A DNA stretch of 64,000 nucleotides from Deltaproteobacteria bacterium (GTDB lineage Bacteria > Myxococcota_A > UBA9042 > DTJE01): the NCBI GenBank assembly GCA_029547805.1, contig JAKPOP010000006.1, positions 1 to 64,000 on the forward strand, read 5' to 3'. Under the pieces are notes generated by a model. The model made no database searches and had not been told where the DNA came from. It saw only the letters and a program-made list of their open reading frames with translations. Each line of letters opens with the position of its first letter. The first letter of the stretch is position 1. Position numbers and translations under genes: made by a program. Below are positions 1 to 64,000 of this stretch, one piece after another.

Positions 1-298
1 GCAGCGGACCTTGCGGAGCGGAGCCGGCTACCCCGCCCTCGCCCGAATGCGAATATCTGCTACTCCCGCCCCATCCTCGGTGAATTCAGTCCTGGCGCGG
101 CCCGTCCCGGACGGATTCTCTGAAAGACCGGTCAGTCCTGCTGGCCCCGGATTCGCCTCCCCGGGCGGGGTTCGCCTTCGGGATCCGGGGACGGCCGGCG
201 GGTCGGCCCATCAAGGGCGCAGGGGCGATCTTTCAACGGCGGGTCTCCTGTGATAGCCTCGACACGGGTTCCGTCAGGTCGATGCCGGGGAGGGAGAG
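1..298. other. Upstream region with no convincing gene
   Basis: I see no convincing gene here. One short plus-strand reading frame (about 11-253) has a biased, low-complexity product rich in Pro, Gly and Arg and no family resemblance. The last 20 bases carry the purine-rich ribosome binding site GGGGAGGGAGAG just before the ATG at 299. The stretch is probably the 5' leader and promoter region of the lipoprotein gene, but no clean -35/-10 pair stands out. The left edge may cut a neighbouring gene that cannot be recognised from so little sequence. Confidence 0.5.
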
Positions 299-2776
299 AT
301 GGGACGTATCAACGGTCCTGCCGCGTGGATTCTGGTCGCGTTCTGGGCTGCAGGGACGGGCGCCTGCGGCGGGGGCAGCAGCCGGCCGGACTTCGGGGCT
401 GCCGATACCGAGGAGGAGACGGCGTCGGACCTGGGTTCCGACGAAGGCGGGGGACCGGGGGATGTCCTCGAGGCGACCGAGGCCGTCGAGGACCAGGGCA
501 CCGGGTCCGAGGTCATCGGCCCGGTCTCCTGCACCCGGGACGAGGACTGCAAGGACGCCCCGGTGGCGCTGGAGGAGTGCCAGAAGAAAGTCTGCCTGAA
601 GCCGCAGAACATCTGTGGATGGGGCTGGCAGGGGAACTGCTGCCGGGCAGAGACCTTCCTCCAGGAGGGGTTCGAGGGGAACCTCCAGGACTGGACCATC
701 GACGACCCGAGGCCTGACGACGAGGTGACCTGGGTGGTCACGGATCACCGAAAGGCCCTCGGGGGCAAGAGCCTCTACGTGGGAAATCCTCGGTGCCGGG
801 TCTATGACAACGCCCAGCGCGATGCAGAATGCCAGAAGGTCGGCAGCGGCATCGGGACCTCCACCGCGGTTCGCCTGTCGATCCAGTCTCGGGCCTTCCT
901 GATCCCTCCGCTGGACACGACCCGGAGCACGTGGTTCCTGTCGGTCCGGGTCTTCCAGCGCCTGGAGCCGGCGGTGGGCGAGCGGTTGCCCGACGGGATC
1001 CGGGTGCTGGTGATCGAGAATCCGGCCGAAGCACCCATCGAGCACGAGATCTTCACCTCGGACGGGGTTCCCGCCGACGCGGAAAACGACTTCCAACTGG
1101 TCACCGCCAGCCTCCGGGAATTCGCCGGCAAGGAGATCGCGATTCGGTTCCTGTTCGAGACGGCCGACGCCCAGGACAACGACTTCGAGGGCGTCTACCT
1201 GGACGACCTCCGGGTGGAGTCCCGATGCGATGCCGATTGCACGCCCGGGACGACCTGTGCGACCGACGACGACACGTGCAGCGACGATCGCTGCCAGCCC
1301 ATGGTGAACACCGAGTCCCAGGGCGTCTGCTCCCACCCCGCGATCCCCTGGTGCCTGGACCCCCAGTGCACCCCCGAGACGGTCGCCTCCGACTGTCCCC
1401 CGCCGGGGGCCTGCCAGAAGGCGGTCTGCGTCGACTGGCGGTGCGGCGTCGAGGACCTGCCCCCGGACCAGTGCTGCGACACCGTGACGATCCTCCAGGC
1501 GGCATTCGATGGGGGACTCGACGGGTTCCAGGTGTGGGCCTATCAGGACAACCAGCGGGTGCGGTGGCAGCCCTCGACGGCGCGGTCCACCTCCGGGACG
1601 GGGTCGCTCTACTACGGGAATCTGGCCTCCCGGACCTACGACAACGCCGGAGGACTCACCTTCGGCGAGGCCACCTCGCCCCGGTTCCAGGTCCCGGCCG
1701 AGGGCTACACGTTCCTGTCCTTCCAACTGTTCCTGAAGACCGAATGGGACGATGCCTCGGGGGATTACTACAACCCCCTGGGGCGGGACTTCTTCGAGAC
1801 TCAGGTGGTGACCGACGGCGCCGCGCCCGGGGAGGAGGTGGTCCAGGACGTCTGGACCTCCCACATCGTTCGGGGAACGACCCGGGAGGCCTTCCAGCCG
1901 GTGGGGGTGGACCTGACTCCCTTTGCAGGGAAGAGCGTCTCGATCCGGTTCCGGTTCGACACCGGGGACGTCGAGCGGAACGCCTACGAGGGCGTCTACA
2001 TCGACGACGTGCGGGTCACCCGGAACGGTTGCCGGCGCCAGAACTGTGCCAGTGCCGCGGACTGCTTCGTGGACGGGGTCTGTCGGAGCGGCCGTTGCGA
2101 TGCCGGAGTCTGCCAGGTGAACCGGATCGGCCCCGAGGGGTGCTGCGCGGTCCAGACCGAGTGCGATGACCAGGACGCCTGCACCCTCGACGGATGCCTG
2201 GGGCAGACGTGTCGCCATGACGTCTTCGAGTCCCCCTCCTGCTGCGTCCCGGCGGAGGCGGCCCGGTTCACCTTCGAGGACCCGGACGCCCTGGCGAACT
2301 TCCTGGTGACCGACGACTCGGTGCCCGGCGTCGGCGGTTCCGTGGTCCGCTGGGGGAGGTCCACCCAGAAGGCCGCCACCGGGGAGGCCTCCCTCCGCTA
2401 CGGCAACGATGTCGCGAACAACTACGACAACTTCGGCATTGCCCGGGGGCGGATCCTGACGCCTCCGATCGCCGTTCCTCCGGCGGGCGTGGTGCGCCTG
2501 TCCTTCACCCTCTTCCTGGACATCGAGGAAAGTGCGGATCTGGACCGGTTCTGGGTCGAGGTAGTGGACGGGGACACGGTGACCGAGGTCTTCCAGAAGG
2601 GCGAGATCTCCGGCGGGAACTACGACCAGTGGTACGCGGTCCCGCCCATCGACCTGGCCCGGTGGCGCGGTCGGACCGTGCGGATCCAGTTCCAGTTCGA
2701 CTCGGTGGACGCCCAGGAGAATCGGGGACAGGGGGTCTTCGTGGATGACGTGGTGGTGGCCAAGGTCTGTCCTTGA
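299..2776 (+). CDS. Cysteine-rich lipoprotein with three repeated beta-sandwich-like modules
   Basis: Predicted lipoprotein of 825 residues. The hydrophobic N-terminus ends in GTGAC, giving lipid-modified Cys23, followed by an acidic linker to about residue 75. Three similar modules lie at about 115-306, 392-576 and 647-825. Each opens with a CC pair, has a phrase like 'SLYYGN...YDN' (a sugar- or protein-binding jelly-roll look) and closes with a strand like 'IRFRFDT.D...N..EGVYIDDVRV'. Cys-rich spacers with DxDxC-type patterns separate the modules. This layout recalls MAM/concanavalin-like binding modules in myxobacterial surface proteins, but I cannot name a family. The ATG at 299 has a strong upstream GGGGAGGGAG. 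It is followed by another lipoprotein on the same strand. Function unknown; adhesion or ligand binding at the envelope is inference. Confidence 0.8.
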   Translation: MGRINGPAAWILVAFWAAGTGACGGGSSRPDFGAADTEEETASDLGSDEGGGPGDVLEATEAVEDQGTGSEVIGPVSCTRDEDCKDAPVALEECQKKVCLKPQNICGWGWQGNCCRAETFLQEGFEGNLQDWTIDDPRPDDEVTWVVTDHRKALGGKSLYVGNPRCRVYDNAQRDAECQKVGSGIGTSTAVRLSIQSRAFLIPPLDTTRSTWFLSVRVFQRLEPAVGERLPDGIRVLVIENPAEAPIEHEIFTSDGVPADAENDFQLVTASLREFAGKEIAIRFLFETADAQDNDFEGVYLDDLRVESRCDADCTPGTTCATDDDTCSDDRCQPMVNTESQGVCSHPAIPWCLDPQCTPETVASDCPPPGACQKAVCVDWRCGVEDLPPDQCCDTVTILQAAFDGGLDGFQVWAYQDNQRVRWQPSTARSTSGTGSLYYGNLASRTYDNAGGLTFGEATSPRFQVPAEGYTFLSFQLFLKTEWDDASGDYYNPLGRDFFETQVVTDGAAPGEEVVQDVWTSHIVRGTTREAFQPVGVDLTPFAGKSVSIRFRFDTGDVERNAYEGVYIDDVRVTRNGCRRQNCASAADCFVDGVCRSGRCDAGVCQVNRIGPEGCCAVQTECDDQDACTLDGCLGQTCRHDVFESPSCCVPAEAARFTFEDPDALANFLVTDDSVPGVGGSVVRWGRSTQKAATGEASLRYGNDVANNYDNFGIARGRILTPPIAVPPAGVVRLSFTLFLDIEESADLDRFWVEVVDGDTVTEVFQKGEISGGNYDQWYAVPPIDLARWRGRTVRIQFQFDSVDAQENRGQGVFVDDVVVAKVCP

Positions 2777-2823
2777 CCCTCGTTCCGCCGACGGCAGGTG
2801 TGGACATCGACATCAACAGGCGA

Positions 2824-2838
2824 ACCACCCCGGGTGGT
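2824..2838. other. Short inverted repeat upstream of the Kelch-like lipoprotein promoter
   Basis: ACCACC and GGTGGT form a perfect 6-bp inverted repeat around a 3-base loop. It lies 48 bases after the first lipoprotein stop and 18 bases before a -35 element. No T-run follows, so it is a poor intrinsic terminator; it could be an operator or chance. Confidence 0.2.
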
Positions 2839-2856
2839 GACCAAGGGTGGGCCGGA

Positions 2857-2886
2857 TTGACTTGGAATGGCGTCCCGACTTATGCT
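2857..2886 (+). promoter_or_regulatory. Candidate sigma70-type promoter for the Kelch-like lipoprotein
   Basis: TTGACT at 2857-2862 and TATGCT at 2881-2886 are separated by 18 bases, in an AT-richer patch of the 169-base gap. The -10 ends 59 bases before the ATG at 2946. Read by eye. Confidence 0.45.
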
Positions 2887-2945
2887 GCTTCCGCCGTGCT
2901 GCGGTTGCTTTCTGCCATGAGGCTCTACCGGGGGGACCAGCAGAG

Positions 2946-4622
2946 ATGACCCGAAGAATGCGCTGTGTGTCCTGGATCGTGGTGGGTGGCCTGTGGGCCT
3001 GCCTGCCTCCCGACGAGGAGGGGGAGGGCGCCGTGGGTGTCAGTGCCTCCATGCTGGTCAGCACCTGCCAGCCGGGTGCCCTGCCGGAAGGGGAGGTGAA
3101 CCGGGTGACCGTGGAGGTCACCGGAAGGGATCGGAACACCGGACAATCGGTGCTGCTGGCCTCCGGCGAGGCAGCGGTCCCCGGGGATGGGGTTGCCCTG
3201 GGGTCGGTGCCCGCCGGGAGCGGCCGGGTCGTCACCGTGCTGGGCTACCGCCAGGGGCAGGACACCCCCGCGTGGTATGGACGGAAGCGGGAGGTGGCCA
3301 TCGCCCAGGACCGGACCACGGAACTCCAGATGGTGCTCTCCCGGTTCGGGGCCTCGACCTGCGTGGGGGTGCCCGCCGGCTTCTCCCCGATGATGTTCCC
3401 GGCGTCCGTCGTCCTGGGGGACGGGCGCGTCCTGGTCACCGGTGGCTTCACCACCGTCGAGGACCAGGGCGGCGGCAGCCTGCGCCTGACCGGCCCCAGC
3501 GATCGGGCCTACCTCTATGACCCCTTCCAGGGCACCTTCACCGAGATTGCCTCCCGGATGAATGCTCCCCGGGCGGGCCACGTGATGGTGCAGCTGCCCC
3601 TGGCCCAGGGGGATCGGGTGCTGATCTTCGGGGGGCTCACGAAGGCCTCCTGGAAGGCGGGGACCACCTTTCCCCTGTCCTTCGACACGGCCGATGCCCT
3701 GGACTCCTACGAGGTCTTCGATGTCGCGGCGGGAACCTTCGTGACCGGCGGCGAGCGGATGTCCAGCCCACGGGCCTTTCCCGAGGCGGGGCGGCTCTAC
3801 GACAACAGCGTGCTGATCGTCGGCGGCGGACGGTGGCCTGTTGATGACGCCCGCTACCTGGTTGCGGATCTCTGGGCTCCCTACGGCGGAGCCGACGGCC
3901 AGGGGGGACTGCTGGCGCTGGAGAACGGTCTTCGGACCAATCGCCAGCACAACGGCGGCACGATGGTGAAGATCGAGGACACGAGCCAGGGGCTGTCCCG
4001 CTACCTGGTGCTGGGCGGGACCACCTTCGACGAGGCGGTGCTGGAGGTGTTCACCCAGTCCTCGCGGCAGCAGGACGGGGCCAGTGGGGCCTTCCGAAGC
4101 CGGGCGGTGGCCAATCTGCCCCGGCTCTTCTTCCCGGGAGTCGCCCCGATTCGGGAGGACGCCCAGGGCAACAAGCGGTTCCTGGTGGCCGGCGGAGCCG
4201 TCTGGAATGGCAGCACGCTGCTGCCGCCCGGGGACCAGGCCTGGCTCCTGACCATCGACGGGACCGGCAAGGGAACGGTCGAGACGCTGAACGGCCAGCC
4301 CTGCGCGGCGCGCTGGCTCCACGGGGTCCTGGCGTCGAAGGACGGCGACCTGGCGTGGCTCATCGGCGGTGTTCGGGACTTCGGAGGCGGGCTGGCAGAT
4401 GGGGCCTGCCACCTGGATCTGGCGGCGAAGCGCCTCGTGGCGGCCGATGCCTCCACGGGTCTCCTGGCCGGGCGGTTCGGGGCGGCCCTGGAGGTGCTTC
4501 CCGACGACACGCTGTGGGTGGCGGGGGGCGTCGGCGAGGCGGCGGAACTGGACCCGGCCTCCGCGGGGAAGGTCGAGGTCTACACGCCGGCCGCGTTGAA
4601 GACCAGCCTGGTCGAGATGTGA
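2946..4622 (+). CDS. Kelch/galactose-oxidase-like beta-propeller lipoprotein
   Basis: Predicted lipoprotein of 558 residues; the signal ends at GGLWAC so Cys19 is the lipid anchor. The body carries Kelch-type blades: repeated segments that end in 'VLVTGGF', 'VLIFGGL' and 'VLIVGGG', preceded by phrases such as 'MNAPRAGHVMV' and 'MSSPRAF'. This is typical of the propeller lipoproteins common in Myxococcota. No catalytic copper site of true galactose oxidase is evident, so a binding role at the envelope is more likely than catalysis. The ATG at 2946 is chosen because it starts a proper lipoprotein signal; the same frame opens 99 bases earlier at 2847 but adds an unlikely Cys-containing leader. 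The next gene starts 13 bases after the stop. Confidence 0.8.
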   Translation: MTRRMRCVSWIVVGGLWACLPPDEEGEGAVGVSASMLVSTCQPGALPEGEVNRVTVEVTGRDRNTGQSVLLASGEAAVPGDGVALGSVPAGSGRVVTVLGYRQGQDTPAWYGRKREVAIAQDRTTELQMVLSRFGASTCVGVPAGFSPMMFPASVVLGDGRVLVTGGFTTVEDQGGGSLRLTGPSDRAYLYDPFQGTFTEIASRMNAPRAGHVMVQLPLAQGDRVLIFGGLTKASWKAGTTFPLSFDTADALDSYEVFDVAAGTFVTGGERMSSPRAFPEAGRLYDNSVLIVGGGRWPVDDARYLVADLWAPYGGADGQGGLLALENGLRTNRQHNGGTMVKIEDTSQGLSRYLVLGGTTFDEAVLEVFTQSSRQQDGASGAFRSRAVANLPRLFFPGVAPIREDAQGNKRFLVAGGAVWNGSTLLPPGDQAWLLTIDGTGKGTVETLNGQPCAARWLHGVLASKDGDLAWLIGGVRDFGGGLADGACHLDLAAKRLVAADASTGLLAGRFGAALEVLPDDTLWVAGGVGEAAELDPASAGKVEVYTPAALKTSLVEM

Positions 4623-4635
4623 GGGAGGAAGGACG

Positions 4636-6069
4636 ATGAAGGAACGTCAGGAACGCGATTTTCGGGTCCTTCGTTCCCTTCGCCGGGGGAGAGGGGGGCC
4701 AGCGCTGGTGGGGGTCCTGTCCCTGGTGGTTCTCCAGGTCGGACCGGGCCCCTTCCTGGTTCCGGAGGCCCGGGCACAGGCGGCCTCCCAGGGGGACGTC
4801 CGGCGCCTCATGGTGCGGGTGGTGCCCAAGGACGCGCGGAAGGACGCGACCGCCGCCCTGGTCTTCCGCGGGTTGATCCGCCGGGCGGCCGATCGCCTGG
4901 GCGCCTCGGGGCTGCGTCGCGCATCGGGGGTCGAAAACCGGTTCGATCGGGAGTTGGAGACGGTCCAGAACCGGGTCGAGGCAGGCTACCAGGCCCTCAT
5001 GGGTCAGCGGTGGGCGGAGGCCCTGGAGGCCTACCGGGCAGCCGAGACCGCGCTGCAGCCGGCCCTGGCCATCGCCAGCCGGAACCTCGTGGCGCGGGTC
5101 TACAAGGGCCTGGGAATCTCCCTGCTCCAGGCCCAGAAGCAGCTCCAGGCCAAGGACGCCATCAAGCGATCCCTGGTCGTCTATCCGGGGCAGCAGGCCT
5201 CGGAATACGCGGTGACCCTGGAGGCCCGGAACTTCTTCCGTCAGGTCCAGCAGGAGATCGAGGAGGCCCCCGAGACCGCCGTCGAGGTGCTGGCGGAAAA
5301 GGATGCGGAGGTCTACCTGGATGGGGAGTTCAAGGGCTTCGCCCCGATCAAGATCGGGGGGGTGAAGCCAGGGGATCACTGGGTCACCGTGATGGCCGAC
5401 GGGTTCCAGCCCTGGTCCCAGTTCGTCGTGGTGCGGGGAGTCGTGGAGCAGCAGGTCGAGGTGACCCTGAAGGCCGCCCCGGAGAGGGGTCGGCAGGAGG
5501 AGGCCCTGCGGGGAATCCTGCGGTCCCTGGAAAAGGCCCTGCCCGAGGCCGAGGCCCGGGCCCTGGCCGAATCCTCCGGGGCCACGGACCTGCTGGTGAT
5601 CCGGGTCTCCCAGGAACGAAACGGCTTCGCGGTCCGGGGCCTCTTCGCGTCCGGAACCCGGGTGCAGCCGGTCCAGTTGGACCTGGCCCGGGATGGCAAC
5701 CTCGTGGTGGCCCTCCAGGACCTCCTGGTGGACCTCACCGGCGTGGCGGCGCGATCCGAGAGCACGATGGTGGCCCTGGAGGCCCCGCCGGTGGCGCTGC
5801 CCGAGGCGGCCCAGGGCGGCGGCGGGGGTACTCCGACGATCCAGGGCGGCGAGGACCTCATCGTGGACCCGAACTCGCCGATCTTCAAGGACACCTCCCA
5901 GAAGCCCAAGAAGTCCAACCTGGTCCGCCAGTGGTGGTTCTGGACGGCCCTGGTCGTGGGCGTTGGCGCGGTCGCCGGACTGACCTACTGGGGGGTCACC
6001 GCCGGCGGATCGGAAGGCGGTGGCGGCCCCACGGGGGACCTCCAGGTGAACCTGCACGGGATCCGCTGA
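4636..6069 (+). CDS. Exported TPR-PEGA domain protein with C-terminal membrane anchor
   Basis: Protein of 477 residues. A long basic N-region and hydrophobic stretch end at about 'EARAQA' (near residue 48), a plausible signal peptide. Residues about 110-200 hold TPR-like helices ('WAEALEAYRAAETALQP'). Residues about 215-280 are a PEGA module ('DAEVYLDGEFKGFAPI ... VTVMADGFQPW'), a small beta domain common in surface and periplasmic proteins of this group. A single hydrophobic segment lies near residues 436-458, followed by a Gly-rich tail. The gene sits 13 bases after the Kelch lipoprotein and 31 bases before a Ser/Thr kinase gene. The set may be one operon. A role in sensing or cell-envelope assembly is inference. 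Confidence 0.75.
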   Translation: MKERQERDFRVLRSLRRGRGGPALVGVLSLVVLQVGPGPFLVPEARAQAASQGDVRRLMVRVVPKDARKDATAALVFRGLIRRAADRLGASGLRRASGVENRFDRELETVQNRVEAGYQALMGQRWAEALEAYRAAETALQPALAIASRNLVARVYKGLGISLLQAQKQLQAKDAIKRSLVVYPGQQASEYAVTLEARNFFRQVQQEIEEAPETAVEVLAEKDAEVYLDGEFKGFAPIKIGGVKPGDHWVTVMADGFQPWSQFVVVRGVVEQQVEVTLKAAPERGRQEEALRGILRSLEKALPEAEARALAESSGATDLLVIRVSQERNGFAVRGLFASGTRVQPVQLDLARDGNLVVALQDLLVDLTGVAARSESTMVALEAPPVALPEAAQGGGGGTPTIQGGEDLIVDPNSPIFKDTSQKPKKSNLVRQWWFWTALVVGVGAVAGLTYWGVTAGGSEGGGGPTGDLQVNLHGIR

Positions 6070-6100
6070 GGTCCCGTGGACAAGTGACGGGGATAGGCAC

Positions 6101-8260
6101 TTGAACGATTCCGCAAAGGGAACCTCCCCGAGCTCGCAGGCGCGACCACGATACTTCGGGAAGTACCTGCTGCTGGAGAAGATCGGCTCCGGCGGGATGG
6201 CAGAGATCTTCAAGGCCGTTCTTCGGGGGGCTCAGGACGTCCAGAAGGTCGTCGTGATCAAGCGGATCCTGATGGGGTACTCCCGGGATCCCTCCTTCGT
6301 GAAGATGTTCGTGGAGGAGGCTCGGATCACCGCCCCGCTCCAGCACTCCAACATCGTCACGATCTACGAGTTCGACGAGGTGGACGGGCAGTACTACCTC
6401 GCGATGGAACTGGTGAACGGGAAGGACCTCCAGCGGATCATGGCCCGGGTGAACAAGATGGGCCGGGCCTTCGCGCCGGAACTGGCGGTCCATGTGACAT
6501 CCGAGGTCTGCAAGGCCCTCTGGTATGCCTACAACGCCCGGGACGTCCACGGGAATCCGCTGCGGATCATCCACCGGGACGTGTCGCCCAGCAACATCCT
6601 GATCTCCTATGACGGGGAGGTGAAGGTCTCGGACTTCGGCGTGGCCAAGGCGGCCACCAGTGGCGGAGGCGACGGGCCGGGCCAGGGACTGCTGAAAGGG
6701 AAGCTGGGCTACATGTCCCCGGAGCAGGTGGCAGGTCTGGACCTGGACCACCGGTCCGACCTCTTCAGCCTGGGGATCATCCTCTTCGAGTGCCTGACGC
6801 TGAAGCGGCTCTTCCTGGGGCGGAGCGACCTCCAGACCCTGATCAACGTCCGGGATGCGGACGTGGAGAAGCGCCTGGCACGGCACCCGGAGATCGACCC
6901 GGCCCTGGCGGACATCCTCCGAAAGGCCCTGGCGAAGGACCGGGACCGCAGGTATCGCAACGCCCTGGACTTCCAGAAGGACCTGGACGACTGGCTCTTT
7001 TCGCGGGGGCACCGCGTCGGGAGCGCCCAGGTCGGCCTCTTCCTCCGGGACCTCTTCCCGGAGGAGGCCGAGCAGGACCTGCTGCCCCTGGATGTGGAAG
7101 AGAGCACCGGGCTCCGGTCCGGACGGGCCCTCTCGGAGGTCGGGGATGGCAAGGAGGGGGTCGGTCGTCCCGCCGCCTCGGGGCCGGTGCCGGTGGTCCC
7201 GGAGCCTCGGCGGTCGACGGGTCCCGTGCCGCTCCCATCGACCCAGGAGGTCTCGGGGCCCCTGGACATGCCTGCCCCTGCCACGCGCAATACGCGCCTG
7301 GATCCCCAGAACGCCACCTTCCGGATCCGGGATGCCGAGGGGAACATCTTCGGTCCCATCTCCTTTGCCAACATGCTGAGCCTCCTCGAAAGCCGATCGA
7401 TCACCGAGGAGGAGTACGCCTCGATGAACGAGGGGGAGTGGGTCCGGGTGGGCGACATCGCGGCGGTCCGGGGGGAGGTGCAGCGGAAGAGCCGGGAGGC
7501 CTCGCGCCGTACGCTGATGTTCGAGGGAACCGTGGAACCCCGGGGCCTGGTGGGCCTGGCGTTCCGCGTCTGCGGCCAGCAGCGGCTGACCGGGATGCTG
7601 ATGCTGAAGCAGGGACCGAACCAGAAGGAGGTCTACGTCGTCGACGGGCGGCCGAAGTTCATCTACTCGAACCTGAAGTCGGAATTGCTCGGGGAGTACC
7701 TGGTTCGGAACCGGACCGCAAGTCGGGAAGCCCTGGAAAAGGCCCTGGCCCTGTCGGGAAAGGGGGCCGTCCGGCTGGGCGATGCCCTGGTCGCCCAGGG
7801 GATGGTCGGGGCCCATGAACTGGCCCAGGTGCTCCAGGTGCAGTTCCGGGAGCGATTCCTGCAGATCTTCGGATGGACCGGCGGGTGGTATGGCTTCTAC
7901 GAAAACACCCCCCTGCCGCAGGGCGTGGTCCCGATGGACCTTCCGCCCATCGAGATGATCACCGAGGCGGTGCGGCGGAACTTCGACCTCTCCCTGCTCC
8001 GTTCCTATCTCCGGGACTCGGAGTCGAGGCGGCTGGCCCCCAGCGAGGGGAGCCGGATCGACCTCCAGGACCTCAAGTTCCAGCCACGGGAGATGCGCCT
8101 TGTCCACCTGCTGGACCAGCAACCCACCATCGAGGCCCTCAAGAAGGCCCTTCCCGCGACGCCCGAGCAGCAGACCCTGATCTACCGGGTCGTCTTCCTG
8201 CTGGTGGAATCGGGGATCTACCGATTCCGGGGCACCGCTACGATGCCTCCGATCCGGTAG
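6101..8260 (+). CDS. Ser/Thr protein kinase with GYF_2-like and DUF4388 domains
   Basis: Protein of 719 residues. The kinase domain (about 20-295) has the Gly-rich loop GSGGMAEI, catalytic Lys54 ('VVIKR'), HRD at 158-160 within 'HRDVSPSN' (the variant usual in myxobacterial kinases) and DFG at 178-180. So it should be active. A Pro/Ser-rich linker follows, then about 406-455 a GYF_2-like module ('GNIFGPISFANML'), then a DUF4388 (PATAN) domain at about 470-620, and a C-terminal winged-helix-like segment near 655-715. No membrane segment is visible, so it is probably cytoplasmic. TTG at 6101 is the only plausible start; GGATAGG lies just upstream. DUF4388 proteins are known to work with kinases and gliding or signalling proteins in this phylum. 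Partners here are unknown. Confidence 0.85.
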   Translation: MNDSAKGTSPSSQARPRYFGKYLLLEKIGSGGMAEIFKAVLRGAQDVQKVVVIKRILMGYSRDPSFVKMFVEEARITAPLQHSNIVTIYEFDEVDGQYYLAMELVNGKDLQRIMARVNKMGRAFAPELAVHVTSEVCKALWYAYNARDVHGNPLRIIHRDVSPSNILISYDGEVKVSDFGVAKAATSGGGDGPGQGLLKGKLGYMSPEQVAGLDLDHRSDLFSLGIILFECLTLKRLFLGRSDLQTLINVRDADVEKRLARHPEIDPALADILRKALAKDRDRRYRNALDFQKDLDDWLFSRGHRVGSAQVGLFLRDLFPEEAEQDLLPLDVEESTGLRSGRALSEVGDGKEGVGRPAASGPVPVVPEPRRSTGPVPLPSTQEVSGPLDMPAPATRNTRLDPQNATFRIRDAEGNIFGPISFANMLSLLESRSITEEEYASMNEGEWVRVGDIAAVRGEVQRKSREASRRTLMFEGTVEPRGLVGLAFRVCGQQRLTGMLMLKQGPNQKEVYVVDGRPKFIYSNLKSELLGEYLVRNRTASREALEKALALSGKGAVRLGDALVAQGMVGAHELAQVLQVQFRERFLQIFGWTGGWYGFYENTPLPQGVVPMDLPPIEMITEAVRRNFDLSLLRSYLRDSESRRLAPSEGSRIDLQDLKFQPREMRLVHLLDQQPTIEALKKALPATPEQQTLIYRVVFLLVESGIYRFRGTATMPPIR

Positions 8261-8266
8261 CCCTGG

Positions 8267-8986
8267 TCAGGACAGCTCCACGTATCGGCACCGCACCAGG
8301 TGGGAGATCATCGCCAGGGTCACCAGGGGAGGCTGCTCCAGCAGCCGCGTGAGGTCCTCGATTCGCCGGTTGCCGTCGCAGACCTTCAAGAGGCGGTCCA
8401 TCTCCTCCGGGTGGTCGGTGGGGATCCGAATCCAGTGCTCCTGGGGGAGGCGGAAGACCTTCCGCTGGAGCGACCCGAGGCTCTCCTGGTAGGTCTGGAG
8501 CAGGAGGGCCTCGTTCTTCTGGAAGAAGAGCAACAGTTCCTCGGCCTTCGGGGCCAGCATCGTGAGTCGTTCCAGCGAGGTCATGGCCCCGGACTGGTCT
8601 CCCAGGTCGAAGAGGTTCACCACGTCGTGGTAGAGGGCCTTCTCCCGAGCCCCCCACCGCAGGATCTGGCGGGTGGGAACGGTGCTCGCGGGCTGGGAGG
8701 CCGTCAGCAAGGTCTCACGGGCATGGGGAGACTCCGCCGCGGTGGGGGCCTCGGCAGGCCCCTTCCCGGCCTCCTGGAGGCTCTTGACCCGGAGTCGGAG
8801 AGACCGGAGGCACTGGTCCAGTGCCTCTGCCAGGGGATCCCGTGCGGGGTCGAAGGATCCCACGGCGGCCAGCACTGCCTCGCGGCGCGCTCGCAGCGTT
8901 TCCGGGTCCTCGGGCAGGTCCCGGATCAGGACCTCCAACACCTCCTTCGTCCGGGGACCGGGACCCATCGGCACGGTCTTCTGCAT
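8267..8986 (-). CDS. Hypothetical protein with winged-helix-like C-terminus
   Basis: Protein of 239 residues with no clear family. The N-terminal 110 residues are charged and probably helical. The middle ('YHDVVNLFDLGDQSGAMTS') looks TPR- or helix-like. The last 50 residues ('LKVCDGNRRIEDLTRLLEQ ... LVRCRYVELS') have the 'DGxxT/R-x-x-L ... L-x-x-x-x-Y-V-E-L' shape found at the C-terminus of DUF4388 proteins, including the convergent kinase that ends 6 bases away. It is the last gene of a long minus-strand run, 26 bases after the HD-GYP gene. A link to DUF4388/kinase signalling is inference from shape and position. Confidence 0.65.
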   Translation of the reverse strand: MQKTVPMGPGPRTKEVLEVLIRDLPEDPETLRARREAVLAAVGSFDPARDPLAEALDQCLRSLRLRVKSLQEAGKGPAEAPTAAESPHARETLLTASQPASTVPTRQILRWGAREKALYHDVVNLFDLGDQSGAMTSLERLTMLAPKAEELLLFFQKNEALLLQTYQESLGSLQRKVFRLPQEHWIRIPTDHPEEMDRLLKVCDGNRRIEDLTRLLEQPPLVTLAMISHLVRCRYVELS

Positions 8987-9012
8987 GGGCCAATCCTATC
9001 ACGGACCAACGG

Positions 9013-10083
9013 TCACTGGAAACGGCGGAAGATCTCGAGCATCCCCTGCTGCTGGTCCCCCATGGCCTTGAGAACCCGAGGGGCGAACCGGGTCTTCAGT
9101 TCTTCCGCGATGGAGGAGAAGGCGTCCTCGGGATGCATCGCCTCCTTGTAGTGCCTCCGGGTCGTCAGGGCGTCGAACACGTCCGCCAGGGCCACGATCC
9201 GGGCCTCCAGGGGAATCGCCTCCCCTCGAAGGGCACTGGGATAGCCGCTGCCGTCGAACCGCTCGTGGTGAGACAGGGCGATATTGGCCGCCATCGGGTC
9301 CGCCCGGGCCGTCGAGAGGATCTCGTGGCCGTAGATGGTGTGCTTCTGCATCTCCTCGAACTCGACCCGCGTCAGGACCCCCTCCTTCTTGAGGATCTCC
9401 GGGGGCACTCCCACCTTGCCGATGTCGTGCAGCGGGGCGTAGAGGCGCAACCGCTCCACGAAGTCCGGCGATTCCCCCAGGGACTGGGCCAGGAGCGCCG
9501 AGTACTCGGCCACCCGGGACATGTGGTGGCCGGTCTCCTGGTCGCTCATCTCGGCGGCGCGCTCCAGGGCGGCCACCGTGGCCAGGGTGACCTCCCGCAA
9601 CTCTCGGGTCCGCTCGGCGATGTAGAGTTCCATGCGCCGCTTCTCGTTGGCCAGGCGGGACCGGGTGGCCGAGAGGCGCAGCAGAACGCGCAGGCGCGCA
9701 CGGATCGTCGCGTCCGGGGTATCCGGGAGCACCACGTCGTCGGCCCCCATCTGGTAGGCCCGGATCTCCCGGTCCTCCTGGCCACGGAACAACAGCATCA
9801 CGATCGGGAGGTCCTGGAGGACCCGATGCCCTCGGACGCCTCGCAGGACCGCCAGGGACTCGTCCCCCGGAAGGGAGCCGTCGACCAGGATCACGTCGAA
9901 GGCCCGGGACCGGAGCAGTTCCTGTGCCTCCTTCCAGGAGGGCAGGTGCTCCACGACGAATCCGAAGGGACCGAAGGACTGGACCACCCTCTGGAAGGCG
10001 GGCGGCTGTCCGATGACCAGCAGTCGGAAGGTGCTCCGAATGGATGGGTACTCATGGGGGTTCGTATCCTGGGATGCGGCCAT
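9013..10083 (-). CDS. HD-GYP c-di-GMP phosphodiesterase with a degenerate receiver domain
   Basis: Protein of 356 residues. A receiver-like domain (about 20-138) keeps an Asp at the phospho-acceptor position (Asp68 in 'VILVDG'). It lacks the acidic pair after strand 1 ('LLVIGQPP') and the conserved Lys ('VVLPDTPD'), so normal phosphorylation is doubtful. A helical linker leads to an HD-GYP domain (about 170-345) with HD at 219-220 and 'HHERFDGSGYP' at 272-282, the full metal and substrate signature for hydrolysing c-di-GMP. The ATG at 10083 has GAGGGAAGG upstream. The frame continues further upstream inside purA, but that part is shadow sequence. It follows purA by 44 bases on the same strand. 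Confidence 0.88.
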   Translation of the reverse strand: MAASQDTNPHEYPSIRSTFRLLVIGQPPAFQRVVQSFGPFGFVVEHLPSWKEAQELLRSRAFDVILVDGSLPGDESLAVLRGVRGHRVLQDLPIVMLLFRGQEDREIRAYQMGADDVVLPDTPDATIRARLRVLLRLSATRSRLANEKRRMELYIAERTRELREVTLATVAALERAAEMSDQETGHHMSRVAEYSALLAQSLGESPDFVERLRLYAPLHDIGKVGVPPEILKKEGVLTRVEFEEMQKHTIYGHEILSTARADPMAANIALSHHERFDGSGYPSALRGEAIPLEARIVALADVFDALTTRRHYKEAMHPEDAFSSIAEELKTRFAPRVLKAMGDQQQGMLEIFRRFQ

Positions 10084-10127
10084 CGCCTTCCCTCGCGACC
10101 GGGCGACAGGATATCCGTTTCCGGGGA

Positions 10128-11423
10128 TCAACGCCAAGGATCGGCCAGGAGGCACGTGGATTCGCGCCCCGGTCCGGTGGAGACCAGCACCAGGGGCACG
10201 GCCAGGGCGGCCGCCAGCCGCTCCAGGAAGGTCGCGGCTCCCGATGGCAGGTCTTCCCATCGCCGGACGCCCTCCAGAGACCCCTCCCAGAGCGGCCACT
10301 CCTCGTGGACGGGGGCCAGGTCCGGGGCATCCTGGGCCTCCGGGGCCAGGACGTCCAGGGTCTGCCCCCCGAGTTGCCAGGCCCGGACCACCGGGATCGT
10401 CGGGGCGAGGCCCGACAGGACGTCCATCTTGGTCACCGCGAGGGCCGTGACGCCATTGGCCCGGACCGCATGCCGGAGGGACGGGAGGTCCAGCAGTCCG
10501 CATCGCCGGGGGCGTCCCGTCGTCGAACCGTATTCCTGGCCCCGGTCCCGGAGGGCCTGTCCCAGGGGGCCGTGATCCTCCGATGGGAAGGGGCCCTCGC
10601 CGACCCGGGTCGTGTAGGCCTTCACCACTCCCAGGACCCCGAAGGAGGCCGGGATGCCAATCCCCAGGAGCGGGAAGGCCGCCGGAGCCAGGGTCAAGGA
10701 AGAGGTCACGAAGGGCCACGTGCCATGAAGCACGTCCAGAAGGGTGCCCTGGGCCGTCTCCAGGAGCACCCGTCGTCCCTGATCCAGGGCCCGGGTCAAC
10801 TCCTCCTCGATGGGGCGGATGAAGGGGCCCAGGAACTCGGCTGCGGCCAGGCAAGGGGCCAGGACCTCGTCGCGATCCAGGGGATCCCCGCCATGGTGCC
10901 GGATCAGGGCGTTTCGCTCGGGCAACATCTCGGTGATGCGGGCAGCCAGACGGTCCGGGTTCTTCAGGTCCACGAGCCGGACTCCCGTGCGGCCGTAGAG
11001 GTCCTCGTAGGCCGGGCCGATCCCCCGACCCGTGGTGCCGATGCGGCCTGACGTCCGGTGCGCCTCCCGCAACTGGTCCAGGCGGCGGTGCCAGGGAAGC
11101 ACGAGGTTCGCACGGGGGCTCAGGAGCAGGCGATCCGGGGAGACCGATACGCCCAGGGTTCGCAGGGACGCGATCTCCTGGACCAGGGTCTCCGGGTCCA
11201 CCACGACGGCGGGGCCCACCAGGCAGCGGCAGGAGGGGTTCAGGATGCCCGAGGGGATCAGGTGCAGCACGACGCGTCGCCCCGCGACGACCACGGTGTG
11301 CCCCGCGTTGGCGCCTCCCTGGAAGCGGACCGCGAGGTCCGCGTCGCCCGAGAGGAGGTCCGTCACCTTTCCCTTGCCCTCGTCCCCCCACTGGAGGCCA
11401 CTGATCACCAGGCATCCGGGCAT
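10128..11423 (-). CDS. purA: Adenylosuccinate synthetase
   Basis: Makes adenylosuccinate from IMP, aspartate and GTP, the first committed step to AMP, in the cytoplasm. The 431-residue protein is the usual length for the family. It starts with 'VISGLQWGDEGKGK' (the GTP-binding P-loop-like motif) and 'GGANAGHTVV' near residues 35-45, and has 'GTTGRGIGPAYED' (IMP-binding region) further on. The start at 11423 is chosen because it begins at the conserved N-terminus and follows the serA stop by only 10 bases, so the two genes are probably co-transcribed and coupled. Assignment is secure. Confidence 0.95.
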   Translation of the reverse strand: MPGCLVISGLQWGDEGKGKVTDLLSGDADLAVRFQGGANAGHTVVVAGRRVVLHLIPSGILNPSCRCLVGPAVVVDPETLVQEIASLRTLGVSVSPDRLLLSPRANLVLPWHRRLDQLREAHRTSGRIGTTGRGIGPAYEDLYGRTGVRLVDLKNPDRLAARITEMLPERNALIRHHGGDPLDRDEVLAPCLAAAEFLGPFIRPIEEELTRALDQGRRVLLETAQGTLLDVLHGTWPFVTSSLTLAPAAFPLLGIGIPASFGVLGVVKAYTTRVGEGPFPSEDHGPLGQALRDRGQEYGSTTGRPRRCGLLDLPSLRHAVRANGVTALAVTKMDVLSGLAPTIPVVRAWQLGGQTLDVLAPEAQDAPDLAPVHEEWPLWEGSLEGVRRWEDLPSGAATFLERLAAALAVPLVLVSTGPGRESTCLLADPWR

Positions 11424-11433
11424 CGTTGTCGCC

Positions 11434-12375
11434 TCAGTTGACGGCCCCGTGACGTCGTCCGGTGGCCAGGAAGTCCCGGACCTGTTCCGCGATGGCAATG
11501 GCGACCCGCACCTGGGCCTCGTGGGTCGAGGCCCCCAGGTGGGGCGTCAGCACGACGTTCGGAAGCCCCAGCAGGGGGCTGTCCGTCGGCGGTTCCTTCG
11601 AGAAGACATCCACGGCCGCCCCGCCCAGGTGCCCCGACTGGAGGGCCTCGGCCAGGGCCGCCTCGTCCACCACGTCGCCCCGGGCACAGTTGATCAACCG
11701 GGCCCCCTTGCGCATCCGGGCCAGGGCCTCCCGATCGATCAGGTGCCGGGTGGCCTTGCCTCCCGGGACGTGGAGCGTGACGATGTCCGCCTGTTCCAGC
11801 AGTTCCTGGAGCGTCGAGGCGCTCCGGACCCCCATCGCCTCCATCTGGAAGGAGGGGATCAGGGGATCATGGGCGATCACCTGCATTTTCAGGCCGATGG
11901 CCCGATCCGCGACCACCTGGCCGATGCGCCCGAACCCCACGATGCCGAGCGTCTTGCCGGTCAGTTCCATGCCGGTGTACCGGCTCCGTTCCCACTCGCC
12001 ACGCCGCAGGGAGGCGTCCCCCTGGGGGACGTTCCGGGCCAGGGAGAACAGCAGGGCCAGGGCATGCTCCGCCGCCGTCACCGTGTTGCCCCCCGGGACG
12101 TTCATCACCAGAATGCCCTTCTCGCTGGCCGCCGGGACGTCGATGTTGTCCACGCCGGTCCCGGCCCGGCCGATGACCTTGAGGACGTCGGCCGCCTCGA
12201 TCACGGGCCGTGTGACCCGCACGGCGCTCCGGACCAGCACGGCGTCGAACCCTCGCACCGCGTCGCAGAGGGCCGCCTCGTCCAGCCCAGTGCGCGTGAC
12301 CACCTCGTGTCCCGAGGTGGCCAGCAGTTCCCCTGCCCGGGGGGCCAGTTTGTCGGCGATCAGGATGCGCGCCAT
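11434..12375 (-). CDS. serA: D-3-phosphoglycerate dehydrogenase, short form
   Basis: Oxidises 3-phosphoglycerate to 3-phosphohydroxypyruvate with NAD, the first step of serine synthesis. The 313-residue protein has the D-2-hydroxyacid dehydrogenase fold: 'GRAGTGVDNID', the NAD-binding 'GIVGFGRIG', catalytic Arg in 'NCARGDVVDE' and 'TPHLGAST' with the catalytic His. It ends right after the catalytic fold, so it lacks the ASB and ACT domains that give serine feedback control in longer SerA proteins. The ATG at 12375 has GGAGGAGGAGAG directly upstream. The reading frame runs back through the tRNA, which is not part of the gene. A related hydroxyacid dehydrogenase specificity cannot be ruled out by eye. 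Confidence 0.88.
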   Translation of the reverse strand: MARILIADKLAPRAGELLATSGHEVVTRTGLDEAALCDAVRGFDAVLVRSAVRVTRPVIEAADVLKVIGRAGTGVDNIDVPAASEKGILVMNVPGGNTVTAAEHALALLFSLARNVPQGDASLRRGEWERSRYTGMELTGKTLGIVGFGRIGQVVADRAIGLKMQVIAHDPLIPSFQMEAMGVRSASTLQELLEQADIVTLHVPGGKATRHLIDREALARMRKGARLINCARGDVVDEAALAEALQSGHLGGAAVDVFSKEPPTDSPLLGLPNVVLTPHLGASTHEAQVRVAIAIAEQVRDFLATGRRHGAVN

Positions 12376-12433
12376 CTCTCCTCCTCCGGAAGGCAAGAAT
12401 GAAAGGATTTCGGTGGCACGGAACGGGTCTCTG

Positions 12434-12507
12434 TGGGGGATGCGGGATTCGAACCCACGGCCTTTGGTTCCGGAGACCAACGCTCTATCCAACTGAGCTA
12501 ATCCCCC
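12434..12507 (-). tRNA. tRNA-Arg (anticodon CCG)
   Basis: Read on the minus strand, a 7-bp acceptor stem (GGGGGAT with ATCCCCC) closes a full cloverleaf: D-arm GCTCAGTTGGATAGAGC, anticodon stem TTGGT/ACCAA around the loop CTCCGGA, and T-arm GTGGGTTCGAATCCCGC. The anticodon CCG reads the arginine codon CGG, which is common in this GC-rich window. The 3' CCA is not encoded. It lies between serS and serA on the same strand, so it may be processed from a longer transcript. Confidence 0.95.
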
Positions 12508-12589
12508 GCGCAAAGCGACGGAGTAGATAGCACGAATCGAGGGACCTTGGCAAGAGCAGAATCGGGACATGGGGACCGGGCGCCGCAAG

Positions 12590-13858
12590 TCACGGGCCGA
12601 TGGTCTCGACGCCTCCGAGGTAGGGCCGGAGGGCCTGGGGGATCCGGACGCTTCCATCGGCCTGCTGGCCGTTCTCCAGCAGGGCGATGATCGTACGGCC
12701 GATGGCCAGGCCGGACCCGTTCAGGGTGTGGACCAGCCGCGGCTTCTCCCCGGGGGCGGGGCGGTAGCGGATGTTGGCCCGTCGAGCCTGGAAGTCCTCG
12801 AAGTTGCTGCACGAGGAGATCTCCCGCCAGGCGTTCTGCCCCGGGAGCCAGACTTCGATGTCGTAGCACCGGGCCGCCGCAAAGCCCAGGTCCCCGGTGC
12901 ACAGCGAGACGACCCGGTAGGGCAGTTCGAGCCGGACCAGCACCTCCTCGGCGTCCCGGACCAGGGACTCGTGCTCCTCGTAGGAGGTCTCGGGCGCCAC
13001 GAACTTCACCAGTTCCACCTTCTGGAACTGGTGGACCCGGGTCATGCCCTTCACGTCCTTTCCGTGGCTTCCCGCCTCCCGTCGAAAGCACGCGGACCAT
13101 GCGGCGTAGCGGATCGGCAACTGGGAGGCCTCCAGGATCTCGCCCCGATGAAGGTTCGTGACCGGCACCTCGGCCGTGGGGATCAGGTAGAGGTCGTCGG
13201 TGGCCACGTAGGCCTCCTCGGCGAACTTGGGCAGTTGCCCCGTTCCGACCATGCAGTCCCGCTGCACGACGAAGGGCGTGAAGACCTCCCGGTAGCCCCG
13301 GGAGACGTGCAGGTCCAGCATGAAGGCCGCCAGGGCCCGCTCCAGTCGCGCCCCCAGGTCCCGGTAGACCACGAAGCGGGCCCCGGAGATTCGCCGGGCG
13401 GCCTCGAAGTCCAGGATGCCCAGCGACTCGCCGATCTCCCAGTGCTCCCGGGGGGTGAAGTCGAAGGTCCGGGGAGTCCCGACGGTCCGCAGGACCACGT
13501 TGTCCGAGGCGTCCGTCCCCACGGGCACCGAGGCATGGGGCAGGTTCGGAAGGTTCAGCAGGACGTCCCGGACCTCCTCCTCGATGCGGGCGACCTCGCC
13601 CTCCAGCGTGGCGATGCGTTCCCCCAGGGCCCGGCTCCGCTGTCGCAGTTCCTCGCGCTGGTCGGGAGTCAATCCCGGATTCCGAAAGGCGTCGGAGAGG
13701 GCCTTCTGTTCCGCCCGGGTGTTGTCCCGCTCGGTGATGGCGGCCCTCCGCCGGGCGCCCAGTTCCCGCAGGGGCGAGAGGTCCAGGCTGCCCCCCCGGG
13801 TCGAGAGGCGCTGCTCCACTTCCTCGGGATGCTCCAGCACCATCTTGAGGTCCAGCAT
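12590..13858 (-). CDS. serS: Seryl-tRNA synthetase
   Basis: Charges tRNA-Ser with serine, a class II aminoacyl-tRNA synthetase of the cytoplasm. The 422 residues are the standard length. The N-terminal coiled-coil arm (about 30-100) is visible as 'RERD/EQKALSD ... [18 protein letters not shown]'. Motif 2 is '[16 protein letters not shown]' and motif 3 is '[16 protein letters not shown]'. The ATG at 13858 is 3 bases from the stop of the RNase E/G gene, so the two are almost certainly one transcription unit. Next downstream are the tRNA-Arg and serA. Confidence 0.96.
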
Positions 13859-13861
13859 CGG

Positions 13862-16204
13862 TCAATCCTCCGTGGGTCGAGGAGAGGGATCGATTGCGGC
13901 CGGGGCGGCTGATCGGGGTGTCCGGCGCCGGCGGCTGGCAGATTTCTTCGGGGGTGCCGACCGGGTTTCGGGGGCGCCGGCGTCGGCGGTCTGGGGCGGT
14001 GGAGGCGGCAGGACCTCGACGGGTCCAGGGGTCTCCGATGCCTCGGACGGACCGACCGGGATGCCGCCGGAGCCCTCCTGGGGGGTCCCGGGTGAGGCCG
14101 GTTTCCGCCGTCGGCGCCTCCGCTTCTTCCGGGGCGCCTCTCCCTCGCCCTGGCCCGCCGGAGCCTCGGGCGTCTCGTCCGGTTCCCGTGGAGGCTTCGT
14201 CTCCCCATCGCCGGGGGGAGGGACGGAAACGGGGGATGGGGGGCTCCCTTCCGCCCGGGGCTCCGCCGAGGCCTGATCGGGCATGGGAACCCCGGGGCGT
14301 TCCTCGGATCCGGGCTTGCGTCGGCGCCGCCTCCGTTTCCGCCGGGCCGGTTCCTCCGAGGGCCCGGAAGCCGGGTCGGGCGCAGGCTGGCTCACGGGGC
14401 GGGCCGAGGGGTCGGGCGTTCCGGGAGCCCGGACGGCCACCGGCGGAGGCGGCGCTTTCCGGGGTGCGGGCGGGGGCGGCGCCGGGATCGATGGCGGCGT
14501 CCAACGAACCTCGTCCTGTCGGACCGGGGCCTCGGACCGGGCCTCTTCCTCGTCCTCCAGGCCCAGCACCCGGGTCAGGAGCCCCTTCAGGAAGGACCGC
14601 TGTCGTCCTCCCTCGGTGGCACGAGGGGACCCGGGGCCGGGATCGGGGAGCGGGGTGGCGACGGGAGCCTCCTCCGGGCTCGGGGAGGCCTCCTCCTCGT
14701 CGTCCTCGGCACCATACAGGGCCCGGCGGGAGGCCGGGACGTCCGCGAGGGCCGAGAGGTGGAAGGCATCGGGCCGCGAGGTGGGGTCCCCCAGGATGTC
14801 GATGATCACGTCGAACTTCCGCTCCAGGGCCAGCAGCGCGTCCCGCTTCCGGTTGCCCAGGAAGTGGGCCACCTCCAGGGGAACGGTGACCTCGACATAG
14901 GCGATGTTGCCGGAGGAGGTCGCGAGCCGTTCTCGGATGCGACGCAGCGCCGCCATCGCCTGGAGGCTTGGGGAACGAACCCGGCCCGAACCCTGGCAGG
15001 TGGGGCAGGGGAGGGTGATTCCCGAGTCCACCGATTGCCGAAGCCGCTGGCGGGTGAGGATCAGCAATCCGAATTCCTGGATGGGCGTGAAGGTGAGTCG
15101 CGCCTTGTCGGCCTTCAGGGAGGAGCGGATCTCCTGTTCGACGGCCCGACGGTGGGCCTCGGACTCCATGTCGATGAAGTCCACGACCACGATCCCGCCC
15201 AGGTCCCGGAGGACGAGCTGGCGGGCGATCTCCCGGGCGGCCTCCAGGTTGGTCTTCAAGGCCGTGGCCTCGATGTCCGCCTGGCGGGTTCGGCCCGAGT
15301 TCACGTCGATGGCCACCAGGGCCTCGGTCTGGGCGATCACGATGCTGCCCCCCGAGGGGAGGGAGACCCGGTTCTGGAGCAGGGCGTCGATCTGTCCCTC
15401 GACGCCGTATTTGAGGAACAGCGGGACATTGCCCTGATACGACCGAAGGATGCCCAGGCGGTCCGGCATGTGGCTCTGGAGATACTCCGCCAGTTCCCGG
15501 TGGGAGACCTCGTCCTCGACCCAGACCTCCGTCACGTCCGAGGTCAGGTAGTCCCGGACAAACCTCCGGGCCAGGCTGATCTCCGCGTGGATCTCCCCGA
15601 CGGTCTTGCGATCGTGGAAGGCCTTCTCGATGGATCGCCACTCCTCCACCAGGGCGTCCAGGTCGGCCTGGAGGTCCTGGAGGTCCTCCTCCTCCCCGAC
15701 CGTGCGGACGATGAATCCGCATCCCTCCGGGACCTCGAGCCGCGACGCGATCTGCCGCAGACGGGCCCGCTCGTCTCCTGGCAGTTTCCGGGAGACCCCC
15801 GTCCGCTCCGAGAAGGGCATCAGCACCACGAAGCGTCCTGGGAGGGAGACGTACGTGGTCAGCGTGGCTCCCTTCTTGCCGAACTCCTCCTTGGTCACCT
15901 GGACGAGCACCGGGTCTCCCACCCGCAGGGAGGTCCGCCCGCCCGTCTTGGAGTGGCCGCTGAAGCGCACCAGGGACTTGTTCGAGACGTCCTCCAGCGG
16001 GAGGAAGCCGTCCTTGTGGGCGCCGTAATCGACGAAGGCCGCCCCCAGGGACCCCTGGACCGCGGTGACGCGGCCCCGGTAGATGTTGCCCTTGCGCTTC
16101 ACCGAGGAGGTGCCTTCGACCTCCACGTTGATCAATCGATCCCCGTCCAGCAGGGCCGCACGGGCCTCGTAGGGATCCACGGAAATCAGGATTCGTCTGC
16201 TCAC
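13862..16204 (-). CDS. rng: Ribonuclease E/G family protein with a basic disordered tail
   Basis: Endoribonuclease for mRNA decay and rRNA processing. The 780-residue protein starts with the family N-terminus, an S1-like RNA-binding region (about 38-120), and the DNase I-like catalytic part with metal-binding Asp300 ('VAIDVNSG') and Asp342 ('VVDFIDME'). The zinc-link CPTC lies at 400-403. From about residue 500 the chain is low-complexity, Pro/Glu/Ala-rich, with Arg/Lys blocks such as 'RKRRRRRRKPG', 'RKKRRRRRRKPA' and 'RRRRTPRS', suited to RNA or partner binding as in RNase E scaffolds. GTG at 16204 is chosen because it starts the conserved 'SRRILISVD' and has GAGGA upstream. E versus G cannot be settled by eye; rng is used as the shorter-catalytic-form name. 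Confidence 0.88.
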   Translation of the reverse strand: MSRRILISVDPYEARAALLDGDRLINVEVEGTSSVKRKGNIYRGRVTAVQGSLGAAFVDYGAHKDGFLPLEDVSNKSLVRFSGHSKTGGRTSLRVGDPVLVQVTKEEFGKKGATLTTYVSLPGRFVVLMPFSERTGVSRKLPGDERARLRQIASRLEVPEGCGFIVRTVGEEEDLQDLQADLDALVEEWRSIEKAFHDRKTVGEIHAEISLARRFVRDYLTSDVTEVWVEDEVSHRELAEYLQSHMPDRLGILRSYQGNVPLFLKYGVEGQIDALLQNRVSLPSGGSIVIAQTEALVAIDVNSGRTRQADIEATALKTNLEAAREIARQLVLRDLGGIVVVDFIDMESEAHRRAVEQEIRSSLKADKARLTFTPIQEFGLLILTRQRLRQSVDSGITLPCPTCQGSGRVRSPSLQAMAALRRIRERLATSSGNIAYVEVTVPLEVAHFLGNRKRDALLALERKFDVIIDILGDPTSRPDAFHLSALADVPASRRALYGAEDDEEEASPSPEEAPVATPLPDPGPGSPRATEGGRQRSFLKGLLTRVLGLEDEEEARSEAPVRQDEVRWTPPSIPAPPPPAPRKAPPPPVAVRAPGTPDPSARPVSQPAPDPASGPSEEPARRKRRRRRRKPGSEERPGVPMPDQASAEPRAEGSPPSPVSVPPPGDGETKPPREPDETPEAPAGQGEGEAPRKKRRRRRRKPASPGTPQEGSGGIPVGPSEASETPGPVEVLPPPPPQTADAGAPETRSAPPKKSASRRRRTPRSAAPAAIDPSPRPTED

Positions 16205-16351
16205 AGTGTCCTCATGAATGAAGGAAAATCGATCTTCCAGGCGGCGGAATCCCCTGGCAGAGGGGAAGGGCTTCGCCGCTTCCATCGGGCCGCGCACCGG
16301 TCGCGGCGCGTCCCTCTCCCCGCGCTTCGTTCAGGGCCGTCGGAAGGCGCG

Positions 16352-17218
16352 TCACGCAAGCGCTTCCACCCGCAGCAGTTGCCTCCCGATCAACAGGATG
16401 TCGCCGCCCTCGAGGAACAGCGTCCCCTCCCGGCGGAGATAGGTCCCGTTCCGACTCTTCTGGTCCACCAGCAGCGGTCCCGAAGGCCCCGGCTCGATCT
16501 GGGCATGGCGCCGGGACATGAACCGGTCCGAGGCGAAGCGGATGTGTCCCTCCTCCCGCCCGATCAGCATGGGCAGGGTCCGGACCGGGAAGACCTCCCC
16601 GTCCCTTCCGTCGGCCAGGATGCGGGTCAGGGTCGCCAGGGGGGGCTTCTCCGTCGGGGCCAGGAAGAATCGAAACTCGCTCTCCGGGGCCCGGGCCACG
16701 GCGAAGGAGATCCGGAAGACCGTGTCCCCGCACACGAACACGTCCCCCTCGACCAGGGGATGGGGTTCCTTCAATCGCAGGAACAGCCCGTTGGTGCTTC
16801 CCAGGTCCTCCACCCGCAGGGAGTCACCCTCGGGGGTCATCCGTGCGTGGCGGGGCGACACCGTGTCGTCCTCGGGGTAGGCCAGATCCGTGCTGGATCG
16901 CCCCACGACCAGCCCCTGGGGTGGGACGTCCCTGGGGATTGGCGCACCGCCTCCCCGGGGCAGGCGGACGACCCGGAATCCCCCGATCGCCGGCGGTACC
17001 GGGGCTCCTGGACGGGTCTGGACGCTGGAGACGGGGTGGGGCGAAGGGCGCTGTTCGGCCGCCTCGAGCGTCGTGGGGCCCGGCTCCGGGGCATGGGCCT
17101 GGGGGGTCTCGGGAGGTTCCGGGGCCGCCTGGAGGGTCGATCCGCACTCGGGGCAGAACAGGTACTGGGGGTCCAGGACCTTCTTGCACGATGCACAATA
17201 TTTCTGCTGGCCGCTCAC
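16352..17218 (-). CDS. Zinc-ribbon protein with two FHA domains
   Basis: Protein of 288 residues, with no catalytic domain seen. A zinc ribbon (CASC at 8-11, CPEC at 22-25) opens the chain. After a Pro/Glu linker come two forkhead-associated domains at about 81-172 and 195-286. The first has 'GRSSTD', 'SPRHA' and 'STNG'; the second 'GREEGH', 'SRRHA' and 'SRNGTY', the residues that hold phosphothreonine. So it probably binds substrates of the Ser/Thr kinases found elsewhere in the window. GTG at 17218 has GGTAGGGAC just upstream and starts at the zinc ribbon; ATG at 17248 is the alternative and adds 10 residues. It lies 53 bases after the pdxB-like gene on the same strand. Confidence 0.85.
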   Translation of the reverse strand: MSGQQKYCASCKKVLDPQYLFCPECGSTLQAAPEPPETPQAHAPEPGPTTLEAAEQRPSPHPVSSVQTRPGAPVPPAIGGFRVVRLPRGGGAPIPRDVPPQGLVVGRSSTDLAYPEDDTVSPRHARMTPEGDSLRVEDLGSTNGLFLRLKEPHPLVEGDVFVCGDTVFRISFAVARAPESEFRFFLAPTEKPPLATLTRILADGRDGEVFPVRTLPMLIGREEGHIRFASDRFMSRRHAQIEPGPSGPLLVDQKSRNGTYLRREGTLFLEGGDILLIGRQLLRVEALA

Positions 17219-17271
17219 GTCCCTACCTGACAAGTTCACCGGAACCATTGTCGAACCGGGCCGGGCATTTG

Positions 17272-18411
17272 TCAATGTTCCGAAGGTCCGGGAACCCATC
17301 GGATCTCCCTCCGGAGGCCCGAGTTCCGATGCGCCCGGAAGACCGCCGGCCGCTCCTCCGGGGGGGCCTCCCGGTAGGCCTGCCGGAACTCCCGGGACCA
17401 GCGATCCAGCGGCAGGACCTCCCGGATCCTGCGGGCAGCCTCGGCGGGAGGGGTCCCGGGGGGGATCGCCATCGGCAAGGGCGACGGGTATCCCCCGGGG
17501 GGAGTCGGCAGATCGGGGGGGAGGCGGACACCCAGGCGCCGAGCCAGGGAGCGGCGGACCTGAAGAAGGGCCCGCCAACGGCCTTCCATCACCGATCCGG
17601 CCACGTGGGGGGTGGCCAGTCTGCTGCTCGTCACCCAGGGCACCGGCGGGGAGGGCTCGCCCACGAAGACGTCGAGGACCAGGTCCGGCGGGCCGCCACG
17701 GTCCAGGTGTGCGTCGATGGCCCGGGGGTCCAGCACCTCGCCCCGGCTCGTGTTCACCAGGAGGCGGACCTCCGAGTCGGCCAGCCTCCCGAGGATCCGG
17801 ACATCGATGAGGCCCCGGGTCGGCCAGGGACAGGGAGGCCGGGTGGCGGGGACATGGAGGGAAAGGACCTGGCACCGGCGCAGGTCCTCCATCGTCGCGG
17901 ATCGGAAACGGTGGTGACTCCGGGCCTCCCGCGGGGGATCGAAGGCCACCCAGGGGATCCCCAGGCGATCGAGTCGGGCGGCCAGGGCCTGCCCGCACCG
18001 GCCGAAGCCCCAGATGCCCACCCGAGGGGGCGCCCCCGCCCAGGGCGCCGGAAAGGCATCCAGAATGGCGGCGGCAACGTAGTCCCCGACACCCCCGGCG
18101 GTGGAACCCGGGGCGAAGAAGACCGGGACCGGGTGACCGAGGCGTGCCTCCAGTCGGGCCACCGCCTCCCGGTCGACGTGCTCGCGGCCCACCACCGGGG
18201 AAGCGATTGCCTTCAGGCGGCGGGCTTGCTGCAGGAGGTGGTCGTCCACCGGACACGAGGAGGGCACCACGATCCCGTCGGCGTCCTCCAGGAGGTCCGG
18301 CCGGTTGACCAGGGTGTCCGAGGGGTGAAGGCGCAGGGTCACGGGCAGGTCCAGGAAGCCCTCCCGGACCCACGGAATCGAGGGGTCGGCGACCACCAGG
18401 GGGCGTCTCAT
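17272..18411 (-). CDS. pdxB: PdxB-like D-2-hydroxyacid dehydrogenase (erythronate-4-phosphate dehydrogenase)
   Basis: Protein of 379 residues, the length of PdxB. It has the NAD-binding 'GIWGFGRCGQ' at mid-chain, the catalytic Arg in 'NTSRGEVLD', 'LDVFVGEP' and 'ATPHVAGS'. The last two match the PdxB pattern ('LDVWEGEP', 'TPHIAG') better than SerA. A C-terminal extension ends in 'REFRQAYREA ... GLRREIRW', which resembles the PdxB dimerisation tail. PdxB oxidises 4-phosphoerythronate in the DXP-dependent route to pyridoxal phosphate. The family is best known from Gammaproteobacteria, so its presence here is notable. A generic hydroxyacid dehydrogenase is the alternative. It lies 26 bases downstream of a zinc-ribbon protein and upstream of the FHA gene. 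Confidence 0.65.
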   Translation of the reverse strand: MRRPLVVADPSIPWVREGFLDLPVTLRLHPSDTLVNRPDLLEDADGIVVPSSCPVDDHLLQQARRLKAIASPVVGREHVDREAVARLEARLGHPVPVFFAPGSTAGGVGDYVAAAILDAFPAPWAGAPPRVGIWGFGRCGQALAARLDRLGIPWVAFDPPREARSHHRFRSATMEDLRRCQVLSLHVPATRPPCPWPTRGLIDVRILGRLADSEVRLLVNTSRGEVLDPRAIDAHLDRGGPPDLVLDVFVGEPSPPVPWVTSSRLATPHVAGSVMEGRWRALLQVRRSLARRLGVRLPPDLPTPPGGYPSPLPMAIPPGTPPAEAARRIREVLPLDRWSREFRQAYREAPPEERPAVFRAHRNSGLRREIRWVPGPSEH

Positions 18412-18437
18412 CCGGGACCTCCGGACCCTGGGTGACG

Positions 18438-18815
18438 TCACCGCTTCTTGGGGTCGCCGAAGAGGGCCTCCAGGCGGCTCTTCGCCTCGTCGGCGGTCTT
18501 CGGCGAGGCCTTCGCGGGCCCCCCTCCGAACATCGCCTCCAGGCGCTTCTTGGCCCTGGAAGCCTCGTCGTCGCCGGAGTCGTCCACCGCCTTGAAGGTG
18601 AAGTAGAGGCAGAAGTTGCCCTCGGCCCGGTCCCGGATGAACTCTCCCTGGTTCTCGGTGCACTGGTTGTGCACGTCCGGGTTCCAGTACTTGCAGTTGT
18701 AGCAGCAGTGCAGGTAGGCGTAGCAGCCGGGGCACATGTCCCGCCGGCCGATCTTGACCTCGAAGACCAGTTCCTCCCCGCACTTGTAGCACCGGTAACG
18801 GGGTTCCTGCTCCAT
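18438..18815 (-). CDS. Conserved zinc-ribbon protein
   Basis: Small protein of 125 residues. The first 70 residues carry a dense set of cysteines: YKCGEEL, 'MCPGCYAYLHCCYNCKYW' and 'NQCTEN', with a later 'NFCLYF'. These should fold as one or two zinc ribbons. The charged C-terminus repeats the phrase 'AK(K/S)RLEA(M/L)FG(G/D)' twice (near 88-97 and 111-119). The family is a small uncharacterised one that I associate with deltaproteobacteria. The ATG at 18815 has AGAGGGGG upstream. It is the first gene of the long minus-strand run toward purA, 26 bases before pdxB-like. No function can be given. Confidence 0.72.
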   Translation of the reverse strand: MEQEPRYRCYKCGEELVFEVKIGRRDMCPGCYAYLHCCYNCKYWNPDVHNQCTENQGEFIRDRAEGNFCLYFTFKAVDDSGDDEASRAKKRLEAMFGGGPAKASPKTADEAKSRLEALFGDPKKR

Positions 18816-18952
18816 GAAGAGCCCCCTCTCCGCGACAGGCGCCTATTGATACCAGAAAAGGCCGGCATTTGTCCCGCATCGGTTCCATCGGGGCCTCGCG
18901 GGGCCGGGAACGGCGGAAAAACGCCTTTCGGTCCGGGAGGATCGACGTCTCT

Positions 18953-18982
18953 TTGCCCCTGGCGAGGGCCGGGCTCTATGCT
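18953..18982 (+). promoter_or_regulatory. Candidate promoter for the PilZ-like gene
   Basis: TTGCCC at 18953-18958 and TATGCT at 18977-18982 are 18 bases apart, 31 bases before the ATG. The -10 TATGCT is the same hexamer seen before the Kelch-like lipoprotein. Read by eye. Confidence 0.4.
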
Positions 18983-19013
18983 GATCCTGGCTCTTCGAGA
19001 GGGGAGACGTGCG

Positions 19014-19331
19014 ATGACGCCGCTGACCCAGGACATGGTGGACCTGACCCTGCCGATCGGGGAGTTCCTGGCCCAGGGGGGACCCCAGGCTGCGATGACC
19101 ACCCGCATCGGACCCCACGGCATCGAGATCCAGTGCCGGGAGGCGCCTGCGGGGCGCTACGCCTGGGTGGGCCTCCGGCTGCCCGACGGGTCTCCCATCA
19201 AGGCCCTGGTGGAGGTGATGGGAGTCCTGGGCGGGGAATCGGGCCTGCGAATCCTGGCCCGATTCAAGCACCTGTTCCCGGCGGATCGTCGGGCCCTGGA
19301 ACGAGCCCTCGCAGCGCGCATGGCCGCCTGA
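19014..19331 (+). CDS. PilZ-like domain protein
   Basis: Small protein of 105 residues. The middle and C-terminus ('VGLRLPDGSPIKALVEVMGV ... RFKHLFPADRRALERAL') follow the PilZ beta-barrel and closing helix closely: LPDG turn, EV strand, RF-x-x-L, and D-R-x-x-L helix. The N-terminal RxxxR that binds c-di-GMP in canonical PilZ is not clear; 'TRIGPHGIEIQ' stands where a D/NxSxxG strand is expected. So it may be a c-di-GMP receptor with a changed site or a non-binding PilZ. The ATG at 19014 has GAGAGGGGAGA upstream. Its stop is 3 bases from the stop of the aminotransferase on the other strand. Confidence 0.6.
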   Translation: MTPLTQDMVDLTLPIGEFLAQGGPQAAMTTRIGPHGIEIQCREAPAGRYAWVGLRLPDGSPIKALVEVMGVLGGESGLRILARFKHLFPADRRALERALAARMAA

Positions 19332-19334
19332 TCC

Positions 19335-20528
19335 TCATGCCCGGGAGGCGGTCGCCTCCTGGAACGCCGCCTGGAATCCCTCGAACGACCGCTCGATGAC
19401 CGGGTCCGGGACCGCGAAGGAGATCCGGAAGTGGCCGGGGAACGCGAAGCCGGTCCCCGGGGTCACCAGGACCCGGTGGCGGGCCAGGATCTGCAGGAAG
19501 GCCAGATCGTCGGTCATGGGGCTTCGAGGGAACATGAAGAAGGTCCCCTCGGGTTGCCGGACCTGGTAGCCGATTTCCGAGAGGGCCTGGAAGAGGCGGT
19601 CCCGTTTGGCCTGATAGACCGGGACGTTGGGATGGTAGTCCCGGAGGCGCAACAGGACCCGCTGCATGAGGGCCGGGGCGTTCACGTAGCCCAGGATCCG
19701 GTTGCAGAAGGTCGCCGCGGCGAAGATGTCATCGGCCCCCGGACAGGCGGGGCCGATGGCCAGGAAGCCGATCCGCTCGCCGGCCAGGGACAGGCTCTTC
19801 GAGTGGCTGAAGGCCATCAGCGTGGCGTCGTAGTGCCGGAAGGGGCTCGGGTAGTTCCGGCCGTCGAACAGGAGCCGTCGATAGGGCTCGTCGCTGAGGA
19901 GGTAGATCGTGCGGCCATTGGCCTCGGACCGCCGTCGCAGCAGGTCCCCGATGTCCCGGAGCACCTCCGGCGGGAACAGGCGCCCGCTGGGATTGCAGGG
20001 GCTGTTCACGATCACCGCCCGGGTGCGGTCCGACAGCCGGCGATCCAGGTCCTCCAGGTCCGGCAGGAAGTCCTCCCCGGCCGGCGAGACCACGGGGACC
20101 CCCGAGTGGTTCCGGATGTAGAAGGCGTACTCGGGGAAGAAGGGGGCGAAGACGATCACCTCGTCCCCCGGGTCCAGCAGGGACTTCAGCAGCACGTTCA
20201 GGGCCCCTGCCGCACCGACGGTCATCACGATGTGCCGGCCCTCGAAGGGGATGCCCAGTTCCTGCCGGAGGTCCTCGGCGACCCGCTGTCGGACCTCCGG
20301 GAAACCGCTGTTGGGCATGTACGCGTGGATCCCGGGACGGACCTCCCGGGCGGTCTCCTCGAGGGCCTGCTGGAACTCGGGGGGCGGATCGACGTAGGGG
20401 TTCCCCAGCGTGAAGTCCTGGACGTTCTCCTCGCCGTACTGGGCCTTCAGGCGGGCCCCCTCCTCGAACATCCGCCGGATCCAGGACCCGCGGGTCATGT
20501 CCTCGGTGATGCCGCGGCTGATGTGCAT
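19335..20528 (-). CDS. PLP-dependent aminotransferase, aspartate/aromatic type (class I)
   Basis: Protein of 397 residues with the fold-type I pattern. It has 'VGAAGALNVLLKSLLDPGDEVI', 'NSPCNPSG', 'SDEPYRRL' (PLP pocket Asp and Tyr) and 'SHSKSLSLAGERIG' with the PLP Lys, and 'FRISFAVP' holding the substrate Arg near the end. It is likely to transaminate aspartate or an aromatic or branched amino acid; the exact substrate cannot be read. GGAGG lies upstream of the ATG at 20528. It follows the flavodiiron gene by 58 bases on the same strand. Confidence 0.85.
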   Translation of the reverse strand: MHISRGITEDMTRGSWIRRMFEEGARLKAQYGEENVQDFTLGNPYVDPPPEFQQALEETAREVRPGIHAYMPNSGFPEVRQRVAEDLRQELGIPFEGRHIVMTVGAAGALNVLLKSLLDPGDEVIVFAPFFPEYAFYIRNHSGVPVVSPAGEDFLPDLEDLDRRLSDRTRAVIVNSPCNPSGRLFPPEVLRDIGDLLRRRSEANGRTIYLLSDEPYRRLLFDGRNYPSPFRHYDATLMAFSHSKSLSLAGERIGFLAIGPACPGADDIFAAATFCNRILGYVNAPALMQRVLLRLRDYHPNVPVYQAKRDRLFQALSEIGYQVRQPEGTFFMFPRSPMTDDLAFLQILARHRVLVTPGTGFAFPGHFRISFAVPDPVIERSFEGFQAAFQEATASRA

Positions 20529-20556
20529 GGGGATGCCTCCTTCCGGTCGAGCGTTA

Positions 20557-20584
20557 CGTATCGCAGAAGGGAGCCCGGATGCAA
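20557..20584 (-). promoter_or_regulatory. Candidate promoter for the aminotransferase gene
   Basis: On the minus strand TTGCAT (20584-20579) and GATACG (20562-20557) are 16 bases apart, within the 58-base gap after the flavodiiron gene. The -10 is weak, so confidence is low. Confidence 0.3.
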
Positions 20585-20586
20585 CG

Positions 20587-21756
20587 TCATTCCGCCGATC
20601 GGTGCCGGGCGGCGATGGCCTCTGCCAGGGCGTCCACGGCCGCCAGGGCGTCCTCCCTCGGGAGACCCTTGCAGGACACCCCCGGCAGGAATTCGACCTT
20701 CCAGCCCGAGAGGACCCCCTGGATCTGTTCTTCCAGGCGTCCGCCCCAGGAGAAGGAGGACATCATGGCCACATGGCGGGCCTTGGGCTTCAGCAGGGAC
20801 GCGGTGTAGGCCGCCTGCTGGACCAGGGGATGCAGGCCGTTGAGGACCACCGGCGAGGCGAAGACGACGGTCATCGGGTCCACCAGGGCCATGGCCAGGG
20901 CCCCGAGGTCCGTGACCAGGAGGTTCGCCGGGGTCGCTGGAACTCCCCGGGAGGCCAGGGAGGTCACCAGCCGCTCCACCAGCCGCTCGGTGCTGCCGTG
21001 CATCGAGACGTAGGGGATCAGCACCGCGTTCCGGGGAGGGGCGGCGACCCAGCGGGTCCAGGTGTCCACGATGAACGCCGGGTCCGGGTGCATGGGACCG
21101 TGGGATGGGCAGATGAGCGAGAGGTCCAGGGAGGAGACCCGCTGGAGGTGTTTCGCGATCTGGGCCCGGAACGGCATCATGATCTCGGCGTAATAGCGCC
21201 GGGCGGGTTCCAGCACGCGGCTCGAGTCCACCGTGAGGTCCGGCGTCGCCAGATGGGACCCGAAGAAGTCGCAGGAGAACAGGATTCCCTCCTCCGGCAG
21301 GTGGGTGACCATCGTCTCGGGCCAGTGGACCCAGGGCATGTGGAGGAAGCGCAGGGTCCGGTCCCCCAGGGAGACCTCCTCCCCGTCGGCGACGAGCTGG
21401 AGGCGGTCGCCGGGGATGGGCAGCAGGTCCTGGAGGAAGGTCGCGCACCGGGGCGTGCACAGCACCCGGGCCTCGGGGAAGCGTTGCAGTACGGCCGGGA
21501 GGGCCCCCGAGTGGTCCTGCTCGGCATGGTGGGCGACGATGTAGTCCAGCCGCTCCACCTCCGCCAACTGCCGCAGCAGGCGATCGGCGAAGGCCCCGTC
21601 CACCGTGTCCAGCAGCGCGGTGGCCCGGGAGCCCTGGACCAGCCAGGCGTTGTAGGAGGTGCCTTCGGGCGTCGGCACCAGGGCGTCGAACCAGCGGCGG
21701 TCCCAGTCCATCACCCCCGTCCACCAGATGCGGTCCCGGATCTCGCGGCGTTCCAT
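20587..21756 (-). CDS. Flavodiiron protein (FprA/A-type flavoprotein family)
   Basis: Protein of 389 residues, the usual length for an A-type flavoprotein. The N-terminal metallo-beta-lactamase-like part holds the diiron motif HHAEQDH at 76-82 (ligands His77, Glu79, Asp81 and His82). Further ligands are His near residue 146 ('VHWPETM'), Asp near 165 ('FSCDFFG') and His near 226 ('PSHGPM'). The C-terminal half is the flavodoxin-like domain that binds FMN ('IPYVSMHGSTERLVE'). These proteins reduce oxygen or nitric oxide with electrons from rubredoxin or similar. No rubredoxin gene is seen nearby. The gene sits between trkA and the aminotransferase on the minus strand, 29 bases after trkA. Confidence 0.9.
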   Translation of the reverse strand: MERREIRDRIWWTGVMDWDRRWFDALVPTPEGTSYNAWLVQGSRATALLDTVDGAFADRLLRQLAEVERLDYIVAHHAEQDHSGALPAVLQRFPEARVLCTPRCATFLQDLLPIPGDRLQLVADGEEVSLGDRTLRFLHMPWVHWPETMVTHLPEEGILFSCDFFGSHLATPDLTVDSSRVLEPARRYYAEIMMPFRAQIAKHLQRVSSLDLSLICPSHGPMHPDPAFIVDTWTRWVAAPPRNAVLIPYVSMHGSTERLVERLVTSLASRGVPATPANLLVTDLGALAMALVDPMTVVFASPVVLNGLHPLVQQAAYTASLLKPKARHVAMMSSFSWGGRLEEQIQGVLSGWKVEFLPGVSCKGLPREDALAAVDALAEAIAARHRSAE

Positions 21757-21785
21757 CGTGTCACTCCTTCGTCCAGGTGCGACTC

Positions 21786-22472
21786 TTACAGGTCCAGGAA
21801 GGCCCGGACGCTCTCCGAATCACCGATCAGCACCAGCACGTCTCCCTGTTCAAGCAGGTCCTCGGGGCGGGGCAGGCGGATCACCTCGAAGGCCTCCTCG
21901 GCGGTCTTTCTGTCGGCGGCCCGGGGTCTCTTGATGGCGATCACGTTGAGGCGGTAGCGCTGCCGGAAGGCCAGTTCCTGGATGGTCTTGCCGACCATCT
22001 GGGGGGGCGCCGTGACCTCGATGATCTCCTGCCCCGTCGACAGGCGGATCCGGGCATGGATGTCCGGGGCCAGGATCTCGTCCGCCAGCCGGAAGCCCAT
22101 CTCCTCCTCGGGGTCCAGGGTCCGCTCGGCGCCGACGGTCATCAGCACCTGGGCGTGGAGCGGCGAGTGGGACCGGGCGATGATATGGCGAACCCCCGCC
22201 TGTTTCAGCAGGGCCGTGACCAGGATCGAGGACCCCATGTCCTCCCCCACCGAGACGACGACCACGTCGCAGGCCAGCAAACCGCAGGCCCGCAGGGTCT
22301 CCAGGTCCATCACGTTGGCCCGCAAGGCCCGGGTGACCTGGTCCCGGATCTGCAGTACCGGTTCTTCCTCCCGATCCACCGCCAGGACATCGACACCGGA
22401 CCGGGCCAGGGCCAGGGCCACCGACCGCCCGAACAGTCCCAGTCCCACCACCCCCACCGTTCGAAGAGCCAT
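21786..22472 (-). CDS. trkA: TrkA/KtrA-type potassium uptake regulatory subunit
   Basis: Cytoplasmic gating subunit of a K+ channel/transporter. The 228 residues have an N-terminal RCK_N Rossmann fold with 'GVVGLGLFGRSVA' and Asp34 ('LAVDRE'), the NAD or ATP-binding pattern. An RCK_C domain ('EVTAPPQMVGKTIQELAF ... DVLVLIGDSESV') ends the chain. This one-copy RCK layout is the KtrA form rather than the long two-copy E. coli TrkA. It starts 18 bases after trkH and is clearly its partner. The gene symbol is used loosely; ktrA would also fit. Confidence 0.9.
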   Translation of the reverse strand: MALRTVGVVGLGLFGRSVALALARSGVDVLAVDREEEPVLQIRDQVTRALRANVMDLETLRACGLLACDVVVVSVGEDMGSSILVTALLKQAGVRHIIARSHSPLHAQVLMTVGAERTLDPEEEMGFRLADEILAPDIHARIRLSTGQEIIEVTAPPQMVGKTIQELAFRQRYRLNVIAIKRPRAADRKTAEEAFEVIRLPRPEDLLEQGDVLVLIGDSESVRAFLDL

Positions 22473-22490
22473 GGCTGCCTCCTGGACTGT

Positions 22491-24248
22491 CTATCCCACC
22501 AGCACCCGACCTTCGGGGAACTTCACCGCGGCCCTGGGCCTCTGCCCCAGGGCCGTCACCAGAGTCAGGGGACCGACCCGCCCCAAGTACATCAGGCCCA
22601 CCAGCAGCAGTTTGCCCCAGGGGTCCAGCAAGGGCGTCGCCCCGAGGCTCAGGCCGACCGTGCCGAAAGCGCTGACGGCCTCGAAGACCAGATGCGACCC
22701 TGGGAGGCTCGCCTGGGTCCAGAGGAGGCCCCCGGCCACCAGCGTCGTCACCCCGAAGGAGAGCAGGGTGACGACCCCCGCCTTCTGGAAGGTCCGGAAG
22801 GGCAGGGACCTCCCCATCACCTCGATGGCCTCCTGTCCCCGGAGCATGCTTCGCAGGGAGAGGAGCAGGACCACCGTCGTGGTCGTCTTGATGCCTCCTC
22901 CGGTCCCGCCGGGACAGGTACCGATGAACATCCAGAGGAGATAGATCACCAGGGCGGTCCGGGTGGTCCTGGCCATGTCCACCACGTTGAAGCCGGCGGT
23001 CCGGGCCGTCACGGACTGGAAGAACGAGGCCCAGAGGCGTTCCCCGACCGAGAGTCCCGCCTGGGCGCCGTCCCAGTCCGTGAGCAGCAGCAGCACGGTT
23101 CCCAGCGCCAGCAGCAGGACCGTCATCCGGCCGGCCAGCCGGGCATGGAGCGGCAGCCGTAATCGGGGCCGGTGGCGCTGCCACTGCCAGTTACGCCGGG
23201 CGAAGAGGGCCAGGAACACCGGGAAGCCCAGGCCTCCCAGGATGATCAGGCCCGCAATCGGCAAGAGGACCTCCGGGGCGTCCAGGAACTCCATGAGACT
23301 GGTCGGGAAGGTGGAGAACCCCGCGTTGCAGAAGGCCGAGACGGCATGGAACGACCCGTGCCAGAGGGCCTCGCCCCACTTCAGGTCGAGGTCCTGTCGA
23401 AAGGCCAGGGTCAGGCACAGGGTCCCGATCCCCTCGAAGACCAGCGTCATGGCCAGGATCGACGCCAGGTTCGTCCCGGTGGTCACCGCCCCTTCCTCGT
23501 CCACCAGATCCTGGGCCAGGGATCGCCCCCGGATGCCCAGTGCGCCGCCCGCGATGGCCTGGAAGGCCGCCAGGGAGAGGGTCATGATGCCCAGGCCTCC
23601 AGCCTGGATCAGCAACAGGAGCACCACCTGCCCGAAGGACGAGAGGGTCGGCAGGGCAGGATTCGCCCCGGGGGCCACCGAGACGTTGATGGTGGACAAC
23701 CCGGTCACGCAAAGGGCCGAGGTCGCGGTGAAGAGGGCGTCGATCCACGGGAGTCCCCGGAGGTCGATGGTGGATCGGGGCAGCGCCAGCAGCACGCCGC
23801 CACCCACGATGCCCCCGGCGAAGGACACCAGGGTGCCGATCGCCGGGTTCCGGAACAGGAGGTCCAGGGTCCGCTGTCCCAGGCCCGTGGAACGGAACAG
23901 GGAGACCATCCACAGCAGGCTGCGCAAGGTCCCCAGGATGGAGAAGGTCGTGAGACTCGGGGCAGTCCAGACCATCAGTACCAGCAGGACCCCGTCCGGG
24001 AGGGCCCTCCGGAGGTAGCGCATCCGGTGGACGGCCTGGTAGAGCCGGAGGGCATGGTGCAGCAGCGAGAGGGCGACCGAGGCCGCTGCGGAGGCATAGA
24101 GGGCGATGACTGCCAGGGGGTGGTCCCAGAGGAGGAGCCCCTCCACGGTCAGAATGATGCCCAGGAAGACCAACGTCACGAGTCCGGTCCAGAGGGCCGA
24201 GCGGCGCAACTGGTCCGGCAGGTCGCCGGGATAGGGGAACCACCTCAT
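22491..24248 (-). CDS. trkH: TrkH/KtrB-type potassium uptake membrane subunit
   Basis: Pore subunit of a K+ uptake system in the inner membrane. The 585-residue protein has the four pore loops of the superfamily: 'TSALCVTGLS', 'VSAFCNAGFST', 'TARTAGFNV' and 'VSAFGTVGLSLG', each with the filter Gly. About 130 extra residues at the N-terminus carry three or more membrane segments not seen in short KtrB. The ATG at 24248 has only a weak ribosome binding site. It is the first gene of a minus-strand operon with trkA, the flavodiiron protein and the aminotransferase, and is divergent from the hybrid kinase. Confidence 0.92.
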   Translation of the reverse strand: MRWFPYPGDLPDQLRRSALWTGLVTLVFLGIILTVEGLLLWDHPLAVIALYASAAASVALSLLHHALRLYQAVHRMRYLRRALPDGVLLVLMVWTAPSLTTFSILGTLRSLLWMVSLFRSTGLGQRTLDLLFRNPAIGTLVSFAGGIVGGGVLLALPRSTIDLRGLPWIDALFTATSALCVTGLSTINVSVAPGANPALPTLSSFGQVVLLLLIQAGGLGIMTLSLAAFQAIAGGALGIRGRSLAQDLVDEEGAVTTGTNLASILAMTLVFEGIGTLCLTLAFRQDLDLKWGEALWHGSFHAVSAFCNAGFSTFPTSLMEFLDAPEVLLPIAGLIILGGLGFPVFLALFARRNWQWQRHRPRLRLPLHARLAGRMTVLLLALGTVLLLLTDWDGAQAGLSVGERLWASFFQSVTARTAGFNVVDMARTTRTALVIYLLWMFIGTCPGGTGGGIKTTTTVVLLLSLRSMLRGQEAIEVMGRSLPFRTFQKAGVVTLLSFGVTTLVAGGLLWTQASLPGSHLVFEAVSAFGTVGLSLGATPLLDPWGKLLLVGLMYLGRVGPLTLVTALGQRPRAAVKFPEGRVLVG

Positions 24249-24459
24249 GGCGCCGGAACTCGCAGAGGGTGGCGGAGCCGGCGACTCCTTCGACGGGACA
24301 GGACGTCGGGGAAGGGGCCACCGGGTTTCAGGAGGCCGGCAAGACCACTCATCGGGGCTTCTCCACCACCGGGTTCTCCCGAGGGGCCGATGCTAGCACT
24401 CGCCGGCCCGCGCGTCGATTCCCTCCACGCAGTGACTGGCATCCCGGAGGACCGAAGGG

Positions 24460-24465
24460 GATAAT
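24460..24465 (+). promoter_or_regulatory. Candidate -10 element for the hybrid kinase
   Basis: GATAAT at 24460-24465 matches five of six consensus bases and lies 32 bases before the ATG at 24498, in a gap between divergent genes. No convincing -35 is seen at 16-18 bases, so it may need an activator. Confidence 0.35.
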
Positions 24466-24497
24466 GGCGCCTGGCGGGCCGGCGAGGGAACAGGTCG

Positions 24498-27400
24498 ATG
24501 GCCGGGTTTCGGACCGACTGGATGGAGATCTGCAACCGCCTGCTGGATCGACTCCGCGAGGGGGAGATCGGCCGGGTGCAACGGGAGGACCTGGAGGCCC
24601 TCGAGGACATCCTGACGGCGGGACTGCGGGCCATCCCGGTCCTGGTGGAGTCCCGGGAGGGGACCGCCAGACGACCCGGGCAGGGGGAGGACCCGGAACT
24701 GGTCCGGTGGTTGCGAGGCCTGTCCAGTCCGGGCCTCCGGCGGGTGGGGCGAGGGTCCCTGGTTCGGGCCCTCCGGGCGCTGGAGCGGGCGGTCTTCCAG
24801 GAATCGGCCCGCAGTCCGGGCGTCTCGCGTTGGCGCGAGGAGATCCAGGAGGGCTTCCTGCGGCTCCTGGTCTCGGTGGCGGAAGCGGGTCCGACGGAAC
24901 CCATCGCCGCCGGGACCTCCGGTGCGGGAGAGGGCGGGCCCACGATCGGCGGGTTGAGCCCGGAACGGCTCCTGGGGGTGCTGGACTCCCTGGGAAACCC
25001 GATCTTCCTCCTGGGTCCGGACCTCCGGGTGACCTGGTGCAACCAGGCGGCCTCCTGGATGTTCCGAGGGAAGGAGGCGCCTGGGGGCGGCGGGGTCGAT
25101 TCGGCGCCGGCGATCGTGGACATGGTTCCCGAGATCCCGGTCGCCCTGGCGGCCATGGAGCAGGGGGGGCAGGCCGAGGCCAGTCTCGAACGACGGGTCG
25201 AGACGCGACATGGTCCGCGGCACTTCCACCTCCGGATCCGGCGACTGGTCGGCCTTGACGGTCGGGAGATCGGTCGGGTGGTGGTGATGACCGATCTCTC
25301 GCGGCACCTGGAGATGGAAAAGGTCCTGCGACAGGCCCGGACCCGCCTGGAGGAGAAGGTCCAGGAGCGGACCGACGAGCTGGAGCGCCTGAATCAGGCC
25401 TTGCTGGCCGAGGTCCGGGAGCGGAACGAGACCGAGGCGGTCCTGCGGGAGAGCGAGGCCCGATGGCGGTCCCTGGTGGACCTCTCCCCCGATGGGGTGC
25501 TGGTGATTCGCCAGGACCGGGTGGTCTTCTACAACCAGGCGGCGGCGCGAATGCTGGGGATTCCCAGGGAGATGGCGTCCCCTCCGTCCCTGGTGGATCT
25601 GGTGCACCCGGACGACCGGGAGGAGATGACTCGGCGCATCGCCCGGGAGATGCAGGGCGAGGTCGTCCCGGAACGTCGGGAGGCCCGCTTCGTGGATCGA
25701 ACGGGCCGGGTGATCGACGTGGAGATGGCGTCCTCGACGGTCGTCTGGCAGAGGGAATCGGCAATCCAGATGGTGATCCGGGACGTCCGGGTGCAGCGAC
25801 GGCTGCTGCGGGAGGCACAGCAGCGGGTCGTGGCGTACGACGCCATCCTGGAGGCCCGGGACCGCCTGGCCCAGGGGGACCTCGGCGCCGCGGGGAACGA
25901 GGTGGCCCGGTGCCTTGGCAAGGCCCTGGGGGCCTGTCGGGTCTTCTACTGGGTTCCGGGATCGGGGCCCGAGGGGTACGCAGTGGGCGGGCTCTACGGG
26001 GAACTCGCCGGGGACGAGGAGGCCCTGGCCGGCCTGCACGGGATTCCCGAGGGGGCGCTGCCGTGGTTCCGCCGGGCGGTGTCCGGTGGCGATGCCATGG
26101 AGGTCCGGGATTGCGCCGACCGCTCCCGGTGGCCTCCCGAGTGGGTCGGGGATGCCCGGGGCGCCGTGATCTGCCCCGTTCGACATCACGAACGGGTGTT
26201 CGGGGTGGCCCTCTGCCTGTTCCGGGAGGAGATCCAGGGACCCGAGACCCGCCTGCGGCTCGTGCGGACGGTCGGGGGATACCTGGGCGCCGTGCTGGCG
26301 AACCTGTGGATGTACCGGCGCTTCCGGGAGGCCGAGACCCGGTTCCGGTCGATCTTCGAGAACGCCCTGGAGGGCATGTACGCCTGCACGCCGGACCACT
26401 GCCTGGTCGCTGTGAACCCGTCCCTGGCCCGGATCCTGGGCCATTCGGACCCGACGGCCATGATGATCGACCCCGAGGACTTCCGGCGCAAGGTCCATGC
26501 AGACCCGACGCGACGGGAGGCGTTCCTTCAGGAACTCCGGGAGAAGGGCCAGGTGATGGGCTTCGAGTACCCGGCCCGGCGGGCTGATGGGAGGAAGGTC
26601 TGGGTCTCGGAGACGGCCTGGGCCATCCGGGATGAACGGGGCGAAACGGTCCGCTACGAGGGCGTGATCGAGGACGTGAGCCGGCGGCGGGAACTGGAGG
26701 ACCAGTTGCTCCAGTCCCAGAAGCAGGAAGCCCTGGGGCGCCTGACCGGGGGGATCGCCCACGATTTCAACAACCTGTTGACCATCATCCTGGGGTACCT
26801 GGGCCAGGTGCTGGAGGATGGGAACCTGCCGCAACCGACGGAATCCTCCTTGCGGGAGGTGGAACAGGCCGCCCTCCGGGCCGCCCAGTTGACCCGCCAG
26901 TTGCTGATCTTCGGCCGGAGCCAGCCCTCGGAGACCCAGGCGGTGGAACTGACCGGTGCGGTCCGGGGGCTCGGGGGGCTCCTCAAGCGGCTCCTCGGGG
27001 AGCAGGTCCTGCTGGAGATGAAGGTCGCCGAGGCCCCCCTCTGGTCCCGCCTGGAAGGGGGACAACTGGACCAGGTGCTGATCAACCTGGCAATCAATTC
27101 CCGGGATGCGATGCCGGACGGAGGCCGCCTGATCATCGAGGTGGGGTCCCGGATCCTGCTGGATCCCGAGGAGCATCACGGGGTCGTGCTGGGACCGGGT
27201 CCCTGCGGGGAGATCCGGGTCACGGACACGGGGGTCGGGATGGGGCCGGAGGTCCAGGCCCGGATCTTCGAGCCCTTCTTCTCGACCAAGGGGTCCGGCG
27301 AGCGCTCGGGCCTGGGGCTGGCGGTCGTCTACGGGATCGTGCACAAGAGCGGCGGCATCATCCGCTGCGAGAGCGAGCCCGGCAAGGGCACCACGATGCG

Positions 27401-27860
27401 GATCCTGTTGCCCCTGGTGGCCCCCGACAACGGGACGACTGCGGGAGGTCCGGTGGTCCCGGTGACCCGGTCCCAGGGGGCTGCCAGGGTGCTCCTGGTG
27501 GAGGACGAGGGCCCCCTGCGGGAGTTCCTCCGGATGACATTGGAGCACGCGGGATACGAGGTCCTGGTGGCGCCCGACGGGGCCGCGGCGAGGCAGCGTC
27601 TCCAGGAGGAGGGGGTCATCCCGGACCTCCTGGTCAGCGACCTGGTGATGCCCGGAGAAGGGGGCCAGGACCTCGCCCGGTCCCTGCGGCAGGTCTTCCC
27701 CGGCCTCCCGGTGCTCTTCATCAGCGGCTACTCCCCAAAGGACGTGGTGGACCCCGGGTCCCGGGAGGCCTCCTGGACGTTCCTCCAGAAGCCGTTCCAG
27801 AGGGGGCAGTTGCTCGCGAAGGTCGAGGCGCTGCTGGCCGCTTCCCGGGAGGCGGGGTGA
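24498..27860 (+). CDS. Hybrid sensor histidine kinase with three PAS domains, a GAF-like domain and a receiver
   Basis: Protein of 1120 residues without a membrane segment, so probably a cytoplasmic sensor. Order: a helical N-terminus (1-130), PAS (about 153-270), coiled coil (about 275-320, 'LEEKVQERTDELERLNQALLAEV'), PAS (about 322-435), GAF-like (about 455-605), PAS (about 615-735), then HisKA with the phospho-His near 755 in 'GGIAHDFNNLLT'. The ATPase (about 850-980) has the N box 'LINLAINSRDAM', 'DTGVGM' and 'GLGLAV'. The chain ends in a receiver domain (about 1000-1115) with 'LLVEDEG', phospho-Asp near 1049 ('LLVSDLVMP') and 'LQKPF'. No response-regulator gene lies beside it. It is divergent from trkH. 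Confidence 0.92.
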   Translation: MAGFRTDWMEICNRLLDRLREGEIGRVQREDLEALEDILTAGLRAIPVLVESREGTARRPGQGEDPELVRWLRGLSSPGLRRVGRGSLVRALRALERAVFQESARSPGVSRWREEIQEGFLRLLVSVAEAGPTEPIAAGTSGAGEGGPTIGGLSPERLLGVLDSLGNPIFLLGPDLRVTWCNQAASWMFRGKEAPGGGGVDSAPAIVDMVPEIPVALAAMEQGGQAEASLERRVETRHGPRHFHLRIRRLVGLDGREIGRVVVMTDLSRHLEMEKVLRQARTRLEEKVQERTDELERLNQALLAEVRERNETEAVLRESEARWRSLVDLSPDGVLVIRQDRVVFYNQAAARMLGIPREMASPPSLVDLVHPDDREEMTRRIAREMQGEVVPERREARFVDRTGRVIDVEMASSTVVWQRESAIQMVIRDVRVQRRLLREAQQRVVAYDAILEARDRLAQGDLGAAGNEVARCLGKALGACRVFYWVPGSGPEGYAVGGLYGELAGDEEALAGLHGIPEGALPWFRRAVSGGDAMEVRDCADRSRWPPEWVGDARGAVICPVRHHERVFGVALCLFREEIQGPETRLRLVRTVGGYLGAVLANLWMYRRFREAETRFRSIFENALEGMYACTPDHCLVAVNPSLARILGHSDPTAMMIDPEDFRRKVHADPTRREAFLQELREKGQVMGFEYPARRADGRKVWVSETAWAIRDERGETVRYEGVIEDVSRRRELEDQLLQSQKQEALGRLTGGIAHDFNNLLTIILGYLGQVLEDGNLPQPTESSLREVEQAALRAAQLTRQLLIFGRSQPSETQAVELTGAVRGLGGLLKRLLGEQVLLEMKVAEAPLWSRLEGGQLDQVLINLAINSRDAMPDGGRLIIEVGSRILLDPEEHHGVVLGPGPCGEIRVTDTGVGMGPEVQARIFEPFFSTKGSGERSGLGLAVVYGIVHKSGGIIRCESEPGKGTTMRILLPLVAPDNGTTAGGPVVPVTRSQGAARVLLVEDEGPLREFLRMTLEHAGYEVLVAPDGAAARQRLQEEGVIPDLLVSDLVMPGEGGQDLARSLRQVFPGLPVLFISGYSPKDVVDPGSREASWTFLQKPFQRGQLLAKVEALLAASREAG

Positions 27861-27876
27861 CCCTCGCGTCGGCGCC

Positions 27877-29007
27877 TCAGGCCAGGAGGCGCGCCATGCC
27901 GTCGGCCAGGAACATGCCCCGGTCCGTCGGCACCAGGAGGTCGCCCCGTTGGCGGATCAGCCCCCGGGCGATGAGCCTTCCCAGGCGGGACCGGGCCTCT
28001 GGCGAATCGCCCAGCATCGCCGCCGGGAGGCCCTCGAGGGACCGGAGGCCCAGCAGCAACACTTCCAGCCGGACCTGTTCCGGGGTCAGGGGGTCTTCCA
28101 TCGCCGTGGGCAGGAGGCCTCGGTCCAGGCGCCGGAGCCAGGCCTCCAGGGACCGGAGGTCTTGCCAGCGCCGGGCGCCGTCGAAGGAGTGGGCGCCGGG
28201 TCCCAGGCCCAGCACCGGCACCCGACGCCAGTAGCGCCGGTTGTGTCGGGATCGATGCCCCGCGTCGATGGCCCAGTTCGAGACCTCGTAGTGCAGGTAT
28301 CCCGCCCGGCGGAGGCGGTCCGTGGCAGCCCGGTAGAGGCGTGCCAGCACGGCATCCGAGGCCAGGCGAATCGCTCCTCGGGCCACGGCCCGGACCAGGG
28401 GAGTGCGGCCCTCGGGGGTCAGGGCATAGAGGGACAGGTGCTCGGGCCGGAAGGCGATCACCTCGTCCAGGGTCTCGGTCCAGTCGGCGACGCCCTGGCC
28501 AGGAATCCCGAACAGCAGGTCGATTCCGAGGTCGTCGCAGCCCTGGTCCCGGGCCAGGCGCATCGCCCGTCGTGCCTGGGCCCCGTCGTGGCGGCGGCCC
28601 AGCGACTTCAGCAGGTCGTCCCGGAGGGCCTGGACTCCGAGGCTCAGGCGCCGGAAGCCCAGGTTCCGCCAGGCCGCCAGGTGCTCTCGGGTGACGTCCT
28701 GGGGATTCGCCTCGAGGGTCCACTCCTCGGCCTGATCCAGGGGCAGTGCCTCCCGAAGTCCCTGGACCAACGCGGTCAGGAGCGGCAGGGGCAGCAGGCT
28801 CGGGGTGCCGCCTCCCAGATAGAAGGTGCCGAAGGGTTCCGGGCCCCAGGATCGCATCCGGGCCTCCCGCAGCACCCCCTCGACGAAGCGGGGCATGCGG
28901 TCCAGACGGGTCCCCGACACGAAGGCGCAGTAGCGGCAGCGGGACTCGCAGAAGGGAACGTGGACGTAGAGCCCCGGGGCCTCCGGGCGGTCCTCGTCAG
29001 TCTTCAT
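27877..29007 (-). CDS. hemW: Radical SAM protein HemW (heme chaperone family)
   Basis: Protein of 376 residues of the HemW/HemN-like family. It has the radical SAM cluster motif with Cys20, Cys24 and Cys27 ('CESRCRYC'), then Phe29, '[10 protein letters not shown]' and '[17 protein letters not shown]' typical of the family. HemW is a heme-binding chaperone; true HemN oxygen-independent coproporphyrinogen oxidase has an extra Cys (CxxxCxxCxC) that is absent here. It overlaps the end of lepA by 11 bases on the same strand, so expression is coupled. lepA and hemW are neighbours in many bacteria, which supports the call. Confidence 0.88.
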
Positions 29008-30796
29008 CCCGGGACTTCAGGACGGCGATGAACGCCGATTGCGGGATCTCCACGTCCCCCACGACCTTCAGGCGGCGCTTGCCGGCCTTCTGCTTCTCCA
29101 GCAGTTTGCGCTTCCGGGTGATGTCCCCGCCGTAGCACTTCGCGGTGACGTCCTTCCGGAAGGGGGCGATGGTCTCCCGGGCGATGATGTGTCCGCCGAT
29201 GGCTCCCTGGATGGGGATCTTGAACTGCTGCCGGGGGATCTCGTCCTTCAGGCGCTCGCAGGCCTGGACCGCCCGCTCTCGGGCGCGATCCCGGTGGACG
29301 ATCATCGACAGGGCGTCCACCCGCTCCCCGTTCACCAGGATGTCCAGCTTCACGAGGTCCGACGGGCGATAGTCCAGCAGTTCATAGTCGAAGGACCCGT
29401 AGCCCTGGGTGAGGCTCTTGAGGCGGTCATAGAAATCGAAGATGGCCTCGGCCAGGGGCATGTCGAATCGGAGTTCCACCCGCCCCGGCGAGGGATAGTG
29501 CAGTTCCTGATTCACCCCCCGGCGATCCATGCACAGGCGCATCAGGGACCCCAGGTAGCGCTCCGGGGCCAGGATCGTGGCCCGGATGAAGGGCTCCTCG
29601 GCGCCGACGATCCGCGCGGGGTCGGGGTAGTGGGCCGGGTTGTCCACCTCGATGGTCCGACCGTCGGTGAGGGTGAAGCGGTAGATCACGGAGGGGGCCG
29701 TCAGGATCAGGGACTGGCCGTATTCCCGTTCCAGGCGCTCCTGGACGATCTCCAGGTGCAGGAGTCCCAGGAATCCGCATCGAAATCCCTGGCCCAGGGC
29801 CGCCGAGGAGTCCTTCTGGTAGACCAGGGCCGCGTCGTTCAGCTGATACTTCTCGAGGGCCTCGGCCAGGGCCTCGTAGTCCTCCGACGACACGGGGTAG
29901 AGGCTGCTGAAGACCACGGGCTTGAACTCCCGGAACCCCTTGAGAGGGGCTGCGGCGGGGCGGTTCGCCAGCGTGATCGTGTCCCCGACGTGGGTGTCGG
30001 CGATGGACTTCACCCCCGCGATCAGGTAGCCCACCTCGCCGGCCTGGAGCCGCGGCCGGGCCTCGCGGCGGATGCGGAAGACGCCCACCTCCTCGACGCG
30101 GAAGGTCTTGCCGCTGGCCATCATGCGGATCGTGTCCCCGGGCCGGACCTCGCCGTCGAAGACCCGCACCGAGGCCACGGCTCCGCGGAAGGGGTCGTAG
30201 AAGGCGTCGAAGATCAACGCCCGGAGGGGGTCCTCGGACCGGCCCCGGGGGGGCGGGATGTGGCGCACGATGGCCTGCAGCAGTTCATCGATCCCGATGC
30301 CCTGCTTCGCGGAGACCAGCAGGGCCCCGTCCGAGGGAAGGCCCAGTTCCTGCTCGATCTCCGACCGGGTCCGGTCCACGTCGGCCGACGGGAGGTCGAT
30401 CTTGTTGATGACGGGCAGGATCTCCAGGTCGTGCTCCAGGGCCAGGTAGAGGTTCGCCACGGTCTGGGCCTGGACCCCCTGGGAGGCGTCCACCACCAGC
30501 AGCACCCCCTCGCAGGATGCCAGGGCTCGACTCACCTCGTAGGTGAAGTCCACGTGCCCGGGGGTGTCGATCAGGTTCAGTTCCCACGGACGGCCATCTG
30601 CGTCGGTGAAGGGGAGATTGCAGGTCTGGGTCTTGATCGTGATTCCCCGCTCCCGCTCCAGGTCCAGGTTGTCCAGGATCTGGTCCCGGAAGTTCCGGTC
30701 CTCCACCACCCCGCAGTGCTGGATCAACCGGTCGGCGAGCGTGGACTTGCCGTGGTCGATGTGGGCGATGATGCTGAAATTGCGGACGTTCTCCAC
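28997..30796 (-). CDS. lepA: Elongation factor 4 (LepA)
   Basis: Ribosome-associated translational GTPase. From GTG at 30796 the protein is 599 residues, the standard length, and starts with the conserved '[18 protein letters not shown]', holding the P-loop. It has 'DTPGHVDF' (G3), 'NKIDLPSAD' (G4) and the LepA-specific C-terminus. A TTG at 30829 in the same frame would add 11 residues but would precede the transcription start of the candidate promoter and has no good binding site; the GTG has GGGAG upstream. The final 11 bases overlap the start of hemW. Confidence 0.95.
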
Positions 30797-30828
30797 GGGC
30801 GCTCCCGCTTCCCGGTTCTGGCGGCGCA

Positions 30829-30857
30829 AGGATGGACGGGGGCAGAGGTCCTGTCAA
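30829..30857 (-). promoter_or_regulatory. Candidate promoter for lepA-hemW
   Basis: On the minus strand a perfect TTGACA (30857-30852) is 17 bases from CATCCT (30834-30829). It overlaps the stop codon of the upstream lipoprotein. A start site near 30822 would leave about 26 bases before the GTG. Confidence 0.45.
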
Positions 30858-32104
30858 GGCGCGCGGCAGGCATTCCAGGGGTCGTCGGGGGCGCAGGTCC
30901 ACGTGCCGCTGCCGCACATGGCGTAGGTGATCAGGGCCTCGTCGCAGGAGGAGTACCATCCCTCGGACCGGGTCCCGATGTGCAGGCAGATCGCGTCGCA
31001 ACGGGAGCAGTCCGCCGGCATGATGGGCTTGCCGGTGCAGGGATTCACCCACTGCCAGCCCCCGACTCCGTCCTTCAGGCACTCTGGCACGCAGTCCGCT
31101 CCCGGGACATTGCAGGAGCAGAAAGGGACCTCCAGCCCACCGGGACACTGGAAGAGTCCCGGCGTGCTCTCGCTGGTGCATCTCCCTCCCACGCAGGTGT
31201 CGGTGGCCAGGAGGACGCAGTTCCGTCTGGGGCCGCATTGCGAAAAGGCGATGAGCCCGGCATCGTCCCGCCAGCCCTCGCTCCGGGTGCCGATGGCGCT
31301 GCACACGGGGCCCTGCCCCGGGGTGCAGGGGGGATCCTTGCGAAGGAACTCCTGGGTGCACGGGTTCCTCCACCCGAAGGCTCCGGAGCCCGGGTCCACT
31401 TCCTGGCAGTCCGGCACGCAGCCGAGGTCCTGCTCGCAGGTGCACCAGGGAACCCGGCTTCCATCGGGGCAGGGCACCATGTCCGCGGTTCCGGGCCTGC
31501 AGAGGGTGGGACACTGCCATTCCGGGTGGTCAATGCAGGAGATTCCCTGGTCGGTGCAGCGGCAGTGGGGGACCATCGATCCGTCCGGGCAGGTGTACCG
31601 GGGCTCCTCGTAACCGGAGCAGTCGCACTGGCAGGTCCCCTCCGGTGCGCAGAAGGCCTTCGGGCATCCCGCAAGCCTCCCGTTGCAGTCGTCGTCCTGG
31701 GCGCAGTCCCGGCAGGCACAGATGGGGCATCCCTGGGCGTCCTGGGCGAAGCCGAACTCGCACCAGAGGCCGCAGGAGACGGGTTCGCAGGCGTCGGACG
31801 CCGTGTCTTCCCGGGGCCCATCGGTCCCGATGTCCACCGTCCCGTCGAGGATGCCGTCAGGGAGGCCCGGGACCTCCTCGGGACCACCGGGGTCCGCTGC
31901 CTCGGGAGCGGGATCCCGGTTCGTGTCCTCGGCGATCCCGTCGGCCAGAGGCGGGGCATCCGTCGCCGGGTCCGACGCCGCACCATCCGGGGCCGCCTCC
32001 GGCGCCGCATCCAGGCCCGGCGGGAGTTCGGGGAACGGCTGGACCTTCGTGGTGCAGGAGGCCATCACGAGACAGACGAGGCCCATCGTGGATCGTCCCT
32101 TCAT
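30854..32104 (-). CDS. Cysteine-rich lipoprotein with an antistasin-like module and a duplicated segment
   Basis: Predicted lipoprotein of 416 residues; 'LVMASC' makes Cys17 the anchor. An acidic Asp/Pro linker runs to about residue 100. Next is an antistasin-like module ('CEPVSCGLWCEFGF...GCPICAC'). The rest is Cys-rich, with a roughly 85-residue unit present twice: each copy has 'NPCT' and ends near 'IGTRSEGW' (R or Y) plus a Cys-Gly. The ATG at 32104 is chosen because AGGAGGG lies 8 bases upstream; an in-frame ATG at 32125 has none. Function unknown; antistasin modules are best known as protease inhibitors, and a similar role at the surface is speculation. Confidence 0.75.
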   Translation of the reverse strand: MKGRSTMGLVCLVMASCTTKVQPFPELPPGLDAAPEAAPDGAASDPATDAPPLADGIAEDTNRDPAPEAADPGGPEEVPGLPDGILDGTVDIGTDGPREDTASDACEPVSCGLWCEFGFAQDAQGCPICACRDCAQDDDCNGRLAGCPKAFCAPEGTCQCDCSGYEEPRYTCPDGSMVPHCRCTDQGISCIDHPEWQCPTLCRPGTADMVPCPDGSRVPWCTCEQDLGCVPDCQEVDPGSGAFGWRNPCTQEFLRKDPPCTPGQGPVCSAIGTRSEGWRDDAGLIAFSQCGPRRNCVLLATDTCVGGRCTSESTPGLFQCPGGLEVPFCSCNVPGADCVPECLKDGVGGWQWVNPCTGKPIMPADCSRCDAICLHIGTRSEGWYSSCDEALITYAMCGSGTWTCAPDDPWNACRAP

Positions 32105-32221
32105 GGAGCCGACCCTCCTGTTCATGGACGGGTCTCATTGTAACGCGTTGCGGGCCATCTCGCCCACCGGTTCTCCGGCGCGGCGAGGACCTCTTGCGAC
32201 GGGACGGCGAACCCCCGGATC

Positions 32222-32250
32222 TTGTCCCGGCGTCGCGCCTGCGCTAGCGT
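32222..32250 (+). promoter_or_regulatory. Candidate promoter for the flavin reductase-like gene
   Basis: TTGTCC (32222-32227) and TAGCGT (32245-32250) are 17 bases apart; the ATG follows 27 bases later. Read by eye. Confidence 0.4.
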
Positions 32251-32276
32251 CAGGGGAGCCGTTCGGGAGGCCTCCC

Positions 32277-32816
32277 ATGACGACCCTCACCTGGGACGAG
32301 GCGATCAGGCTCGCGTCCCCGCATCCCTTCGCCCTGCTCTGCACGATGGGCGCCTCGGGTCAGGCGAACCTGATGGGCATCGGCTGGTGGACCATCGTGT
32401 CCTGGAATCCTCCCCAGGTCGCCATCTCGGTCGGGCGGGGGCAGTTCAGCCGCGAGTGCCTCGACGAGGTGCCGGAGTTCACGTTGAACCTGCCCTCGGA
32501 GGAGCAGGCCCGGGGTGCCTGGGTCTGCGGGACGGTGAGCGGTCGGGAGGGGGACAAGTTCGCCCGGTCGGGCCTCCGGCAGGTGCCTTCCCTCGAGGTG
32601 CGGCCGCCGCGGGTCGAGGGGGCGACGGTGGTCTTCGAGTGTCAGGTGGTCCGGTTCATCGAGACCGGGGACCACGTCCTCTACCTGGCGGACGTGAAGG
32701 CCATCTCGGGCAGTCCAGAGAAGCCTCGGCACCTGTACAGCATCCACTACCATCGACTGGTGAGTCTGGACGGAAGCCGGCTGGACCCCCTTCCGGTGGA
32801 CGCGGGGGGGACCTGA
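32277..32816 (+). CDS. Flavin reductase-like FMN-binding split-barrel protein
   Basis: Protein of 179 residues. The sequence 'NLMGIGWWTIVSWNPPQVAISVGRG' followed by 'FTLNLPSEEQ' is the core of the flavin reductase-like split barrel, which binds FMN as a dimer. The C-terminal 'HYHRLVSLDG' also fits. Some members reduce flavin, others have unknown substrates, so a specific reaction cannot be given. The ATG at 32277 has GGGAGG upstream. It lies divergent from the antistasin-like lipoprotein and 56 bases before the Mpo1-like gene. Confidence 0.8.
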   Translation: MTTLTWDEAIRLASPHPFALLCTMGASGQANLMGIGWWTIVSWNPPQVAISVGRGQFSRECLDEVPEFTLNLPSEEQARGAWVCGTVSGREGDKFARSGLRQVPSLEVRPPRVEGATVVFECQVVRFIETGDHVLYLADVKAISGSPEKPRHLYSIHYHRLVSLDGSRLDPLPVDAGGT

Positions 32817-32872
32817 TTCGGGCTGAAGACCTGGAAATTCGGGATTCTTGGGTGGCTCCAGGAGGGAAGAAG

Positions 32873-33379
32873 ATGGCAGGCATTCCGTGGAACTGGCTGG
32901 CCCCGGGTCGGGAGCGGGGGGCGGCGATGGCCGGGGCAGGGATGATCGCCCTCTGCGGCGGCAGCAAGGCGGTCGGCCTGGGCCTCTTCGGCAAGGGGGT
33001 GATGGAGATCGAGAAGGCCTGGCGGGAGGCCCATCCGGACTTCTCGGGCGGCCTGGGGGAACGGTGGCGAGAGGCCGTCGCCTTCTACGAGGCGACGCAC
33101 CGGCATCCCACGAACCGGATGCTGCACATGGCCGGCATCCCGCTGATTCTGGGCGGGGCGGTGGGGCTGCTGGCCTCGCCCCGATACACGGTCCCCTGGT
33201 GGGTCTCCAACGGGGCCTTTGCGGTGGGCTGGGCGATGAACCTGGTGGGCCACGGGGTCTTCGAAAAGAACCGCCCGGCCTTTGCCGACGACCCCCTGTC
33301 GTTCCTGGCGGGCCCCGTCTGGGACCTTCGGCAGTGGGCTGGTCTGCTGCGGAACCGCAGGGCGCCACAGCCCGCCTGA
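32873..33379 (+). CDS. Mpo1-like (DUF962) membrane protein
   Basis: Protein of 168 residues. It has the family signature 'YEATHRHPTNRMLHMAGIPLI', then a membrane segment ('LILGGAVGLL'), another ('NGAFAVGWAMNLVGHGVFEKNRPA') and the closing 'DPLSFLAGPVWDLRQW'. The yeast relative Mpo1 is an iron-dependent dioxygenase of fatty acid alpha-oxidation; bacterial members are uncharacterised. The His residues near 90-98 and the 'GHGVFEKN' His fit its metal site. ATG at 32873 has CCAGGAGGGAAG upstream. No partner is evident. Confidence 0.82.
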   Translation: MAGIPWNWLAPGRERGAAMAGAGMIALCGGSKAVGLGLFGKGVMEIEKAWREAHPDFSGGLGERWREAVAFYEATHRHPTNRMLHMAGIPLILGGAVGLLASPRYTVPWWVSNGAFAVGWAMNLVGHGVFEKNRPAFADDPLSFLAGPVWDLRQWAGLLRNRRAPQPA

Positions 33380-33417
33380 TTCGGGGCTGGGGTGCCACCG
33401 GGAACGGCGATCGGTTC

Positions 33418-34911
33418 TCAGAGGGAATCCCGGACCAGCCACAGGCGCCACCAGGCCGTTCCCGGGGTTCCCGGCGGGAGGCCCTCGGGTCGTTCCCGCT
33501 CCAGCACCAGGGCGCCGAAGAATCTTGCCTGGGAGTCCAGGTCCGCCGCGACGGCCTCTGCCACGTCGAATCGCGACGGGGGGAACCGGGCAGGGGATCG
33601 GGGAAGGATCTCCCGGATGGTCCACCCGTCGTCCTTGCGGACCGCCAGGCGAGGACCTCCCGCCGATGCGCCATTGGCCCCGGCCCCAGGCAGGCGGGCC
33701 AGGTCGAGCCACGAGACCGCCCAGCGACCCGAGGCGGTGGTCAGGATGCGAGGGGCTCCACCGGTCCAGCGGTCGGTGTCTCCGCGCCAGATGCCGTTGC
33801 GGTCCGCCACCGTCTCCCGCCGCCAGGTCGACCCCGAGGGGCGCCAGGCCAGGTCCAGCCGAAGGAATTGCCAGAGGCCCTGGTCCAGCACCTCGACGTG
33901 TCGGTGGGCCAGCAGGGGCATGTCGTAGGACCCCAGGGCCAGGTGGGCCTGGTCCAGCAGGACCCCGTCCTCGGTCTTCGGGAGGGCCTGCTCCGTCTGC
34001 CAGGCATGGTCGGTCATCGCCGCCCAGGTCAGCCCGTCGTCCTGGACCACGACGACATGCAGCGAACCGTCGGAGCCAAAGGCGAAGGATGCGCGATCGA
34101 GGTCCGAGAGGAACGGTGCCGGAGGCACCCGAGTCACGGTCCAGGCCCCCTGCACGAGGCGCAGGTGGACCAGGGGGGTGCCCTGGGTTCCCAGGTCCGC
34201 CCGGACCAGCAGGTCCAGTCCTCCGCCCCGGTCCTCTCCGATCGAAACCGGGTCCAGCCGGACCGGGTCCGCTCCCAGGGGCGTCTGGAGGTCCCACAGC
34301 ACCGGAGCCGGGGCCATCGTCCCGTCCGGTCGGGGCACCCACTGGATCAGCCGGGGTTCCTCGTCGGAGAGGCGCCAGACCCGAGGCTCGCAGGTCCCCT
34401 CGGAGAAGGTGATCCAGGCGGCGATCGGCGGCGGAAGGGTCTGGCCGACCGCGCTGGCCAGGTACCAGCGGGGACCCGGTGCCGAGTCCCAGGGGCGAGC
34501 CTCCTGGAGGACCAGGCTGTAGTCCCAGGTCCCGTCGGGTCGAGGCATCAGATTCCGGAAGACCCAGGCCAGGGTCCCGCACGGAGAGACCTGGAGAGGG
34601 CGCAGGAAGCCTCCTCGGGGGTCCAGGGGCAACCGGGGATCGCCCTCGAAGACCCCCAGGTCGTCGGGAACCTGGGTCTCGAGGAGGAGCACTGGCTCCC
34701 GGCCCGTGGCCGGCAGATCGGGGCCCGCGGCATCGGTTCCATCCAGGGTGGGAACGGGGTCCTCCCCTTCGGGGACATCGGCGGCCTCCGGTGATCCCGG
34801 GTCCGGGGAGGGATCCGCGACACCGGGGTCCGGTTCCGGAGAACCAGCGGGAGACCCGCAACAGGGAATCCACCCGATTGCGAGGACCAGGGCCAGGACT
34901 CGTCGCGTCAT
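33418..34911 (-). CDS. Lipoprotein of unknown function, beta-rich
   Basis: Protein of 497 residues with a signal ending 'GWIPCCGSP', so Cys17 or Cys18 is lipidated. A Pro/Asp/Glu linker runs to about residue 65. The body is rich in short beta-like runs ('LHVVVVQDDGLTWAAM', 'LLVRADLGTQGTPLVHLRL', 'GRWAVSWLDLARL') suggesting a propeller built from BNR-like blades, but no sequence motif settles it. It is the last gene of a minus-strand operon, 17 bases after the GH2 gene. It may help that enzyme bind a substrate, which is inference from position only. Confidence 0.7.
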   Translation of the reverse strand: MTRRVLALVLAIGWIPCCGSPAGSPEPDPGVADPSPDPGSPEAADVPEGEDPVPTLDGTDAAGPDLPATGREPVLLLETQVPDDLGVFEGDPRLPLDPRGGFLRPLQVSPCGTLAWVFRNLMPRPDGTWDYSLVLQEARPWDSAPGPRWYLASAVGQTLPPPIAAWITFSEGTCEPRVWRLSDEEPRLIQWVPRPDGTMAPAPVLWDLQTPLGADPVRLDPVSIGEDRGGGLDLLVRADLGTQGTPLVHLRLVQGAWTVTRVPPAPFLSDLDRASFAFGSDGSLHVVVVQDDGLTWAAMTDHAWQTEQALPKTEDGVLLDQAHLALGSYDMPLLAHRHVEVLDQGLWQFLRLDLAWRPSGSTWRRETVADRNGIWRGDTDRWTGGAPRILTTASGRWAVSWLDLARLPGAGANGASAGGPRLAVRKDDGWTIREILPRSPARFPPSRFDVAEAVAADLDSQARFFGALVLERERPEGLPPGTPGTAWWRLWLVRDSL

Positions 34912-34928
34912 GGACACCTCGGCCAGCC

Positions 34929-37694
34929 TCAGGGGGCCACGCTGGACACCTCGAGGGGGAGCAGGTGACGGCCCCCCCGGGAGAAGAAGACCATCAGCCC
35001 CCCTCCCGTTCCCTTCAACGCAAGATCCCCGCCTTCCTGGATGGTCTGGGAGCCCAGGTCCAGGGTCTGGACCTCCCCGTAGGCCCCCTTCAGGGTGCTG
35101 GCGGCGTGGATCCACGACAGGACGCCCCGGTGGTCGTTCCGGGCCGGGGGCAGGTCCCCCGTGGCGACCCGTTGCCCGTTCCACCAGGCCTCCATCCGTG
35201 CCCCCTCCAGGTCTTTCGATCCGGTCTGGGACATCCGGGGGTCGTAGGCAGAGAACTCGCCGGTGAGGCGGAACCGGCCGCTTCGTTCCCGGATCCCACC
35301 CAGGTCCCACAGGGAGAAATGGATCGCGCAGAACCCCTCGCACCAGCAGGCGCTGGCCATGCAGCCCCCGACGCCCTCGACCCAGGTGTTCCACGGGTTC
35401 AGGAACAGGTGCCCCGTCTCCGGGAGCGGGTCCCCGCCGTCGGATACCAGATAGAGGGCATTGCGGGCCACGACGGCCCCGGAGGACCAGGCCTCGGCCT
35501 CCAGCACGTGGATTCCACGGCCCTCGGGAAAGGAGCCGGTGGCCGACTCCAGCGGCGTCACCCCCGGTCCACAGAGGTCCCCGGCGACCTCCCAGGTCTG
35601 GACCTCCCGGCTGTCGTCGCGGCTCCGGATCCGGAAGGTCACCCGGTCAATCCGCGTCTCCCGGAGCGTCGAGAAGGCCACCGGGACGGTGAAAGGACTG
35701 GCGGGTGCCCCCACGAGGCCCGGTTCCTGGCCCAGGACCAGATAGGGGTCGCCGAAGAGGTCCCGGAGGGAGAGCCCCAGTTCGTCCAGGCCGAAGTCCT
35801 TGGGCCGCCGGTCGAAGGTCCGCAGGCCGTTGTGCTCCCATTCGACGTCGTAGGCCTCGGTGAAGACGTAGCCCGACAGCGAGGGGCTCGATCGGAGGAC
35901 GTTGAGGATGCCGTGGAACAACCACCCGTGGTCCCCCCGGGTGTCGTCGGCCCCAAGGCCCCCGAACTCGGTGTTCAGGAAGGGCTCGCCCGCCCAGGTG
36001 CCGCCGCCCCTCCGGAGGCCCTCCCCCCCGTAGGTCATCGCTCCCTCCAGCAGGTCCAGCAGGTCCTTCCAGAAGGGGATCGAAGCGGAGTAGAAGTGCC
36101 AGGTGGCCAGGTCCGAGTCCACGTGACCGTCGGTCAGGGTGGCGGAGTTGTCCTCGACCGGACGGGTCGGGTCCTGTTCCCGAGCCCTCGCCACGCGATC
36201 CCGCAGAAAACCGATGCCTTCGTCGCCGGACCAGAAGGGGGGATCCATCAACCCCCAGGCCTCGTTGAAGAGGGTCCACCAGAGGATGGAGGGGTGGTTG
36301 CGGTCCCGGTCCAGCATCGCCTGCCAGAGGCGATCCCAGGCCGGGACCCAGGGGGCGTCCGGGAGGGCCCCGGCCGTCGGGGGCGGGGAGGGCAGGTCGG
36401 CGATCACCCCGATCCCCAGGGAATCGGCCAGGGCCAGCACCCGGGGCTCCTCGGGCTTCAGGTGCAGGCGCACCGCGTTGAATCCCGCATCCAGGAGGGC
36501 CCGCATGTCCGACCTGCGGCGATCCAGGCTCGCGGCGGCGAGGAGTCCGTCGGGGTCCCATGCCTGGTCCAGGACCGCCCTGACGTAGAGGGGGCGGTCG
36601 TTGATCCACAGGACGTCCGCTGCAGGCGGGAGGGTCCGGTCTCCCGACGCCGGAATCGATCGTCGGGACAGGCGCCGGGTCCCGAGGTAGCCCTCCACCC
36701 GGTCGGTTCCCGAGGCCGACGAGACCTCGATGCGCCAGGTCGCCAGGCACGGCGAGTCGGGGTCCCACTCGTCCTCCGGGGGCAGCGTCAGGGACAGAAC
36801 GACCTCTCCCGTTCCGGGCCCATCGGGTGCCGGTTCCAGGGTTGCCGACGTCCCGATCTGACCTGCGCACGGCACGGGGCAGGCATCCAGGCAACGCCAG
36901 GCCAGTCGGACCGTGATGGGGCCGGGGGCGCCCGTCACCAGACCCCGCAAGTCCACCTTGCCCGGGGCCGTGGCGGGCTCCTGGACGATCCGTGACAGCC
37001 AGGTGTCGGGGCGCCAGGACAGGGCGACGTCCTGCCAGATACCCCCGGCGCAGGAGTACCAGGCGCCGCCCTGCTTGCCGGTCAGGGAGGCAGGATCCTC
37101 GTCGCAGCGGTCCTCGACCTCGAGGACGAGGTGGAACGATCCTCCGGGACGCGCCCATCGAGTCACGTCGATCTCGAAGGGGTCGTATCCCCCTTCATGG
37201 CTCCCCGCCAGGACCCCGTCCACGAAGACCCGGCACCGCCAGTCCACTGCCCCGAACCGCACCAGGGACGTCCCGACCGGGCTCCAGTCCGCGGGGACCT
37301 CGACCCGGCGGGCATACCAGGCCTTTCCACGCCAGGTTCGGCGGATCGCCTCGGTTCCCCCCTGGAGGCTTCCTCCCTCCGGTGGGCGGGACCCCTGTCC
37401 CGAGAGGGCCGACCCCCAGGGATAGGGCACTTCGATGGTCTGCTGCAGCCGCTGGACGTTCTCCGGCAGGTGCCAGCCCCCGACCTCCCCGGTCCCGTCG
37501 GGGTCCCGGTCGAAGGCCCAGGTCCCGTTCAGGAGGACCTCCTGGAGCCGATGGAAGGACGGGTCCCAGGACTGGAAGTCCAGCGCAGCGGGGGCCTCGA
37601 GGGGCGCTGGTTCCTCCGGGGAGCCCGTCTCGCGGCAGCCCGGCGACCCGGCCAGCCAGGGAAGGCAGAACGGAATCCATCGATGGACCCTCAT
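34929..37694 (-). CDS. Exported glycoside hydrolase family 2 enzyme (beta-glycosidase)
   Basis: Protein of 921 residues with an N-terminal signal ending near Cys20 ('AGSPGC'), a weak lipobox. The N-terminal jelly roll ('WYARRVEVPADW', 'VFVDGVLAGSHEGGYDPFEIDVT'), an immunoglobulin-like part and the TIM barrel of GH2 follow in order. Glu478 in 'LFNEAWG' is the acid/base and Glu576 in 'NTEFGG' the nucleophile, spaced 98 residues apart as in this family. The C-terminal ~200 residues are beta-rich. Substrate is likely a beta-galactoside, glucuronide or mannoside; the sequence alone does not say. It lies 19 bases after the thioesterase and 17 before a lipoprotein, so the three look like one operon. 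Confidence 0.82.
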   Translation of the reverse strand: MRVHRWIPFCLPWLAGSPGCRETGSPEEPAPLEAPAALDFQSWDPSFHRLQEVLLNGTWAFDRDPDGTGEVGGWHLPENVQRLQQTIEVPYPWGSALSGQGSRPPEGGSLQGGTEAIRRTWRGKAWYARRVEVPADWSPVGTSLVRFGAVDWRCRVFVDGVLAGSHEGGYDPFEIDVTRWARPGGSFHLVLEVEDRCDEDPASLTGKQGGAWYSCAGGIWQDVALSWRPDTWLSRIVQEPATAPGKVDLRGLVTGAPGPITVRLAWRCLDACPVPCAGQIGTSATLEPAPDGPGTGEVVLSLTLPPEDEWDPDSPCLATWRIEVSSASGTDRVEGYLGTRRLSRRSIPASGDRTLPPAADVLWINDRPLYVRAVLDQAWDPDGLLAAASLDRRRSDMRALLDAGFNAVRLHLKPEEPRVLALADSLGIGVIADLPSPPPTAGALPDAPWVPAWDRLWQAMLDRDRNHPSILWWTLFNEAWGLMDPPFWSGDEGIGFLRDRVARAREQDPTRPVEDNSATLTDGHVDSDLATWHFYSASIPFWKDLLDLLEGAMTYGGEGLRRGGGTWAGEPFLNTEFGGLGADDTRGDHGWLFHGILNVLRSSPSLSGYVFTEAYDVEWEHNGLRTFDRRPKDFGLDELGLSLRDLFGDPYLVLGQEPGLVGAPASPFTVPVAFSTLRETRIDRVTFRIRSRDDSREVQTWEVAGDLCGPGVTPLESATGSFPEGRGIHVLEAEAWSSGAVVARNALYLVSDGGDPLPETGHLFLNPWNTWVEGVGGCMASACWCEGFCAIHFSLWDLGGIRERSGRFRLTGEFSAYDPRMSQTGSKDLEGARMEAWWNGQRVATGDLPPARNDHRGVLSWIHAASTLKGAYGEVQTLDLGSQTIQEGGDLALKGTGGGLMVFFSRGGRHLLPLEVSSVAP

Positions 37695-37713
37695 GGTCGG
37701 CTCCCGGTGGCGT

Positions 37714-38190
37714 TCACCAGCGGCCAAAGGCGGCGTGTTCCGGACCCACGGCCACGAAGGTTCCCCGGCCCGTGGCGGTCCTCTGGCCGGCGGCCCAGAG
37801 GTCGCACTCGACGGTGGCCCGGTCGGGCCGGGCCTCGACCACCCGGGCCACCAGGGTCACCGGTCCCTGCCGGGCGGGCGTCGGTCGCCGCAGGTGGACC
37901 TGGAACTCCAGGGTCACTGTGGTGGGCGGCCGTTCCCGCCCGTCCCGTTGCATGAGGTGCCACGCGGCGGTCCAGTTCATGTGGCAGTCCATCAAGGTGC
38001 CGATGATGCCGCCGTTCAGGAAGCCCTCGAAGGCCTCGTGGAACGGCTCCGGGGCAAACTCGCAGACGACCTCGTCTCCCCGCGGGATGCTCCGGATGTG
38101 CAGCCCCCTTGGATTGGCCGGCCCGCAGCCGAAACAGACCCCCTCTGGCGCGTAGCGTTCCTGAAGACTGGGTTCCTGGCGGTCGGTCAT
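37714..38190 (-). CDS. Hotdog-fold thioesterase (PaaI-like)
   Basis: Protein of 158 residues. The 'CFGCGPANPRGLHI' N-terminus and 'EGFLNGGIIGTLMDCHMNWTA' mid-segment are the hallmark of PaaI-type hotdog acyl-CoA thioesterases; 'GG' and the following Asp lie at the active site. 'PVTLVARVVEARPDRATVECDLW' is the closing sheet. The substrate is unknown. The ATG at 38190 is chosen over an in-frame TTG 30 bases upstream because the family N-terminus fits. It starts a minus-strand trio with the GH2 enzyme and a lipoprotein. Confidence 0.82.
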   Translation of the reverse strand: MTDRQEPSLQERYAPEGVCFGCGPANPRGLHIRSIPRGDEVVCEFAPEPFHEAFEGFLNGGIIGTLMDCHMNWTAAWHLMQRDGRERPPTTVTLEFQVHLRRPTPARQGPVTLVARVVEARPDRATVECDLWAAGQRTATGRGTFVAVGPEHAAFGRW

Positions 38191-38553
38191 GGATCGATCC
38201 CACGTCGAGGGACAGTGCAACCTTCCCCTGGACCGGCCCGGAGGTCAAGGCCCCGGGGGGCCTGGGCGCCCCCGTCGGACCGAGGTCCTCCAGGTCCAGG
38301 TTCCTCCAGGACATTCGCCTTGTGGTCCGTGGCGGTCGCCGCGCCCGGGGCCAGCCGAATCGGGGGCCCGCCGGGAGGTGACGGGACGGGCTGGGGCCCG
38401 CCCGTCAGCCGGTTTCCCGGGGGCCGTCCGAAGCAGAAATTCGTGGGGAAGACCCCGGTTTGACAGGTCCGCAGGAACTTCGGGAATTGACTTTGGTGGA
38501 TCGCTTCGGATAAACCCGGACCAGATTTGTATGGAATCTGACGGGAGGGCCCC
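38191..38553. other. Divergent intergenic region before cydA
   Basis: This 363-base gap separates the thioesterase (minus) from cydA (plus). Its right end holds the cydA promoter and a GGGAGGG ribosome binding site. The rest shows no credible gene and no recognisable RNA. No clear palindromic oxygen-regulator site stands out by eye, though the length leaves room for one. Confidence 0.5.
38487..38514 (+). promoter_or_regulatory. Candidate promoter for cydAB
   Basis: TTGACT (38487-38492) and GATAAA (38509-38514) are 16 bases apart in an AT-richer patch. A start near 38521 would give a leader of about 33 bases ending in the GGGAGGG site before the ATG at 38554. Read by eye. Confidence 0.5.
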
Positions 38554-39879
38554 ATGGATGCGGAGTGGTTGGCCAGAATCCAGTTCGCGCTCACGATCGG
38601 GATCCACTTCCTGTTCCCGCCCCTGTCCATCGGCCTGGCCTGGCTGCTGGTCGTGGTCGAGGGCCTGGCCTGGAGGCGCCGGGACCCGGTCTGGGAGTCC
38701 GCCGGGCGCTTCTTCGGCAAGGTCCTGGCCCTCACCTTCGGGGTGGGGGTGGCGACCGGCATCGTGATGGAGTTCCAGTTCGGGACCAACTGGAGCCGCT
38801 ACTCCACCTTCGTCGGGGACATCTTCGGGGCTCCCCTGGCCGCCGAGGGGGTCTTCGCCTTCTTCCTGGAATCGGTCTTCCTGGGACTCTACCTGTTTGG
38901 CCGGGGACGGGTCTCCCGGGGCCTGCACTGGTTCTCGATCCTGATGGTCGCCGTGGGTGCCACGCTGTCTGCCTTCTGGATCCTGGTCGCGAACTCGTGG
39001 CAGCAGACCCCCGCGGGGTTCGAGGTCCGGGAGGGCAGGGCGGTGCTGACCTCCTTCTCGGAGGCGGTGTTCAATCCCTCGATGTGGGTGCGGTTCTTCC
39101 ACACGATGGACGCGGCCCTGATCGCCGGGGCCTTCGCGATGGCGGGCATCGCGGCCCTCTGGCGGATCCGGGAGCAGGGCGGGGAGGTGGCGGCCCGGAC
39201 GCTGCGCGTCGGCATCGCCGCGGGGCTCCTCTTCGCGGTGCTGGCCGTCTTCCCCACGGGCCACGAACACGCCCGGCAGGTGGCCCGGACCCAGCCCGAG
39301 AAGTTCGCCGCCATCGAAGGCCTGTACGAGACCCAGACCGGGGCCCCCCTCGTCCTCTTCGCCCTTCCCCACCGGGAGCCGCCGACCCTCAAGGCGAAGA
39401 TCGAGATCCCGAGCCTGACATCCTGGATGGCCTTCGGGGATCCGGAAGCCGAGATCCAGGGAATCGATCGGTTCCCGGCCAACGAGATCCCGCCGCTCTG
39501 GATGACCTTCGTGAGTTTCCACAACATGGTGATCCTGGGCATGTGGTTCATCGGGATGATGGCCCTGGGGGCCTTTCTCTGGTGGCGGGGACGCCTGGAC
39601 GGGACCCGCTGGTACCAGTGGCTGCTGGTCGCGTCGGCTCCCCTGCCGCTCGTGGCCTGCCAGTTCGGCTGGGTGGCCGCCGAGGTCGGGCGCCAGCCCT
39701 GGGCCGTGTACCGACTGCTCCGGACCGCCGATGCCTACAGCGTCACCGTGGGGGTCCCGGAACTGGTCTTCTCGATTGTCCTGTTGGGGGGCATCGGTGC
39801 TCTGCTGATCGGGTTGTACCTGTTCCTGCTGAACCGGCAGGTCGCCAGGGGACCGGAGTCGGTCCAGGAGGTGCCATGA
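38554..39879 (+). CDS. cydA: Cytochrome bd ubiquinol oxidase subunit I
   Basis: Quinol-oxidising, heme-bearing subunit of a terminal oxidase in the inner membrane. The 441-residue protein keeps heme ligands His18 ('TIGIHFLF'), His183 ('FFHTMDAA') and Met325 ('HNMVILG'), plus Glu99 and Glu106 of the proton path. It also has 'VAAEVGRQPW'. At 441 residues it is about 80 shorter than E. coli CydA, because the Q-loop insert is short, so it belongs to the short-Q-loop (CIO-like) type. A strong promoter and ribosome binding site precede it. cydB overlaps its stop by 4 bases. Confidence 0.95.
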   Translation: MDAEWLARIQFALTIGIHFLFPPLSIGLAWLLVVVEGLAWRRRDPVWESAGRFFGKVLALTFGVGVATGIVMEFQFGTNWSRYSTFVGDIFGAPLAAEGVFAFFLESVFLGLYLFGRGRVSRGLHWFSILMVAVGATLSAFWILVANSWQQTPAGFEVREGRAVLTSFSEAVFNPSMWVRFFHTMDAALIAGAFAMAGIAALWRIREQGGEVAARTLRVGIAAGLLFAVLAVFPTGHEHARQVARTQPEKFAAIEGLYETQTGAPLVLFALPHREPPTLKAKIEIPSLTSWMAFGDPEAEIQGIDRFPANEIPPLWMTFVSFHNMVILGMWFIGMMALGAFLWWRGRLDGTRWYQWLLVASAPLPLVACQFGWVAAEVGRQPWAVYRLLRTADAYSVTVGVPELVFSIVLLGGIGALLIGLYLFLLNRQVARGPESVQEVP

Positions 39880-40922
39880 TGGACCTCGCCACGCTGCAGA
39901 CGATCTGGTTCGTGCTGTTCCTGGTCCTGGTGGTGGGCTATGCGGTGCTGGATGGATTCGACCTGGGCATCGGCGCCTTGTCGTTGCTGGAACGGGACCC
40001 GGATCGGCGGGGGCAGCACATGGAGGTGATCGCCCCGGTCTGGGACGGCAACGAGGTCTGGCTGTTGACGGCCGGGGGGGCCCTCTTCGCGGCCTTCCCG
40101 CCGGTCTATGCGACGGTCTTCAGCGGGTTCTACCTGGCCCTGATGCTGCTGCTGGCGGCCCTGATGTTCCGAGGCGTGTCGTTCAAGTTCCGCAATCAGG
40201 TGGACTCGCCGGGCTGGCGGACCTTCTGGGATCGGGCCTTCGGGGTCGGGAGCCTGGTACCGGCACTCCTGTACGGGGTGGCCGTCGGGAACGTGCTCCG
40301 GGGAGTCCCGGTGACGAAGACCGCCGAGGGGTTCGCGTGGCAGGGGTCGTTTCTGGGGCTGCTGAATCCCGAAGCCCTGCTGGTGGGTGTCCTGGGGCTG
40401 GCGATGTTCCTGACCCATGGGGCCCTCTACATGGCCCACAAGGCCCACGGCGAGGCGGCGGCGTCGGCGGCCCGGAAGGCGCCGTGGTTGTGGCTGTCGT
40501 GGCTGGGGCTGTGGGTGCTGGCAACCGGGGTCTCGGCCTGGCGGTCCCCCCATCTCTTCGAGGGCGTGACCACCAACCCCCTCTGGTGGCTTGCGGTCCT
40601 GGCGGCGATGGCGGGGATGATCGGCATCCCCCTGGCGGTTCGGGCCGGTCGATACGGCGTGGCGTTCCTGGCTTCCGGCCTGGCCATCGCGGCCCAGAAC
40701 GGCCTCGCGGCGGTGGGCCTCTTCCCGCGGCTGGTGCCCTCCTCCCTGGATCTCGCCGGGGCGTCCCTGACGATCCACAACGCCTCGTCCTCCCAGCGGA
40801 CGCTGGGGACGATGCTGGTGATCGCCCTGGTGGGGATGCCCCTCGTGGTGGGCTACACCATCGTCGTGTACAGGGTATTCCGGGGCAAGGTCCGGCCCGG
40901 GGAGTACTACGGCAGCCATTGA
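39876..40922 (+). CDS. cydB: Cytochrome bd ubiquinol oxidase subunit II
   Basis: Partner of CydA in the bd oxidase. The 348-residue membrane protein has 'LDGFDLGIGAL' and 'VWDGNEVWLLTAGGALFAAFP' near the N-terminus, which is the diagnostic start of CydB, with about nine membrane segments. Its ATG overlaps the cydA stop (ATGA), so the two are translationally coupled. No cydC/cydD assembly genes or a cydX-like small protein are seen in the window. The reading frame continues upstream through cydA but that part is shadow. Confidence 0.95.
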   Translation: MMDLATLQTIWFVLFLVLVVGYAVLDGFDLGIGALSLLERDPDRRGQHMEVIAPVWDGNEVWLLTAGGALFAAFPPVYATVFSGFYLALMLLLAALMFRGVSFKFRNQVDSPGWRTFWDRAFGVGSLVPALLYGVAVGNVLRGVPVTKTAEGFAWQGSFLGLLNPEALLVGVLGLAMFLTHGALYMAHKAHGEAAASAARKAPWLWLSWLGLWVLATGVSAWRSPHLFEGVTTNPLWWLAVLAAMAGMIGIPLAVRAGRYGVAFLASGLAIAAQNGLAAVGLFPRLVPSSLDLAGASLTIHNASSSQRTLGTMLVIALVGMPLVVGYTIVVYRVFRGKVRPGEYYGSH

Positions 40923-40970
40923 CCCGGCCTTCCGGGGGGCGCCGTCACCGGCCTGGAGGAACCTCCCGCA

Positions 40971-40999
40971 TTGACCGCCGGCCGCGGGGCCAGGATACT
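40971..40999 (+). promoter_or_regulatory. Candidate promoter for the Cys-rich lipoprotein at 41049
   Basis: TTGACC (40971-40976) and GATACT (40994-40999) are 17 bases apart, 49 bases before the ATG. Read by eye. Confidence 0.45.
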
Positions 41000-41048
41000 T
41001 CGCCGGGCTCGACGACGGGCCCGATCGGGGCTCGACAAGGGGGGAGTC

Positions 41049-41819
41049 ATGACCAGGTCCGGATGGTGGATCGGGATCGGAGTGGCGGGGATGCTCGCCT
41101 GCGGGACGGCCGCCGGCCCATCGTTGGACCCGGGTCCGGAAGGCCCCGGATCAGGGGACATCTCGATTCCGGAGGATGCTCCGGCCCCTGGGGACGTCTT
41201 CCGGGATCCGGGTTCCGGGGGCCCCGAGATCCCCGGGGAGGAGAGGGAAGACCCGGGTCTTGATTTCCAGGCGGACGTCCCCGGTGGACCGGATGGTCCG
41301 GCCGAGGACCGGGGATCTGGAAACGACCCTGGCGTGGACTCGTCGGACCCAGGGGTTCCGGATGTCCCTTCCGCCGACGAGGCACCCGATGGACCGCAGG
41401 CGGACCTCCTTGCGGACCCCGGAAACGACGCGCCCGAGGACTCGGGAGGCGGGCCGGCGGAGACGCTGGAACCCTGGACCCAGTGCCGGGAGGACGCTGA
41501 GTGCCAGGCCGTCTTCGGGCCCCAGGCCTGGTGCAACCACGACTTTCCCGGAGGACAGTGCGCCGGATGCGACCCCTACGACCTGGGCCACGAGCGCTGC
41601 ACGCTGCTGGGGCGGTCGGGACTGACCCTGTCGTGCAAGGAGACCGTCCCGAACGTCTGTCTCTTCGACTGTCCCTGCCCCTCGTGGCTCCGGTGCGCCG
41701 ACCTCGGGGACCTCCAGGTCTGCGTGCTCAAGACCTGTCGTGAGGACACGGAGTGCAAGCCGCTGGTGTGCCGCCCCCTGTCCGAGGGGGGCACCTCCTA
41801 CTGCCTGGCTCCGCGCTGA
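41049..41819 (+). CDS. Lipoprotein with acidic linker and small Cys-rich domain
   Basis: Predicted lipoprotein of 256 residues; 'GMLACG' makes Cys18 the anchor. Residues about 20-140 are an Asp/Pro/Gly/Glu-rich linker without structure. The last 110 residues hold a small Cys-rich domain with paired cysteines ('WTQCREDAECQAV', 'GQCAGCDPYDLGHERC', 'CLFDCPCPSWLRC', 'KTCREDTECKPLVC'). The phrase 'CREDxEC' appears twice. This Cys pattern is typical of myxobacterial surface proteins; no function is known. It has a good upstream ribosome binding site (AAGGGGGGAG) and its own promoter. Confidence 0.78.
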   Translation: MTRSGWWIGIGVAGMLACGTAAGPSLDPGPEGPGSGDISIPEDAPAPGDVFRDPGSGGPEIPGEEREDPGLDFQADVPGGPDGPAEDRGSGNDPGVDSSDPGVPDVPSADEAPDGPQADLLADPGNDAPEDSGGGPAETLEPWTQCREDAECQAVFGPQAWCNHDFPGGQCAGCDPYDLGHERCTLLGRSGLTLSCKETVPNVCLFDCPCPSWLRCADLGDLQVCVLKTCREDTECKPLVCRPLSEGGTSYCLAPR

Positions 41820-41826
41820 CCCCGGT

Positions 41827-42456
41827 TCAGAGGGATCGCAGGAAGGCCAGCGAGGCCTCCACGGCCTCCTGCAGGCAGGCATCGTGGGATCGCCCGGAGT
41901 TCCGGGGCGGCTGGAAGGAGTGATCCCCCAGGGTGATCCAGTGCCAGCGGACGGCCGGGGAGAGGGGCAGGGCCTCCACCTCCTCCCGGGACCCGTAGGG
42001 GTCCCGCTCCCCCTGGACGATCAGGGCGGGGGTCTCCAGGGCCTGGAGGTGTTCGATGCGCAGTCGGTCCGGCCGCCCCGGGGCGTGGAACGGATAGCCG
42101 AGGCACAGCAGTCCCCGGACCCGGGCCGCATCGGCCACCAGGCTCGCGATCCGCCCGCCCATCGACTTGCCGCCGATGATCAGGCGTTCCGGCGGGCCCA
42201 GTTCGTCAATGACCGCCAGCCAGGTCTCCCGGAGCACCGGCAGCGGGTCCGGGGGGCGCCGAATCCCGTCCAGTCGCTGGCGGGCCATGTAGGGGAACTC
42301 GAACCGGGCGACCGTGAGGCCGCCGGCGGCGATGCCCCCGGCGATGGCCTCCAGGAACGGGGAATCGACGGGGTTTCCGGCGCCGTGGGTCAGGATGACG
42401 ACCCGAGGGGCATCCCGGGGACCGTCGAACCGGATCTCAGGACGGGGTGTGGTCAT
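41827..42456 (-). CDS. Small alpha/beta hydrolase (KANL3/Tex30-like)
   Basis: Protein of 209 residues with a catalytic triad: nucleophile Ser in 'IGGKSMGGRIAS', acid in 'QGERDPYGS' and His in 'LGDHSFQ'. 'LTHGAGNPVDSPF' is the oxyanion strand, all typical of the KANL3/Tex30 hydrolase-like family. The substrate is unknown. The ATG at 42456 has AGGAGA upstream. It follows the EutL-EutT gene by 48 bases on the same strand, so it may be the last gene of the eut operon, though a link is not proven. Confidence 0.78.
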   Translation of the reverse strand: MTTPRPEIRFDGPRDAPRVVILTHGAGNPVDSPFLEAIAGGIAAGGLTVARFEFPYMARQRLDGIRRPPDPLPVLRETWLAVIDELGPPERLIIGGKSMGGRIASLVADAARVRGLLCLGYPFHAPGRPDRLRIEHLQALETPALIVQGERDPYGSREEVEALPLSPAVRWHWITLGDHSFQPPRNSGRSHDACLQEAVEASLAFLRSL

Positions 42457-42504
42457 CGGGTCCGGTCTCCTGGAGACGGGTTGTCCGGGGCCCACCGGGA
42501 GGGG

Positions 42505-43818
42505 TCATGACGCCGGTCCCCTACGACGGGACTCCGCCAGCGCCACAGCCCGGCAGACCAGCACGTAGAGGGCATTCGAGAGGCGGTTCAGGCCGTGCAG
42601 AAGTTCCCGGCGGGCCTCCGGGGAGAGGTGGGACTCGCCCTGGGCAAAGGCGTCGTGGGCCACGATCTCCACCTGCCGACAGGAGGCCCGGAGGAGGTTC
42701 AGTTTCACGACGGTCCGGCCCATCGAGGCCCTGGGCAGCACCCACCCCACGTTCAGGAAGCGGGAGGTCTGATGGGACATCCGGTGCAGTTCCTCGGGGT
42801 CGAAGCCGGCGATCACCGGCCGAGGCATGGGCCTTCCGGCCACCTCGGCGGCCATCACCTTCCGCAGGTATTCGAGGACGTCGTCCAGGTCCCGGACCAG
42901 ACCATCCATCCCTTCGTCCATCGCGGCGATCTGGGCGTCCAGCACGTGGGCCTGCAACAGGTCCAGGGCCCCCCGGAACCGGATCACCGGGTGCCCCTTG
43001 GGGACCAGGGACTGGTTGTCGAAGAGGTGGGTGTAGCCGTCGGGCTTCGATTCGAGCCCCACGTCGTTTTCCAGCAACCGATAGGGCGCATCCTCCCGGT
43101 CTCCTCGGGGCTTCTCTCTGCGATTCGCCAGACGGCTCCAGACCTCCTCCAGGCCCTGGGACGGTTCCAGGCGCCGGGGCTGCCGGGCCAGGTCCAGCAC
43201 GGTCTCCTGGAAGGCCCGGGCGGCGGCCTCGACCGCCTCGATGGTCCCGGTCAGCAGGCCTCCAGCGAAGTTGGTCTCGCTGGGGGGGGCGTAGAAGGTC
43301 CGCAGGGTCACCTCGGCGGCCTTGAGCGCCGCATCCAGGCCCATCGTCGCCTCCAGCGGCGGGGCGATGAGGTAGGCCATCGGGGTCCCGGGATCCACGC
43401 CGGCCACCCGGGCCAGGTAGCGTCCCACGGCCGGGATCACGTGCGGGAAGAAGGCCAGGCGTCCATCCTCGTCGGCGCTGTAGAACCAGGCCTTCCGGTC
43501 CAGGTACCGCAGGCAGGCCGCGATCCCGCTGGCCACCGTCTCCGGGTCCCGGGCCGCCAGCACGCCAATGACCTCCCCCGACAGGGGACCCGAGGCGTGG
43601 GAGGCCCCGGCATAGAAGGACCTGGCATAGACCACGTCCACCTCGGCGGCCTTGGTCGCCTCGTCGAGGCTCGCATAGAGGGCATCGTCGCTGGTGCAGG
43701 TCAGCAGCCCGAGGCTCTGGTGCTCCGGCGCCAGCCGCAGGTCCCGATGGAGGTCCGGTGCCACCTGGGGAATCGTCCGGAGGGCCAGCACCCGGGGTTT
43801 GATGGGCATTCCGATCAT
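42505..43818 (-). CDS. Fusion of microcompartment shell protein EutL and adenosyltransferase EutT
   Basis: Protein of 437 residues joining two ethanolamine-utilisation functions. Residues 4-216 match EutL closely (tandem BMC domain; 'EATKAAEVDVVYARSFYAGA', 'GTPMAYLIAPPLEA', 'PPSETNF'). Residues about 256-430 match the EutT core ('HLFDNQSLVPKGHPVIRFRG', 'DPEELHRMSHQTSRFL', 'GRTVVKLNLLRASC', 'LNRLSNALYVL'). A linker of about 40 charged residues joins them. EutT makes adenosylcobalamin, the cofactor of EutBC. The N-terminal metal motif of known EutT (HX11CCX2C) is absent; no cysteine lies between 103 and 379. It follows eutC by 21 bases. Either start, 43818 or the in-frame ATG at 43809, is possible. 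Confidence 0.85.
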   Translation of the reverse strand: MIGMPIKPRVLALRTIPQVAPDLHRDLRLAPEHQSLGLLTCTSDDALYASLDEATKAAEVDVVYARSFYAGASHASGPLSGEVIGVLAARDPETVASGIAACLRYLDRKAWFYSADEDGRLAFFPHVIPAVGRYLARVAGVDPGTPMAYLIAPPLEATMGLDAALKAAEVTLRTFYAPPSETNFAGGLLTGTIEAVEAAARAFQETVLDLARQPRRLEPSQGLEEVWSRLANRREKPRGDREDAPYRLLENDVGLESKPDGYTHLFDNQSLVPKGHPVIRFRGALDLLQAHVLDAQIAAMDEGMDGLVRDLDDVLEYLRKVMAAEVAGRPMPRPVIAGFDPEELHRMSHQTSRFLNVGWVLPRASMGRTVVKLNLLRASCRQVEIVAHDAFAQGESHLSPEARRELLHGLNRLSNALYVLVCRAVALAESRRRGPAS

Positions 43819-43839
43819 GTCCCGATCCCGCCTGGGTCC

Positions 43840-44733
43840 CTAGGAGACCTCGACCCCGGTCCGCTTCTCCCGGAGTGCCCGGAGCACCGTTTCGGCCACC
43901 TGGACGGCGGCCTCGGCCGGCGGAAGCCCACCGGCGTGGATGTTGCTGATCACGGTCCGCATCGCCTCGTTGAACTGGCGGACCTTCATGTAGGTCACAT
44001 AGGCGCCCATCGACTCGGCGGTCTTCAGGCCCGGCCTCTCCCCCACCAGCAGGCACAGGACCTCGGCCCCGGTCAGGCGCGCCACCTCGTCAGCGACCAC
44101 CACCCGGCCCAGGGACACCACGAAGGGGGTCCCGAGCCGGACACCGGCCCGACTCAAGATCGTGGTCAGGGGCGGCACCAGCAGCGGCAGGTTGGTGTTC
44201 AGGGCCTGGGCCGACAGGCCGTCCACCGCGACGATCTGCACCTGGGGACCTCGGATGCCTTGCTTCTGTACGACCTCCCGAGAGGCGTCGGAGAGGCGTC
44301 GCCCCAGGTCCGGCCGCCGGAGGAACGTGGCCCGGTCCTTCGCCGCCGACTGGAGGGACACGAGGCCCAGGGAGGCCGCCACCTGGGGGTCCACGGTGGA
44401 GGCCACGGCATCCCGGGCCGCCGCGTGGTCCTCCTGGAACCGCAGAATGGTGTCGGTGCGGTATCGGACCCCGGCCGAACCGACCCCCAGGCGGGCCGGG
44501 GTCCTGGCCAGGTAGAAGTCCCGGCCCCCCCGGGGCTGCCAGCGACCCAGGATGGGAGGCGGGGGCAGCGGGGCTCCCATCCACAGGGCTGCCCGCTTCG
44601 CCAGCGTGACGTCCTCCGGCGCCGCCGGCCGGGGCGCGGGACGGGACGGTTCCGCTGTCGCGGGGTCTTCCCGGCCCCCCAGCGTGCGGACCACCGCCGC
44701 CCGGATCACCTCCCGCAGTTCCCGCTCGTCCAT
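43840..44733 (-). CDS. eutC: Ethanolamine ammonia-lyase small subunit
   Basis: Small subunit of the adenosylcobalamin-dependent enzyme that splits ethanolamine into acetaldehyde and ammonia. The 297 residues have the family's N-terminal 'GVGSAGVRYRTDTILRFQEDHAAARDAV', 'DGLSAQALNTNL' and 'GERPGLKTAESMGAY', which contact the cofactor. A Pro/Ala-rich stretch (about 22-40) links a helical N-terminus to the core, as in other EutC. The gene lies 10 bases after eutB and 21 before the EutL-EutT fusion, so these form one operon. Confidence 0.95.
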   Translation of the reverse strand: MDERELREVIRAAVVRTLGGREDPATAEPSRPAPRPAAPEDVTLAKRAALWMGAPLPPPPILGRWQPRGGRDFYLARTPARLGVGSAGVRYRTDTILRFQEDHAAARDAVASTVDPQVAASLGLVSLQSAAKDRATFLRRPDLGRRLSDASREVVQKQGIRGPQVQIVAVDGLSAQALNTNLPLLVPPLTTILSRAGVRLGTPFVVSLGRVVVADEVARLTGAEVLCLLVGERPGLKTAESMGAYVTYMKVRQFNEAMRTVISNIHAGGLPPAEAAVQVAETVLRALREKRTGVEVS

Positions 44734-44743
44734 TCCGTGCCCC

Positions 44744-46105
44744 TCACAGGAAGACGCGAATGTCCCCCGCCAGGGAGGTCAACCGACCGTCCTGCATCAG
44801 CCCCATCCGCTCCATCCAGGCCTCGAACTCCGGAGTCGGCCGCAGCCCCAGCAACTGCCGGATCGCCGCGTTGTCGTGGAACGACGTGGACTGGTAGTTG
44901 AGCATCACGTCGTCCCCCATCGGGAGCCCCATGAAGAAGTTGGCCCCCGCCGTCGCCATCAGGATGGCCAGGTTTTCCAGGTCGTTCTGGTCCGCCTCCA
45001 TGTGGTTCGTGTAGCAGACATCGATGCCCATCGGCAGGCCGTGCAGTTTCCCCATGAAGTGGTCTTCCAGACCCGCCCGGGCGACCTGCTTCCCATCGAA
45101 GAGATACTCGGGACCGATGAACCCCACCACGGTGTTCACCATGTAGGGACGGTAGTGCCGTGCCAGGCCGTAGCACCGGGCCTCCATCACCACCTGATCG
45201 GATCCGTGGTGCCCCCCGCTGGAGAGTTCCGACCCCTGTCCCGTCTCGAAGTACATGCGGTGGGGGCCCGCGGAGGTCCCCTTCTCGGCGATCATCGCCG
45301 CCGCCTCGTCCAGGATGGCCCGGTTGATCCCGAAGGCCCGGCAGGACACCTCGGACCCCGCGAGACTCTGGAACATCACGTCCATCGGGCAGCCTCGGCG
45401 CAGGGCCTCCATCTGCGTGGTGACGTGGGCCAGGCAGCAGTGCTGCGTGGGAATGCCGCGCGAGCGGGTGAAGTCGTGCAGCGTCTCGAGGATCGCCCGG
45501 GTCGCCTCCACGGTGTCGGTGACGGGGTTCACCCCGATCAGGGCGTCCCCGGACCCCCAGGCGAGCCCTTCCATGGTCGAGGCCAGGATGCCGTCGGGGT
45601 CGTCGGTGGTGTGGTTCGGCTGGAGGCGCACCGAGTGCCTCCCGGGGAGTCCCAGCGTGGCGTTGGCGTGGGTCACGACCCGGATCTTCGCCGCGGCGGT
45701 CACCAGGTCCAGGTTCGTCATCAATTTCGCCACGGCGGCAATGACCTCGCTGGGGAGACCCCGGCCGAGTGCCAGCAGGTCCGCCCCGGTGGTGGCCGCC
45801 GACAGGATGTGCTCCCGCAACTGGGCCACGGTCCAGTCCCGGACGGACCCGAAGACCCCCTCGTCCAGGTCGTCCTGGATCACCCGGGTGACCTCGTCCT
45901 GTTCGTAGGGAACCGCGGGGTGTTCCCGGATGTCCCGGAGGCGCATCTCGGCCAGGACCTGTCGGGCGGCCACTCGCTCGGTATCGTTCGCCGCGGCGAT
46001 TCCCGCCAGTTCATCCCCGGACTTTCGTTCGTTGGCCTTCGCCAGGACCTCCCGGATCTCCCGGAAGGTGAAGTGGCGGCCCCGAACCTGCGTGGTCCAA
46101 CTCAT
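44744..46105 (-). CDS. eutB: Ethanolamine ammonia-lyase large subunit
   Basis: Catalytic subunit of ethanolamine ammonia-lyase. From ATG at 46105 it is 453 residues, the same length as E. coli EutB, and matches it along its length ('KANERKSGDELAGIAAAN', 'DALIGVNPVTDTVEA', 'YFETGQGSELS', 'VGFIGPEYLFDG', 'MGLPMGDDVMLNYQ'). The start has no ribosome binding site; a candidate promoter ends 7 bases upstream, so the message may be leaderless. It heads a minus-strand operon with eutC, the EutL-EutT fusion and probably the hydrolase. No eutA reactivase or eutE/eutG is in the window. Confidence 0.96.
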   Translation of the reverse strand: MSWTTQVRGRHFTFREIREVLAKANERKSGDELAGIAAANDTERVAARQVLAEMRLRDIREHPAVPYEQDEVTRVIQDDLDEGVFGSVRDWTVAQLREHILSAATTGADLLALGRGLPSEVIAAVAKLMTNLDLVTAAAKIRVVTHANATLGLPGRHSVRLQPNHTTDDPDGILASTMEGLAWGSGDALIGVNPVTDTVEATRAILETLHDFTRSRGIPTQHCCLAHVTTQMEALRRGCPMDVMFQSLAGSEVSCRAFGINRAILDEAAAMIAEKGTSAGPHRMYFETGQGSELSSGGHHGSDQVVMEARCYGLARHYRPYMVNTVVGFIGPEYLFDGKQVARAGLEDHFMGKLHGLPMGIDVCYTNHMEADQNDLENLAILMATAGANFFMGLPMGDDVMLNYQSTSFHDNAAIRQLLGLRPTPEFEAWMERMGLMQDGRLTSLAGDIRVFL

Positions 46106-46112
46106 GGCGCCG

Positions 46113-46141
46113 AATCTAGCCTTCCCCTCGTCCCGCGTCAA
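46113..46141 (-). promoter_or_regulatory. Candidate promoter for eutB, giving a leaderless message
   Basis: On the minus strand TTGACG (46141-46136) and TAGATT (46118-46113) are exactly 17 bases apart. Seven bases separate the -10 from the eutB ATG, so transcription would begin at or beside the start codon. This agrees with the absent ribosome binding site. Confidence 0.5.
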
Positions 46142-46179
46142 CGACGATGGGACGTCCGGGGGGGGGGACGACCCGGGAC

Positions 46180-46208
46180 TTGGCGATCGGCTCCCAGGAG
46201 ACTACACT
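46180..46208 (+). promoter_or_regulatory. Candidate promoter for the diguanylate cyclase
   Basis: TTGGCG (46180-46185) and TACACT (46203-46208) are 17 bases apart, 52 bases before the ATG at 46261; back to back with the eutB promoter. Read by eye. Confidence 0.4.
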
Positions 46209-46260
46209 CCGGCTCTCAGCAGGCCGATAGGGAAGACCAGAAGAACAAGGAAAGGACCGC

Positions 46261-47820
46261 ATGTTTTCGATGCCTCGGATCCAGGAGGGCGTTTCCAGGT
46301 CCTCGGACCAGTCGCTGGAGTTCCTGGCCGATGCGGCGCTGGTGTTGGGGAACCACGCCTTGACCCGCCAGGACATCCACGCGTCGGTCGCCCAGATGCT
46401 CCGGGACCACCTGGAGGGTGGCTTTGTCGTCTTCTCCTCCTTTCGCCGGGAACGCGGCGCCCTCCAGGTGGAGTGCGTCGCCGGGGCGGGGGAAGGGCTC
46501 TCGGAGGCCATCCGCCTGTTCCAGACCTCGTGTCCCGGGGGCATGCTCCCGATTCCAGAGAAATTCCCCTGGAGGACGGTCTCTCTCCCGGTGCTGATGC
46601 CAATGCCCGGGGGCCTGTTCGAACTGACCTTCGGCGCCCTCGATCAGGAGAAGGCCCGGCTGCTGGAGACCCGGATGGGCATCTCCCACTGCTGGCTGCT
46701 GGGCCTCGGGCGGGGTTCCCAGTTTCTGGGAACCCTGGCGTTGCTCCTGGGGCCGGGGCAACCCGCGCCGGACCACCGGGTGGTGGAGACCTTTGGCACG
46801 CTGGTGACCCTCACGCTGCTGGCCCGCAGGGCCATTGGACCCCGGGAGGGGTTCGGGCAGGGGAACAAGACCGGAGCGAAACCCGAGGAACCGAACGCCG
46901 GGATCCTGGCCCGGCGGGTGCTGGAGGACCAGGTGGAGGCCATCTGCCGCTACGACACGGCGGGCCGCCTGATGTTCGTGAACGACCCGTTCTGTCGCCT
47001 GTTTCACCATCGGCCCGAGGAACTGCTGGGGCAGCCGGCGATGGGACTGGTCCATTCCCGGGATCGGCGTCGGCGGCGCCGTCACCTGGCGGCGTTGACG
47101 CCGGAGGCCCCGGTCGGGGAGATCGAGCACCGGGTGGTTCGCGGGGACGGGACCATCGCCTGGATCCAGTGGGTGGACCGGGCCATCTTCGACCGGGAAG
47201 GCCGGGTGGTGGAATACCAGTCCGTGGGGCGGGACGTCACCCTTCGTCGCCAGGCAGAGGAGCGGATGGCCTGGCTGGCGACCCACGACTCCCTGACCGG
47301 GCTCCCCAACCGGGTGCTCCTGAAGGACCGCCTGTCCCTCATGATTCATCGGAGCGGTCGGAGCGGCAGGCCCTTCGCGGTGGCGCTGCTGGACCTGGAC
47401 GGATTCAAGGAGGTCAACGATCGCCACGGCCACGCGGCGGGGGACGAGGTCCTGCGGGCCCTGGGGGGCCTCCTGGCCCGCACGTTCCGGAGGTCGGACA
47501 CGGTGGCCCGCCTCGGGGGCGACGAGTTCGTCGTGCTGGTCGGGGACTGCGGCAATGGTGGGGGCCGTCCTCCCTGGCTGGAGAAACTTGAGCGGTGTCT
47601 CGCGAGCCCCCTGGACCTGGAGCGTCCCCGGGTGACCGTCACGGTAGGGGCCAGCGTCGGGGTCGTGGTCGCCTGCGGCCACGACGCGGACCCCGACGTC
47701 CTGCTGCACCAGGCCGACCGGGCGATGTACGCGGCCAAGAGGGCCGGCAAGGGACGGGCCGTGTTCTTCGACGAGGCGGCCCTGGCCCCGGACGACGACG
47801 AGGGGTCGGGGACCGCATGA
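46261..47820 (+). CDS. Diguanylate cyclase with GAF-like and PAS sensory domains
   Basis: Makes the second messenger c-di-GMP. The 519-residue protein has an N-terminal GAF-like region (about 15-195), a PAS domain (about 225-335, 'CRYDTAGRLMFVNDPFCRLF') and a GGDEF domain (about 340-505). The catalytic GGDEF itself lies at 420-424, so it should be active. An RxxD inhibitory site ('RRSD') stands five residues upstream, as needed for product feedback. No membrane segment is seen. The gene is divergent from eutB and overlaps thiD by four bases. With the HD-GYP and PilZ genes it shows c-di-GMP signalling in this organism. Confidence 0.92.
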   Translation: MFSMPRIQEGVSRSSDQSLEFLADAALVLGNHALTRQDIHASVAQMLRDHLEGGFVVFSSFRRERGALQVECVAGAGEGLSEAIRLFQTSCPGGMLPIPEKFPWRTVSLPVLMPMPGGLFELTFGALDQEKARLLETRMGISHCWLLGLGRGSQFLGTLALLLGPGQPAPDHRVVETFGTLVTLTLLARRAIGPREGFGQGNKTGAKPEEPNAGILARRVLEDQVEAICRYDTAGRLMFVNDPFCRLFHHRPEELLGQPAMGLVHSRDRRRRRRHLAALTPEAPVGEIEHRVVRGDGTIAWIQWVDRAIFDREGRVVEYQSVGRDVTLRRQAEERMAWLATHDSLTGLPNRVLLKDRLSLMIHRSGRSGRPFAVALLDLDGFKEVNDRHGHAAGDEVLRALGGLLARTFRRSDTVARLGGDEFVVLVGDCGNGGGRPPWLEKLERCLASPLDLERPRVTVTVGASVGVVVACGHDADPDVLLHQADRAMYAAKRAGKGRAVFFDEAALAPDDDEGSGTA

Positions 47821-48701
47821 ACGGCATCGCCAGGGCCTTGACCATTGCCGGGTCCGACTGCAGCGGCGGGGCGGGCATCCAGGCGGACCTGAAGACCTTC
47901 CACCGGTTCGGGGTCTTCGGCCAGTCGGCCGTGACGGCCGTGGTGGCGGAAAACACGCTGGGCGTCCAGGGATGGCAGCGGGTGGACCCGGACATGGTCC
48001 GGATGCAGATCGACAGTTGCCTGGGGGACATCGGTGCCGACGCCGTGAAGACCGGGATGCTGGTGGACCGGGAGGTGGTCCAGGCGGTCGCCCGGGGACT
48101 CCGGGACCACGGGGCGTCAGCACTGGTGGTGGACCCGGTGATGCGGGCGAAGGGGGGAGACGCCCTGATCGACCCCGAGGCGGTGGAGGCGCTGGTCCGG
48201 GAGGTGTTTCCCCTGGCCCTGGTCGTCACTCCCAACGTCCCGGAGGCCGAGGTGCTGGCCGGGCGGGTGATGGACGGCCCCGAGGCGGTGCGGCGGGTCG
48301 CCGAGGCCATCGGGGCGATGGGGCCTCGATACGTGCTCCTGAAGGGGGGCCATGCCCGGTTCGGGGACCCGCGCCTCTCGGTGGACCTCCTCTGGGACGG
48401 GACGGACCTGCTGGAACTCCCGGGACCCCGCTTCAGCGATCGGAACACCCACGGCACGGGATGCACCTACAGCGCGGCCATCACCGCCTGGCTGGCCCGA
48501 GGCTGCGACGTGGTGGGGGCGGTGCGTCGGTCCCGGGCCTTCCTGGTCGAGGCCATCCGGTCGGGGCCGGGTCTCGGCGGGGGTCACGGGCCCGTGAACC
48601 ACTGGGCGGTCCTGCCCGACGACCTCGGAAGCGCCACCGACCCGGCAGGGCAGGCCGCCGGATCGGATCGGCCCCATGGCCGCGAGTCAGGCGCAGGGTA
48701 G
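47817..48701 (+). CDS. thiD: Hydroxymethylpyrimidine/phosphomethylpyrimidine kinase
   Basis: Phosphorylates HMP and HMP-phosphate in thiamine synthesis, in the cytoplasm. The 294-residue protein has 'TIAGSDCSGGAGIQADLKTF' at the start, 'VVDPVMRAKGG' (substrate binding) and 'NTHGTGCTYSAAI' (ATP anion hole), the three marks of ThiD. About 25 extra residues of low complexity trail after residue 265. The ATG overlaps the stop of the diguanylate cyclase (ATGA), so the two share a message. No TPP riboswitch is seen, and there is no room for one upstream. Confidence 0.93.
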   Translation: MNGIARALTIAGSDCSGGAGIQADLKTFHRFGVFGQSAVTAVVAENTLGVQGWQRVDPDMVRMQIDSCLGDIGADAVKTGMLVDREVVQAVARGLRDHGASALVVDPVMRAKGGDALIDPEAVEALVREVFPLALVVTPNVPEAEVLAGRVMDGPEAVRRVAEAIGAMGPRYVLLKGGHARFGDPRLSVDLLWDGTDLLELPGPRFSDRNTHGTGCTYSAAITAWLARGCDVVGAVRRSRAFLVEAIRSGPGLGGGHGPVNHWAVLPDDLGSATDPAGQAAGSDRPHGRESGAG

Positions 48702-48791
48702 GGGGCGCACCGCGAGCCGTGGGCCACAACGCGCCCATCGCCGAATCCTGCTACCCTTTCCGGCGGGGACCAGTCGCCGGAGGCCGGGGCC

Positions 48792-50651
48792 GTGGAGAGA
48801 TCCTGGATCCTGACAGCGACCGTTCGCCTGCCGGCCCTCCTGGCCCTGGTGTCGGGTCTGCTGGCAGTCTGGATCACCCTGCCGCGGGCCCGGTCCGGTG
48901 GTGCCGATCGGTCCCTGCCCTGGCGGTCCATGGCGGTCGTGGGCCTTGTCGCCGGCCTGCTTCTCCTCCCGATCCTGGGGTCCCGGGCCGGGGGCCCCGA
49001 CGTGGTCTCGGGGGCCACGGCCCTGACGCTGGTGGCGGTGCTCGGGTGGTTTCCCCTGGTGGCACTGTTCGGGGGAACGGAGGACCCCGGGAGGCTGGTC
49101 CGGGGGCTCTGGATCGCCCTGGCGGCCATCGGGCTGCTGGTCGTCGCCGAGTCGTTCCAGCGGACCTTCGGCGTCTCCCGGACACTCGTGCTCCAGGCGG
49201 TGGACCAGGTGGGCGAGGTCCGCCTGGCCGACGTCCGGGCGGGGCTCCAGGACCCCCTCCTGTCCCGGTCCCTGTGGATCCAGCTGCTCCTGGTGTTTCC
49301 CTTCTTCGTCCTGATCTTCCCTGTCCTGGTGCCCGGTGGGCCCCTGTTGTGGCCCGTGGGCCTGATCCCCATCCTCCAGTATCTCTGGACCGCCCCGGCG
49401 GGCCTGGTGGTGACGGGCTGGAGCGCCTGGAGACCCCGGGAGGCCGGTCCCCTGGCCGTGCTGGCCCTGGCCATCGCGGTGCATCCCCTGCTGCTGGACA
49501 AGTCGTCCTGGGACTTCATCCCGCCGGGCCTGCTGCTGTTCCTGCTGGCCTGGCACCTGGAACGGACCGGGTCCCGGTGGCGCTTCGCACTGGTCCTGGG
49601 CCTCGCCTCCTGGAGCCATCCCTCCCAGGCCGTGATGGCGGCCCTGTGGGCGGCGGACCACGCCCGTCGGAACTGGGCGGCCGAGGTTCCGGCCCACCGA
49701 CGCCGCCTCCTGTGGGTTCCGGCGATCGCCTGGGGCATGGCGGCGATCCCCATCCTGTCGATGCTGATCCCCGCTCTCTGGCATCCCGAGAGCGCCCTCA
49801 TGCATCACCTGGCCCCCTATGCCCGCCGGCGGACGGCCGCCTATCTCCAGGGCGGGGACTTTCGGGTCCTGGGCTGGATGGCGATCTCGAACCTCTCCAA
49901 GATCGGGCTGTTGCTGTCCTCCCTGGGCCTGGTCCCGGTCCTCCGTCGGAACCGCTTCCTGGCCTATGGGGTCTTCGAGGTCGCCTACTCGCTGTTCACC
50001 TCCAACGGCTTCATCCACGGGTCCCTCCCGGGGTGCCTGGGCCTGCTGGGGTGCGCGACGCTGGAAAACGCGAATCATCTCTCCCCGGAGCGGTTGCGGC
50101 GATCGGCGGGCCTCGCGGCGGTGCTGCTCCTCCCCCTGACTCTCTGGTGGAGTCCCCAGCACGTGGCGGTGCAGTTGCTGCGAAACCCCACGGTGGACCG
50201 CCTGGCGGGGATGGAGGCCCTGATCACCCCCGAGGACCGGGACAGGACCTGCGTCGGCCAGGCGACCACCTACACCGTGCTGGCGGGTCACTGTCGCGGG
50301 GAGGGGGTCCTGCGCCTGCCCGATGGTCGGCCGGGTGCGAATGCCCGGGATGGGGACGTCTACCTGCTGGACCTCTCGCCGCCTCCCTGGCCCCAGGAGC
50401 CCGGGGCCCTCCGGGAGTGGATCAAGCGACCCCGGTTCTTGCAGCCCGAACAGGGCGCCATCGAGACGGCTCCGCTGGATTTCCAGGGAGAACCCATTCC
50501 CGAGGACCTGGCGTGGCTGCGGGAAGGCCTGGTGTCGGGCGCATGGACCCTCTCCCGCAACGAGGGTGGCCGGATCCGGCTGGATCGCATCGAGCGTTCC
50601 GAGTCCCCCGGGGCCGTCTCCAATGCTCCCGGTCCACCAGCACCGCCCTGA
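48792..50651 (+). CDS. Polytopic membrane protein, DUF2079-like
   Basis: Protein of 619 residues with about ten hydrophobic segments over the first 460 and a soluble C-terminal domain. The composition and the order of helices, with phrases such as 'SSWDFIPPGLLLFLLAW' and 'GSLPGCLGLLGCATLENANHLSP', recall DUF2079 proteins, which are predicted membrane glycosyltransferase-like proteins of unknown role. I cannot confirm it by eye. GTG at 48792 is the start; the ATG at 48807 lies in another frame. It follows thiD by 90 bases on the same strand. No partners are evident. Confidence 0.6.
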   Translation: MERSWILTATVRLPALLALVSGLLAVWITLPRARSGGADRSLPWRSMAVVGLVAGLLLLPILGSRAGGPDVVSGATALTLVAVLGWFPLVALFGGTEDPGRLVRGLWIALAAIGLLVVAESFQRTFGVSRTLVLQAVDQVGEVRLADVRAGLQDPLLSRSLWIQLLLVFPFFVLIFPVLVPGGPLLWPVGLIPILQYLWTAPAGLVVTGWSAWRPREAGPLAVLALAIAVHPLLLDKSSWDFIPPGLLLFLLAWHLERTGSRWRFALVLGLASWSHPSQAVMAALWAADHARRNWAAEVPAHRRRLLWVPAIAWGMAAIPILSMLIPALWHPESALMHHLAPYARRRTAAYLQGGDFRVLGWMAISNLSKIGLLLSSLGLVPVLRRNRFLAYGVFEVAYSLFTSNGFIHGSLPGCLGLLGCATLENANHLSPERLRRSAGLAAVLLLPLTLWWSPQHVAVQLLRNPTVDRLAGMEALITPEDRDRTCVGQATTYTVLAGHCRGEGVLRLPDGRPGANARDGDVYLLDLSPPPWPQEPGALREWIKRPRFLQPEQGAIETAPLDFQGEPIPEDLAWLREGLVSGAWTLSRNEGGRIRLDRIERSESPGAVSNAPGPPAPP

Positions 50652-50699
50652 TCCCTGCAAGGTTCGACACATGACGCGGGATCTCGCAGACATTGCCGC

Positions 50700-50729
50700 T
50701 TGTGTTTTCTGCAACGCCCTCCCTAGAAT
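50700..50729 (+). promoter_or_regulatory. Candidate promoter for the lipoprotein esterase
   Basis: TTGTGT (50700-50705) and TAGAAT (50724-50729, five of six bases) are 18 bases apart. The ATG-equivalent GTG at 50872 lies 143 bases downstream, so the 5' leader would be long. Read by eye. Confidence 0.5.
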
Positions 50730-50871
50730 GCCCGCGGTTGCCCTGGCGTCTTGAATCGCTCAGGTGCACCGCGACCCGTGGGCGGCGCGGGGAGGAGGCC
50801 AGGGTCCCTCCTCGCTTCCAGGCAATGGGCAGTGGACACGTGCAATCGGCACGTCGCGAGGGGAGGTCCCG

Positions 50872-53199
50872 GTGAGAACTCGTTGGCTGTTGGTGGCATG
50901 TGGATGGTGGCTGGCCTGTGGGGGAGGGGGCGGAGGACAGGACCTGCTGCCGGACGGGGCCTCGGACCTCGGGACTTCGGACGACCGGATCCCGACCGAC
51001 GCGTGGGAAGAGGTCCGGGACGTTGCCCCGGCGGACGAGGACCCCGGGGTTCCGCCCGAGGACGGCGTGTCTCCGGACACCCCGTCTGACCCGGGATCGG
51101 ACCCTGGGGACGCCGACGCGGATGCCGTCGAAGACGTGCCCATGGTCCTCAAGCACTTCACCTACCGGACCGTCGCGGGGATGTCGATGGGGGCCATGGC
51201 CCTGACCGTCGCGGCGCACCACCCCGAGTGGTTCGACTCGGCCGGCGGGCTTGGGGGCTACGTGGACTTCCACTACCTGTTCCACGTGATGCGGGACATG
51301 ATGGGTGGCGGCTTCTGCCCGATGGAGCAACTGCTCCAGCCCGAGGTGCTGGCGGACATCGACAACCCGGACAACCCGGCGGTCTTTTGTGGCAACCAGA
51401 TCCCCCTCCAGCCCTGGGAGTTCTACTGGGACTTCAATCACTTTCACTACGACAACCAGGGGGGCAACTGGGACCGGGACTTCTACCACGACGTGCTGGA
51501 GAGCCTCTCCTTTGCCTACGGGAACCCCATCTCCTGGAACCCGGACCATCCCCTGCTCCCGCCGGGGGTGCCTCCCGAGGAACTGCAGCGGAGCAACCGG
51601 GATCGCTGCCAGAACCCGGTCCGGGTGGGCAAGCCGCACAACTACAACATCGAGTACAACCCCGACGGGGAGTATGACCTCGTGGGCTTCTGCGACGGAG
51701 AGACGCCGGTGGGCTGCTACCAGGGCGACCCGAATCTCTGCGGCAAGTCCAACCCCGAGTACCGGGACCTGATCGGCCGCTACGACCCGACGCATGAGTA
51801 CGACCGCCCCGTGAGCCTGGTGCTGGCGGTGGATTACAACCGGAACGGCCGCAAGGACTATGGCGAGCCCCTGGTCATGAACATGGCCGAGCGCTGGCAG
51901 GACTGGGGCATCGACGGCTGCCCGAACCCCCGGGAGGACGGCAACGGGGGATGCACCGTGGGGGTGAATCCGGCATGGAAGGAGGGGGAGGACCCGAACG
52001 ACGACGACTTCGACCTGCTGCTGAAGCCCCTGGGGACCGAGGGCAACCGGGAATACGACGAGGGGGAACCTTACGACGACTTCGGGCTCGATGGGGTGCC
52101 CGAGTCCCGGGCCGGGTTCGCGGACTACGGCGAGGGGAACGGGCGATTCGACTTCAACCCGAATCTGGCGGCCATGCTGGCGGCCGACAGCCGGACCTTC
52201 TTCCAGACCGCACCGTACGAGGTGCTCCGGGACCACCAGTACTACTTCGACGGCGGCATCCGGGATGCCCTCCATGCCCTGACCCACATGGTGCACCTGG
52301 GGAATGCCCTGGCCGCCCGGGGATTCCAAGTGCGTCGTTACATGGACTTCGGCGGAAACCCCGAGGCCCTGATGCCCCAGTACTCCTGCTTCGAGGTGCT
52401 GGACCACATGGACGAACTGGACTGGGGGCGAAAGGGGATCGGGGATGCGGTGGTGATGGGATACGGGGATCCCAACGGCAAGGTGGGGGATGCCAGCGGC
52501 GGCCACGTCGGGGACGGCTGCGAGGTGCTGCTCCGGGCCGGGATTCTCTATACGATGGCGATGGCCCGGATGCCCGACCCCATCTGGGTGGACGACTACG
52601 ACTTCGACGGGCGGATCGAGTTCCGGTCCTACTACAGCGAGATCCTGGGGCAACGGAGGTGGTACGCCGTGAACCTGCCACCGGGATACTACGCCCCGGA
52701 GTTCCAGGACACCCGCTATCCCCTGGGTCTGATCCTGCCGGGAGTGGGGATGCCCCTCAAGGACACCATCGGGATCACTGCCGTGATGAACCTGACCTGG
52801 GGCTATGGCCGGACTCCGCGCTTCGTGCTGCTGGCCCCCGACGGCCAGTGCTGCTACCGCAAGAACGACACCGGCGAGCGCTTCTGCAACTGCTACAAGG
52901 ATGACGGCGGGATGTTCACCTGCGTGGACCCCCAGTGCCGGGGCGAACACGAGCAATGCCAGGTCTTCCAGATTCGGAACCAGGGGTTCACCCAGGAGTG
53001 CAACAGCGGCCATTTCTTCGTGAACCAGCGGACCAACCGGTGGGGGGAGGACCTCTCGGTGGACAGCACCAACTCCTTCGAGGACGGCCTGTTCGAGGTC
53101 ATCCGGGAGGCGGAACGGGCCTACCGGTTGCGTCCCGAGGAGGACGTGCTGGTGCCCGCCGACTTCCCCGATCGCCTGCCCCCGCGGCAGTATCGCTAG
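50872..53199 (+). CDS. Lipoprotein esterase-like protein with permuted alpha/beta hydrolase halves
   Basis: Predicted lipoprotein of 775 residues; 'WWLAC' makes Cys16 the anchor and an acidic linker runs to about 85. The nucleophile elbow 'GMSMGAMAL' (Ser105) sits near the start, followed by 'HPEWFDSAGGL'. Mid-chain (457-465) is 'FDGGIRD', like the Asp-bearing loop of esterases, and a calcium-loop 'DYNRNGRKDYGE' (about 321-332). Near the end come 'YAVNLPPGYY' (about 600) and 'LGLILPGVG', the normal N-terminal strands, and 'FEVIREAERAYRL', the helix that normally precedes the elbow. So the order is swapped relative to esterase D. GTG at 50872 has GGGGAGG upstream. Substrate unknown. Confidence 0.75.
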   Translation: MRTRWLLVACGWWLACGGGGGGQDLLPDGASDLGTSDDRIPTDAWEEVRDVAPADEDPGVPPEDGVSPDTPSDPGSDPGDADADAVEDVPMVLKHFTYRTVAGMSMGAMALTVAAHHPEWFDSAGGLGGYVDFHYLFHVMRDMMGGGFCPMEQLLQPEVLADIDNPDNPAVFCGNQIPLQPWEFYWDFNHFHYDNQGGNWDRDFYHDVLESLSFAYGNPISWNPDHPLLPPGVPPEELQRSNRDRCQNPVRVGKPHNYNIEYNPDGEYDLVGFCDGETPVGCYQGDPNLCGKSNPEYRDLIGRYDPTHEYDRPVSLVLAVDYNRNGRKDYGEPLVMNMAERWQDWGIDGCPNPREDGNGGCTVGVNPAWKEGEDPNDDDFDLLLKPLGTEGNREYDEGEPYDDFGLDGVPESRAGFADYGEGNGRFDFNPNLAAMLAADSRTFFQTAPYEVLRDHQYYFDGGIRDALHALTHMVHLGNALAARGFQVRRYMDFGGNPEALMPQYSCFEVLDHMDELDWGRKGIGDAVVMGYGDPNGKVGDASGGHVGDGCEVLLRAGILYTMAMARMPDPIWVDDYDFDGRIEFRSYYSEILGQRRWYAVNLPPGYYAPEFQDTRYPLGLILPGVGMPLKDTIGITAVMNLTWGYGRTPRFVLLAPDGQCCYRKNDTGERFCNCYKDDGGMFTCVDPQCRGEHEQCQVFQIRNQGFTQECNSGHFFVNQRTNRWGEDLSVDSTNSFEDGLFEVIREAERAYRLRPEEDVLVPADFPDRLPPRQYR

Positions 53200-53278
53200 C
53201 CTTTCGCCCCTTCGTCCTGGGACGTCTGCCAAGGCATCGACGCTTCGGGAGCGGCCAGGGCACCTGGCAGTCCCCGGA

Positions 53279-53896
53279 CTACCGAGGACGCCTGCCGATC
53301 AGGCCGTGGAAGTCCCGGGAGGTGGGGATGGACCCGATGTCCTGAAAACCGGCCTCCTCCAGTTCCCGGATGGCAGTGTCTCGGGACACCCGGTGGTCCA
53401 CCGGGGGGCCGCGATCCGGAACGACTCCCTCGGGCGGCACCTCCCAGTCCACCAGCGCCAGTCGGCCCCCGGGGACCAGCACCCGGAGGACCTCCCGCAG
53501 GAAGGCGACCCGGTCGTCCAGTTCATGGTGGACGTTGGCCAGCAGGGACGCATCGACGGTGCCGTCGGCCAGCGGCAGCCGGGATTCCTCCGAGAGGCGG
53601 GCCGTCACGTCCTTCCATCGAGGGTGGTGCGCCAGCCGTTGCTCCAGGGCCTGCAGCATTCCCGGGGAGACGTCCAGGGCCTCGAACCGGACGCCCTCGG
53701 GGGCGAGGTCCATCAGGTGCTCGAGCCAGAAGCCGTTGCCGCACCCGATGTCGGCGATGCGGTTCCCGGGCTGGACCTGCAGCGCGTCCAGCAGGGCCGC
53801 AGGGGCCAGGTCGGTGGTCCGGCGGGGGTCCAGCAGCCGAGCAGCCTCCGAGGCGTGGAACTTGTGGGGTGCCTTGGTGTCCGAGGGGTCATGCAT
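53279..53896 (-). CDS. Class I SAM-dependent methyltransferase
   Basis: Protein of 205 residues. 'IADIGCGNGFWLEHLM' is motif I, 'FEALDVSPGML' follows, and 'LLANVHHELDDRVAFLREVLRVLVPGGRLALVDWE' gives motifs II-III. This is the UbiE/COQ5-like small methyltransferase type, but the N- and C-termini give no hint of substrate (arsenite methyltransferases, for instance, have Cys residues that are absent here). ATG at 53896 has GGAAGGACC upstream. It is convergent with the esterase, with 79 bases between stops. Confidence 0.85.
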   Translation of the reverse strand: MHDPSDTKAPHKFHASEAARLLDPRRTTDLAPAALLDALQVQPGNRIADIGCGNGFWLEHLMDLAPEGVRFEALDVSPGMLQALEQRLAHHPRWKDVTARLSEESRLPLADGTVDASLLANVHHELDDRVAFLREVLRVLVPGGRLALVDWEVPPEGVVPDRGPPVDHRVSRDTAIRELEEAGFQDIGSIPTSRDFHGLIGRRPR

Positions 53897-54111
53897 GGCG
53901 GGGTCCTTCCACGGAAGCCGGCGGGGAAGATGGGGACCCTGGGCCCGGTTGTCCAGGGTGTGCGAAGACGCTCCAGGGCCGTGCGAATCCGAACGTGCGG
54001 AGGGTGGGTACGACCTCCGGTGACGCTGTTTGTGTCGGGATACCGCATGGTTGCGTGCGGGCACGCCCTTTGAATGCTGGGGAGGCTCCAAGGAACTGCA
54101 GGGGGAACAGG

Positions 54112-54867
54112 ATGGCCAGGGGGCGTTGGAGGGTCGCGTGGCTGGTGCTGATGGTGGGCCTGTCGGCGGCGTCCAGGAGCGTCGGTGCCCAGACGGCCGC
54201 CGAGATCCTGGAACGGATGGACCGGGCCATCAGCGGCTACCAGGACCAGCGGATGGACGTGGCCATGACGGTGGTGGACGCAGGCGGGAGCCGGAAGACG
54301 TACGAGTTCACCATCTGGCAGAAGGGCACGAAGAAGCGCCTGGTGCGCTTCCACTCCGGCGAGATGAAGGGGATGAGCACGCTGGTGGAGGACCGGGACC
54401 GGGTCTATGTCTATCTCCCGGCCTTCCGCAAGGTGCGCCGGGTGGCTCCCCACAGCATGAACCAGACCTTTGCGGGGTCCGACTTCACCAACGAGGACAT
54501 GGCGGGGATCACCTGGGCCGACGCCTGGAACGGGGTGATCGAACGGGAGGATGGCGAGGCCTGGTGGCTGCTGTGCACGCCGAAGCCGGGGATGAGCAGC
54601 AGTTCCCCGAAGGTCCGCCTGAAGGTCCAGAAAGGGACCTTCTACCAGTCGATGGTGGAGTACCTGGACCAGGAGGGCCGCCCGGTGCGCCGGATGGAGA
54701 GCAGCCAGTTGAAGACCTTCCCCGGCGGCGCCGAGCGCTATTCCCGAGTCGTGCTGGCTGACCTGAGGACCGGGCACCGGACTGAACTGGAGGTCCGGGA
54801 CTTCCAGGTGAACCAGGGGCTGCCGGACAGCGCCTTCTCCCAGCGGGAACTGGAGTGGGGGCGGTGA
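54112..54867 (+). CDS. LolA-like outer membrane lipoprotein-sorting protein
   Basis: Exported protein of 251 residues with a cleavable signal ending near 'SVGAQ' (about residue 26). The body is the LolA/LolB-type half-barrel: 'YEFTIWQKGTKKRLVRF', 'MSTLVEDRDRVYVYLPAFRKVRRVAPHSM' and 'TFAGSDFTNEDM'. The last three form the conserved core of the 'outer membrane lipoprotein-sorting protein' group often found beside RND pumps. No RND pump is present here. It probably carries lipid or lipoprotein in the periplasm. ATG at 54112 has AGGGGGAACAGG upstream. Confidence 0.85.
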   Translation: MARGRWRVAWLVLMVGLSAASRSVGAQTAAEILERMDRAISGYQDQRMDVAMTVVDAGGSRKTYEFTIWQKGTKKRLVRFHSGEMKGMSTLVEDRDRVYVYLPAFRKVRRVAPHSMNQTFAGSDFTNEDMAGITWADAWNGVIEREDGEAWWLLCTPKPGMSSSSPKVRLKVQKGTFYQSMVEYLDQEGRPVRRMESSQLKTFPGGAERYSRVVLADLRTGHRTELEVRDFQVNQGLPDSAFSQRELEWGR

Positions 54868-54991
54868 TTGCGTCCCGGGGGTCGTCCACGGGCCGGGACT
54901 CCGTGGGGCCCCGGGCCGCGGATCGGACACTCCGATTCAGCGAAAGAACTGCAAGAACAGTTGGTTGGGTCGGGTCATTCGGTGACTGTCC

Positions 54992-56962
54992 CTAGAATTC
55001 GTAGCCCCAGGTGACGGTCAGGAGGTCGTCCTGGTAGCGGGCGCCGACGTGGCCCCAGACGCCGTCGGTGCGCTGGTAGGAGGCCTGGAGGAGGTGCCGC
55101 CCTCCCGGCCGGAAGGTGACCTGGGGGGCGACCTGCAGGAGCAGGGCGTTGTCCCCCTCGCCCCAGGCGTGCCAGAGGTGCAGCGAGAGGCTGTAGGCGA
55201 ACCAGGGACGCACGGCATGGGTCCACTGCACCACGGGCCCATGCAGGTGATAGTGTTCCGGGGCGAAGTAGGTGATGCGACCGTAGCGTCGCCCCGGGTA
55301 GCGGAAGCCCTCTCCCTCGTACTCGTAGAGGAGTTCCAGCCGGGGCGAGTCCATCACCCGCACTCCCAGGGCCGCCGATGCGCTCCAGCGCTGGTTCCAG
55401 TCGGACCAGACACCGTAGGATCCGCCCAGGTGGAGGATCATCCGGTCCACGGGCTCGGAGTCGATGCCGAGGGACAGGGAGTTCGCGACGATGCGGGTCT
55501 CGATGTCGCCGATGGCGGTCATCACGTCGGCCCGGCGGACCTCCGCCGCGAGGCTGACCCGGTCGAAGTCCCGGGAGACGACCAGATAGCCGTTGCCCGA
55601 GTCGAACCCGGTGTCGTAGTGCTGCCAGGAGGCCCCGAGGGAGAGTTGCACGGCGGTCAGGTCGGCCTCGGCAAAGGCCCCGACGGCATGGCCCAGCACG
55701 GTCCGTTGGCCCCGGTCCGGTTCGCTGGAGGGACCCCGGAGGAAACGGAACTGGTAGAACGCCCCGATGCTGGCCTCCGGGCGGAACTGCCAGGCCCCCC
55801 GGGGGCCGACGCCGTGGAACCACAGGCGGTCCTTCTCGTGGAAGAGGGTGTACTCCAGCGAGAGGTGGGATGCCAGGCCCGTGTCGGCCAGCACGGACTG
55901 GCGGGCCAGGTCCCGGAACCGGGGGTCCGAGGTTCGAAGCAGGGTCGCGTATCTCCGGGCCCTGGCCCCGAGGCCCAGGTCCGACGACAGGGAGAGGGCC
56001 CGGGCCCGGATCTCCCCGTCGAAGGGTTGTTGTTCCAGTAGTCGGTCATACAGGTGCAGGGCGTCGCGTGGTCTCCCGTTCCATTCGTAGAGCAGGCCCA
56101 GGGTCCGGATCACCAGGGGGTCGTCGGGCAGGGCCGCCAGCAGGCGCTCGTAGGCCTCGATGGCCTCCCGCTCCCGACCGTCGTCCAGGTGCATCGCCGC
56201 CAGTTGACGCAGCGCCTCCAGGTCGTCGGGCCGCTGGCGGACCCGGGCCTCGAGGAGCCTTCGTGCGTCCTCGGGGCGGTCCTGCCAGCGGTAGAGTTGC
56301 ATCAGGGTCCGGGCCACCTCGTCATCCCCGGGGACGATTTGCAGGTAGCGGGCCAGCAGGTCGATGGCCTCGGCCTGGCGGTCCTGGTCCACCAGGAGCA
56401 GGCCGACGCGGCGCATCAGTGCCGGATCCTCGCTCCGGCGGGAACGGACCTCCTGGTAGAGTTCCAGGGCGCTGTCCGGGTGGTCCAGCGACAGCCACAG
56501 GTCCGCCAGGCGAAGCCGCGTGTCGTCGTCCAGGGGGGCGGCCTTGAGGACCTCCCCCCACTGGTCTGCGGCCTCTTCCGGACGGTCCAGGGCGAGCAGG
56601 GCCTCGGCGACGACCTTCCGCACCTCGGGGTCCACGGGGTGAAGGTCCAGGCAGGGACGAAGCAGGTCCGGGACCTCGGCGGCCTGTCCCCGGTCCAAGG
56701 CCTCGCGAGCCTTTCCGGCGAGGGCCGGGCAGTCCGGAGGCGGCGGCGGCTCGGGCGACGGGTGGCCGGGAGCCGTCCTCCGGGTCCCGGACGCCCGGGT
56801 GGCATCCTTTCGAGGCGCCGCATCGGGGGCCTTCTCGGCCGGTGGGGCCTCCACGGTCCGGCCGTCCATCCGGATCGGGAAGGGGTCCCGGGGACGACCC
56901 AGGGAGACCGGGACCGGCAGCGCGAGACCCGCTGCGACGGCTATCGCCAGAAGATGCCGCAT
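54992..56962 (-). CDS. TPR protein with a C-terminal outer-membrane beta-barrel
   Basis: Protein of 656 residues with a signal peptide. About seven TPR helical repeats (roughly 80-330) lead to a region of alternating strands (about 360-656) ending in Phe ('WGYEF'), as expected for an outer-membrane barrel. This is the layout of PelB, PgaA and BcsC, which export polysaccharides. Its ATG lies inside the end of the upstream deacetylase-like gene (22-base overlap), so the pair is coupled. Together they recall pelA-pelB or pgaB-pgaA; no synthase is in the window. The long frame that runs on to 58975 is not one gene, as its first half shadows the deacetylase. Confidence 0.8.
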   Translation of the reverse strand: MRHLLAIAVAAGLALPVPVSLGRPRDPFPIRMDGRTVEAPPAEKAPDAAPRKDATRASGTRRTAPGHPSPEPPPPPDCPALAGKAREALDRGQAAEVPDLLRPCLDLHPVDPEVRKVVAEALLALDRPEEAADQWGEVLKAAPLDDDTRLRLADLWLSLDHPDSALELYQEVRSRRSEDPALMRRVGLLLVDQDRQAEAIDLLARYLQIVPGDDEVARTLMQLYRWQDRPEDARRLLEARVRQRPDDLEALRQLAAMHLDDGREREAIEAYERLLAALPDDPLVIRTLGLLYEWNGRPRDALHLYDRLLEQQPFDGEIRARALSLSSDLGLGARARRYATLLRTSDPRFRDLARQSVLADTGLASHLSLEYTLFHEKDRLWFHGVGPRGAWQFRPEASIGAFYQFRFLRGPSSEPDRGQRTVLGHAVGAFAEADLTAVQLSLGASWQHYDTGFDSGNGYLVVSRDFDRVSLAAEVRRADVMTAIGDIETRIVANSLSLGIDSEPVDRMILHLGGSYGVWSDWNQRWSASAALGVRVMDSPRLELLYEYEGEGFRYPGRRYGRITYFAPEHYHLHGPVVQWTHAVRPWFAYSLSLHLWHAWGEGDNALLLQVAPQVTFRPGGRHLLQASYQRTDGVWGHVGARYQDDLLTVTWGYEF

Positions 56963-59022
56963 GCGCCTCCGTTGGAACGCAGGACGACCCGCGATTCCAC
57001 CTGGGAACGGAAGACCTCTTCGCAGCTTCCCTGGATCCGGACCTCCCGGTCCCGCGGTGGGCGAACCCAGAAGGTCAGTCCGCCATCGGGGGGATTCTCG
57101 ACGCGAACCAGCAGGCCGTCGGACTCCCGCAGGACCCGCAGGCCCGCCTTCCACCACTGGCGCAGGTGCGGCGAGGCCTCCACCGCGGTCCTCCGGGTCA
57201 GCCAGGGGTGGGCCCGGTCCACCTTCTCCAGCAGGGAGGTCAGTTCCCGGACCATTCCGGGCCAGTCCCGGCCCCGGCTCCTCTCGGGGTCCAGCAGGTC
57301 GTCGGGGTGGATGAAGTGGCTGAAGACCCCCGGGAGCACCAGGGCGTCCAGGACCTCCTGGGCATTGTCGCCGTCCAGGAAGTGCTCCGACGAGATGCGG
57401 GGGACGTTCGAGAGGGCCGGGACCTCCGGGTCCGGTCCGAACTCCTGGCCCAGGATGGGCCCCTCGTCCAGGTACTGGGTGGACAGGACCTCGACCTCCG
57501 GGAAGGCCTGCCGGAGCGCCTCCTTGCCGACCCGCTGGACGAAGTTGCTGGGGGCCACATAGGCCCGGGGCACCCGGTCCTTGCCGAAGACGCGCTGGTA
57601 CTCGGTCCGGAGCATCGCCAGGGCCGTCCGCATCGACCCGATCCCGCTCCACCCGACGCTCCACTCGTTGCGCACGAGGCTCAGGGACTGGTGGTTGAAG
57701 CCGTGGATGTCCACCTCGTATCCGGCGGCAGAGATGGCCCGGGCCAGGTCCAGGGACGGGGAGCCCTCGGCGTAGGTCCCGGGGGTCCCCTGGTCGGGCA
57801 TGTGATCGTCGTAGGTGAGCACGAAGGCGAAGGTCGGCCGAAGAGAGTGGTCCTGGACCAGCCGGTGGATGTCGGGCCACCAGCGGTCCCGGTAGAACTC
57901 CCCGTCGGGGACCTCCGGGGCTCCGGCCTCGACCTGGACGGGCCTGCCGCTTGCCGGCAGGGGGCAGTCGTCCACGAAGAACAGGTGCATGTCCATGAGG
58001 GCCGAGACCAGGGGAGAGGCCTCCATGAGCGACAGCAGCAGCAAGCCCCGGGCCGACTTGTCCGCCAGCAGGGGGACGGTCCAGGCCACCAGGGTCCCCC
58101 GTCCCTTCGAGATGCGGAAGGCCAGCGGCGCATCCCGTCCCCCCCGGGCGCCACAGAGCACCCTCGCCTCCGTGGGGAGCCGGTAGAGGGGCATCGGGTC
58201 CGCATCCGCCTCCGGGATCCGGAAGACCATCCCGTCGGCGCCCGGAAGGAAGGCCGGGTCGCAGGTCCACGCCCGGAGGGGGGCCTCCCCGGAGGCCCCA
58301 TCGACCCCCGTCAGGGACCGGAGGGCGTCGTCGTCGATGCCGCCCGGAAGCACCACGGCCCCGCCGGCCTCCAGGTAGCGCCGAAGCGTTGCCACCAGGG
58401 ACTCGGCGATGGCGGCCGGGAGGTGGTCCGTGAGGACCACCACCGCGTCGTAGCGCGACAGCCAGAGGTCCGGGACGCGAACCAGATGCCGGAGGTCCAG
58501 GAAATCGGCCATCAGGCGGGCATAGGTCGCCATCCAGGAGGCCTCTCGGAGCAGGGTCGTCGAGACCTCGCCGTCGTCCCAGCCCATCAGGAGCACCCGG
58601 GAGGGCCTCGGAAAGGACTCGCCCCGGAGGGCGTCCCGGACCTCGTGCAGGAGGCGTTCGATTGCCGGGGCCGGGTTCTCGGCGGAGATCGACCGGATCG
58701 CGGGGTCGGGGCTCGGCGCTTCTCCGGGGGCCAGGCAGCGGACCCGCAAGAGGGCAGGAGGGGGCGTCGCGGCCCCCTTGGAGCGGTGCACCTCGAGTCC
58801 CATCCCGTCCAGTTCCTGGCCGAAGGCGACCCACTCGGGGCGGCGAATCTCCCGGTCCGGGCACTCCAGGTCCACGAGGGTCGGCGGGGTGACCCATTGC
58901 ATCGCTGCAGCGGGCCGCAGGGGCTTCCGGGTCGAGGGAGCCGCTGCGGCCGGGGCGGCGACGGTCAGGACGCACAGCAGCGCCCAGGACCAGCGACAGG
59001 CTGTCCGCACCGATCGTGCCAA
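56941..59022 (-). CDS. Exported polysaccharide deacetylase-like protein (DUF2194-like)
   Basis: Protein of 693 residues from TTG at 59022, whose signal peptide is 'LLCVLTVAAPAAAA' and which has GGGGAGGAACC directly upstream. A first domain (about 150-330) looks like a glutamine-amidotransferase-like fold ('YDAVVVLTDHLP'). The second (about 360-600) has the metal pattern of CE4 deacetylases: 'TYDDH' near 403 and 'HGFNH' (HxxxH) at about 438-442, then 'FSHFIHPDD'. I read it as DUF2194-like, a group I associate with polysaccharide loci. It likely trims acetyl groups from a secreted polymer exported by the TPR-porin it overlaps. The GTG at 59061 is the alternative start, with no site before it. 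Confidence 0.7.
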   Translation of the reverse strand: MARSVRTACRWSWALLCVLTVAAPAAAAPSTRKPLRPAAAMQWVTPPTLVDLECPDREIRRPEWVAFGQELDGMGLEVHRSKGAATPPPALLRVRCLAPGEAPSPDPAIRSISAENPAPAIERLLHEVRDALRGESFPRPSRVLLMGWDDGEVSTTLLREASWMATYARLMADFLDLRHLVRVPDLWLSRYDAVVVLTDHLPAAIAESLVATLRRYLEAGGAVVLPGGIDDDALRSLTGVDGASGEAPLRAWTCDPAFLPGADGMVFRIPEADADPMPLYRLPTEARVLCGARGGRDAPLAFRISKGRGTLVAWTVPLLADKSARGLLLLSLMEASPLVSALMDMHLFFVDDCPLPASGRPVQVEAGAPEVPDGEFYRDRWWPDIHRLVQDHSLRPTFAFVLTYDDHMPDQGTPGTYAEGSPSLDLARAISAAGYEVDIHGFNHQSLSLVRNEWSVGWSGIGSMRTALAMLRTEYQRVFGKDRVPRAYVAPSNFVQRVGKEALRQAFPEVEVLSTQYLDEGPILGQEFGPDPEVPALSNVPRISSEHFLDGDNAQEVLDALVLPGVFSHFIHPDDLLDPERSRGRDWPGMVRELTSLLEKVDRAHPWLTRRTAVEASPHLRQWWKAGLRVLRESDGLLVRVENPPDGGLTFWVRPPRDREVRIQGSCEEVFRSQVESRVVLRSNGGACGIFWR

Positions 59023-59232
59023 GGTTCCTCCCCGAGGCGCCTCTCGTGCGATCACCGGCACAGGCTCGATGGTCGGGAGCGGCCCTTGCGGAAATTCGGG
59101 GCCATCCTAGCCGAGGCGACGACCCGGGTCAATGCGGGACGACCGGAGGCCGTGCTACCCTATGGTCACGGATCCCGGGGCCGCCCGGGAGGGCGGGCTG
59201 CGAGTTCCGGGACCTCTCCGAAAGGGGGCTCG

Positions 59233-60978
59233 ATGTCCGACGATCGCACGCTGGGGTGGGAGGATCCACGGGAGGGACCGGAGGGGGGCCCGACGCCGTC
59301 CCCAGGGTCCGGGGCTCCCACGCAGCCGGATGTCACCCGGGACGTTCCCTCCGACGCACGCCCCACCTCGATGGAGGCCGGCGACGTCCAGGCCCGGGTC
59401 GCGGCCCAGGTGGCGGCGGTGTCCCTGCCCGGGACTCCGGACCCGGGGACGGACCCGATGATCGGGCGCCTGATCCACGGGCGCTTCCTGATCGAGTCCC
59501 GGATCGGCGCCGGAGGCATGGGCATCGTCTACAAGGCCCGCCAGACCGGGATCGACCGTCCGGTGGCGGTCAAGATGCTGCTCCGGGAACTGGCCGGCGA
59601 CGAGAAGGTCATCAAGCGCTTCCAGATCGAGGCCCTGGCGGTCAGCCGCCTGAACCACCCGAACACCATCCGGATCTACGACTTCGGCCAGATCGAGGAC
59701 GGCACCCTCTACTTTGCGATGGAGTTCCTGGAGGGCCGCAACCTGGAGCAGACCCTCCGGCGGGAGGGGGCCCTGTCGGTCCGGCGGTCCCTGCACATCA
59801 TGCGCCAGATCGCCGCCTCGCTCACGGAGGCTCACGAGAAGGGCATCGTCCACCGGGACCTCAAGCCGGACAACGTCTTCCTGGTCCGGGTGGGCGAGGA
59901 CGCGGATTTCGTGAAGGTGCTGGACTTCGGCGTCGCGAAACTGCGGGAGGCCGACCAGCGCCAGGGCACGGTCACCCAGGCCGGGACCATCTTCGGGACC
60001 CCACGCTACATGGCCCCGGAGCAGTGCCGGTCGATGGCGGTGGACCACCGGGCCGACCTCTACGCCATCGGCGTGATCGGCTACGAACTGATGACGGGAA
60101 GGCCCCCCTTCGACGCCGAGAACCCCCTGGCGATCCTGATCCAGCACGTCCAGGAACCGCCACCGGCCATGGCCGAGGCCCGGCCGGACCTGGAGGTCCC
60201 CGAGGAGGTGGAGGCGCTGGTGATGCGCTGCCTCCAGAAGGACCCGGGGGATCGATTCCAGACGGCGGCGGACCTGGTCGCCGAGATCCGGCGCTGCGAG
60301 TCCGCTCTGGCGGGGCGTTTTCAGGAAATCGTGCGCATCGAGGGGCGCCGCCCGCCTCCCCGAAAGACGGACCTCCGGGACGTCGAGACGGTGATGGGAC
60401 CGGTGGAGACTCCGGCACGAGGTCCCCGGAAGCGGGGGTGGGTCCGGGGCGCCATCCTCCTGGCAGGGCTGCTGGCAGCGGGGGCGACCGCCTACGTCGT
60501 CCTGGTTCCCCGATCGCCTTCCCCAACCCCCTCCGTCGCCATCGAGACTCCGGCCGCCCCGACCCCGGCCCCGGCGTCGACGGCCCCCGCGGACCCGGCG
60601 GTCCCCTCCACCGTGCACCTGCGGGTCACCTCGGCTCCGGCGGAGGCCGACGTGCTCCTCGGGGACCGGGTGCTGGGAAGGACCCCCGCAGAGGTCGAGG
60701 TCCCCTATGGCCGGGAGTCCCTGTCCCTGACCTTCCGGAAGAGCGGGTTCCAGGATGCCCAGGTGTCGGTGATTCCCGATCGGGATGGGGCCCTGTCGGC
60801 GAACCTGGTCCCTCGGGCCGCGCCCCGACCGGCCGCCGGATCGGCAGCCCGGGTCCGGGAGACCCAGGGGGAGGGATCGAAGCCCCCTGCGGCGGACCGG
60901 ACAACGCCGGCGGCGGAGAAGCCTCCCGCCAGGACCGGGACCGAGCCGGGCCGGGTCAAGGACCTCAAGACCTTCTGA
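59233..60978 (+). CDS. Membrane-anchored Ser/Thr protein kinase with PEGA domain
   Basis: Protein of 581 residues. An acidic N-terminal tail precedes the kinase domain (about 80-350). It has 'GAGGMGIVYKA', Lys114 ('VAVKM'), Glu133, 'HRDLKPDN' (HRD 207-209) and DFG at 231-233. A single membrane segment (about 399-422) is followed by a Pro/Ala linker and an extracytoplasmic PEGA module (about 455-525, 'ADVLLGDRVLGRTPAEVEVPYG'). So it can sense at the envelope and phosphorylate inside. The ATG at 59233 has AGGGGG upstream. It is divergent from the deacetylase gene and 18 bases before thpR. FHA proteins such as that at 16352 are likely readers of such kinases. Confidence 0.92.
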   Translation: MSDDRTLGWEDPREGPEGGPTPSPGSGAPTQPDVTRDVPSDARPTSMEAGDVQARVAAQVAAVSLPGTPDPGTDPMIGRLIHGRFLIESRIGAGGMGIVYKARQTGIDRPVAVKMLLRELAGDEKVIKRFQIEALAVSRLNHPNTIRIYDFGQIEDGTLYFAMEFLEGRNLEQTLRREGALSVRRSLHIMRQIAASLTEAHEKGIVHRDLKPDNVFLVRVGEDADFVKVLDFGVAKLREADQRQGTVTQAGTIFGTPRYMAPEQCRSMAVDHRADLYAIGVIGYELMTGRPPFDAENPLAILIQHVQEPPPAMAEARPDLEVPEEVEALVMRCLQKDPGDRFQTAADLVAEIRRCESALAGRFQEIVRIEGRRPPPRKTDLRDVETVMGPVETPARGPRKRGWVRGAILLAGLLAAGATAYVVLVPRSPSPTPSVAIETPAAPTPAPASTAPADPAVPSTVHLRVTSAPAEADVLLGDRVLGRTPAEVEVPYGRESLSLTFRKSGFQDAQVSVIPDRDGALSANLVPRAAPRPAAGSAARVRETQGEGSKPPAADRTTPAAEKPPARTGTEPGRVKDLKTF

Positions 60979-60996
60979 CCGGGAGGGCAGGGAACG

Positions 60997-61551
60997 ATGC
61001 GATGCTTCCTGGCCGTGACGGTCCCCGAGGAGGTCCGCCGAGAGGTGGACCAGGTGATTCGGCGCCTCCGTTCCCGGCTTCCGGGGGCCCGGTTCGTCCC
61101 CGTCCAGTCCCTGCACTTGACGCTGCACTTCTTCGAGGACCTCGACGAGGACCAGGTGTTGCGGGCGGGTGAGGCCGCCCGGAAGGGCGCCGCCCAGGTG
61201 GCCCCGTTCGACGTGGCCTTTCAGGGACCTGGGGTCTTTCCGGACCTGGCCCGGCCCCGGGTGTTGTGGATGGGACTGGAGCGGGGCGCCTGGCAGCTGG
61301 AGGCCCTCCAGCGGGCCATCGGGAGCGGACTGAGACTCCTGGGACTCCCGGTGGATGCCCGACCCTATTCCCCCCACCTGACCCTGGCCCGGCTGCATGC
61401 CCCCTCTCCCGAGGTCGCTCGAATCATCGCGGACCGGGACCTGCGTTCCACGACCCCGTTTTTGGTGACGGACGTGGTGCTCTTCGAGAGCCGCCTCCAC
61501 CCCCAGGGGGCCGAGCACCTGCCCCGCCTGTCGTTTCCCCTGGGCTCCTGA
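60997..61551 (+). CDS. thpR: RNA 2',3'-cyclic phosphodiesterase (2H family)
   Basis: Protein of 184 residues of the LigT/ThpR group. It has the two HxTx motifs that give the 2H family its name: 'HLTLHFF' near residue 40 and 'HLTLARL' near 126. 'MRCFLAVTVPEEVRREV' is the typical start. It opens 2',3'-cyclic phosphates on RNA ends. It starts 18 bases after the kinase and lies before ilvE on the same strand, with no evident functional link. Confidence 0.92.
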   Translation: MRCFLAVTVPEEVRREVDQVIRRLRSRLPGARFVPVQSLHLTLHFFEDLDEDQVLRAGEAARKGAAQVAPFDVAFQGPGVFPDLARPRVLWMGLERGAWQLEALQRAIGSGLRLLGLPVDARPYSPHLTLARLHAPSPEVARIIADRDLRSTTPFLVTDVVLFESRLHPQGAEHLPRLSFPLGS

Positions 61552-61560
61552 GTTTCGGGG

Positions 61561-61589
61561 TTGTTCCGAATGACGCCTCGGTCTAGCAT
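61561..61589 (+). promoter_or_regulatory. Candidate promoter for ilvE
   Basis: TTGTTC (61561-61566) and TAGCAT (61584-61589) are 17 bases apart, 51 bases before the ATG at 61641. Read by eye. Confidence 0.4.
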
Positions 61590-61640
61590 CCCTGACGGTC
61601 GGGGAGGAGACCTCTCGCCGGAGAGGAGAAAGGAGCCGGA

Positions 61641-62579
61641 ATGATTCAGAAAGAACGCTGGATCTGGATGGACGGGGAGTTTCGGCCCTGGGACGACGCG
61701 AGGGTGCACGTGCTCTCTCACACCCTGCACTACGGTTACGGGGCCTTCGAGGGCATCCGGGCCTATCACCTGGAGGACGGCCGGTCCGCGGTGTTCCGGC
61801 TCCAGGATCACATGCAGAGGCTGATCCACAGCGCCCGCCTGCTGGAACTGCAGGTTCCCTACGGGATCGAGGACCTCTGCGCCGCCGCCCGGGAGACGCT
61901 GGCCCGAAACGGTATGACCGAGGGCTACATCCGGCCATTGGTGTACCTGGGAGACCGGGAGGTGGGGGTCTATCCGGGCAACGCCCCGGACGTTCGCGTG
62001 GCCATCATCACCTGGCGATGGGGCGCCTACCTGGGACCCGAGGCCCTCCAGAAGGGGATCCGGGTGAAGGTCTCGACGTACCAGAAGCATCACGTCAATG
62101 CCCTGCTCGTGAAAGGGAAGATCTGCGGGCACTACGTGAACTCGGTGCTGGCGAAGATGGAGGCGAAGCGGGAGGGCTACGACGAGGGCATCCTGCTGGA
62201 TCACGGCGGCTACGTGGCCGAGGGGTCCGGGGAGAACCTGTTCGTGGTGCGGGATCGGGTGATCCTGACCCCGGGCAACGACGCCTCGATCCTGAACGGG
62301 ATCACCCGCAGCAGCGTGATCGCCCTGGCCCGGGACATGGGACTGGAGGTCCGGGAGACCCGCCTGACCCGGAGCGACCTCTATCTGGCCGACGAGGTCT
62401 TCTTCAGCGGCACCGCGGCCGAGATCACCCCGATCCGGGAGATCGACCGGCGGGTCGTCGGGGCCGGCGAGGCCGGGCCGGTCACCCGGTCTCTGCAGCA
62501 GGCGTTCTTCGACGTGGTGCGGGGGCGGGATGCCCGGTACCATCGCTGGCTGGATTTCTACGAACCGGATCATTCGTGA
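61641..62579 (+). CDS. ilvE: Branched-chain amino acid aminotransferase
   Basis: Transaminates leucine, isoleucine and valine with PLP, in the cytoplasm. The 312-residue protein is class IV. It begins 'WMDGEFRPWDDARVHVLSHTLHYG', with the arm that gates substrate, and has the PLP Lys near 160 ('KICGHYVNS', with His where Asn is usual before the Tyr). It also has 'DEGILLDHGGYVAEGSGENLFVV', 'LNGITRSSVI' and 'DEVFFSGTAAEITPI'. The ATG has AAAGGAGCC upstream. rsmI starts inside its stop (TGATG). Confidence 0.94.
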   Translation: MIQKERWIWMDGEFRPWDDARVHVLSHTLHYGYGAFEGIRAYHLEDGRSAVFRLQDHMQRLIHSARLLELQVPYGIEDLCAAARETLARNGMTEGYIRPLVYLGDREVGVYPGNAPDVRVAIITWRWGAYLGPEALQKGIRVKVSTYQKHHVNALLVKGKICGHYVNSVLAKMEAKREGYDEGILLDHGGYVAEGSGENLFVVRDRVILTPGNDASILNGITRSSVIALARDMGLEVRETRLTRSDLYLADEVFFSGTAAEITPIREIDRRVVGAGEAGPVTRSLQQAFFDVVRGRDARYHRWLDFYEPDHS

Positions 62580-63343
62580 TGCCGCGGTCTCCTCGGACTC
62601 GCCCGGAGGGCCTCCCGGAACCCGGCGCCGCCGCCGGGGACGGGACGACTGGATCGCTGTTCGTGGTCGCGACGCCCCTGGGCAACCTCGAGGACCTCTC
62701 CTCCCGCGCCCTACGGGTCCTCCGGGAGGTCCCGGTGATCGCCTGCGAGGACACCCGCACCGCCGGGATGCTGCTGCACCACCTGGGGATTTCCCGGGAG
62801 GGGCGTCGTCTGGTGCCCTACCACGACGCCAACGAGTCGCGACAGGTGGCGGGACTGATGCGCATCCTGATGGAGGGGAGCGACGTTGCCCTGATCTCCG
62901 AGGCCGGAACGCCGCTGGTCTCCGATCCGGGCTACCGGATCGTGTCCTCGGCCCGGGCAGCGGGCATCCGGGTGGTGCCGATCCCCGGTCCATGCGCGGC
63001 CATTGCGGCCCTGTCGGTGTCCGGCCTTCCCACGGATCGGTTCTGCTTCCTGGGCTTCGTGCCCGCGAGGCCCGGTCGGCGGCGCGCCATGATCCAGGCC
63101 CTGACCGCCGACCTGGGAACCTGCATCTGCTACGTCCCGGCCCGGAGCGTCGGGAAGGTCCTCGAGGACTTCCGGGACCTCCACCCCGATTGGAACCTCG
63201 TCATCGCCCGGGAGATGACCAAGATGTTCGAGGAGTTCCTGGCGGGGACCGCCGGGGACCTCCTGGGCCGCTGGGGGGAGTCCCGGGCCCGGGGGGAGGT
63301 CACCCTGCTGGCGGCTCCTCCCTCCCGTCGCGCCGGCGCCTGA
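62579..63343 (+). CDS. rsmI: 16S rRNA (cytidine1402-2'-O)-methyltransferase
   Basis: Methylates C1402 of 16S rRNA with SAM. The 254-residue protein has 'VATPLGNLEDLS' near the start, 'ACEDTRTAG', 'ISEAGTPLVSDPGY' and 'PGPCAAIAALSVSGLP', the standard signature of this tetrapyrrole-methylase-fold family. It is about 30 residues shorter than E. coli RsmI, mainly at the C-terminus. The ATG shares one base with the ilvE stop, so the two are coupled. Its end overlaps the convergent DUF4349 gene by 44 bases. Confidence 0.93.
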   Translation: MPRSPRTRPEGLPEPGAAAGDGTTGSLFVVATPLGNLEDLSSRALRVLREVPVIACEDTRTAGMLLHHLGISREGRRLVPYHDANESRQVAGLMRILMEGSDVALISEAGTPLVSDPGYRIVSSARAAGIRVVPIPGPCAAIAALSVSGLPTDRFCFLGFVPARPGRRRAMIQALTADLGTCICYVPARSVGKVLEDFRDLHPDWNLVIAREMTKMFEEFLAGTAGDLLGRWGESRARGEVTLLAAPPSRRAGA

Positions 63344-64000
63344 TGCGGCAGGCCCCCCGACCGATGGCCAGCAGGGCCAGGACCCAGGGCACCGAAGCAA
63401 GGGTGGCCACGGCTCCATCTGCCAGGGCCCCGGCCGGGTCTCGGGCGATCCGGGTCCAGGCCGCGGGCACCCGCCGCAGGATCGATCGCCCCTCGGGGGA
63501 CGCCGTGGTCGGCGGGGCCGGCTCCACGAGTCGCACCGCGAAGGCCGCATACTGGGACCGAAACTCCAGCACCTTGACCTGGGCCGCCAGTTCGGCCATC
63601 TCGCGCAGCACGCGGGCGTGCTCCGTCTCGGCGGCGACCCGGTCGGCGCAGGTGGTGGTCGGTTCGGACAGGATGCCTCGGAGCCGGGCCTCGGTCTCCC
63701 GGAGGGCCGCCAGTCGGGCGTTCGCCTGGACCATCTCGGCCGTCATGTCCGTGACCGCCTGGTTCGTGGCCAGCGGGGTGCCCAGCTGGTGCAGCAGGGC
63801 GAGCATCGCGTCGGCCTGGCGCAGGTCCCCCGAGAAGGCGATCACCGCGGATCGTCGTCCATCGGTCCGCCGCTCCGGCGATTCCTTGTCGGAGACGTAG
63901 CCGCCACGAGCCACCAGGGCCTCCTCCAGGCGCCCCAGGGACTCCGGGACCGAGGAGACCTCGATGGCCAGGGCCGTCCTGCGGCTGGAGGTCTCCGGAG
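63300..64000 (-). CDS. DUF4349 domain protein (cut by the window edge)
   Basis: The C-terminal part of a DUF4349 protein, at least 233 codons; the start lies beyond the window. The frame reads '...VPESLGRLEEALVARGGYVSDKES', which is the family pattern, followed by a coiled coil (about residues 'TAEMVQANARLAALRETEARLRGIL') and a membrane segment near the end ('VATLASVPWVLALLAIG'), then an Arg-rich tail. Function unknown; predicted as membrane-anchored with a large periplasmic coiled coil. The 3' end overlaps rsmI by 44 bases on the other strand. Any start codon within the window, such as GTG at 63914, is internal. Confidence 0.78.
   Translation of the reverse strand, partial: PETSSRRTALAIEVSSVPESLGRLEEALVARGGYVSDKESPERRTDGRRSAVIAFSGDLRQADAMLALLHQLGTPLATNQAVTDMTAEMVQANARLAALRETEARLRGILSEPTTTCADRVAAETEHARVLREMAELAAQVKVLEFRSQYAAFAVRLVEPAPPTTASPEGRSILRRVPAAWTRIARDPAGALADGAVATLASVPWVLALLAIGRGACRIRRRRDGREEPPAG

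What the first reader, a model, noticed from the sequence alone, without database searches (positions are those of the whole stretch)
42505..43818. EutL shell protein fused to EutT adenosyltransferase
One 437-residue protein carries a full EutL (residues 4-216) and a EutT core (about 256-430). In known eut operons these are separate proteins. A fusion would tie cofactor synthesis to a BMC shell trimer, or put it next to EutBC without a shell. I do not know a description of this protein; that is from memory only.
Basis: partly seen in the sequence, partly recalled or inferred. Interest (0 to 1): 0.8.

Follow-up and report, generated by a model that had tools for sequence, protein, structure and literature searches.

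The report
Shell tile fused to vitamin-B12 enzyme
A group of mostly uncultured Myxococcota makes one protein that is both a wall tile (EutL) of a protein organelle and the enzyme core (EutT) that finishes vitamin B12, so the cofactor for breaking down ethanolamine is probably made at the organelle wall; I found no description of this join.

Summary
Window 42505-43818 (-) is one 437-aa frame: complete EutL (residues 5-215, above the NCBIfam EutL cut-off), a poorly conserved ~40-aa linker and an EutT/PduO-type cob(I)alamin adenosyltransferase core (about 257-430) with its catalytic motifs. It is not an assembly error: the join recurs in 22 of 379 Myxococcota genomes from seven families (21 in one frame, one split by contig ends), and both halves are under purifying selection. 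About 73 other Myxococcota genomes have unfused EutL; all seven Bacillota loci flagged as possible fusions proved to be separate, adjacent eutL and eutT genes.

Every fusion genome encodes BMC vertex proteins and 20 of 22 a BMC hexamer; this genome has a Haliangium ochraceum (HO)-type shell with aldehyde dehydrogenase, scattered over several loci. eutB-eutC-eutL::T is a satellite 'EUT module', a known kind (Sutter 2021); the fused EutT is the new part. It lacks EutT's N-terminal domain, which is homologous to the shell-binding EutQ N-terminus, so a docking domain seems to have been exchanged for the tile itself.

Best reading: EutT tethered to an EutL trimer supplies adenosylcobalamin to EutBC at the wall of an HO-type BMC. 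Activity, shell incorporation and sidedness are untested.

The parts
42505..43818 (-). eutL::eutT fusion gene, 437 aa
   Evidence: Single open frame; EutL and adenosyltransferase profile hits
43174..43806 (-). EutL domain, residues 5-215 (tandem permuted BMC shell tile)
   Evidence: TIGR04502 307.5 bits; nearest solved structure C. perfringens EutL 4edi
43051..43173 (-). Linker, residues 216-256: variable first part, then a YRLLENxxxLxxKP segment like the one before the core of some clostridial EutTs
   Evidence: pLDDT <50 at 220-223 and 232-240; window vs L011 30% identity in linker against 81% and 70% in the domains; clostridial EutTs L131, L136, L137
42529..43050 (-). EutT/PduO-type cob(I)alamin adenosyltransferase core, residues 257-430, motifs R377xxxR381xxE384 and N411RLS
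   Evidence: PF01923 53.3 bits; Foldseek match to human MMAB with ATP and AdoCbl, 6d5x; motif shared with own PduO and E. coli EutT
43840..44733 (-). eutC, ethanolamine ammonia-lyase small subunit
   Evidence: PF05985 248.9 bits, NF003971 255.3 bits over cut-off
44674..44733 (-). EutC N-terminal helix MDERELREVIRAAVVRTLGG, resembles the Salmonella EutC 1-19 shell-targeting peptide
   Evidence: Sequence compared with MDQKQIEEIVRSVMASMGQ; hydrophobic moment not above shuffles in the window copy, so weak
44744..46105 (-). eutB, ethanolamine ammonia-lyase large subunit (ORF runs to 46141; start probably at the ATG ending 46105, as in L010)
   Evidence: PF06751 679 bits, NF011649 654 bits over cut-off
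41827..42495 (-). alpha/beta hydrolase, 9 bases downstream; beside the fusion in the two genomes of this genus but not in L011 or L012, probably not part of the system
   Evidence: PF20408 238 bits

Best explanation
The protein is a natural fusion of a microcompartment shell tile with the enzyme that makes the cofactor of the encapsulated lyase. Shown: one frame; intact EutL; adenosyltransferase core with conserved motifs; operon with eutBC; conservation and purifying selection; presence of an HO-type shell with an acylating-type aldehyde dehydrogenase elsewhere in the genome. Inferred: EutL forms its usual trimer and sits in the facets of the HO-type BMC as the extra tile of an 'EUT module'; three EutT domains hang on short linkers at one face and convert cob(I)alamin plus ATP to adenosylcobalamin next to EutBC; acetaldehyde made by EutBC is handed to the aldehyde dehydrogenase inside. 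A PduS-like reductase beside a PduT-like tile elsewhere in the genome could supply reduced corrinoid. The fusion replaced EutT's N-terminal EutQ-like domain: instead of binding the shell, EutT became part of it.
For: Domain hits; the fusion in 22 Myxococcota genomes; purifying selection on both halves; all 22 fusion genomes have BMC-P and 20 of 22 BMC-H; own shell proteins are closest among solved structures to H. ochraceum HO-5815, HO-5816 and its BMC-P, with an acylating-type AldDH (NF011927, 634 bits) in the same locus; in G021 an unfused eutBCL lies about 4 kb from a main BMC locus; EutT motifs conserved and fold matches MMAB with AdoCbl; standalone EutT N-terminus homologous to EutQ N-terminus (hhalign probability 96.4), which links cargo to EutL/EutM in Salmonella (PMC12487888), and absent from the fusion; EutL has been crystallised with cobalamin (Thompson 2014, title only).
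Against: No test of activity, trimer or shell incorporation. pTM 0.53: placement of the two domains is unknown, so the side of the shell on which EutT lies is unknown. EutA (reactivase), listed for EUT modules by Sutter 2021, is absent here. G009 and G332 show no BMC-H (fragmented genomes). The EutC targeting-helix resemblance is weak in the window copy. The genome also has a stand-alone PduO-type adenosyltransferase, so EutT is not strictly needed for AdoCbl.
Confidence: 0.6

Rival explanations
1. Fusion of convenience: two neighbouring genes were joined, both domains keep their old jobs, and the covalent link adds only fixed stoichiometry or co-expression, with no special function at the shell.
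For: eutL and eutT are direct neighbours in many clostridial operons, so a small deletion suffices; linker is poorly conserved; domain placement undetermined.
Against: EutT was found only in fused form in Myxococcota sampled, across seven families, with a long history; loss of the EutQ-like domain fits a change of attachment.
Confidence: 0.25
2. The protein works outside a shell: a cytosolic trimer that gathers EutT and EutBC.
For: No BMC-H or BMC-P gene in the eut operon itself; two fusion genomes without a BMC-H hit.
Against: BMC-P in 22 of 22 and BMC-H in 20 of 22 fusion genomes; own genome has a complete HO-type set.
Confidence: 0.08
3. The C-terminal half is no longer an enzyme but a corrinoid-binding sensor or chaperone that gates the EutL pore.
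For: EutT-model score is below its full-length cut-off; a separate PduO-type enzyme exists.
Against: RxxxRxxE and NR(L/I)S motifs are kept in the aligned fusions, except NILS in L096 and L097, with purifying selection.
Confidence: 0.07

Closest known systems
EutL (TIGR04502) shell proteins of EUT BMCs
   Same: Full-length domain, 51% identity over the Foldseek alignment with C. perfringens EutL 4edi; D45, E181, T182, N183 conserved
   Different: Carries a C-terminal enzyme; the EutLs in the PDB and in the Bacillota and E. coli operons examined here are separate proteins
EutT, clostridial/Listeria-type without the CCxxC metal motif (Costa and Escalante-Semerena 2018, title only)
   Same: Core, active-site motifs and the KPxxxTHL entry segment; no metal motif
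   Different: EutQ-like N-terminal domain missing; fused behind EutL
Satellite 'EUT modules' of HO, SPU3 and SPU6 BMCs (Sutter et al. 2021, PMC8217296)
   Same: eutB, eutC and an EutL-type tile at a locus distant from the main HO-type BMC locus
   Different: No EutA found; EutT is present and fused to the tile; the paper's main text does not mention EutT
Haliangium ochraceum BMC
   Same: Shell proteins of the genome are closest to HO-5815, HO-5816 and HO BMC-P; two BMC-P next to an aldolase as a satellite
   Different: Shell genes spread over at least five loci; aldolase is class II (PF00596); an EUT module is added

Membership tests
EutL (TIGR04502) | Score over the equivalog cut-off across the full model | tested here: met
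   307.5 bits vs 300, model 2-212 of 214
EutL (TIGR04502) | Trimeric tile with gated central pore | not testable with these tools
   Monomer model matches EutL crystal structures (TMt 0.93); trimer not modelled
EutT (NF011595) | Score over the equivalog cut-off | tested here: not met
   97.1 bits vs 226; matches model 88-250 of 267, the N-terminal third is missing
Cobalamin adenosyltransferase, PduO/EutT fold (PF01923) | Score over gathering cut-off and catalytic motifs RxxxRxxE, NRLS | tested here: met
   53.3 bits vs 24; motifs aligned with own PduO and E. coli EutT; structural match to 6d5x
Cobalamin adenosyltransferase, PduO/EutT fold (PF01923) | Enzyme activity | not testable with these tools
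   Needs assay
Satellite EUT module of an HO-type BMC (Sutter 2021) | eutB and eutC with an EutL-type tile, away from the main locus | tested here: met
   Operon on contig C3; main shell locus on C23
Satellite EUT module of an HO-type BMC (Sutter 2021) | EutA present | tested here: not met
   Only a 55-residue hit below cut-off in G000; no full-length EutA in 37 Myxococcota genomes, fused or not
HO-type BMC | HO-like BMC-H, BMC-T and BMC-P, with AldDH, in the same genome | tested here: met

The most novel reading that the evidence does not exclude
A symmetry-matched, pore-coupled cofactor factory: three EutT domains pair into the trimer usual for PduO-type adenosyltransferases over the threefold pore of the EutL trimer, so that corrinoid passing or binding the pore is adenosylated as it enters the organelle. 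This would explain why EutL was crystallised with cobalamin and would be a natural shell tile with a catalytic function.
Probability: 0.2. Interest if true: 0.82.

Novelty: new variant of a known kind. Interest (0 to 1): 0.56.

Why it matters
It is a natural covalent link between a BMC shell tile and an enzyme, conserved over several families. It gives independent (gene-fusion) support for a working link between EutL and corrinoid metabolism, so far hinted at by a crystal structure of EutL with cobalamin, and makes the question where AdoCbl is made relative to the shell directly testable. It also gives the enigmatic HO-type BMC a concrete substrate route (ethanolamine) with dedicated cofactor supply, and offers engineers a naturally evolved way to fix an enzyme to a shell tile.

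Tried and rejected
(1) A Bacillota survey seemed to show seven more fusions, because the search tool reads through stops and reports one 'open frame'; fetching the loci showed separate, adjacent eutL and eutT genes, so this was rejected. (2) Sequencing or assembly error: rejected by 21 single-frame copies in separate genomes and purifying selection. (3) The fused EutLs as one strict clade was rejected with G352 left outside (p-AU 0.006); with G352, a likely loss, included it is not rejected (p-AU 0.274), and fused EutTs group together (90/75), so one ancient fusion with losses is compatible but two origins are not excluded. (4) A cobalamin riboswitch near the operon: none; the only Rfam hit in the window is a tRNA. 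(5) The EutC encapsulation helix by hydrophobic moment: not above shuffles in the window copy; kept only as a resemblance. (7) Thompson 2014/2015 papers on EutL are not held, so cobalamin and ethanolamine binding rest on titles and memory. (8) No multimer prediction was possible.

Full report
OBSERVATION. The frame 42505-43818 (-) encodes 437 aa without interruption. Residues 5-215 match EutL over the whole model (TIGR04502 307.5 bits, cut-off 300); residues 260-422 match the cobalamin adenosyltransferase family (PF01923 53.3 bits, cut-off 24), and the best NCBIfam model there is EutT (E 8.7e-28, model positions 88-250 of 267, below its full-length cut-off).

SETTING. The operon is eutB (44744-46105), eutC (43840-44733), eutL::T, with gaps of 10 and 21 bases; a hydrolase follows in this genus but not beside the fusion in L011 and L012. 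No shell gene other than eutL is in the operon, but the genome (G000, 4.08 Mb in 32 contigs) has BMC-H, further BMC-T and seven BMC-P elsewhere. The main locus on C23 reads BMC-T (CcmP/HO-5816-like), BMC-H, BMC-P, acylating-type aldehyde dehydrogenase, BMC-T (PduT-like). The nearest solved structures are H. ochraceum shell proteins: HO-5816 (E 3.8e-94), HO-5815 (E 2.6e-47), HO BMC-P (E 1.3e-32); the second BMC-T is nearest to PduT-type tiles. Two BMC-P beside a class II aldolase (L062) resemble the type I HO satellite of Sutter 2021, and an RnfC/PduS-like protein sits beside a PduT-like tile (L046). A stand-alone PduO-type enzyme is on C10.

DISTRIBUTION. All 13 genomes of the window's own family sampled carry the fusion (relatives 61-90% identical), as do two genomes of family f9. 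A survey of 379 Myxococcota genomes found it in one frame in 21 genomes (f1, f9, f29, f36, f55, f58); a 22nd, G216 (f49), has the two halves at two contig ends with the frames open to the edges. About 73 genomes have EutL without EutT. Among 53 relatives a EutT-specific profile hit only fusion genomes, so there EutT occurs only fused. In a sample of 398 Bacillota genomes, those with EutL typically also have EutT, but separate; the seven loci that the tool listed as one frame are adjacent separate genes. E. coli K-12 has them far apart in the operon.

ORIGIN. EutL of Myxococcota forms one group against Bacillota (100/98). Fused EutLs lie in two groups, the second next to unfused ones; holding fused EutLs plus G352 together is not rejected (p-AU 0.274), and fused EutTs are one clade against 14 separate ones (90/75). 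One ancient fusion followed by loss of EutT in the unfused lineages and in G352 is the simplest reading; two origins are not excluded. The gene order eutL-eutT of Clostridia offers the obvious precursor.

WHAT WAS LOST. Stand-alone EutTs begin with a domain of about 45 residues, ITExELR...LTPxA...gIkI. Profile comparison shows it is homologous to the N-terminus of EutQ (hhalign probability 96.4; controls: EutQ C-terminal domain 4.0, fusion linker 1.0). In Salmonella that EutQ region joins cargo to the shell at the EutL/EutM interface (PMC12487888). The fusion lacks it but keeps the following YRxLxxGxxLxxKPxxxTHL segment seen in clostridial EutTs L131, L136, L137. So a domain that probably docks EutT on the shell was exchanged for the tile itself. 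That EutT's own N-terminus docks is inference from homology. The E. coli CCxxC metal motif is also absent, as in the clostridial EutTs aligned.

ENZYME. The motifs RxxxRxxE and NRLS align between the fusion, E. coli EutT and this genome's PduO; L096 and L097 read NILS. AlphaFold gives block pLDDT mostly above 90 in both domains, below 50 in parts of the linker, pTM 0.53. Foldseek finds C. perfringens EutL (E 4.1e-26) and, for the second domain, human MMAB with ATP and AdoCbl (6d5x, E 7.8e-5, probability 1.00). dN/dS is about 0.12 for EutL and 0.16 for EutT.

MECHANISM (inferred). EutL trimers carrying three EutT domains sit in an HO-type shell; EutT makes AdoCbl for EutBC; acetaldehyde goes to the AldDH. 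EutC begins with a helix like the Salmonella EutC 1-19 targeting peptide (MDERELREVIRAAVVRTLGG vs MDQKQIEEIVRSVMASMGQ), but its amphipathicity is not above shuffles in the window copy. Both EutL and PduO-type adenosyltransferases are trimers (established knowledge), so threefold pairing over the pore is possible; not tested. A tagged EutL (EutL-mCherry) was used as a shell marker in Salmonella, so a fused partner is plausible. EutA is missing in fused and unfused Myxococcota alike, so its absence does not explain the fusion.

KNOWN OR NEW. Satellite EUT modules with EutL in HO, SPU3 and SPU6 genomes were described by Sutter et al. 2021. The EutL::EutT fusion is not mentioned in that paper's main text (EutT: 0 occurrences); of the seven held papers that contain EutL, EutT and 'fusion', none has such a fusion in its title or the start of its abstract. 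Supplementary files could not be read. I therefore call it a new variant of a known kind.

Noticed in passing
L147:2288-4561 (G267 C101:72787-75060); similar frames in G323 C98 and G352 C14: A single-chain EutB-EutC-like protein of about 757 aa with an apparent Tat/lipoprotein leader (SLRRRSFLAAMLGGAAAATLPACS), besides the canonical EutB; would be an exported ethanolamine ammonia-lyase-like protein.
   Followed up: partly
L064:8340-8960 (G000 C9, about 41340-41960): Protein with an EutQ/EutT-like N-terminal domain (by eye) followed by an ACT domain, between a BMC-P gene and a DUF711 gene.
   Followed up: partly
L101:8254-9156 (G352 C85): EutC-like N-terminal helix joined directly to EutL, with the rest of EutC and EutT gone: apparent remnant of the module, in a family whose other members have the fusion.
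   Followed up: partly
L063:8739-9702 (G000 C29): Three BMC-P genes in tandem; the genome has seven BMC-P genes in four places.
   Followed up: no
L046:7459-9338 (G000 C4): PduS/RnfC-like protein beside a PduT-like BMC-T, just upstream of ribosomal protein genes.
   Followed up: partly
L148:5094-6455 (G113 C8): In the second fusion group eutB can lie on another contig than eutC-eutL::T.
   Followed up: partly
window 46261-47820 (+): PAS-GGDEF diguanylate cyclase divergent from eutB; position shared with the same-genus relative L010.
   Followed up: no
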